A stretch of DNA of 32,754 nucleotides, taken from the NCBI GenBank assembly GCA_903925275.1, contig CAIYES010000131.1:1-32754 (forward strand), in the 5' to 3' direction. The position numbers and the translations under genes were made by a program. Under the pieces are notes generated by a model. That model was not told where the DNA came from, made no database searches, and saw only the letters and a list, made by a program, of their open reading frames with translations. The stretch comes from an uncultured Bacteroidales bacterium. Lineage in GTDB: Bacteria > Bacteroidota > Bacteroidia > Bacteroidales > FEN-979. This document shows, in pieces, positions 1 through 32,754 of this stretch (within the stretch, counting starts at the first letter, position 1; each line of letters begins with the position of its first letter).

Positions 1-108
1 ATGCCTTCAGCGCATTTTGAGCTTACGGTTGCTGTGAGAAAGGAAAAAGCTGATGTTCTTTCAACCTTCCGGTATATTGAAGAAGTTCTAGGATCAAGTA
101 GCATATAG
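1..108 (+). CDS. map: Methionine aminopeptidase type I, C-terminal fragment
   Basis: The first 35 codons are open in frame 1 and stop with TAG at 106-108. The peptide includes [16 protein letters not shown] and FRYIEEVL, which resembles the C-terminal tail of Bacteroidota type I methionine aminopeptidases (pattern H-x-x-x-VAVRKGKADVLSSF-x-YIEEVL). The enzyme removes the initiator methionine from nascent proteins using a dinuclear metal centre; none of the catalytic domain is inside the window. The position directly before infA matches the usual secY-map-infA-rpmJ order. The stop codon is one base before the infA start, so the two are probably translated from the same message. The call rests on a short tail plus context. 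Confidence 0.8.
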
Positions 109-109
109 T

Positions 110-328
110 ATGGCAAAGCAATCGTCAATTCAACAGGATGGCACGGTCATCGAATCCCTCGGGAACGCAATGTTCAGGGTGGAATTAGAGAACGGGCATG
201 TGATAACCGCCCATATTTCGGGTAAAATGAGGATGCATTATATAAAAATTCTTCCCGGAGACCGCGTCAGAATCGAGATGTCACCGTATGATTTAACAAA
301 AGGAAGAATTACGTTCAGATATCAATAG
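110..328 (+). CDS. infA: Translation initiation factor IF-1
   Basis: This 72-residue protein has the normal IF-1 length and is a single S1-like OB fold. Family features visible are the N-terminal [13 protein letters not shown], the strand [13 protein letters not shown], and the [22 protein letters not shown] stretch followed by KGRITFR. IF-1 binds the A site of the 30S subunit and helps IF-2 and IF-3 select the initiator tRNA. The ATG follows the map stop by one base, and rpmJ follows 18 bases after its own stop, so it belongs to the ribosomal operon. Confidence 0.97.
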
Positions 329-346
329 TATTAAAGCAAACGTAAA

Positions 347-463
347 ATGAAAGTCAGAGCATCAATTAAGAAGAGATCGGCAGATTGCAAAATCGTCCGC
401 AGAAATGGCAAACTGTATGTCATTAACAAAAAGAACCCTAAGTTCAAACAAAGACAAGGTTAA
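347..463 (+). CDS. rpmJ: 50S ribosomal protein L36 (zinc-free form)
   Basis: This 38-codon gene is too short for the ORF track. It starts with ATG at 347 and stops with TAA at 461-463. It reads [19 protein letters not shown] and continues to [10 protein letters not shown], the typical L36 start and end. L36 is a small protein of the 50S subunit. The classical zinc-binding form carries three cysteines and a histidine; here only one cysteine remains, so it is the zinc-independent type, which is usual in Bacteroidota. It lies between infA and rpsM as expected. Confidence 0.95.
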
Positions 464-491
464 GATATTACAAACATAAAATTGGATTGTT

Positions 492-872
492 ATGGCCAGA
501 ATTGCAGGTATTGACTTACCTAAACATAAAAGAGGTGAAATTGGGCTGACCTATATCTTCGGTATTGGTAGAAGTACTGCTCAAAGGATCCTTGATGTGG
601 CAGGTGTTGACAGGAATAAGAAAGTCCAGGACTGGAATGATGAAGAACAGAATAAAATCCGTACGGTCATCAACGATAATTTTAAAATCGAAGGTGCTCT
701 TCGTTCCGAAGTCCAGATGAATATCAAGCGCCTGATGGATATCGGTTGCTACCGGGGAATCCGTCATCGTTTAGGCTTGCCTGTTCGTGGACAAAGTACG
801 AAGAACAACGCACGTACACGTAAAGGCAGGAAAAAAACCGTTGCCAACAAGAAAAAGGCAACCAAAGGTTAA
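492..872 (+). CDS. rpsM: 30S ribosomal protein S13
   Basis: The 126-residue product has the usual S13 length. It begins [30 protein letters not shown], has the helix-two-turn-helix region, and ends in a basic tail with [20 protein letters not shown] and a lysine-rich terminus. S13 sits in the head of the 30S subunit and contacts 16S rRNA, tRNA and the 50S subunit through intersubunit bridges. It follows rpmJ by 28 bases and precedes rpsK by 27 bases, as in the conserved operon. Confidence 0.98.
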
Positions 873-899
873 TCGTTAATGCACGAAGTAAATTAGAAC

Positions 900-1289
900 A
901 TGGCAAAGACTGAAAAAAGTTCAAAAAAAAGGGTTGTTAAGGTTGATACAATAGGGAAAGCCTATGTCAATGCTTCTTTCAACAATCTCATCATTACGCT
1001 GACAAACAATGGCGGGCAGGTTATAAGCTGGTCGTCGGCAGGTAAGATGGGTTTCAAGGGATCAAAGAAGAATACGCCTTATGCAGCCCAGATGGCCGCA
1101 CAGGATGCCTCCAAGGTTGCATACGACCAGGGACTCCGAAAGGTCAAGGTTTACATCAAAGGACCCGGAGCAGGTCGCGAATCTGCAATACGCACCCTGC
1201 ACACTGCCGGGATTGAAGTAATGGAGATTGTTGATATCACTCCGCTGCCTCATAATGGATGTCGTCCTCCTAAAAGAAGAAGAGTTTAA
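900..1289 (+). CDS. rpsK: 30S ribosomal protein S11
   Basis: The 129-residue product matches S11 in length and motifs: [54 protein letters not shown] and the C-terminal [14 protein letters not shown]11 lies on the platform of the 30S subunit next to the mRNA exit region. The start is the ATG at 900, after a lysine-rich N-terminus typical of Bacteroidota S11. It sits between rpsM and rpsD with short spacers and is cotranscribed with them. Confidence 0.98.
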
Positions 1290-1310
1290 CATTAATTTAT
1301 CTCAATTACC

Positions 1311-1916
1311 ATGGCAAGATACATTGGCCCAAAGTCCAGAATTGCAAGAAGGTTCAGAGATCCTATTTTTGGTCCTGATAAAAGTTATGAAAAAAAGAAT
1401 TATCCTCCGGGAATGCATGGTCAGACCAAGCGCAGAGCGAAAGTTTCTGAGTACGGTACACAGCTCATGGAGAAACAAAAAGCCAAATATACCTATGGTA
1501 TTCTTGAGCGTCAATTCAAAAATATCTTCCTGAAAGCTTCCCGCAAGGGTGGTGTAACCGGCGAGGTTTTATTGCAATTGATTGAATCACGCCTCGATAA
1601 TGTGGTTTACCGGCTTGGTATTTCTCCTACACGTGATGGTGCCCGCCAATTGATCGGACACCGCCATGTAATGGTAAATGGAAAAGTGATGAATATTCCC
1701 TCTTATGAACTTCGCCCTGGCGATATCGTTGCTGTTCGCGAACGTTCCAAATCACTCGAAGTAATCACCAATTCGTTGTCTGGCCGTGGTAACCAATATC
1801 CCTGGCTTGAATGGGACGGCGGTATGTTGGCCGGGAAATTTATGAGCTATCCTGAACGGGATCAGATTCCCGAAAATATCAAGGAACAACTCATCGTCGA
1901 ATTGTATTCGAAATAG
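1311..1916 (+). CDS. rpsD: 30S ribosomal protein S4
   Basis: This 201-residue protein begins [15 protein letters not shown] and contains [19 protein letters not shown] and the S4 RNA-binding segment [22 protein letters not shown]4 is a primary 16S rRNA binder that starts 30S body assembly. In many bacteria it also represses its own operon by binding the leader mRNA; no such leader can be shown here. The N-terminal zinc cysteines found in some S4 proteins are absent. The 82-base gap to rpoA holds a perfect palindrome. Confidence 0.98.
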
Positions 1917-1935
1917 AATTTTCATTGTATATGAT

Positions 1936-1957
1936 GAGACGGGGCATGCCCCGTCTC
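1936..1957. repeat. Perfect 22-bp palindrome between rpsD and rpoA
   Basis: Arms GAGACGGGGC and GCCCCGTCTC flank a central AT, giving a perfect self-complementary 22-mer. Short outer complementarity (GTAT upstream, ATAC downstream) suggests a longer element of about 35 bp. There is no T tract, and the downstream gene belongs to the same operon, so it is not a simple terminator. The form resembles a dispersed REP-like element, but copy number cannot be tested from one window. Confidence 0.7.
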
Positions 1958-1998
1958 TACGATACAACACAATAAAAACAACAAATAAAAACCAATAT

Positions 1999-2991
1999 AT
2001 GGCAATATTACCGTTCCAGAAACCTGATAAGGTAATCATGGTGGAAGCCGATGATTGTCGCGGGGTATTTGAATTTCGCCCGCTTGAGCCAGGTTTTGGT
2101 GTGACCATTGGAAACTCACTCAGAAGGATTCTCCTTTCTTCGTTGGAAGGCTTTGCCATCACTTCGGTGAAAATTGAAGGGGTCGAGCAGGAATTTTCCA
2201 CCATCAAAGGAGTTATTGAGGACGTTACCGAGATCATCCTGAACCTGAAGCAAATACGCTTCAAACGTTTGATCGATACGGAAAACTCTGAAAAAGTTAC
2301 TGTCGTCATCGCGCAACAGAAAGATTTTAAAGGAGGAGATATCAATAAATTCCTATCTGTATTTCAGGTATTGAATCCGGAAATCGTGATATGCCATATG
2401 GAATCCAATGTTAAACTGTCGTTTGAACTTTCAGTTGATAAAGGCCGTGGATATATACCTGCTGAGGAAAATAAAACATTGAGTTCTTCCCTGGGCAGAA
2501 TAGCCATTGATTCGGTGCATACCCCGATTAAGAATGTGACGTTTAATGTCGAAAATTTTCGCGTTGAACAAAAGACTGACTATGAGAAGCTTGTCATTGA
2601 GGTTACGACAGACGGTTCAATCCAGCCAAAAAATGCATTGAAAGAAGCTGCAAAGATTCTTATCCATCATTTTATGTTATTCTCTGATGAGAAAATTACA
2701 CTGGATTCGGTAGAAAAGGCGGTCGCAGAAGAATTTGATGAAACATCTTTGCATATCCGCCAGTTGCTGAAAACAAAATTGGTTGACATGGACTTATCTG
2801 TTCGTGCACTCAATTGTTTGAAAGCTGCTGATGTCGAATATCTTGGTGACCTTGTGGCCTTCAATAAGAATGATTTGCTGAAGTTCCGCAATTTTGGGAA
2901 AAAATCACTTACCGAACTTGAAGAACTTGTTAAATCAAAAGGTCTTGAATTTGGTATGAATACGACGAAATATAAATTAGATAAGGATTAA
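1999..2991 (+). CDS. rpoA: DNA-directed RNA polymerase subunit alpha
   Basis: The product has 330 residues, the normal length for alpha. The N-terminal assembly domain shows [20 protein letters not shown] and [18 protein letters not shown], which form the dimer interface and contact beta and beta'. A linker at about residues 235-250 leads to the C-terminal domain with [20 protein letters not shown] and [15 protein letters not shown], the helix-hairpin-helix fold that binds UP elements and activators. It is followed five bases later by rplQ. Confidence 0.98.
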
Positions 2992-2996
2992 TTGCA

Positions 2997-3575
2997 ATGA
3001 GACACCAGAAGAAATTTAACCATTTAGGAAGAAAAAGTGCACACCGAAAGGCAATGTTGTCCAACATGGCGGCCTCTCTGATCATTCATAAAAGGATCCA
3101 TACGACTGTTGCCAAAGCAAAAGCGCTTCGGGTATATGTGGAACCGCTGATCACAAAGTCGAAAGAGGACACAACGCACTCACGCCGTACTGTTTTCAGC
3201 TATCTCCAGAGCAAAGAGGCCGTGACCGAACTTTTTCGCGAAATCTCTAAAAAGATCATGGATCGTCCGGGTGGATATACCCGTATTCTTAAAACAGGTA
3301 ACCGTTTTGGGGATAATGCCGAAATGTGCCTGATCGAACTGGTTGATTATAATGAAGCCATGTTGTCGCCTAAGGATGATGGCAAGACAAAATCAACACG
3401 CCGCAAAAGAGCAGGAGCCAAGAAAACAACAGGTGACGAGGTTGATGCCAAGACTGCAGTGAAACATGAAGCCGACGCCAAACAGAAAAAAACTGCAAAA
3501 AAGGTTGAGGAACCTGCAAAGGAAACTGCTCCGGTAGTTAATCCGGAAGCCTCAGACGAAAAAACAGAAGTATAA
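2997..3575 (+). CDS. rplQ: 50S ribosomal protein L17 with charged C-terminal extension
   Basis: Residues 1 to about 125 are a normal L17: [31 protein letters not shown], the [14 protein letters not shown] region and [22 protein letters not shown]17 sits near the peptide exit of the 50S subunit. After about residue 130 the protein has a 60-residue lysine-, alanine- and glutamate-rich tail ending in EASDEKTEV. The total of 192 residues is long compared with about 120-130 in Escherichia coli, but extended L17 proteins are common in Bacteroidota. It is the last gene of the operon and is followed by a clear hairpin terminator. Confidence 0.97.
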
Positions 3576-3611
3576 TCGCCTGAAACAGATGTATGAGCTC
3601 ATAGTGGGCAG

Positions 3612-4972
<1,361 letters not shown>

Positions 4973-4975
4973 AAA

Positions 4976-5731
4976 TTAACCAACATTAAAATTCTCTAAA
5001 ACATGTACCAGTAGTCCGGTAACATGTTTAACATTCTCATTGAACACCCTCAGCAAATCATCCCAGGTAACCGGTTCTTCATCGTGTTTCCAGGAATCAT
5101 AATCCGTTGAAAGTGCAATGGCGGCATAAGGTATTCCTGCCTCCATTGCCAGGCATGCTTCCGGTGCAATGCTCATGTTGATCACATCGGCACCAAGGAG
5201 TCTGAACATTTTTGATTCGGCACGGGTTGAAAAACGGGGGCCTTCAATGGTCACGATTGTTCCCTTTGGATGATATGAAATACCAGTTTTTTCACAGCCG
5301 TTGATGAGAAGGAGCCGCAAAGCTTCAGAAAACGGATCTGCCATGGGTGTATGCGCTATTTGACCATGTTCAAATTTTTCATAAAAGGTATTGATCCTGA
5401 AGCGCGTAAAATCAATGAATTGGTCGGCGATTACCACGTCGCCCCGCCCAATCTCTTCCCTCAGGCTTCCGCAGGCCGTTGTTGCCAGGATGTACCGGCA
5501 ACCCAACTGCTTTAGTGCCGTAATATTCGCGCGGTTGTTAACCTGGGTTGGAGGGATTGCATGATCGCGGCCATGACGTGAGAGAATAAATACTTCGCAT
5601 TCACCGATGGTACCAGTGAAAAATGTTGAACTTGGCGCACCATATAAAGTTGTGGCCTCAACCTCAGTTACATTCTTGAAAATGTTAAGTTTCTCGAGAC
5701 CGGAACCACCGATCAGACCTATTTTAATCAT
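4976..5731 (-). CDS. mtnP: S-methyl-5'-thioadenosine phosphorylase
   Basis: This 251-residue enzyme belongs to the PNP/MTAP phosphorylase family and cleaves 5'-methylthioadenosine to adenine and 5-methylthioribose-1-phosphate in methionine salvage. The N-terminal IGLIGGSGL phosphate loop, SRHGRDHAIPPTQVNNRANI, ATTACGSLREEI, TIEGPRFSTRAESKMFR and the DYDSW segment match MTAP rather than hexameric PNP; the Asp of DYDSW is the usual 6-aminopurine specificity position. Methylthioinosine phosphorylase is a possible alternative specificity. The ATG at 5731 lies 15 bases downstream of a TATATTCG box that could be its promoter. It is convergent with eno. Confidence 0.9.
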   Translation of the reverse strand: MIKIGLIGGSGLEKLNIFKNVTEVEATTLYGAPSSTFFTGTIGECEVFILSRHGRDHAIPPTQVNNRANITALKQLGCRYILATTACGSLREEIGRGDVVIADQFIDFTRFRINTFYEKFEHGQIAHTPMADPFSEALRLLLINGCEKTGISYHPKGTIVTIEGPRFSTRAESKMFRLLGADVINMSIAPEACLAMEAGIPYAAIALSTDYDSWKHDEEPVTWDDLLRVFNENVKHVTGLLVHVLENFNVG

Positions 5732-5746
5732 ATTGGATTTTTTTTG

Positions 5747-5754
5747 CGAATATA
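5747..5754 (-). promoter_or_regulatory. Possible -7 promoter box of mtnP
   Basis: On the minus strand TATATTCG differs at one position from the Bacteroidota -7 consensus TAnnTTTG. It lies 15 bases upstream of the mtnP ATG. No well-placed TTG -33 element was found, so the call rests on this box and its position. Confidence 0.35.
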
Positions 5755-5859
5755 AAGGAAGACAGATGATTTTACATTATCAACCTGTGAATTTTTTAAA
5801 GATACAGTTTCCGACCTAAATCATTTCTCAAAACAATCTCTTTAATCCCGGGAACAGTC

Positions 5860-5903
5860 AACTCCCCTTCTCCCAGGGGAGAAGGGGTCAGGGGGATGAG
5901 GCA
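5860..5903. repeat. GC-rich inverted-repeat element in the mtnP/haem-lyase gap
   Basis: Arms CCCCTTCTCCC (5864-5874) and GGGAGAAGGGG (5877-5887) form a perfect 11-bp inverted repeat with a 2-base centre, followed by GTCAGGGGGATGAGG. It is far richer in GC than its surroundings. It resembles the CCCCTTCTCC-type dispersed intergenic repeats seen in many Bacteroidota genomes (from memory). The rest of the 329-base gap 5732-6060 holds the putative mtnP promoter and a weak ATTGCTT/AAGCAAT inverted repeat (5946-5974), but no gene that I can see. Confidence 0.6.
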
Positions 5904-6060
5904 TATTAGAGACCGAACGAGCAGGACAAACCTGGGCTGTTAATTATTGCTTGAATATGAGCACCTAAAGCAATATTATCAGTTTGTTGCAGAAAAATAT
6001 ACATGATGCTGCCTGCATATGAATGAAAAGCGTAATTTTGCGCCATCTAAGAAAATATAC

Positions 6061-8118
6061 ATGCATATTCAATATATTGGTGAACATCTCTTTCCCGGAG
6101 AGATGGGTAAGTTTTTTCTGTGGCTTGGATTTGGAACCGCAATTTTAGCGACTATCTTTTACTTTTTTTCCTTTTACCTGAAGGATCATAAAAAAATATG
6201 GAAAATAAGTGCCCGCGGTTTATACATCGTTCATGCACTTTCAATGGTTACTGTGGCGGTTGTGCTCTATTTCCTCATTTTTAAGCATTACTTTGAATAT
6301 GCCTATGTTTGGCAATATTCATCTCTGGAATTGCCCATGAAATATATTATTTCCTGTTTCTGGGCAGGGCAGGAGGGAAGTTTTCTTGTTTGGGCATTGT
6401 GGCAATCACTCATCGGCCTGGTATTGCTGCGGCTTGCACGAAACTGGGAAACACCGGTCATGATCGTTTTTTCATTGTCGCAGGTGTTTGTTACTTCCAT
6501 GCTGCTTGGTGTTACGTTCCTGGGAACCAAAATCGGCGCAAGTCCCTTTACCCTGCTTAGACATACGGTTGATAATGTTCAGGGTACAATTTTCGCCATG
6601 CCAAACTACCTCACCATGATCACCGATGGCAACGGACTGAACCCGCTTCTGGAAAATATCTGGATGACCATTCATCCGCCTATTTTATTCCTGGGATATG
6701 CTCTTTCACTCGTTCCATTCAGTTATGCAATCGCCTCATTTTTAAAAAAGGATTACCATACCTGGATTGGTCGTGCCATGCCATGGACATTGTTGGCGCT
6801 GTTGATGTTGGGTGCCGGGATTCTTCTCGGAGGAGCATGGGCCTATGTTTCGCTGACATTCGGCGGTTTCTGGTCATGGGATCCGGTTGAAAATTCTTCT
6901 CTGGTACCCTGGATGACCCTGATCGCAGCATTACACTTCATGCTGATTTCGAGAAGGCAGAATTTTGCCTTGTTTGCTGCCTATTTGTTAATAACCCTGT
7001 CGTATGTATTGGTTCTTTATGCCAGCTTTTTAACCCGCAGCGGTGTTTTGGCCGATACTTCGGCGCACTCTTTTGGTGACAATGGCATGACCCTGCAACT
7101 ACTTGTTTACCTGCTTGTGTTTTTTGTTATCATGGTAGTTATGATCGTGGTCAATTTCCGGAAATTCCACATCGCTAAGGAGGATATCCTGCTTTCACGT
7201 GAATTCTGGATGTTTATCGGATCCATCATCATGGTGCTTGCAGCTTTTCAAATCGTTTTCACGACATCAATACCGGTTTTCAACAGTTTGTTTCATACCG
7301 ATATTGCACCCCCGGTCGACAGGGTGGGCTTTTACAACCGGTGGCAAATGCCGTATGCATTATTGATTGCCGGTTTTATTGCCTTCAGCCAGTTTCTGAA
7401 TTATGATGCAAACGAACCCGGAAAATTCCTGAAGAAATTGGGCATTCCGTTTCTGGCAGCCCTGGTCATCTGCATTCCCATTGTTGCGTATGGCATCGTA
7501 ACCAAGTTGAATTTCATCATGTTGATCGTTTTTACCCTGTTTGCGCTGCTTTCATCAATTTACAACATGGTGTTCCAAACTGCCAAGCCGAGGAACATTG
7601 GAGCCATTATAACCCACATCGGTTTTGTGATTTTTGTACTTGGCACAGTCCTTACCTTTTCAAACTCCAGGGTGATTTCGAAAAATACTTCAACAATGGA
7701 CTTGGGTGACTTCCAGGCCAATGCTGAAAACCTTGTCCTGACGCGGAATGATACCCTTTATATGAATGGTTTCTATGTTACTTATGTCAGCAATAAGGTT
7801 GAGGGGAATACCACAGTTTATATGGTTGATTTCCTTAGCAGGGAAGGCGGTAAATTTAAGCGGGAATTCACGTTAAATCCTTCGGTAAACGTACATCCCC
7901 GCATGGGAGCCGTGTATAATCCCGACACCCGGCATTTAATTAACCGTGACTATTATACCTATATTGCAACGGTATCGAAGGAGCCTGATTATATTGTGAT
8001 CAAAGCTATCATGAACCCCTATATCAATGTTTTATGGCTTGGTTCAATTGTTTTAATTGTCGGATTTGCAATTGCCTTTTTCAGAAGGGCACGCCACCGT
8101 TGGCGCAGTAACTCCTGA
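6061..8118 (+). CDS. CcmF/CcsA-type cytochrome c haem lyase
   Basis: A large polytopic membrane protein with the haem-handling tryptophan motif FGGFWSWDPVENSSLVPW and surrounding segments typical of cytochrome c assembly proteins (PF01578). It also has conserved periplasmic-loop histidines such as those in WMTIHPPILFLGYA. At least 13 hydrophobic segments are visible, then a soluble stretch of about 110 residues and a final membrane helix before RRARHRW. It should attach haem to apocytochrome c at the outer face of the inner membrane. The ORF track starts at 6019, adding 14 hydrophilic residues. I prefer ATG 6061 because MHIQYIGEHLFPGEMG looks like the start of related Bacteroidota proteins. 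Its 3' end is 12 bases from the convergent pcm gene. The choice between ccmF and ccsA naming is open. Confidence 0.88.
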   Translation: MHIQYIGEHLFPGEMGKFFLWLGFGTAILATIFYFFSFYLKDHKKIWKISARGLYIVHALSMVTVAVVLYFLIFKHYFEYAYVWQYSSLELPMKYIISCFWAGQEGSFLVWALWQSLIGLVLLRLARNWETPVMIVFSLSQVFVTSMLLGVTFLGTKIGASPFTLLRHTVDNVQGTIFAMPNYLTMITDGNGLNPLLENIWMTIHPPILFLGYALSLVPFSYAIASFLKKDYHTWIGRAMPWTLLALLMLGAGILLGGAWAYVSLTFGGFWSWDPVENSSLVPWMTLIAALHFMLISRRQNFALFAAYLLITLSYVLVLYASFLTRSGVLADTSAHSFGDNGMTLQLLVYLLVFFVIMVVMIVVNFRKFHIAKEDILLSREFWMFIGSIIMVLAAFQIVFTTSIPVFNSLFHTDIAPPVDRVGFYNRWQMPYALLIAGFIAFSQFLNYDANEPGKFLKKLGIPFLAALVICIPIVAYGIVTKLNFIMLIVFTLFALLSSIYNMVFQTAKPRNIGAIITHIGFVIFVLGTVLTFSNSRVISKNTSTMDLGDFQANAENLVLTRNDTLYMNGFYVTYVSNKVEGNTTVYMVDFLSREGGKFKREFTLNPSVNVHPRMGAVYNPDTRHLINRDYYTYIATVSKEPDYIVIKAIMNPYINVLWLGSIVLIVGFAIAFFRRARHRWRSNS

Positions 8119-8130
8119 GTTTCACACAGG

Positions 8131-8799
8131 TCATTTTTCTTTGGCTTTGTTTTCAAGCATTGGTACAAACCTGAAAGCACCGTACTCCTTTTTCTCAAGA
8201 GTATTATCGGAATTTTTTGTGACAGTAGTCATTATTTGAACGTCATTTGCCCCGACCGGGATCACAAGGATTCCGCCCGGCTTCAGTTGCTCCAGCAATG
8301 CATCCGGAATAAATGGTGCTGCTGCCGTCACAATCACCTTATCAAATGGAGCATAAGCAGCCAGTCCCTTGTAACCATCTCCGAAAAATGTTTTAATTGT
8401 ATGATATCCAATCACCGGAAGGAACTTACTGGTTTTATCAAAGAGCGATTTCTGGCGTTCGATGGTGAATACCTTTGCGCCCAGTTCAGCCAGGATGCAT
8501 GCCTGGTATCCTGAACCGGTACCGATTTCCAGTACTTTATCGTTTTTTTTAATATGAAGCAATTCACTCTGAAAAGCTACTGTAAAAGGTTGTGAAATGG
8601 TTTGACCTGCACCAATCGAAAAAGGTTTATCCTCGTAAGCATATTCCAGAAATGAGGAGTCAAAGAAAAAATGCCGGGGAACCTTTTCAATTGCAGCCAA
8701 AACCTGCTGATCCGTAATTCCTTTTTGGCTTATAGTCTGAACTAATAATTTCCGGAGTCCCTGGTGTCGATAGGAGTCGGCCGGGATTGAGTTGGTCAT
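8131..8799 (-). CDS. pcm: Protein-L-isoaspartate O-methyltransferase
   Basis: The product is a class I SAM-dependent methyltransferase that repairs isoaspartyl residues in damaged proteins. Motifs are VPRHFFFD, the family-typical AYEDKPFSIGAGQTISQPFTVA, the SAM loop VLEIGTGSGYQACILAEL, and KVIVTAAAPFIPDALLEQLKPGG. The ORF track begins at a GTG at 8826, which lies inside a promoter-like box (TATTTTCG on the minus strand). I therefore choose the ATG at 8799 (MTNSIPADSYRHQG), giving 222 residues, close to the usual length. It diverges from the oxidoreductase gene and converges with the haem-lyase gene. Confidence 0.93.
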   Translation of the reverse strand: MTNSIPADSYRHQGLRKLLVQTISQKGITDQQVLAAIEKVPRHFFFDSSFLEYAYEDKPFSIGAGQTISQPFTVAFQSELLHIKKNDKVLEIGTGSGYQACILAELGAKVFTIERQKSLFDKTSKFLPVIGYHTIKTFFGDGYKGLAAYAPFDKVIVTAAAPFIPDALLEQLKPGGILVIPVGANDVQIMTTVTKNSDNTLEKKEYGAFRFVPMLENKAKEK

Positions 8800-8825
8800 G
8801 AGATTTGGATATGTTAAATTTTTCA

Positions 8826-8833
8826 CGAAAATA
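8826..8833 (-). promoter_or_regulatory. Possible -7 promoter box of pcm
   Basis: The minus strand reads TATTTTCG, one mismatch to TAnnTTTG, 26 bases before the preferred pcm ATG at 8799. It overlaps the GTG start of the ORF track, so that start would be untranslated if this promoter is used. A divergent box lies at 8858-8865. Confidence 0.4.
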
Positions 8834-8857
8834 CTAAATCCAGTCAGGGTAAAAACC

Positions 8858-8865
8858 TACCTTTG
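8858..8865 (+). promoter_or_regulatory. -7 promoter box of the Gfo/Idh/MocA gene
   Basis: TACCTTTG followed by C is a perfect match to the Bacteroidota -7 consensus TAnnTTTG. It lies 15 bases before the ATG at 8881. The TTG start used by the ORF track at 8863 falls inside this box, which argues against that start. A good -33 TTG was not found. Confidence 0.5.
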
Positions 8866-8880
8866 CAAAAAAATATTCAA

Positions 8881-9867
8881 ATGCTGAAAATCGGAGTACT
8901 TGGCGCTGGCCATCTTGGAAAAATCCACTTGAAATGCATCAAGGAAATTCCTGGATTTGATTTGATTGGATTTTATGATCCGGATACAGCAAACGCGATA
9001 AAGACTGAAAAGGAATTCGGGGTAAAAAACTGGGAGGCTCTGGATGAGTTAATTGATGCTGTTGATGTAGTGGATATTGTTACGCCAACAATCTCTCATT
9101 TTGATTGTGCGGCTATGTCGCTTAAAAAATGTCGTCATGTTTTTATTGAAAAGCCAATTGTTACCACACTGGAGGAGGCCCGAGAATTAATCAAGATTGC
9201 CGGGGAAGCCAATGTTAAGGTTCAGGTTGGTCATGTGGAGCGTTTTAATCCGGCGTTTCTGGCCGCTGAATCAAGTTTTGACCGTCCGATGTTTATTGAG
9301 AGTCACCGGCTTGCACAATTTAATCCCAGAGGCACCGATGTGCCGGTTATCCTTGACCTTATGATCCATGATATCGACATTGTGTTAAGTGTCGTTAAAA
9401 GTAATATCAGGAAAATAAGTGCAAGCGGTGTTGCCGTGGTTAGCGATACTCCTGATATAGCAAATGCAAGGATTGAATTCGACAACGGTTGTGTTGCAAA
9501 CCTGACCGCCAGCAGGATTTCGTTAAAAAACATGCGCAAATCACGTTTTTTTCAACGGGATGCGTACATTTCAATAGATTTTTTGAAGAAAGAACTCGAA
9601 GTTGTTAAAATCAGTGATGTTGAAAAAGATACAACCCCCACCGGATTTGTATTGGAACTCGGGCATGGACGGGGAACAAAACAGATCAGTTTCGACAAAC
9701 CTGAAATCAAACCATTAAATGCAATCAAAGCGGAACTTGAAAGTTTCTATTCTGCTATAATTAATAACACTGTTCCCCCGGTTACCATCAACGATGGCTA
9801 CAGCGCATTGGAAGTGGCTCATAAAATAATTGAGAAAATTAACCAGACTGCTTCCATAATCAATTGA
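8881..9867 (+). CDS. Gfo/Idh/MocA family NAD(P)-dependent oxidoreductase
   Basis: A Rossmann fold is visible at the N-terminus, MLKIGVLGAGHLGKIHLKC, with the GxGxxG dinucleotide motif. Next comes DVVDIVTPTISHFD and the family hallmark EKPIVTTLEEA, where the lysine is catalytic. The substrate-binding domain follows, with GHVERFNPAF, LDLMIHDIDIVLS and a C-terminal region ending near NDGYSALEVAHKIIEKI. Members act on sugars, inositol or related polyols; the substrate cannot be read here. Many Bacteroidota relatives are annotated as UDP-N-acetylglucosamine-type dehydrogenases, and the nearby polyprenyl sugar transferase would fit a cell-surface glycan role, but that is inference. I choose ATG 8881 (328 residues) over the TTG at 8863 because of the promoter box. 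Confidence 0.88.
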   Translation: MLKIGVLGAGHLGKIHLKCIKEIPGFDLIGFYDPDTANAIKTEKEFGVKNWEALDELIDAVDVVDIVTPTISHFDCAAMSLKKCRHVFIEKPIVTTLEEARELIKIAGEANVKVQVGHVERFNPAFLAAESSFDRPMFIESHRLAQFNPRGTDVPVILDLMIHDIDIVLSVVKSNIRKISASGVAVVSDTPDIANARIEFDNGCVANLTASRISLKNMRKSRFFQRDAYISIDFLKKELEVVKISDVEKDTTPTGFVLELGHGRGTKQISFDKPEIKPLNAIKAELESFYSAIINNTVPPVTINDGYSALEVAHKIIEKINQTASIIN

Positions 9868-9890
9868 ATTATTGTTTGTTTTTTGTTAAT

Positions 9891-9898
9891 TACTTTTG
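9891..9898 (+). promoter_or_regulatory. -7 promoter box ahead of the lipoprotein gene
   Basis: TACTTTTG is a perfect TAnnTTTG match in the 100-base gap after the oxidoreductase gene. Transcription would start near 9903, giving a leader of roughly 70 bases to ATG 9976. The first part of this leader has a small inverted repeat, TTGTTTA/TAAACAA (9896-9913). Confidence 0.4.
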
Positions 9899-9975
9899 TT
9901 TAAAAATAAACAATATCGGTATAAATCAACCGTTAGCCATAACAGGAAATAGTGAATTCAACTTTTATTCCATTT

Positions 9976-10860
9976 ATGATTTACCGGAATTTCTTTCGCT
10001 ACTTTGTTTTTTTGTTTTTCCTGATCATCATAGTGTCATCCTGCGAAAAATTTTCCGGTGATCAAACCGTTCCTGCCTATCTCAGCATCGATTCTATTTA
10101 TCTCACTACCAATTATTATTCACAGGGAACTACCTCCCAGCGAATTACAGATGCCTGGGTAACGGTAGACAATGTTTTCATTGGCGCTTTTGAACTTCCT
10201 GCAAAGTTTCCTGTACTGAAAACCGGGAATCAAAAAGTGAAAATCTGGCCCGGCATCAAAAAAAATGGAATTTCTGCTACAAGAATCAGCTATGAATATT
10301 ATAACCCGATTGAAACAGAGTTGAAATTCACCGCCGACAGTACCACCAGAATCGGTACTGTGAAAACGACTTACCTGGGGACAACCTTGTTTTCATGGAA
10401 GGAAGATTTTGAAAATGTCGGACTCACACTCGACACCACCAGCAGAAGTACAGCATATATCCAATATACTCCTGTTGGTTCGTCACTTACCTTTGAAGGC
10501 AATCATTCAGGAATGGTTGTATTGGATTCGTTACACGATTTTTTTGAATGTCAAACACATGCAGAATATGTTATACCGGCTTCATCTGTTTTTCTTGAAA
10601 TGAACTTTAATACAACAAACAGCCTGAATGTTGGTGTGTTTACGTATGGCAGTACATTACTTTATCAAACGCCTGTAATAACACTAAATCCGACAAACGG
10701 TGCATGGAAAAAGATTTATATTGATTTGACAACCACCCTGAACGCTTATTCCGGAATGTTGACCTACAGGGTTTATATGGGAGTATTCAAAGACAAAGGG
10801 ATGAAGCAATCGACGATCCTTTTTGATAATTTTAAATTGGTAACACACCAACTGAAGTAA
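9976..10860 (+). CDS. Secreted lipoprotein of unknown function
   Basis: I do not recognise the family. The N-terminus MIYRNFFRYFVFLFFLIIIVSSC is a lipoprotein signal peptide with the lipid-attachment cysteine in IVSSC, so the protein is probably anchored in the outer or inner membrane. The ORF track begins at a GTG (9952); the ATG at 9976 gives a more compact signal peptide. The mature part is rich in Thr, Ser and Tyr and looks all-beta. From about residue 130 onward it resembles a jelly-roll (KIYIDLTTTLNAYSG, STILFDNFKLV near the end), a pattern seen in carbohydrate-binding or adhesion domains; this is inference only. It precedes the sugar transferase by 30 bases on the same strand, so they are likely cotranscribed. 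Confidence 0.8.
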   Translation: MIYRNFFRYFVFLFFLIIIVSSCEKFSGDQTVPAYLSIDSIYLTTNYYSQGTTSQRITDAWVTVDNVFIGAFELPAKFPVLKTGNQKVKIWPGIKKNGISATRISYEYYNPIETELKFTADSTTRIGTVKTTYLGTTLFSWKEDFENVGLTLDTTSRSTAYIQYTPVGSSLTFEGNHSGMVVLDSLHDFFECQTHAEYVIPASSVFLEMNFNTTNSLNVGVFTYGSTLLYQTPVITLNPTNGAWKKIYIDLTTTLNAYSGMLTYRVYMGVFKDKGMKQSTILFDNFKLVTHQLK

Positions 10861-10890
10861 CACATCGAATGAAAACAGATAACTGAATTT

Positions 10891-12306
10891 ATGAATAAAC
10901 GGTTACAGGTTATTAAATATGTTGCCACCGATATCTTTTCGGCTTTTATTGCCTGGACATTGTTCTTTATTTATCGAAAATATGCAGTTGATCACCAGAT
11001 ATTTTCACATCTGGATGATATTTTCAAGGATAAAAAGCTTTACTACGGGGTTACCATTATTCCGATTTTTTGGTTAATACTGTACACCCTTATCGGGACG
11101 TACAGGAAGATATACCGAAAAGCCAGGTTGCGGGAATTTGCGCAAACATTTTTAATCACCATTATTGGTGTTACCATACTGTTTTTTACCCTGATCCTCG
11201 ATGATGTCATCATCAACCAGCATACCTATATCGAGTTCTTTTTTATCCTGTTGCTCCTTCATCTTTTTTTTACCGGTTCCTTCCGGTTCTTTCTTACTTC
11301 ACGGGCTGCCTATAAAATCCATTATAAAATCATAGGTTTTAACACCATTATCATCGGAAGCAACGGGAATGCAGTATCTATATACAATGAGATTGAAAAC
11401 CAGGAAAAATCCTCGGGAAACCAATTTGTCGGATTTATTAATGTTGAAGGTTACAGCCAATACAAATTAGCTGAATCGATCCCTCATCTGGGGGGATTAC
11501 AAGATCTATACAGACTTGTAAAAGAACTCGCGATTGAAGAAGTAATCATTGCCATTGAGCATTCCGAAAACCATACCATTGAAAATATCATCACCCAGCT
11601 CGAAGACACTGATGTTGTGATCAAAATTATTCCGGCAATGCAGGATATATTAATGGGTTCTGTAAAGACAACTTCTATCTTTCACGCCCCGCTCATTCAG
11701 ATCTACCCCGACCTGATGCCTGACTGGCAGATGTCGCTTAAAAGGATTCTTGATCTTGTAATCTCAATTATTTGCCTGCTTTTGTTGGCTCCGATGATGA
11801 TCATTACGGCCATCATCATCAAACTGACTTCACCGGGTACTGTTTTCTTTTCACAGGAACGAATCGGCATCAAAGGGAAACCTTTTACCATGCATAAATT
11901 CAGGACTATGTACAAAGATGCTGAAGACAATGGCCCGCAATTATCCTCGAAAAATGATCCAAGGATTACCCGCTTTGGAAGGTTCCTCAGGCAATTCCGG
12001 ATCGACGAAATTCCCCAGTTTTATACGGTGCTTAAAGGCGATATGAGCCTTGTAGGACCACGACCTGAACGGAAGTTCTATATTGACCTCATTACACAGC
12101 AGGCGCCGCATTACCGGTTGCTCCATAAGGTAAAGCCAGGAATCACTTCGTGGGGCCAGGTAAAATATGGCTATGCCGAAAATCTTGAACAGATGATCGA
12201 ACGCCTCAAGTTTGACATCCTCTATATTGAGAACATGTCGCTGGCGATGGATTTCAAGATTTTAATTTATACCATCCTTATCATTATTCAGGGTCGGGGC
12301 AAATAG
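10891..12306 (+). CDS. Polyprenyl-phosphate sugar-1-phosphate transferase (exopolysaccharide initiation)
   Basis: The 471-residue protein has the layout of polyisoprenyl-phosphate hexose-1-phosphate transferases. There are four N-terminal membrane helices (to about residue 130), a soluble Rossmann-like middle domain (about 150-270: NTIIIGSNGNAVSIYNEI, IEEVIIAIEHSE), one more hydrophobic segment near 290, and the PF02397 catalytic domain. The catalytic domain shows SLKRILDLVISI, FFSQERIGIKGKPFTMHKFRTM, RFGRFLRQFRIDEIPQF, GDMSLVGPRPE and KPGITSWGQVKYGY. It transfers a sugar-1-phosphate from a nucleotide sugar to undecaprenyl phosphate, the first step of capsule, exopolysaccharide or O-antigen units. 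No other glycan genes follow, so it may act with a cluster elsewhere. The upstream lipoprotein is probably in the same transcript. Confidence 0.92.
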   Translation: MNKRLQVIKYVATDIFSAFIAWTLFFIYRKYAVDHQIFSHLDDIFKDKKLYYGVTIIPIFWLILYTLIGTYRKIYRKARLREFAQTFLITIIGVTILFFTLILDDVIINQHTYIEFFFILLLLHLFFTGSFRFFLTSRAAYKIHYKIIGFNTIIIGSNGNAVSIYNEIENQEKSSGNQFVGFINVEGYSQYKLAESIPHLGGLQDLYRLVKELAIEEVIIAIEHSENHTIENIITQLEDTDVVIKIIPAMQDILMGSVKTTSIFHAPLIQIYPDLMPDWQMSLKRILDLVISIICLLLLAPMMIITAIIIKLTSPGTVFFSQERIGIKGKPFTMHKFRTMYKDAEDNGPQLSSKNDPRITRFGRFLRQFRIDEIPQFYTVLKGDMSLVGPRPERKFYIDLITQQAPHYRLLHKVKPGITSWGQVKYGYAENLEQMIERLKFDILYIENMSLAMDFKILIYTILIIIQGRGK

Positions 12307-12365
12307 ATGAGCCGCTAATTTTTCCATTATTTCGGTTGAATTTCCCTTGAGAAAAATATCTGTAA

Positions 12366-12412
12366 CCCACCCCAACCCCTTGCCTAAATAAGCGAGGGGC
12401 AGGGATAGGTGG
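12366..12412. repeat. GC-rich imperfect inverted-repeat element
   Basis: The segment CCCACCCCAACCCC on the left and GAGGGGCAGGGATAGGTGG on the right are roughly complementary, around TGCCTAAATAAGC. It resembles dispersed intergenic repeats of Bacteroidota. It lies between the convergent sugar transferase and S9 peptidase genes and may also act as a weak bidirectional terminator, although no T run follows. Confidence 0.5.
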
Positions 12413-12415
12413 AAA

Positions 12416-14506
12416 TTACTTCAGCCATTTATCCAGCCAGTTATAGAATGTACGCTGCCATAAAATTCCATTTTGTGGTTTGAGTACCCAATGGTTTTCA
12501 TCTGGGAAATAGAGGAATTCGGCAGGGATACCACGCAAGGTGGCAGCATTGAACGCTTGCATTCCTTGTGTCGCCACGATCCGGTAATCAAGTTCGCCAT
12601 GAATTACCAAAATGGGTGTATCCCAGTTTTGAACAAACCGGTGGGGAGAGTTTGCATATGATTGCTGGGCAATTTTATTGTTTTTATCCCAGAAAGGTCC
12701 ACCAAGATCCCAATTAACAAACCACATCTCTTCGGTTTCAAGGTATTGGGATTCCAGGTTAAACATTCCATCGTGCGCAATAAATGCCTTGAAACGTTTG
12801 TTATGGTTGCCTGCCAGCCAGTACACCGAAAAACCGCCATAGCTGGCGCCAATGCATCCAAGTTTATCTTTGTCAACATATGGTTCTTTAGTCATTGCAT
12901 CAATGGCACTCAGATAATCTTTCATGTTCTGGCCGCCATAATCACCACTGATCTGTTCGTTCCATGCCTGTCCAAAACCAGGTAGTCCGCGACGGTTGGG
13001 AGCTACAATGATGTATCCGTTGGCAGCCATCATCTGGAAGTTCCAGCGAAATGACCAAAACTGGCTTACAGTGCTTTGCGGGCCACCTTCGCAGTAAAGC
13101 AGGGTAGGGTACTTTTTCGACGGATCAAAATGGGGTGGATAAATGATCCAGGTATGCATGTCTTTTTTATCGGAAGTCTTGATCCAGCGCTGTTCAATGG
13201 GAGCAATGGCAAGTTTATCCAACAGATCCTTGTTGGTTGTAGTGATCTGGATGTCTTTCCCGGTTACCGGATTCACCGAGTAAAGTTCTACCGGCATCGA
13301 CATCGACATCCGGGAGGCAATAAGTTTATCTCCGGCATGGATCACACCCGTATAATTGTGTATCCCCTCTGTGATCTTGGTTATTTTGTTATCGGCCACA
13401 TCAAGCCTGTAAATTTCATCTGTCGCATGATAATCGCTGATAAAGAAAATTGATTTATTGTCATCACTCCAGGCAAGGCTTTCGGCATTCTGATCAAAAT
13501 CTTTGGTAAAATCTGTTTTCGTTTTCGCGGCGCAATCATAAACAAACAACCTGTTCTTGTCCGATTCATAGCCGTCGCGTTCCATGCTCTGCCAGGCGAT
13601 TTTTTGGCCGTCGGGCGAATATACCGGCGCTACGTCATATCCCATCATGCCGTCACTTATATTTGTCGTATTTCCACTTTCAATTTCATAAAGGTAAATA
13701 TCAGAATTGGTTGATTTGGCATATTCAACTCCTTTCTTTTTCCGGCAGGTATACGCAATAACTTTGCTGTCGGGACTCCAGGTAATTTGTTCCATACCGC
13801 CAAATGGCATCAACGGGGATTCAAAGGGTTCATTCAGCAAAATATCTTTTCCCTTGGTGATCATGCCCGATGCCAGGTCGGTGAAAAATATATGGCTGTA
13901 AGCCTGTACCCAGGTATCCCAATGCCGGTACATGAGATCGTTGTAAATTCTTCCACTTGCTTTCGGAAGATCGGTATACAGATTATTCAACTGTTTCTCA
14001 GAAGTGACATCAGCAGTATAAAGAAGTTTCTTCATATCCGGAGCATATTTGTAACCGTTGATCCCGTTTTCGATATTGGTAATCTGCTTGCGGTTGTTCC
14101 CGTCACTATCCATTTCCCAAAGCTGCATCGATCCGGTTTCTGCCGACATGAAAGTGATTTTCGTGCCGTCAGGGGTCCACATAGCCTGATATTCGCTGAA
14201 TCTGGTGGTGGTAATTCGCTTGAAATCCTGTCCCCCGGTTCCGATGGTATACAATTCGCGGTTTCCCTTGTTTTGAGCAATATCATAGTAGGTGACCCCA
14301 TATAAAATGGTTTTCTTGTCGGGAGAGAGTTCCGGTTCGCTTAACCTTCCAAAACTCCACAATACTTCAGGAGTCATCAGATCACTTTTGAGCTCAATAT
14401 TTTGTTTTTCAATAATTGGGGATGCCTCTGCTTCTTTCTCTTTTGGTTTGCAGGAATTGAAACCTGCAATGAGGGCGACTAACAGAATTAATGTAATTTT
14501 TCTCAT
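12416..14506 (-). CDS. S9 family (prolyl oligopeptidase-like) lipoprotein peptidase
   Basis: The 696-residue product starts with a lipoprotein signal peptide (MRKITLILLVALIAGFNSC). Residues about 45-430 form a WD40-like beta-propeller of PD40 repeats (TPDGTKITFMSAETG, SPDSKVIAYTCR, SPDGQKIAWQS). The C-terminal alpha/beta hydrolase domain carries the full catalytic triad: Ser555 in GASYGGF, Asp640 in HGELDYRI and His672 in DENHWV. It should cleave short peptides after proline or alanine in the periplasm or at the outer membrane, as DPP-type enzymes of Bacteroidota do when living on peptides. Exact specificity cannot be read from the sequence. It follows dgkA by 19 bases on the same strand and may be the last gene of that transcript. 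Confidence 0.93.
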   Translation of the reverse strand: MRKITLILLVALIAGFNSCKPKEKEAEASPIIEKQNIELKSDLMTPEVLWSFGRLSEPELSPDKKTILYGVTYYDIAQNKGNRELYTIGTGGQDFKRITTTRFSEYQAMWTPDGTKITFMSAETGSMQLWEMDSDGNNRKQITNIENGINGYKYAPDMKKLLYTADVTSEKQLNNLYTDLPKASGRIYNDLMYRHWDTWVQAYSHIFFTDLASGMITKGKDILLNEPFESPLMPFGGMEQITWSPDSKVIAYTCRKKKGVEYAKSTNSDIYLYEIESGNTTNISDGMMGYDVAPVYSPDGQKIAWQSMERDGYESDKNRLFVYDCAAKTKTDFTKDFDQNAESLAWSDDNKSIFFISDYHATDEIYRLDVADNKITKITEGIHNYTGVIHAGDKLIASRMSMSMPVELYSVNPVTGKDIQITTTNKDLLDKLAIAPIEQRWIKTSDKKDMHTWIIYPPHFDPSKKYPTLLYCEGGPQSTVSQFWSFRWNFQMMAANGYIIVAPNRRGLPGFGQAWNEQISGDYGGQNMKDYLSAIDAMTKEPYVDKDKLGCIGASYGGFSVYWLAGNHNKRFKAFIAHDGMFNLESQYLETEEMWFVNWDLGGPFWDKNNKIAQQSYANSPHRFVQNWDTPILVIHGELDYRIVATQGMQAFNAATLRGIPAEFLYFPDENHWVLKPQNGILWQRTFYNWLDKWLK

Positions 14507-14525
14507 GGTTGTTGATTTAATTGGT

Positions 14526-14903
14526 TTATAATATTTTGGGAAGAAACAGGATGAGTCCGATGATTACCGCAGTAATTGCGGCAATGAGCACAGCTCCGGC
14601 TGCAAGATCTTTTACTATTCCGGCATGCTCCTGGTAATCGGGAGAAACAAAATCGACTAATTTTTCGATAGCCGTATTCATTGCTTCCATGGAGATGACC
14701 AAACCCATGGTGAGCACGAGTATACACCATTCGGCACTGCTTAAGCGGGCAACGAGGCCACATATTACGACGATGACCCCCACTCCGAGATGTATCCTGA
14801 AATTATACTGGCTGCGGATGTTATATTTCAATCCGTTGAATGCAAATACAAAGCTGCGCAATCGCCCAGAAACTGTGAATTTTTTTTCCCGGATGTGTGT
14901 CAT
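14526..14903 (-). CDS. dgkA: Diacylglycerol kinase/undecaprenol kinase family protein
   Basis: A small 125-residue membrane protein with the DgkA hallmarks: an amphipathic N-terminal helix (SFVFAFNGLKYNIRSQYNFRIHL), three hydrophobic helices, and the active-site region MEAMNTAIEKLVDFVSPDYQEHAGIVKDLAAGAVL, where the glutamates and aspartate bind Mg-ATP. The enzyme phosphorylates diacylglycerol or, in many bacteria, undecaprenol, feeding lipid carriers back to cell-wall synthesis. The undecaprenol role would match the polyprenyl-linked sugar transferase nearby, but this is inference. Its ATG follows the histidine kinase stop with no intervening base, so the two are translationally linked. Confidence 0.93.
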   Translation of the reverse strand: MTHIREKKFTVSGRLRSFVFAFNGLKYNIRSQYNFRIHLGVGVIVVICGLVARLSSAEWCILVLTMGLVISMEAMNTAIEKLVDFVSPDYQEHAGIVKDLAAGAVLIAAITAVIIGLILFLPKIL

Positions 14904-17900
14904 TTAAATCGGATCGTTAAGGTAATTCCCCAGGATAGCCATCAATTCACGTGCATCGATGGGTTTTGATATGTAGTTGTCGCATCCTGCAGCAACACTT
15001 TTTTCCCGTTCTCCTTTCAGGGCGTATGCAGTTTGAGCAATGATGGGTAGGTTAACATGGTCTTTTTTTATCATCCTGGTTGTTTCATAACCATCCATAA
15101 TTGGCATCCTGATGTCCATCAGTACCAGGTCAAACTGCTGGCTATTGCATAATTCGATGGCTTGTACTCCATTTTTTGCCCAGAATAATTTAACACTGGT
15201 GTGCCTCAGCATTCTGTCCAGCAATATGAAATTTGAATCTTCATCTTCAACAACGAGGATGGTTTTTTCTGCCCAGTTAAATCCTGCTGAGGTAAGCGGC
15301 TTTGGTACAACTGTTTTGGCCAGTTTGGAAAAATTGAAATGCAGGGGTAGCGTAACGTAAAATGTAGTCCCTTTGCCACGTTCAGACTCCATGCTGATTT
15401 GACCGCCTAAAAGATGTGTCAGGTTTCTTGAAATGGTCAGGCCAAGGCCTGCTCCGCCGTATTTTCGGGTGGCGGTATCATCAACCTGCCGGAAACGTTC
15501 AAAAATGACATCATGCATTTCAGCGGAAATACCAATGCCGGTGTCCTGCACAAAAAATTCAATAAAGAGGGATGATTCGATATGCTTTATTTTATAGCCA
15601 AATTCAACATGACCTTCGTCGGTGAATTTTAGTCCGTTCTCAATGAGGTTGGTCATGATCTGCCGCAGTCGGTTCGCATCGGTCAGAATGGTGAAATCCG
15701 GATCGTTGTTATCAGGTATATAATTCAGTGCAACCTCAGTTTTATTGGTTTTGCGCTTCACCTCATTCATCGTAACAATGAGATTTGTCATCAAAACATT
15801 GATCTGACATTCCTTGATATCAATTTTGATCTGACCTGACTCGATTTTGGCAACATCGATGATGTCGTCGATAATACGCATAAGATCATTACCGCGTTCC
15901 TGGATTATCTGAATGAATTCTAATCGCTCCTCATCCGACAATTCCGGATCAGATAACAGCGAGGAAAATCCTAAAATGGCATTCATCGGTGTACGGATTT
16001 CATGCGACATATTGGCGAGGAAGGCAGACTTCAGTTTATCTGATCCTTCAGCCTTTTCTTTGGCAGCGATCAGATTTTTTTCGATGCCTTTCCGGTCGGT
16101 GATGTCGCGATAGATCCCATATCCTCCTACAACATGTTCATTGATGGTGATTGGTGTAAAGAGGAACGAAACATCGATCAGATGACCATCCTTTTGACTT
16201 CTCCGGGTTTCGATTTCTGTGGTAGTGCTATGAAAGATATCTGTTGTTTTTTTGACCGGTTCGAGCTCATTTTCAGGTTCAGAATTCAGATCCACAATGT
16301 TTTTATCGAGAATTTCACTTTGTGAATATCCGAACAGTTTCAAAAATTCCGAATTGACTTTGACAATTTTCCCTAAACTATCGGTCATGATGATAGCTTC
16401 AGGGCTTCCTTCAAAAAGTTGATCCAGGTAAGCCTTTTCCTTTTGAAATGATTCTTCAACTCCTTTTTTTGAGATGGTTGTTGCGATATTATCGGCGACG
16501 AACTTAAGCAATTCCAGATCACGCATGGAGTATTGACGAGGATCTGTGTAGCTCTGAACGGCAATCACACCTATTACTTTGTTTGCGATAATCAGTGGAA
16601 CGCCAAGCCATACCTTTGAAGGAGTGCCTACAATTTCGATTTTCCCTGTACGGGCAAGCTCTTTGATGGCCTTATCAGTTGCAAGCAGCGGAGTTCGTGA
16701 CTTGATAACATAGGCAGTTAACGTTTTTCCTGCCGGGAATGCTTCAAATTTATCTTTTGAGTCGACCTGAAAAGGGAGCGTAATTGTATCAGAATTTTCA
16801 TCATACATTGCCAGATAAAAATTCTCAACATCGATGATCCTTCCAAGGTTTTCGTGGATAGATTTGAAAACTTCATCAATGGTATTTGAAGTATACGAGG
16901 CTTTTGAAATTTCAAACAACACCTTCTGGATCAGTTCAGCATGTTTGTGTTCTGAGACATCAGAAATAAACCCCTCAATATAAATTATATCCCCTTCGTC
17001 CTTGGTGATGCGTTTACCTTTTTCCCAAACCCATTTAATTTTTCCATCGGCACATTTTATCTGGTATTCAAGGATGTAGGGCTTGTTTGTACTTACTCCC
17101 AGCTGTACTTCATTCCAAACCCGTTCCTGATCTTCAGGAACAATCAGGTCGTTGTATGAAAGCTGTTTATTAAAAACGAGATCTTCCGGTAAATATCCTG
17201 TTAACTCGAAGCAACCGTCGCTGATAAATTCCATTGTCCAGTTGCGATCATTGCGACACCGGTAAACCATCCCTGGCAGATTGTCGAGCATCGTGGTAAA
17301 CTGCCTTTTCGATTCAGAGAGTTCTCCTATTTTTTTTCTTCGTTCGGAAACATCAATAAATGTTTCGAGTACAATGGGTTTAGTGCCAAATTTGAAGGCA
17401 ACCGACCATTTAAGAATGGGAATTTCAGTGCCGTTTTTATGGTAGAGAATGCATTCATTGCGCACTGCAACTCCTTCCTGGGCTGGACTTGACCCGATTC
17501 CATTATCACTGTATGAAATTCTGTCACGGCTGGGGGTGTGCAAAAGTTCCTGACAGCTGGTAAATCCCATCAATGAAACTCCTGTTTTGTTGATCATGTG
17601 GATATTTTCATCTTCCCCGACGATCATAAACCCAAAAGGAATTGCATCAAAAAGGGGTTGCAGCTTTTCAAACTCCACTAGTTCTTCCTTCTCAGAATGG
17701 TGCTTTCCTGATGCTTCAGTTGGTGTCTTGCCGCATTCCGCGTTAACTTCATGTGCTGTTCCTGCCTCATCAAGTGACTGATATTCTGAGGGTAAATTAT
17801 GAAAAAGGCGACGAAACCTTTCCAATTCTTTTAACAAATCTACATTAACCTTTCGGAGATTGTCCAATTCTTCTTTTTGATCATTCATTTGTGAGATCAG

Positions 17901-17909
17901 ATTAAACAA
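14904..17909 (-). CDS. Hybrid sensor histidine kinase (PAS-PAS-GAF-PAS-HisKA-HATPase-REC)
   Basis: This 1001-residue protein has no membrane segment and is presumably cytoplasmic. Order of domains: N-terminal coiled coil (about 1-35), PAS (about 75-190), PAS/PAC (about 200-320, with FISDGCFELTGYLPEDL), GAF (about 325-480, IIDVENFYLAMYDENSDTI), and PAS (about 485-605, IIMTDSLGKIVKVNSEFLKLFGY). The HisKA box SAFLANMSHEIRTPMN has phospho-accepting His636. The ATP-binding domain shows the N box (RQIMTNLIENGLKF) and the G boxes (DTGIGIS, GGAGLGL). A C-terminal receiver has Asp932 in LVLMDIRMPIMDGYET. It should autophosphorylate and pass phosphate to its own receiver; no output regulator or HPt gene lies beside it. 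The signal is unknown. It sits 6 bases after the methyltransferase-like gene and abuts dgkA. Confidence 0.93.
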   Translation of the reverse strand: MFNLISQMNDQKEELDNLRKVNVDLLKELERFRRLFHNLPSEYQSLDEAGTAHEVNAECGKTPTEASGKHHSEKEELVEFEKLQPLFDAIPFGFMIVGEDENIHMINKTGVSLMGFTSCQELLHTPSRDRISYSDNGIGSSPAQEGVAVRNECILYHKNGTEIPILKWSVAFKFGTKPIVLETFIDVSERRKKIGELSESKRQFTTMLDNLPGMVYRCRNDRNWTMEFISDGCFELTGYLPEDLVFNKQLSYNDLIVPEDQERVWNEVQLGVSTNKPYILEYQIKCADGKIKWVWEKGKRITKDEGDIIYIEGFISDVSEHKHAELIQKVLFEISKASYTSNTIDEVFKSIHENLGRIIDVENFYLAMYDENSDTITLPFQVDSKDKFEAFPAGKTLTAYVIKSRTPLLATDKAIKELARTGKIEIVGTPSKVWLGVPLIIANKVIGVIAVQSYTDPRQYSMRDLELLKFVADNIATTISKKGVEESFQKEKAYLDQLFEGSPEAIIMTDSLGKIVKVNSEFLKLFGYSQSEILDKNIVDLNSEPENELEPVKKTTDIFHSTTTEIETRRSQKDGHLIDVSFLFTPITINEHVVGGYGIYRDITDRKGIEKNLIAAKEKAEGSDKLKSAFLANMSHEIRTPMNAILGFSSLLSDPELSDEERLEFIQIIQERGNDLMRIIDDIIDVAKIESGQIKIDIKECQINVLMTNLIVTMNEVKRKTNKTEVALNYIPDNNDPDFTILTDANRLRQIMTNLIENGLKFTDEGHVEFGYKIKHIESSLFIEFFVQDTGIGISAEMHDVIFERFRQVDDTATRKYGGAGLGLTISRNLTHLLGGQISMESERGKGTTFYVTLPLHFNFSKLAKTVVPKPLTSAGFNWAEKTILVVEDEDSNFILLDRMLRHTSVKLFWAKNGVQAIELCNSQQFDLVLMDIRMPIMDGYETTRMIKKDHVNLPIIAQTAYALKGEREKSVAAGCDNYISKPIDARELMAILGNYLNDPI

Positions 17910-17915
17910 TGATGC

Positions 17916-18479
17916 TTATAAATATCGTCTTACCTGTGCGGTATAATTCGTCCAATCTTTGCCAAACCTGCGGGTCAGAAAAAGCTCTTCCCCTTTGATA
18001 ATCTGGTGATGGATATATACTCCATAAATGGTAAATACGATGTTTATCAAATCGATAAAATATAAGCAGGATGCAATACAAATAAGATATATCCCTAAAT
18101 ACAAAGGGTTCCTGCTTAACAGGTAAATACCCTTTGTTTGTAATGATGTTTCTTCCCTGGGCAATCCTACTTTTAAGGATCCGCCCAAACCAACAATAGA
18201 AAATATGACAATGATGACGCCAATCCAAAGTATGCCTGCAGCAATCCAACAAAGGAAAACCGGACTTGGAAAGTACCCTGTTTTCGGCATAATGGCTTTC
18301 AAAATAAACAATGCCCAGGTTGTAAAAATGGCAACTTTACCTGAAAAAAAATAATATTTGTCAATTGAAGGCTTTCCCATGAATTCAGATCCTTCGCTTC
18401 TGATTCTTACTGCCTGAAAGAAAAAAACTACTCCCAGCAAGGTGAAAGCTAGCAATACGACATAGCTGTACAGTGGCAT
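17916..18479 (-). CDS. Isoprenylcysteine methyltransferase-like (ICMT/PEMT) integral membrane protein
   Basis: The 187-residue product has about five membrane helices and, near the C-terminus, the motif KGIYLLSRNPLYLGIYLICI, which matches the SAM-binding R-x-P-x-Y region of the ICMT/phospholipid methyltransferase group. In bacteria the substrates of these small proteins are mostly unknown; lipid or isoprenoid methylation is the family-based guess. The end HHQIIKGEELFLTRRFGKDW also matches the family pattern, including the E-E-x-x-L-x-x-x-F-G-x-x-W motif. It is the first gene of the leftward run ICMT-like, histidine kinase, dgkA, S9 peptidase. It is divergent from the ABC-F gene, with a 106-base gap holding promoter boxes. 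Confidence 0.82.
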   Translation of the reverse strand: MPLYSYVVLLAFTLLGVVFFFQAVRIRSEGSEFMGKPSIDKYYFFSGKVAIFTTWALFILKAIMPKTGYFPSPVFLCWIAAGILWIGVIIVIFSIVGLGGSLKVGLPREETSLQTKGIYLLSRNPLYLGIYLICIASCLYFIDLINIVFTIYGVYIHHQIIKGEELFLTRRFGKDWTNYTAQVRRYL

Positions 18480-18558
18480 TTTTTTGTTCGTAAATGTATG
18501 TAAAATTCTGGTTTTAGCTGAGACTTCGCGGGTATATTTTTCATGATGGGATAATCCT

Positions 18559-18566
18559 TACCTTTG
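18559..18566 (+). promoter_or_regulatory. -7 promoter box of the ABC-F gene
   Basis: TACCTTTG followed by CC is a perfect TAnnTTTG match, 19 bases before the ATG at 18586. This predicts a very short leader. The sequence is nearly the same as the box at 8858 (ACCTTTGC shared). Confidence 0.5.
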
Positions 18567-18585
18567 CCAAACACTTGCACAATCC

Positions 18586-20454
18586 ATGTCCACTGTCCTT
18601 CAAGTTGAAAATCTTGCCCGTTCCTATGGAGAAAAGAATCTGTTTGAAAATATTTCATTCGTTTTAAGCCAATCGCAAAAGGTGGCTTTGATAGCCAGAA
18701 ACGGTGCTGGTAAAAGCAGTCTGTTAAATATTATTGCCGGGCTTGAACCTTGCGATTCGGGCACTGTGACTATGTTTAACCGCAACTCCTTTGAATACCT
18801 GAAGCAGGAACCTGAAATGACCCTTGAGAATACTGTTTTTGAGGAGGTCTATTCCCATTCCAACGATATCCAGCGGGCAATTCTCACCTATGAACATGTT
18901 ATAAAGGGTAACGACAAGGATTTGATTCAAAATGCCATCGCACAGATGGATGCTATCCAGGGGTGGGAATATGAAACACGTGTCAGGCAAATCCTTACAC
19001 AACTTAAATTGCCCGATCTTGATCAGAAAATCAGTGAATTATCGGGTGGGCAGTTAAAACGTGTAGCCCTGGCAAAAGTGTTGATCACTGAACCAACTTT
19101 TCTGATCCTCGACGAGCCAACCAATCACCTTGATGTCGAGATGATTGAATGGCTGGAGGAGTACCTTTCAAAAAGCAGCATTACCCTGCTGATGGTGACC
19201 CACGACCGCTATTTTCTCGATCTGGTATGCAATGAGGTTCTGGAAATGGAGAATGCGGCCATTTACAGATATAAAGGAAATTACTCCTATTTCATAGAGA
19301 AGCAGGCTGAACGTCTTGATATTCAAAACAAGGAGACCGAACGGGCTCAGAATTTGATGCGGACAGAGCAGGAGTGGATGCGTCGCATGCCAAAAGCCCG
19401 AACCACCAAAGCCAAGGCCAGGATTGATAGTTTTTATGAGTTGCAGGAGAAGGCATCGAATAAAATTTTTGAAGAACGGATGAACCTGAACATCGAAGGG
19501 GTTCGCATGGGAAATAAAATTCTCGAAATCAATGATGTTTCTTTCAAATGGGGTGAACTGGCTATTTTGAAGGGATTCACCTACACCTTCAAACGTGGTG
19601 AAAAAGTCGGGATCGTCGGGAAAAACGGTTCGGGTAAATCCACCTTCCTCGATATCATCACCGGGAGAATCAGGCCACAGAAAGGCCACATCCAGACCGG
19701 TGAAACAATTCAGTACGGGTATTACAAACAGCAAGGGCTTGTCTTTAATGACCAGACAAAGGTGATCGATGTTGTGAAGGAAATTGCCGAAGTTGTCAGA
19801 ATCGGCAATGGTGATACCATTACGGCTGCTGCATTCCTCAATTATTTCATGTTTCCGTATCCATCGCATTTTCAACAGGTTTATAAACTGAGTGGAGGGG
19901 AGAAGCGAAGGCTTTATCTTGTTACTGTGCTCATGCGCAGCCCGAATTTTTTGATCCTCGACGAACCTACCAACGACCTTGATATTCTGACGCTCAATGT
20001 GCTGGAAGATTATCTCTCTTCTTTCAATGGTTGTGTGATCGTTGTGACCCATGACCGGTATTTTCTCGATAAGATCGTTGATCATCTGTTTGTATTTGAG
20101 GGCGATGGAATAATCAAGGATTTTCCCGGCAATTACACGCAGTACAAGTTTTGGCGTGATGAACTCAAGCGGAAAGCTCAACTGCAAAAACGCGTTGCGG
20201 TTCAAAAAACCGAAATTCCAAAACCGCCTTTGGTCACTTCCAATAAACTTTCTTTCAAAGAAAAACGTGAACTTGGCAATCTGGAGCAGGAGATAGCCGC
20301 ACTGGAAGAAGAAAAGTCCGCAATTGAGACCCGGCTGCAATCGGGAAACCTGACTCCTGCTGAACTGAAGCAACAATCGGAGCGGTGGGCAGCGATTATT
20401 CCTGACATTGAAACCAAGACCGAGCGCTGGATGGAACTCAGCGAAAGGGATTAA
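18586..20454 (+). CDS. ABC-F family ATP-binding protein (Uup-like)
   Basis: The 622-residue protein has two ABC domains and no membrane segments, so it is a translation-type ABC-F factor rather than a transporter. Domain 1 shows Walker A ARNGAGKSSL, signature ELSGGQLKRVALAK and Walker B LILDEPTNHLD. The linker at about 235-305 includes WMRRMPKARTTKAKARIDSF. Domain 2 shows GKNGSGKSTF, KLSGGEKRRLYLV and FLILDEPTNDLD. A charged coiled-coil tail (about 545-620) resembles the C-terminal domain of Uup. ABC-F proteins bind the ribosomal E site and relieve stalled translation; some give antibiotic resistance, but nothing here indicates that. It has its own promoter box and is followed by a 290-base gap before the tRNA. 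Confidence 0.94.
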   Translation: MSTVLQVENLARSYGEKNLFENISFVLSQSQKVALIARNGAGKSSLLNIIAGLEPCDSGTVTMFNRNSFEYLKQEPEMTLENTVFEEVYSHSNDIQRAILTYEHVIKGNDKDLIQNAIAQMDAIQGWEYETRVRQILTQLKLPDLDQKISELSGGQLKRVALAKVLITEPTFLILDEPTNHLDVEMIEWLEEYLSKSSITLLMVTHDRYFLDLVCNEVLEMENAAIYRYKGNYSYFIEKQAERLDIQNKETERAQNLMRTEQEWMRRMPKARTTKAKARIDSFYELQEKASNKIFEERMNLNIEGVRMGNKILEINDVSFKWGELAILKGFTYTFKRGEKVGIVGKNGSGKSTFLDIITGRIRPQKGHIQTGETIQYGYYKQQGLVFNDQTKVIDVVKEIAEVVRIGNGDTITAAAFLNYFMFPYPSHFQQVYKLSGGEKRRLYLVTVLMRSPNFLILDEPTNDLDILTLNVLEDYLSSFNGCVIVVTHDRYFLDKIVDHLFVFEGDGIIKDFPGNYTQYKFWRDELKRKAQLQKRVAVQKTEIPKPPLVTSNKLSFKEKRELGNLEQEIAALEEEKSAIETRLQSGNLTPAELKQQSERWAAIIPDIETKTERWMELSERD

Positions 20455-20745
20455 CAATCTGTTTCCATTAGTACGTGTGTGAAACAGCGGTACCAGGCAG
20501 GAATAAAAGTCAACTTTTTGATCAAGATCAGTCAGGCCGGGTGTTTTTGACCAAACGATGTTCCATGGCCGTTCAATTTATTTTTTTGTCTCACCAATGA
20601 AAACAGGGCTTAAAATGAATATATTTGCGGGCTGAAAGTTCATGGGTAAATAGGGGTGTTGCTGACATTTTTCTTTTTACAGCAATTTCAGAAAATGAAT
20701 TTTCAGGTGTGAATTAACAATGCAAAAATCGTTTTTGCAGTATTT
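20455..20745. other. Intergenic gap before tRNA-Gly
   Basis: I see no gene here. It contains a perfect TAnnTTTG box (TATATTTG, 20620-20627) that could be the tRNA promoter with a leader of about 110 bases, a TTGCTG/CAGCAA inverted repeat around 20660-20690, and the palindrome described at 20721-20739. Confidence 0.5.
20721..20739. repeat. Perfect 8-bp inverted repeat just upstream of tRNA-Gly
   Basis: TGCAAAAA and TTTTTGCA flank TCG, giving an exact inverted repeat that ends 6 bases before the mature tRNA 5' end. It could be an RNA hairpin in the tRNA leader, a protein-binding site, or chance. Confidence 0.5.
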
Positions 20746-20821
20746 GCGGTAGTAGCTCAGATGGTAGAGCATCAGCTTCCCAAGCTGAGGGTCGTGGGTT
20801 CGATCCCCATTTACCGCTCCA
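20746..20821 (+). tRNA. tRNA-Gly (anticodon CCC)
   Basis: The cloverleaf can be drawn by hand. The acceptor stem is GCGGTAG with TTACCGC (one G-T wobble), the D arm includes AGCTCAGATGGTAGAGC, and the anticodon stem TCAGC/GCTGA holds the loop TTCCCAA, so the anticodon is CCC. The T arm GTGGG-TTCGATC-CCCAT follows, with discriminator T and an encoded CCA. It reads Gly codon GGG. It is followed by a hairpin terminator, and the accessory region begins just downstream, so the 3' end is a likely integration site. Confidence 0.96.
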
Positions 20822-20832
20822 GTAAAATCAAG

Positions 20833-20860
20833 GGTTTCAGAATTTCTGAGACCTTTTTTT
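20833..20860 (+). terminator. Rho-independent terminator of tRNA-Gly
   Basis: The stem GGTTTCAG/CTGAGACC (8 bp with one wobble) and the 5-base loop AATTT are followed by seven T residues. It starts 12 bases after the tRNA 3' end. Confidence 0.8.
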
Positions 20861-20869
20861 ATGGCATGT

Positions 20870-20889
20870 GCCTACAAATACGCCTACAA
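20870..20889. repeat. Two direct GCCTACAA repeats, possible integrase arm sites
   Basis: GCCTACAA occurs at 20870-20877 and again at 20882-20889, with a 12-base period. Short direct repeats close to a tRNA 3' end are typical of tyrosine integrase arm-type sites at att ends. There is no integrase gene in the window, so this is inference from position and pattern. Confidence 0.3.
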
Positions 20890-20941
20890 CCAGAGTAAGT
20901 TTTCATTGTGTCAGATATGGTAATATTTAGTGTGAGAAAAT

Positions 20942-20985
20942 AAAAAAAAAGGTTCCCAAAGTGGTACTTATCCACCTGGGAACCC
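20942..20985 (-). terminator. Strong terminator hairpin for leftward transcription
   Basis: On the minus strand GGTTCCC/GGGAACC plus an inner GTGG/CCAC helix form the stem, followed by a run of nine T residues. It lies just past the stop of the DUF932 remnant (21000), so it probably once ended that gene's transcript and may still end the leftward operon. Confidence 0.8.
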
Positions 20986-20999
20986 TTTCTGACACTATT

Positions 21000-21146
21000 C
21001 TATAACTTCATCAGCCTGTCAAAAACTCTCTGAGAATATTGGGCCGACAATCCTCCCAAAACAATTGATTTCATCTTCACCTCATCATTCCGGAAATTCT
21101 TTACTCTCTGGAATTAGCCAGCCACAGAATAGGATACACCAATGTT
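21000..21146 (-). pseudogene. Truncated DUF932 gene remnant (C-terminal end only)
   Basis: The minus strand encodes FQRVKNFRNDEVKMKSIVLG and continues GLSAQYSQRVFDRLMKL, ending with TAG at 21000-21002. This is a close copy of the last 40 or so residues of the intact DUF932 gene at 22092-23069 (FQNVKNFSSEEVKMKSIVLG...KLLKY). The reading frame carries a TAA where the intact copy has the tyrosine of SMAGYFQ. Similarity stops abruptly near 21146; the sequence beyond matches no other part of the gene. So this is the tail of a second, diverged copy left by deletion or element replacement. Between it and the next terminator (21147-21401) I see no gene, only AT-rich sequence with a short CCTTGTCC run. 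Confidence 0.85.
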
Positions 21147-21401
21147 AGCCAAACAAACGATCTTTCACATGGAAGAGTAATAATTTGATCTGTTTTTTAC
21201 ATAAGAGTTTATTTGGTTAAAGCAAATTCCCAAAATATATAATATATCCTTATCCTTGTCCTTGTCCATTTATATTAAAGAAATAGATAGTAACCACAAG
21301 ACTATCATTTCAACGTACAATATATAACCAAAAACACTCATCCAAGTGTAGGTGACAGTCTCAAATACTATAACATGCCTCAGCCTTCAAAATAGAGTTT
21401 T

Positions 21402-21435
21402 AAAAAAAAGGAACACCTCACGGATGAGATGTTCC
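21402..21435 (-). terminator. Terminator of the 121-residue gene
   Basis: An 11-bp stem (GGAACACCTCA/TGAGATGTTCC on the plus strand, 4-base loop) sits beside an eight-base A run. The single non-Watson-Crick position is a C-A mismatch in plus-strand RNA but a G-U wobble in minus-strand RNA. This shows that the minus strand is the transcribed one, where the A run becomes the T tract. It is 18 bases after the stop at 21454. Confidence 0.85.
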
Positions 21436-21453
21436 CTTGAAAGGCAATAACAG

Positions 21454-21819
21454 TTATTGCTTAACTGGATTTGCAGGAGAAGCGATAGGCCCTGAGAAAA
21501 CAGCATTGGTATACTTTTCACCCTCGCCGGACTTTGAAACGGTTACATTGAAACGCTGACCAATGTAACCTTCAAAGTCTTTGTCAGTTCTTACCGGTAT
21601 GACAGTGCCATTGTCGAGTTCTGTCATGACCTCAAGAACTCCGAAAAGTTCCCCGGCATGGTTGCCGTTGCGTGCTTTGAATTGCCTGAAGGTTGCAATA
21701 CCTTTGATAATACCGGCATAATTGCCCGCTGCAATGTTAATCTGATTAACTGACTGAAGCAAAGTACCTGAAAATCCGAGTAATTGACCTTTTAACAGGT
21801 CGTTAATACATTTTTCCAT
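21454..21819 (-). CDS. Hypothetical protein, 121 residues
   Basis: I do not recognise this protein. The ORF track starts at 21876, but the first 19 residues of that frame are unlike a protein start and overlap another open frame. The ATG at 21819 (MEKCINDLLKGQLLGFSG) has an AT-rich leader and begins a coherent helix. The middle contains FKARNGNHAGELFGVLEVMTELDNGTVIPV and a C-terminal beta-rich part with YIGQRFNVTVSKSGEG. No signal peptide or membrane helix is seen. It is the last intact gene of the leftward element module and is followed by a good terminator. A structural or DNA-associated role would be a guess. Confidence 0.75.
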   Translation of the reverse strand: MEKCINDLLKGQLLGFSGTLLQSVNQINIAAGNYAGIIKGIATFRQFKARNGNHAGELFGVLEVMTELDNGTVIPVRTDKDFEGYIGQRFNVTVSKSGEGEKYTNAVFSGPIASPANPVKQ

Positions 21820-21842
21820 TTTACTAATTATTAAATTTATAA

Positions 21843-22036
21843 CTATGTGAATTTTACCCAATAGAAACGGAGGCAACCGCCACCGCCCCTTTTAGGATTA
21901 AAATCCGACGGGGTTATCTTTTGGGGTACCCTGTCGTACTCTTGGGCCGTCGATCTTTTATCAAATAGATGTTCAATGGGGATGTATCTGGGAAATGTAA
22001 GTATAGTATAATGATCTTAGGAACGTATTGAAGCAT
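21843..22036 (-). other. Possible small frameshifted ORF upstream of the 121-residue gene
   Basis: Between DUF932 and the 121-residue gene, two overlapping minus-strand frames look coding-like. One starts with ATG at 22036 (MLQYVPKIIILYLHFP) and stops at 21914. The other is open for 57 codons without a start, from 22016 to a stop at 21843, and reads IPIEHLFDKRSTAQEYDRVP and later FNPKRGGGGCLRFYW. A heptamer T-TTC-CCA (21995-21989) in the first frame would allow a -1 shift into the second, giving a 64-residue product. It may equally be a decayed small gene or chance. The segment is richer in GC than its neighbours. Confidence 0.3.
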
Positions 22037-22091
22037 TATCTCCCCAGAGTGGTAGAATTAACCCGACCCCGAGGAGAAAGTGCCTCAAATA

Positions 22092-23069
22092 TCAATATTT
22101 AAGAAGTTTATCAAAAACTCGCTGGCTATACTGAGCAGACAATCCACCAAGAACAATGGATTTCATCTTCACCTCTTCAGAACTGAAGTTCTTTACGTTC
22201 TGGAAATAGCCAGCCATACTATTATACACCCCAAATCCATTCCCGCGAATACTGTCTATCTCAGAAGCCTGGTGGTAGTAATTGACCACCCCCTCCACCA
22301 TATTCGCCTTACGAGTGGATAGTTCAATGTTTCCGGTAAGTGCAAGTGTTTTCAATTCTTCCTTATTCAGGAACGCTCTGGTGATTATTGATTTCATGTC
22401 CCGGTCCGTCACCTTCTTATCATATAGCAGCCGAAAAGCTACTTCCAGTTTATCCAGGTATTCTGAATGCATGCCCATGACCAATGCTGCCTCAACAAAC
22501 CGTTCCTTTACATTCTGGGTATGCTTAATAAACACCCTGTTGGTGTTATTGTTGAAGGCAGCATTGAGCGTATTCTGGCACACAACCCTGACAGGGGTAA
22601 AGAATGCCGTAATAGCCATTGAGCCATCATGTGAGGAACAAAGAACCAGGTAATTTTCAATGGGGCCATCCCTACCAATGACAATCTGCTTTGGTAGTTT
22701 GGCGGTGATGAATAACACTCCGCCCTTTCCAAGGCAACCGGCAGTCTCGTAAATTGCCTGGCCCTGTCCAACAATCTGGTCAAAGAATGAGAATACATCA
22801 CGGTTCTGGACGATGGTATAATCTTTACCAACCATGCCCAGCACGTCGTTGTTATCTTCCCTGACCGTTGCGAAGTAATCCGGAACATCAAGCCCTCGTT
22901 CAGTAAAGAGCTTTTGTTTTTCGACTGTAAAGTCCAGTCCACCAAACTCAATGGCTTCCTGGGCCGTGAATATATGATCCAGGATTTGGCCCAACTTATG
23001 CCAAGCAGGTTCTTTGGCACTTACAAACGAATACCTTTGGGAATCGTTGTTGAAATTCAAATTATGCAT
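22092..23069 (-). CDS. DUF932 phage/plasmid-related protein (TIGR03299-like)
   Basis: The 325-residue product matches the DUF932 family found on phages, plasmids and integrative elements. Family landmarks are the start with FVSAKEPAWHKLGQ, the VGKDYTIVQNRDVFSFFDQI region, GGVLFITAKLP, the central YLVLCSSHDGSMAITAFFTPVRVVCQNTL and the C-terminal FQNVKNFSSEEVKMKSIVLGG. Its biochemical role is unknown; it is usually near replication or recombination genes. Its ATG overlaps the rha stop by 8 bases, so the two are translationally coupled. A decayed partial second copy lies at 21000-21146, so this gene has been duplicated or the site has received related elements more than once. Confidence 0.9.
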   Translation of the reverse strand: MHNLNFNNDSQRYSFVSAKEPAWHKLGQILDHIFTAQEAIEFGGLDFTVEKQKLFTERGLDVPDYFATVREDNNDVLGMVGKDYTIVQNRDVFSFFDQIVGQGQAIYETAGCLGKGGVLFITAKLPKQIVIGRDGPIENYLVLCSSHDGSMAITAFFTPVRVVCQNTLNAAFNNNTNRVFIKHTQNVKERFVEAALVMGMHSEYLDKLEVAFRLLYDKKVTDRDMKSIITRAFLNKEELKTLALTGNIELSTRKANMVEGVVNYYHQASEIDSIRGNGFGVYNSMAGYFQNVKNFSSEEVKMKSIVLGGLSAQYSQRVFDKLLKY

Positions 23070-23727
23070 GTTGATTGATTGTTAATATTTTTAAATCAAA
23101 TAGGTCATGTTTAATTAATCCGAGTTGCTTGGAATTCAATCTATTATTGGTTTGTTGAAGGCGAAGTATGTCATGTAAACGAAGAAATCTATTCAACTTT
23201 ATTGCTGATGTTCCAAGTCCCTGTGCAATTTGAGTGGTTGTAAGTTTTGAACTTGAACTTAACCCACTTTTTGCATCGTCTATTATTGGAGCCTGTTTTT
23301 CGAGCTGAGTATTTGCCTCCAGGAGTTTATTTGAGGTTTCTGAATAATTTGCTTGAAGTTGTTTGAAATCTTCAATAGCATATTTATATCCCCTGGCAAT
23401 GATTGATGCCCGATCGTTAAGAAGTTCATAGTTTTTGTTAAAAGATTTAATGAATTTTTCTTTAAATTCTGCTGCTTTTTTCCCAGTATATCCCATTACT
23501 AAGAATGAAAATCCATCTCTAGTAATAATGTACATAGGTTGTGTTTTCCCTCTTGAATCAACATAATCTCGCTCCTGAAAATTCAGGAGTCGAAATTCAT
23601 CACTACATTCAAGTTTTTTAATATCCTGAAGTACATTATCATGTCTCTTTTCAAACACTTCAGCAATTATTAACGATGTTGTATGGATTCCATGAGGTTT
23701 ATCCATTAATACAATTTCATTTTCCAT
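23062..23727 (-). CDS. Rha-family phage regulatory protein with truncated KilAC/ANT-like domain
   Basis: The ORF track starts at 23838, but ATG 23727 (MENEIVLMDKPHGIHTTSLI) matches the start of Rha proteins, giving 221 residues. The N-terminal domain shows IIAEVFEKRHDNVLQDIKKLE, FQERDYVDSRGKTQPMYIIT and RDGFSFLVMGYTGKKAAEFK, the Rha signature. After a coiled-coil stretch (about 110-150), the C-terminus TTTQIAQGLGTSAIKLNRFL resembles the start of the KilAC/phage antirepressor DNA-binding domain, here short. Such proteins modulate phage repressors or host regulation in temperate phages. The 135-base gap upstream carries an imperfect palindrome that could be a control site. The gene marks this region as phage-related. 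Confidence 0.88.
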   Translation of the reverse strand: MENEIVLMDKPHGIHTTSLIIAEVFEKRHDNVLQDIKKLECSDEFRLLNFQERDYVDSRGKTQPMYIITRDGFSFLVMGYTGKKAAEFKEKFIKSFNKNYELLNDRASIIARGYKYAIEDFKQLQANYSETSNKLLEANTQLEKQAPIIDDAKSGLSSSSKLTTTQIAQGLGTSAIKLNRFLRLHDILRLQQTNNRLNSKQLGLIKHDLFDLKILTINQHA

Positions 23728-23777
23728 AAATTTGGACTTATGTGTGAGTACTATATCCGTAGCCCTCCTGTCAGGTG

Positions 23778-23802
23778 ATCCCGCCATTATATAGCGGTGG
23801 AT
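23778..23802. promoter_or_regulatory. Imperfect palindrome upstream of rha-like gene
   Basis: ATCC-CGC and GCG-GT-GGAT flank an AT-only centre (ATTATATA), with a two-base bulge. It lies 50 bases before the preferred rha start, in the only sizeable gap of the central operon. The shape fits an operator or promoter region; there is no direct proof. Confidence 0.25.
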
Positions 23803-23862
23803 TGTTGAAATAGAAATTATCAGCTTCAACTGCAACAAGTCCCTTAATAGGTTTAACGATTT

Positions 23863-24867
23863 TTATACTTCGATGGTCTCATTTCGCTTCTGGCAATCCA
23901 GGATCGGGCAGGTTGCACACACTTTTGGAATAGCTTGCATCGGCCAGCCTGATCTTTCCCATCCAAGGATGGTTTCAACAACCCATTTGATTGTGCGTTG
24001 AAGTTCATTCAAGCGAATACTGGCTTTGGCAGCTTTCTGAGGATCGGGATCATTGATGTCCGTGATGATCGGGATATCCTTAAACCCTGCATTATCCCTT
24101 TTATAATCAAAGACCAGGTAAACAAAAGGTCTTCCAAAGATTTGCCGGTACATCATTGCTTCGGTAAAATCAGCCATCTCCATATTCCCCCAGGGAGTGC
24201 CATGAAACAATCCGTTACTGAATGATTCAACGACATCCTTGTCCTTGGTCAGTTTCAGGTCAATGGTAGCCGAGGGAAAGGAGTATCCGGGAGTTGTAAT
24301 CGGTGAAACGAAATCCAAGGTGCCATCGAGAAAAACAGGAATTTTCCAGTTGTGGTCCGGATCAACCCAGCGGCGCTTATGGTAAACCTGAGTATGGTTC
24401 TGATCGATTGCCAGACCATAATCTTGTTTCACCTTGAAGAATAGTTCTACAGCCATGTCAATCCTGTCATGGTCTGCAAGTTTAGCCCCTGTTTTCTTAT
24501 GCCGTGGGAGGTCAATAGTCTCACTACCATCAGCAGATAACCCAAGGCATTTGCTCTCAAAATACAACCCCTTGATCATTGAATCCGAAGGTGGTGATAC
24601 AATATCCCGAAGCAGTGAGACATGGTAAACTTTGTATGGGCATACCGGGTATGGTTCTCCTTTATGGATCAGCTGCCGGATAAGTGATTTAGAAACACGG
24701 ATAGCAGTTATCTTTCCTGTTTCCGCTGAAAGGTCGATCTTTGAAGGTAGTTTATCGTTACTGATTACCTCATTGATCTTTTCCACCGGCAGACCGATGA
24801 TCTGGTTGAACAGCCCTACAAATACATTGAACGGGCTATCCCGAATAACTTCATACCTGGGCAGCAT
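23863..24867 (-). CDS. Cas4-like PD-(D/E)XK nuclease with probable 4Fe-4S cluster
   Basis: The protein has the layout of RecB/Cas4-type iron-sulphur exonucleases. Near residue 76 is YPVCPYKVYHVSLL, the usual first cysteine followed by a P-x-x-Y helix. Mid-protein VFLDGTLDFV and SATIDLKLTKD supply the catalytic Asp and D-x-K of the PD-(D/E)XK core, and FTEAMMYRQIFG gives the following helix with a Q. Near the end CATCPILDC supplies the other three cysteines. Such enzymes process DNA ends in recombination or replication. No cas1, cas2 or CRISPR array is present, so this is a stand-alone version. The ORF track begins at a TTG (24873); ATG 24867 gives 334 residues. Its start overlaps the upstream gene's end. 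Confidence 0.85.
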   Translation of the reverse strand: MLPRYEVIRDSPFNVFVGLFNQIIGLPVEKINEVISNDKLPSKIDLSAETGKITAIRVSKSLIRQLIHKGEPYPVCPYKVYHVSLLRDIVSPPSDSMIKGLYFESKCLGLSADGSETIDLPRHKKTGAKLADHDRIDMAVELFFKVKQDYGLAIDQNHTQVYHKRRWVDPDHNWKIPVFLDGTLDFVSPITTPGYSFPSATIDLKLTKDKDVVESFSNGLFHGTPWGNMEMADFTEAMMYRQIFGRPFVYLVFDYKRDNAGFKDIPIITDINDPDPQKAAKASIRLNELQRTIKWVVETILGWERSGWPMQAIPKVCATCPILDCQKRNETIEV

Positions 24868-25498
24868 GACCAATCTGTTTAAGAGGTCTTAAAAGTGCCT
24901 CTGCAGACTCAATTACCTGTTCCATCCGGGTAATTCCAAGGCCGGTGAAGGGTATGCATTCCACGGCAAGCTGCAGGGCATAATACCTCCTGGAAACGAT
25001 ATCACGCATGTGAGGATCATTCTCCAGGACATTGGACAATACCCAGTTGTTATAGATGGTGGCAAGAGTATTGACATCTTCAATGGAACGGGGAGAGATA
25101 CCAGCATTGGTATAATGCTGCCGGGCGATGGTCTGGCACATCGAAAATGCGATCCTTCTTACGACTCCGGGATCATTGTATGATTTGCCGTTTCCATTTC
25201 CATTCCCATTCCCGTTGCCATTCCCGTTCCCGTTTCCCGGAATTCCTCCAAAAGGTTCCAGTTTCTTTACCTTGGTGATATGATTGGAGCCATTGGGGGT
25301 CAGGGATAGTTCGTAGGTGACTGCGGTTCCCGGCAGTAATGGATAAACATCCTTTTCTGACCCGCAGCTTCCGCTAACCCCATCTTCAAAGATGATGGTG
25401 AACCCATAGTTTGTTTTGCCTGTGAACTTGTTCTGCCATGCCTTATGGATGCCGTTCTGCATCTGCGGCGTGACGCTTTTAATAATTGACTGTGCCAT
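24851..25498 (-). CDS. Hypothetical protein with (GN)8 linker; possible OB-fold N-terminus
   Basis: I do not recognise the family. Residues 1-85 look like a compact beta domain (NKFTGKTNYGFTIIFEDGV, GTAVTYELSLTPNG), which could be an OB fold, although this is a weak inference. Residues 88-104 are an uninterrupted Gly-Asn repeat, a flexible linker. Residues 110-215 are helical (RRIAFSMCQTIARQH, VSRRYYALQLAVECIPF). The two-domain design with a flexible linker, and the place between the helicase and the Cas4-like nuclease, would fit a single-strand DNA-binding or recombination mediator role. The gene overlaps the nuclease start by 17 bases. Confidence 0.8.
   Translation of the reverse strand: MAQSIIKSVTPQMQNGIHKAWQNKFTGKTNYGFTIIFEDGVSGSCGSEKDVYPLLPGTAVTYELSLTPNGSNHITKVKKLEPFGGIPGNGNGNGNGNGNGNGNGKSYNDPGVVRRIAFSMCQTIARQHYTNAGISPRSIEDVNTLATIYNNWVLSNVLENDPHMRDIVSRRYYALQLAVECIPFTGLGITRMEQVIESAEALLRPLKQIGHAAQV
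25187..25237. repeat. Hexanucleotide-type microsatellite encoding (GN)8
   Basis: Seventeen codons alternate GGN and AAY on the minus strand, with both GGA/GGG/GGC and AAC/AAT used. The DNA repeats imperfectly every 6 bases. It can expand or contract by slippage without a frameshift. Confidence 0.85.
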
Positions 25499-25545
25499 GT
25501 TTTTTAAAAATTAGCATATGTATTAAATTTTGATTTTTGGTAGGG

Positions 25546-25854
25546 CTAAAATGGAATAGAATCTTTTCCGCTGTTTACCGGCATTGCCAAAGGAACTGTT
25601 GCTGATTGTTCCATCATGATCCCTGCGGGAAGATCCACGTTCATTTTCGTTACAGGTGAACCATTAATCGGGGTTGCTGCCTGTACCGAATCCGTTTTCG
25701 TTACTTCAGGGATGTGATTGCCACCATTGGAGCCTTGGTTGATTTCAAATTCCAGGGCAAGAATCTCTTTGGCAATTGGCAGAGAATCATGTGTAAAATG
25801 CTCGAACACCCGCTTTGCCAGTTGCAGTGCCCGTTTTTCTGTTTCGGTTATCAT
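25546..25854 (-). CDS. Small protein with SSB-like C-terminal tip
   Basis: I do not recognise the family of this 102-residue protein. An N-terminal helix (TETEKRALQLAKRVFEHF, about residues 3-35) is followed by a low-complexity Pro/Thr/Ser/Gly-rich region and the end SGKDSIPF. The last residues D-x-I-P-F match the tip of bacterial single-strand DNA-binding protein (usually DDDIPF), which recruits repair and replication enzymes. There is no OB fold in this protein. It overlaps the helicase stop by 4 bases (ATGA type) and precedes the (GN)8 protein by 47 bases. It may serve as an adaptor to SSB-interacting enzymes; this is inference. Confidence 0.75.
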   Translation of the reverse strand: MITETEKRALQLAKRVFEHFTHDSLPIAKEILALEFEINQGSNGGNHIPEVTKTDSVQAATPINGSPVTKMNVDLPAGIMMEQSATVPLAMPVNSGKDSIPF

Positions 25855-27359
25855 CTTGTTTTCGTTTTTAATTTGTTAATAAACTGTTTCTCATTTGCTT
25901 GAATTGAATCAGGCAAAGGGATCTCCCAGAACTGATCATATGCCATCTCGGTAAAGAAATGTATCAGGGCAGATGAATCGTTAATCTTATTCTCCCTGTT
26001 CTTTCCTGTGTCCACGATAAACATGTGGCTGAGAATGTCATGTTCAGCACCATTGAATTCACTCATAAGGTCTTTGTAGATATTAAAGGAATTGATTAAA
26101 AGCACCTGGTTTGGTGTCCTCCGGAATGTTTCAGATCCTTTCATATCCTTTAATATAGGCCTGTAACCTGTTTGAAGATTTTCCTTGTCCTGTTGGGCAT
26201 CGTTAAAGTGATGAAGCGGAATGATCAATCCCTTCGTCTTCTGCCTGCATTTGAGCAGGTTATGCATCACATGGTTTGAGAATCCGTTGGGATCAAATTT
26301 GAAATCTCCCTGATCATCAAGAGAAAGAATGTTATCTACAACCAGTATGTTAAAACGCTCTTTCCTTTGATCACAGAATTGGACAAAGTGGGTCACTATA
26401 TCATCTGATCTGATAGCCTGGTCAATGAACTCAATGTCGAATTGTTGGAATTCACGAGTAAACCTTTTCATCACATCAATCATTGAATGATCATACTTCA
26501 TGGACTTCAAGTGCTTTGCCGAAATGAAAACCTTGGAGGCGAGGTATGACCTTAGCAAATCCTGTCTGGAATCTTCCAGGGATATCCAGCACACTGAAAT
26601 ATCAGGATACCGTTCCAAGAGCCTGTAAATAATGGTGCGAATAAACCTGCTCTTCCCGGCCGAAGCTGCTCCGGCAATCAGGATGATCTTGTCTTTACCC
26701 AATGAGATCACCTCGTCAAAGCGGGGCCACCCCAGGTTATAGACTATCATCGGCAGCGAGAGCTTTTGGGATTTATTGACTTGGATGGAATCAAACTCAA
26801 TTATCATCTCGTCGGCCAGCCGGTCTGCTGTTGTTGCCACCGTTTCAGACAAAAGTGGGTCGAGCCTTTCCAACTCAGCAATGAAATCCTCCAACAGGTC
26901 AAATACATCTGCTGAATCATTCAAAGCGATATCGGCCTTTTGAATTCCGATCCGGTTGATTTCCCTTTGAAGGAATTTCTGGTATATGATCCGGAACCAG
27001 AATTCTATATTCACTGTACTTGAAATTCTTGATGTCAGCATCGTTATTCCGTAGGCACCCCCAACCAATTCCAGAGTGCCGTTCTTTCTGCACTGTTCGG
27101 TTACGGTCAGAATATCAATCGGAAAATCATGTTCATAAAGGGTTTTGATTGCGTTTAACAATAGTTGGTGAGATTCCTTATAGAAGTATTCCGGCCGTAG
27201 TTTTAGCAGCACTGTCTTTACATGGTCTGCCAGAGATTCCAGCATGATGCTTCCAAGAATTGCCTCTTCAAAATCAATAGCACTGGGTGGACTTTTATCC
27301 TGATGGAAAACCAGATCTGTACTGGATTTTCTTATAACTCTGAAATTATTTTGTTTCAT
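25851..27359 (-). CDS. DnaB-like replicative DNA helicase
   Basis: The 502-residue product has the two DnaB domains. The N-terminal helical domain (about 25-150) shows PPSAIDFEEAILGSIMLE, YFYKESHQLLLNAI and the EQCRKNGTLELVGGAYGI segment. The RecA-like motor (about 185-470) has Walker A ILIAGAASAGKSRF, Walker B NILVVDNIL, and a later GKNRENK near the position of the DnaB arginine-finger loop. The D-x-K-G-S-x-x-F region (LKDMKGSETF) corresponds to the DnaB motif with R-x-x-E-x-x. Sequence divergence from chromosomal DnaB and the neighbours mark it as the element's own helicase. Its start overlaps the upstream 148-residue gene by 14 bases and its stop overlaps the next gene by 4. Confidence 0.9.
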   Translation of the reverse strand: MKQNNFRVIRKSSTDLVFHQDKSPPSAIDFEEAILGSIMLESLADHVKTVLLKLRPEYFYKESHQLLLNAIKTLYEHDFPIDILTVTEQCRKNGTLELVGGAYGITMLTSRISSTVNIEFWFRIIYQKFLQREINRIGIQKADIALNDSADVFDLLEDFIAELERLDPLLSETVATTADRLADEMIIEFDSIQVNKSQKLSLPMIVYNLGWPRFDEVISLGKDKIILIAGAASAGKSRFIRTIIYRLLERYPDISVCWISLEDSRQDLLRSYLASKVFISAKHLKSMKYDHSMIDVMKRFTREFQQFDIEFIDQAIRSDDIVTHFVQFCDQRKERFNILVVDNILSLDDQGDFKFDPNGFSNHVMHNLLKCRQKTKGLIIPLHHFNDAQQDKENLQTGYRPILKDMKGSETFRRTPNQVLLINSFNIYKDLMSEFNGAEHDILSHMFIVDTGKNRENKINDSSALIHFFTEMAYDQFWEIPLPDSIQANEKQFINKLKTKTR

Positions 27360-27792
27360 TTGGAAAATCCTTTCTGAATAGTTCGAGTTGCTTTTTGAGA
27401 TAATCTATAGTGAAGTCCCCAAAAAGATACTTGTTTCGTTCACTTTGTCCGGTACTGATGACAAATTCCCGTTCATATAGTTTATCTCCAATGAAGTCAT
27501 AAAAGCTCTTTCTCAGAGCATAAGCCTTTGTGGGAAAGTATTGCGTCCCAAGTTTCGGCCCATACATCATATTCCACTGGTCGATATGCTGCTTGAACTT
27601 CATAAACAAGAATTCTGATGTCAATGGATTATCCTCAATGGTCATGTTTTTCAGGAACCACGTGAACCTGTTATATGTCTGTTGTAAGTCTCCTTCGGCA
27701 TATATTTCAGACAGAAGTTCCTTGAATTCATCAAAAGATGGAGTTTCGGGCTCACCTCCTTCATTTTGGTCTCCCTTTGTTGTAGTTGACAT
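27346..27792 (-). CDS. Hypothetical protein beside DnaB, possible helicase partner
   Basis: I do not recognise this 148-residue protein. It starts with an acidic, low-complexity stretch (MSTTTKGDQNEGGEPETP), followed by a mostly helical body rich in aromatic residues (QQTYNRFTWFLKNM, FMKFKQHIDQWNMMYG, LRKSFYDFIGDKLYER). No ATP-binding or HTH motif is visible. The 14-base overlap with the helicase suggests coupled translation and perhaps a physical partnership, such as a helicase loader or inhibitor, but no sequence feature proves this. A 15-base gap separates it from radC upstream. Confidence 0.75.
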   Translation of the reverse strand: MSTTTKGDQNEGGEPETPSFDEFKELLSEIYAEGDLQQTYNRFTWFLKNMTIEDNPLTSEFLFMKFKQHIDQWNMMYGPKLGTQYFPTKAYALRKSFYDFIGDKLYEREFVISTGQSERNKYLFGDFTIDYLKKQLELFRKDFPNETK

Positions 27793-27807
27793 ATTGATCG
27801 ATTTAGG

Positions 27808-28557
27808 TTAAATGGCCCCTTCATCGGCGAAAGAGTAAAAGTGGTCATTTGCCAAGATGATGTGATCGAGAACAGTTATTTCCAAAAGAGCTCCGGCATC
27901 AACGAGCTTCTTGGTCATCCTTTGGTCAGCCTCGCTGGGTGTTACAACATTTGAGGGATGGTTGTGGCCCATAATTAATGAGCAGGCATGATGATCAAGT
28001 GCTATCTTGAAGATCTTCTTTGGATCCACGACAGTTCCGGAAATTCCTCCTTCGCTGATCTGAACTTTCTGCAATACCTTGTTGGCCCTGTTCAGCAATA
28101 TGATCCAGAATTCCTCATAAGGTTTATCAGTCAACACCGAGCGGAAGATTTCATATGCATTCCTTGAAGTTGAGATCTTTTCTTTCAAAACAACTTCTGA
28201 GGCACTGCGTCTGCGACCAATTTCAAAGGCTGTAATCACCCGTGTGGCCTGCGCCATTGTGATATTCCCTGTCTTGACCAGGTCATTGACAGATAATTTG
28301 GCAATCTCACCAAGGTTATCAGCGCTATGGTTAAGAATTTGCCGTGCTGAATCCAGACAAGATCTTTTGCGGGAACCATCGTTACCAATTATTATAGAGA
28401 GCAGTTCTGAATCCGATAATGCCAATCTGCCTTTGAGTAGGAACTTTGTGGCTGGCTTGTCATCTTCGCACCACATCTGCATGGGAACGGTGTGTCTGTA
28501 TTCTTTCATGTTGTCACGATTATTACGGATGGGTTGTTTGAAAAGTTCAAGTTGCAT
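27808..28557 (-). CDS. radC: RadC family JAB1/MPN-type protein
   Basis: The 249-residue protein has the RadC layout: an N-terminal helix-hairpin-helix-like part (LLKGRLALSDSELLSIIIGN, LAKLSVNDLVKTGNI) and a C-terminal JAB1/MPN metal-binding domain with the full motif GHNHPSNVVTPSEAD (H-x-H, Ser, Asp) after FWIILLNRANKVL. RadC was once called a DNA repair protein, but its role is not settled; copies on mobile elements are very common and may help in recombination or anti-defence. The start at 28557 (MQLELFKQP) overlaps the upstream gene by 11 bases. Confidence 0.92.
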   Translation of the reverse strand: MQLELFKQPIRNNRDNMKEYRHTVPMQMWCEDDKPATKFLLKGRLALSDSELLSIIIGNDGSRKRSCLDSARQILNHSADNLGEIAKLSVNDLVKTGNITMAQATRVITAFEIGRRRSASEVVLKEKISTSRNAYEIFRSVLTDKPYEEFWIILLNRANKVLQKVQISEGGISGTVVDPKKIFKIALDHHACSLIMGHNHPSNVVTPSEADQRMTKKLVDAGALLEITVLDHIILANDHFYSFADEGAI

Positions 28558-28762
28558 GGTTGAATGGGTTTATGGAAGGATCCTTCAGTAAGGCAATACG
28601 CTGAAGTTCCTTACCGATCATGAATAAGTCCAGGGGTTCGTCGACATAGATAACCCTATCGTCATCAGTGTTGTTGATAATAGTCGATCCGGGCATTACA
28701 TTGTCGAAAATTTCAATTTCACCTCCTTTGAATTCCAGGATTCTTTTATCTGTTGCATTCAT
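28547..28762 (-). CDS. Hypothetical protein, 71 residues
   Basis: I do not recognise this short protein. It reads MNATDKRILEFKGGEIEIFD and later a strongly acidic patch with NNTDDDRVIYVDEPLDLF, then a C-terminal helix. It overlaps radC by 11 bases and the upstream gene by 17 bases, which supports a real coupled gene despite the small size. No motif suggests a function. Confidence 0.65.
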   Translation of the reverse strand: MNATDKRILEFKGGEIEIFDNVMPGSTIINNTDDDRVIYVDEPLDLFMIGKELQRIALLKDPSINPFNHAT

Positions 28763-29255
28763 GTTCGCAGGTTTTTAGATGATGGTTGATATCGTTTTGA
28801 AGGTTAATCAGAAAATTCCTGTCACAAAACACCGAAGATGTTCCTCTCTTTGTGATCAACGTGAGTTTGTGTATTTCATCTTGCTTTTCCTTTGACAGTT
28901 CAATACAGAAGTTATCGGTACGTTTTTTCTGTATAAACTTTTGAGGTTCTGTAAGTAACCGTTCGACGATTTGCTCATACATTTCACATTGCTGCAGGTA
29001 GTAAGGATATTCATTATCTTTCTTACTTCGGTTGCAGCATGTGTTGTGGATCTGGTTAGCCAGGATGTTCTCACGTAGATTCTGACAGGTCTGGTATTCT
29101 TCGATAAAACCATCCAGGTCATAATGAGCAATGAATCCCGCCCTAACATGGATCCATCGGTACGCTTCCAGGGACAGACATGAGATATCCCTGCAGGCCT
29201 GCAAGACGTTATTAACAATCCTGGAGACCCTTTCGGGTTCAAGTGGGTGTAACAT
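28746..29255 (-). CDS. Cysteine-rich hypothetical protein, 169 residues
   Basis: I do not recognise this protein. It is mostly helical, with ten cysteines in 169 residues, among them CRDISC, TCC and CEHEC at the C-terminus. No standard zinc-finger spacing spans all of them, but the C-x3-C ends may bind metal. A stretch near residues 125-165 is charged and beta/alpha (KLTLITKRGTSSVFCDRNF). There is no signal peptide, so the cysteines are probably not for disulphides. It overlaps the next gene by 17 bases and lies near the start of the leftward module, a typical place for early phage or element proteins. Confidence 0.7.
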   Translation of the reverse strand: MLHPLEPERVSRIVNNVLQACRDISCLSLEAYRWIHVRAGFIAHYDLDGFIEEYQTCQNLRENILANQIHNTCCNRSKKDNEYPYYLQQCEMYEQIVERLLTEPQKFIQKKRTDNFCIELSKEKQDEIHKLTLITKRGTSSVFCDRNFLINLQNDINHHLKTCEHECNR

Positions 29256-29275
29256 ACTTACAATAGATTAGGTGC

Positions 29276-29461
29276 TTAGATTGGCAGAAGGGGTATTCGA
29301 TTTTGGGATTTTTCACCACAGTATTCCATCATCCGAAGAATCTCATTTTCGATACGGTCATTGAGATAAACTTCGAAGAGGTAATGTTCAAATTCCAGGT
29401 CAATCGGTACATCATGGAATACTTTGACACAATGCTTTCGTTGATTAATGACGGTGGTCAT
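29276..29461 (-). CDS. Hypothetical protein, 61 residues
   Basis: I do not recognise this small protein. It begins MTTVINQRKHCVKVFHDVPI and has an acidic amphipathic helix (VYLNDRIENEILRMMEY). It lies 20 bases upstream of the 169-residue gene on the same strand and would be the first gene of the leftward module. Its size makes it less certain than its neighbours. Confidence 0.55.
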   Translation of the reverse strand: MTTVINQRKHCVKVFHDVPIDLEFEHYLFEVYLNDRIENEILRMMEYCGEKSQNRIPLLPI

Positions 29462-29588
29462 AATTCTTGAATTATTAGCATGAAAATTATAAGGGAGAGA
29501 ATGAATTCTGGATTTTCGTCTTTTTATAATTAGGACTGAACAGTGGCATTCATACCGGAATGATCCAGATGAAAAAATTTCAGAAAAG

Positions 29589-29617
29589 TTGTGCGAATAA
29601 AGAATATTGTAACTTTA
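29589..29617 (+). promoter_or_regulatory. Possible promoter facing the WD40-caspase gene
   Basis: A TTG at 29589-29591 is followed after 18 bases by TAACTTTA, one mismatch to the Bacteroidota -7 box TAnnTTTG. The spacing is near the usual -33/-7 distance. Transcription would begin near 29625 and give a leader of about 270 bases containing both stem-loops. Confidence 0.3.
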
Positions 29618-29747
29618 ACCTCTTAATATTATCTTCAATGACTATCCTGCATCAGCGTACTGTTCTACTCTGCATATGGTCAGGAGTTACTCTTCTCCAC
29701 AAAAAGAGATGATCGCAAATCGGATCAGGTTCGAGAGTAAACTTAAA

Positions 29748-29765
29748 ACTGGTAGAGAAACCAGT
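29748..29765. repeat. Stem-loop with ACTGGT/ACCAGT arms
   Basis: The perfect 6-bp arms have the 6-base loop AGAGAA between them. It lies 5 bases before a larger stem-loop and 133 bases before the WD40-caspase start. It may be part of a structured leader. Confidence 0.4.
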
Positions 29766-29770
29766 AGCTA

Positions 29771-29801
29771 ATTTCTGAAATCATGCGATTATCTCAGAAA
29801 T
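29771..29801. repeat. Stem-loop with ATTTCTGA/TCAGAAAT arms
   Basis: The outer arms (8 bp) and inner arms AATC/GATT (4 bp) make a 12-bp stem with an ATGC loop and a three-base bulge (ATC) on the right side. It could be an operator or a structured leader element of the WD40-caspase mRNA. Confidence 0.45.
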
Positions 29802-29897
29802 ATGGAGGAAAAAGACAGCTTTAGTGGGGTATAAGGTAAATATAAACTCAATAATGTTTGGCCCAATCGTTTAGCCGTTATTGAAATAAATTATAAA

Positions 29898-32754
29898 ATG
29901 AAAATAGGACTTTTATTAATAAACTTTCTCTTATTATTTCCCGAATATATAGTTGCCCAGCAACCAATGTTAACTGTTAACACCGGTCATGCAAATCTAA
30001 TAAGTTCTGTTTGCTTCAGCAATGATGGGAAATATGCTTTATCTGGTTCTTGGGATGCAACATTAAAATTATGGGATATTGCGACTGGAAAAGAAATACG
30101 ATCTTTTTTAGGGCATTCAAATTGTGTTACATCTGTACAATTTAGCCCCGATGGGAAATATGCTTTATCTGGTTCCTGGGATAAAACATTAAAATTATGG
30201 GATATTGCGACAGGCAGAGAAGTTCGTTCATTCAAGGGACATAATGAGAGTGTCAACTCAGTCTGTTTCAGCCCAGATGGGCAGTATGCTATATCTGGAT
30301 CAGGGGATCAAACAATTAATTTATGGGAGATATCTACAGGAAAAAAAATAAAATCTTTCATACGATTTTCAAAAGGCTTTGAAAGCATTAAATCTATCTG
30401 TATTAGTCAAGATGGAAAATATATTTTATCAGGATCATGGGGTGGTAAAATAAGACTGTGGGATATGACATCTGGGAATGAACTGCTTTCTCTTATTGGT
30501 CATAATCAAGAAATATGTTCAGTATGTTTTAGCCCTGATGGGAAATACGCTTTATCTGGATCAGCGGATAAAACTATCAAATTATGGGATATTACAACTG
30601 GAAAGGAAATCCGTTCTTTCATTGGCCATACTGAGAGTGTCAATTCAGTTTGTTTCAGTCCAGATGGAAAATATGCATTATCTGGGTCACATGATAAAAC
30701 TATCAAATTATGGGACATTACAACTGGAAAAGAAATCCGTTCGTTTTATGGACACTCATGTTTCGTTAATTCTGTTTGTTTCAGTCCTGATGGTAAATAT
30801 GCTTTATCCGGATCTGGTGCATGGAACGGTAATAGTAAATTTGATAATACATTAAAGCTATGGGATATTTCGACCGGAAAAGAAATCCGTTCGTATATTG
30901 GGTATACGGATAATGTTAATTCCGTTTGTTTTAGTGCTAATGGAAAGTATTTTATATCTGGGTTAGGTGATAAAACTATCAAATTATGGGATATCTCAAA
31001 TGGAAAAATAATTCGTTCGTTTATTGGACATTCGGAGGCTGTGACTTCTGCCTGCTTTAGTCCGGATGGGAAACATGTTTTATCCGGATCTTCTGATAAT
31101 ACAGTAAAATTATGGGATATTTCTACCGGGAAAGAAATCCGTTCATTTACCGGCCATAAAATTGGTGTTCATTCTGTTAGTTTCAGTCCTGATGGTAAAT
31201 ATGCCTTATCTGTGTCTGATTATCCGAATGAGATCTTGAAATTTTGGGATATCTCAACCGGGAAAGAGATTCGTTCAATTATTGGAAATTCAAAAATTTA
31301 TGGATTATTTTTTATTAGCCTTGACAGTATAGTTGCTTTAAAACTTTCTCAGGAGAATAGAATAAACCTTATAAATATTTCTACCGGGAAAGAAATCCGT
31401 TCGTTTATCGGTCATTCAAACTCAGTTGAGTCTGTTTGTTTCAGTAATGATGGTAAATATGTCTTATCCGGTTCTTTGGATGAGACAATGAAATTATGGG
31501 ATATTTCTACCGGAAAAGGAATTCATTCGTTTGGTGGACAATCGGGAGCAGTGCATTTTGTTTGTTTTAGTCCTAACGGTCAATATGCATTATCAGGGGC
31601 ACATGAGTCAACGACCCTATGGGAAATCTCAACAGGAAAAAAAATTAGTTCGTTTGTAGGACAATTGGATTACGGCACATCTGTTTCCTTTACACCAGAA
31701 GGTAAATACATTTTATCAGGTTCAAAAAATGGCAACATGAAGATTTGGAATTCAGGTACAGGTGAATTATTATTAACGATTTATCAATTAAGGAATTCTG
31801 ATGATTGGGTTGCAGTGACTCCAGATGGAAGGTTCGATGGTACTCAAAAAGGAATGAATTTATTATATTATGTAATGGGAATGGAAATAATTCCTTTGGA
31901 AAGCACATTCGAACAATTTTATACTCCTAATTTAATTGCACGAGTAATGTCAGGGGAATCGTTTTCTACGATTGAAATTAAAATTAGAGATTTGAAATCA
32001 CCGCCATCAGTAAAAATAATAACACCCATTGACAAATCAATTACCAGCAAGAATCGATTAACTGTTAATGTAAATGTAATTGATAAAGGTGGTGGTATCG
32101 ATGAAATCCGTTTATACCATAACGGAAAATTAATTGAAAACACTCAACGAGGATTTAAACCAATATCACAAACAGGTAGCGCCCAAGAACAAAGTTTTAA
32201 CATCACTTTAGTGAATGGTCAAAATAAGATTAAAGCAACATCTTTCAATAATGAGCGAACCGAGTCAATTCCTGATGAGATAACGGTTTTCTATAATGGC
32301 ACTGCTTTAAAACCCTGCTTACATCTTTTTGTTATTGGCATCAATTCATTTAAAAACCCTAAATATAATCTTAATTATGCTATCCAAGATGCACAGTCAT
32401 TGTCACAAGAAATTCAAGTCGGTTGTAAAGGTATTGTCGAAAAGGTGGTACCCTATATTTTACTGGATGAAAAAGCGACAAAGCTAAATATCCTAAGCAC
32501 CATTAGCCAGATCAAATCTACATCTAAGGAAGAAGATATCTTCGTATTCTATTATGCAGGTCATGGTGTCATGAGTGTTGATGAATCATCAACTTTTTAC
32601 ATAATCCCATGGGATGTCACCCAACTATATGGCAACAACGCAATACTCAAAGAAAAGGCTATTTCTGCAGAAGAGTTAAAGACCTTTTCAAAGGAAATCC
32701 AGGCACGAAAGCAATTATTCATAATGGATGCATGTCAATCGGGTGGAATTGTTG
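29898..32754 (+). CDS. Exported WD40-repeat caspase-like (peptidase C14) protein, 3' end outside window
   Basis: The frame is open from ATG 29898 to the window end (952 codons) and is missing from the ORF track only because no stop occurs. Residues 1-21 (MKIGLLLINFLLLFPEYIVAQ) form a Sec signal peptide. Residues about 31-627 hold 14 WD40 repeats of 42 residues on average, with consensus SVCFSPDGKYALSGS-x-D-x-T-x-KLWDISTGKEIRSF-x-GH, enough for two seven-bladed propellers; repeats 4, 11 and 13 are degenerate and repeat 7 has an insertion. Next comes WVAVTPDGRFDGT, a segment common before caspase domains in bacterial WD40 proteins. An Ig-like domain (about 695-800) follows. The caspase domain starts near 807 (CLHLFVIGINSF) with His889 in YYAGHGV and Cys946 in DACQSGG. 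A secreted or periplasmic cysteine protease sensing a ligand through the propellers is the inference; targets are unknown. Confidence 0.93.
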   Translation, partial: MKIGLLLINFLLLFPEYIVAQQPMLTVNTGHANLISSVCFSNDGKYALSGSWDATLKLWDIATGKEIRSFLGHSNCVTSVQFSPDGKYALSGSWDKTLKLWDIATGREVRSFKGHNESVNSVCFSPDGQYAISGSGDQTINLWEISTGKKIKSFIRFSKGFESIKSICISQDGKYILSGSWGGKIRLWDMTSGNELLSLIGHNQEICSVCFSPDGKYALSGSADKTIKLWDITTGKEIRSFIGHTESVNSVCFSPDGKYALSGSHDKTIKLWDITTGKEIRSFYGHSCFVNSVCFSPDGKYALSGSGAWNGNSKFDNTLKLWDISTGKEIRSYIGYTDNVNSVCFSANGKYFISGLGDKTIKLWDISNGKIIRSFIGHSEAVTSACFSPDGKHVLSGSSDNTVKLWDISTGKEIRSFTGHKIGVHSVSFSPDGKYALSVSDYPNEILKFWDISTGKEIRSIIGNSKIYGLFFISLDSIVALKLSQENRINLINISTGKEIRSFIGHSNSVESVCFSNDGKYVLSGSLDETMKLWDISTGKGIHSFGGQSGAVHFVCFSPNGQYALSGAHESTTLWEISTGKKISSFVGQLDYGTSVSFTPEGKYILSGSKNGNMKIWNSGTGELLLTIYQLRNSDDWVAVTPDGRFDGTQKGMNLLYYVMGMEIIPLESTFEQFYTPNLIARVMSGESFSTIEIKIRDLKSPPSVKIITPIDKSITSKNRLTVNVNVIDKGGGIDEIRLYHNGKLIENTQRGFKPISQTGSAQEQSFNITLVNGQNKIKATSFNNERTESIPDEITVFYNGTALKPCLHLFVIGINSFKNPKYNLNYAIQDAQSLSQEIQVGCKGIVEKVVPYILLDEKATKLNILSTISQIKSTSKEEDIFVFYYAGHGVMSVDESSTFYIIPWDVTQLYGNNAILKEKAISAEELKTFSKEIQARKQLFIMDACQSGGIV

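Follow-up and report, generated by a model that had tools for sequence, protein, structure and literature searches.

Organization of the Locus

The window (the whole 32,754-nucleotide stretch of DNA analyzed here, from an uncultured Bacteroidales bacterium) carries a module of minus-strand genes (Table 1), one of which encodes a small protein that we call the tip protein after the motif at its C terminus. On its upstream side lie the genes for a DnaB-type helicase and then for a 148-residue protein and a RadC protein; downstream are those for proteins of 215 and 336 residues, a Rha/ANT regulator, and a DUF932 protein. The module region comes after a tRNA-Gly gene (20746–20821). Tyrosine integrases adjoin relatives of the module at loci L047 and L084, and the module is therefore most likely an integrative element. 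A 124-nt direct repeat, its copies 77% identical, occupies 21019–21142 and 22111–22234, the second falling within the DUF932 gene at its 3' end; the first could thus be left over from another copy of the element. At 29898–32753, a WD40-repeat protein of at least 952 residues runs past the contig end, and its C-terminal region looks caspase-like by eye (YYAGHG, DACQSGG).

Table 1. Features of the module in the window
Feature	Position	Strand	Description and basis
RadC-family protein	27808..28557	minus	Pfam RadC 8.2e-41
148-aa conserved protein	27346..27792	minus	Precedes DnaB; L047, L048, L049, and the L050 phage have a similar gene at this position
DnaB-type replicative helicase	25851..27359	minus	502 aa; Pfam DnaB 1.9e-21, DnaB_C 1.2e-11; PHROG 19
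ATGA overlap	25851..25854	minus	Helicase stop and tip-protein start; sequence
Tip protein	25546..25854	minus	102 aa, ATG start; helical hairpin, disordered linker, and SSB-type tip
Tip protein, residues 1–40	25735..25854	minus	Conserved helical hairpin; AlphaFold, pooled dN/dS
Tip protein, residues 41–96	25567..25734	minus	Variable disordered linker; low pLDDT, pooled dN/dS, varying length
Tip protein, residues 97–102	25549..25566	minus	KDSIPF, SSB-type C-terminal tip; codons and conservation in eight members as [DE][DES][ILFV]P[FLY]
215-aa protein	24851..25498	minus	OB-like barrel (residues 2–79), Gly/Asn-rich spacer, four-helix C-terminal domain; AlphaFold, Foldseek, homologues
336-aa protein	23863..24873	minus	Probable PD-(D/E)XK nuclease; four invariant Cys (78, 319, 322, 327) and D205-x-K207; alignment
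DUF932 protein	22092..23069	minus	Last conserved gene of the module; Pfam DUF932 3.1e-51; same place in relatives

The helicase itself lacks a tip, ending KLKTKTR. Its stop codon shares an ATGA with the start of the tip gene, an overlap also present in L047 and replaced by a gap in L048, and this arrangement suggests that the two genes are translationally coupled. A frameshifted fusion of helicase and tip was considered and rejected, inspection of the overlap by eye having revealed no recognized slippery site.

The initial annotation had proposed that the gene following the tip gene encodes a separate protein with a possible OB domain, and the structure model supports this. In an AlphaFold model built from nine sequences (mean pLDDT 81.7), the 215-residue protein has strands at residues 2–79 and four helices at 110–208. 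Foldseek searches of the PDB with the barrel gave many matches to OB folds (such as S12, cold-shock protein, Teb1, RPA, and RecO), all of them weak (E about 0.03–0.2); the stronger matches in BFVD are uncharacterized viral proteins, and Pfam gave no PF00436 match. The protein has no tip, ending IGHAAQV. Two of its relatives have endings that are faintly tip-like compared with the IGHAAQV of the others: FSDEPQF in L065 (1840–2484, an EEVPY-type locus) and FTDEPPF in L096 (1474–1941). In the 336-residue protein, the four cysteines and the D-x-K motif are invariant across five sequences; it matches nothing in Pfam or in PDB sequences and is a probable PD-(D/E)XK nuclease, Cas4-like by motif only.

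The Tip Protein and Selection on Its C Terminus

The tip gene closes with the codons GGA AAA GAT TCT ATT CCA TTT TAG, that is, G-K-D-S-I-P-F-stop. An AlphaFold model based on an alignment of eight sequences shows helices at residues 4–22 and 24–40 (pLDDT about 71–81) and disorder from about residue 41 on. Members of the SSB family (PF00436) have an OB domain in the same chain; here, as the initial annotation had claimed, there is none, the model consisting of two helices and disorder and searches of Pfam, PHROGs, and PADLOC giving no family match. The acidic-hydrophobic-Pro-Phe tip of SSBs, the other mark of that family, is present (KDSIPF; DDLPF and DDFPF in relatives, with EDFPL and EEVPY as variants). 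In the same genome the SSB has the ending MPEDDLPF, and the endings of the host SSBs are EDDLPF or DDDLPF; the likeness to an SSB tip that had first been noticed in D-S-I-P-F is thus confirmed at the level of sequence.

A single such ending means little. In the window's genome, D-x-[FILMV]-P-F-stop is found 23 times and the reversed pattern 27 times, so there is no enrichment, and we dropped the argument from the lone sequence in favor of conservation. Including the window's copy, eight family members have a readable C terminus, ending DSIPF, DDLPF, EDFPL, DDFPF (three members), and EEVPY (two). Conservation in homologues had been set beforehand as the test on which the reading could fail; the tip is kept, and in no homologue do residues follow it, one ending in PL and two in PY. 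Like other carriers of SSB-Ct-type motifs, the family thus holds its motif at the extreme C terminus, conserved over a variable linker, and this conservation places the tip above chance.

Several measures describe the constraint. Pooled over all eight members, dN/dS is lowest in the helical part (0.11), somewhat higher across the last six codons (0.17, a figure that rests on few sites), and highest in the linker (0.51); because a tip-only estimate from six codons is saturated in some groupings, we relied instead on codon comparison and column scores. The last five columns have a mean BLOSUM62 score of 3.74, whereas 20,000 random draws of linker columns never exceeded 0.54. Such draws overstate independence, the sequences being related, but tip and linker clearly differ within one and the same set of proteins. 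The two EEVPY members encode it as GAG GAG GTT CCG TAT (L065) and GAA GAA GTG CCC TAT (L070), four of five codons differing and every change being synonymous. Because conservation covers the helical part and the last five residues but does not extend to the linker, and one pair shows only synonymous changes in the tip, the coding sequences indicate that the tip is a selected feature under purifying selection.

The 40 helical residues are the most conserved segment of all and are likely a docking or oligomerization part. This bears on the suggestion of the initial annotation that the protein is a decoy or adaptor, because strong conservation of the helical part suggests a specific docking partner. 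A decoy would fill the SSB-tip pockets of host enzymes with free tip, lowering host repair or replication to the element's benefit; a small, soluble protein bearing the tip could compete with SSB in this way, and the family is element-encoded, as the integrase genes in L047 and L084 indicate. Yet the strongest constraint falls on the hairpin rather than the tip, the gene sits within a replication operon, and a decoy would need to be abundant. A pure decoy thus fits less well than an adaptor, and we regard it as distinctly improbable.

A conserved C-terminal motif could also serve a contact internal to the element, such as one with the nuclease or with the helical domain of the OB protein, in which case its resemblance to the SSB tip would be accidental. 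EEVPY and EDFPL do depart from the strict host motif, but the order acidic-hydrophobic-Pro-Phe matches host SSB tips and resembles those of host DnaBs, and other proteins of the same loci lack the motif except for one OB-protein relative ending DEPPF. In the loci collected for this comparison, with 312 distinct predicted proteins of 100 residues or more, acidic-x-P-[FYL] endings occur only on SSBs, DnaBs, members of the tip-protein family, and that one relative. An internal contact therefore seems to us improbable.

Distribution of the Family and Gene Order

The seven further copies came from a helicase search of the 43 genomes of the taxonomic family, followed by a search with a tip-protein alignment, and from a nuclease scan of genome contigs. 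All eight members belong to one genus, and one of them (L062) has a frameshift near its start. As a lone query, the tip protein found nothing convincing beyond its genus, and a class-wide profile search (395 genomes, drawn evenly) matched only the window's own genome, so weak matches in other genera look like chance and were rejected. In viral contigs, scans with single proteins and with alignments revealed nothing related to the tip protein, the OB protein, the nuclease, or the helicase; a phage collection had only distant DnaBs and nothing for the OB protein or nuclease; a sequence search of the PDB gave nothing useful. One genome (G410, CAIQUS contigs 16, 164, 233, and 241) has four tip-gene copies on separate contigs.

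Gene order separates the loci into several arrangements. The window, L047, and L048 share the order RadC, 148-aa protein, DnaB, tip, OB, nuclease, L048 having an additional 81-aa ORF that separates the tip and OB genes. L053/L084, L062/L083, and L065/L082 have RadC, tip, OB, and nuclease with no DnaB, a surface-protein-like gene standing between RadC and tip in L062. L049 has DnaB, an inserted foreign gene, and tip, with no OB gene, and in L070 the tip gene is followed by a truncated OB gene. The tip gene thus precedes the OB gene (counting the truncated one) in seven of eight loci, directly so in the window, L047, L053, L062, L065, and L070, whereas the helicase is kept in only four. In this small sample, with many copies decaying, the tip gene goes with the OB gene more consistently than with DnaB. 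Of the genomes covered by the helicase search, G411 and G415 each have a single DnaB-family gene, the chromosomal one, and no element-type DnaB.

At L063, L064, L067, L069, and L071, the tip gene breaks off after its first 28 to roughly 40 codons. In eight loci, a divergent surface-protein-like gene starts roughly 20–140 bp upstream of the tip gene (L049 11143–12030; L062 1437–2183; L063 1813–3291; L064 1738–2637; L067 1690–2556; L069 1726–2613; L070 193–1362; L071 3–1403); the two that were checked resemble Lcl_C, one below its cut-off. With the tip gene cut short in five of these loci, the junction looks as if it were a recurrent point of insertion or recombination.

DnaB Tails across Bacteroidota

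Chromosomal DnaB genes (L021–L046, L100–L133, and L135–L174) encode a tail of related form. The last two residues are PF in 28 of 30 proteins from the family, in 26 of 28 from the rest of the class, and in 31 of 41 from the other classes of the phylum (85 of 99 together), and nearly all of these have acidic residues just before; five of the remainder end in PI. By sequence, this appears to be a looser form of the SSB tip. Escherichia coli DnaB, the sole outgroup compared, has no tip and ends AGPQYDDE. Among open-license papers, we found none describing the phylum-wide DnaB tip.

The element DnaBs lack the acidic-x-P-F ending. It is possible that the element DnaB lost an SSB-like tip and that the overlapping gene now supplies it as a separate, helicase-bound subunit. 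Host DnaBs are tipped, those of the elements are not, and the phage relative L050 lacks a tip gene and has a DnaB whose own ending is DPKDPVPF; this mechanism is therefore a real alternative to an SSB function divided over two proteins, and the ATGA overlap, in the window and L047, would couple the two genes. However, the gene persists with its tip intact in elements that have no DnaB (L053, L065, and L070), and elsewhere it is separated from DnaB by a gap (L048) or a foreign gene (L049). We consider a DnaB tail supplied in trans rather unlikely on this balance.

Discussion

The reading that we favor, with about as much confidence as doubt, is that the tip protein is a small adaptor that recruits host enzymes that bind the SSB tip, and that its partner is most likely the adjacent OB protein. 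The adaptor would belong to the replication/recombination module of the element. Its N-terminal hairpin would dock on an element-encoded partner, of which the adjacent protein, with an OB-like barrel and no tip, is the most likely, and the linker, modeled as disordered, would serve as a tether. The last five residues, copying the SSB tip of the cell, would bind the same class of pocket in host primase, PriA, RecO, or RecQ, so that host enzymes would be brought to the single-stranded DNA or fork of the element. Together, the tip and OB proteins would do the job of one SSB polypeptide.

Several observations lead to this reading. First, conservation of the tip contrasts with drift of the linker, as the synonymous codons of L065 and L070 exemplify. 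Second, the tip resembles the EDDLPF of host SSBs. Third, the adjacent protein is modeled as an OB barrel and helical domain with no tip. Fourth, the tip gene precedes the OB gene, including in L053, L062, and L065, where no helicase lies between RadC and tip; the division of an SSB function over two proteins, as originally suggested, is thus plausible on the strength of the OB-like neighbor and its adjacency in most loci, with the DnaB tail as its rival. SSB-Ct pockets recognize the terminal Phe carboxylate together with acidic residues, and in DnaG the carboxylate is held by a salt bridge and the acidic residues by a basic rim (PMC5872125). These features are mostly kept in the endings of the family and would fit binding of this kind.

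Other observations weigh against an adaptor. Classical SSB-Ct binding may be weaker in the two relatives that end in PY and the one that ends in PL. In the phage relative L050 and in the distant L013, OB and nuclease genes occur with no tip-protein homologue, L055 has no tip gene within the 94 bases before its OB gene, and L049 has a tip gene and no OB gene. The family is also small and found in one genus only.

The arrangement can be compared with three known tails. Like the bacterial SSB tail (an IDL and SSB-Ct, DDDIPF), the tip protein has a variable disordered linker that ends with acidic-hydrophobic-Pro-Phe at the very C terminus; unlike it, there is no OB domain in the chain, a 40-residue helical hairpin stands in its place, and some relatives end in PL or PY. 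Chromosomal Bacteroidota DnaBs, known here from sequence, likewise end a variable tail with an acidic stretch and x-P-F, and the element has a DnaB next door, but there the tip is covalently part of the helicase, whereas in the element it is a separate protein. In an engineered PriB-SSBc chimera, an SSB tail placed on another OB protein alters its properties and further stimulates PriA (PMC8509808); that fusion is covalent and artificial, in contrast to the natural, separate tail of the element.

The motif is thus of a known kind, and what appears to be new is a variant in which a small, separate protein of the element carries it. More tentatively, and with the balance of probability against it, the SSB-type tip might be a portable module, carried in cis on SSB and DnaB across the phylum and on a separate adaptor in a mobile element, by which host enzymes would be recruited to helicase and single-stranded DNA. 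If the adaptor reading is true, the SSB tip, usually regarded as belonging to SSB, can serve as a recruiting module that is detachable from it, and the phylum-wide tip of DnaB raises the question of which replisome enzymes are bound by the helicase's own tip.
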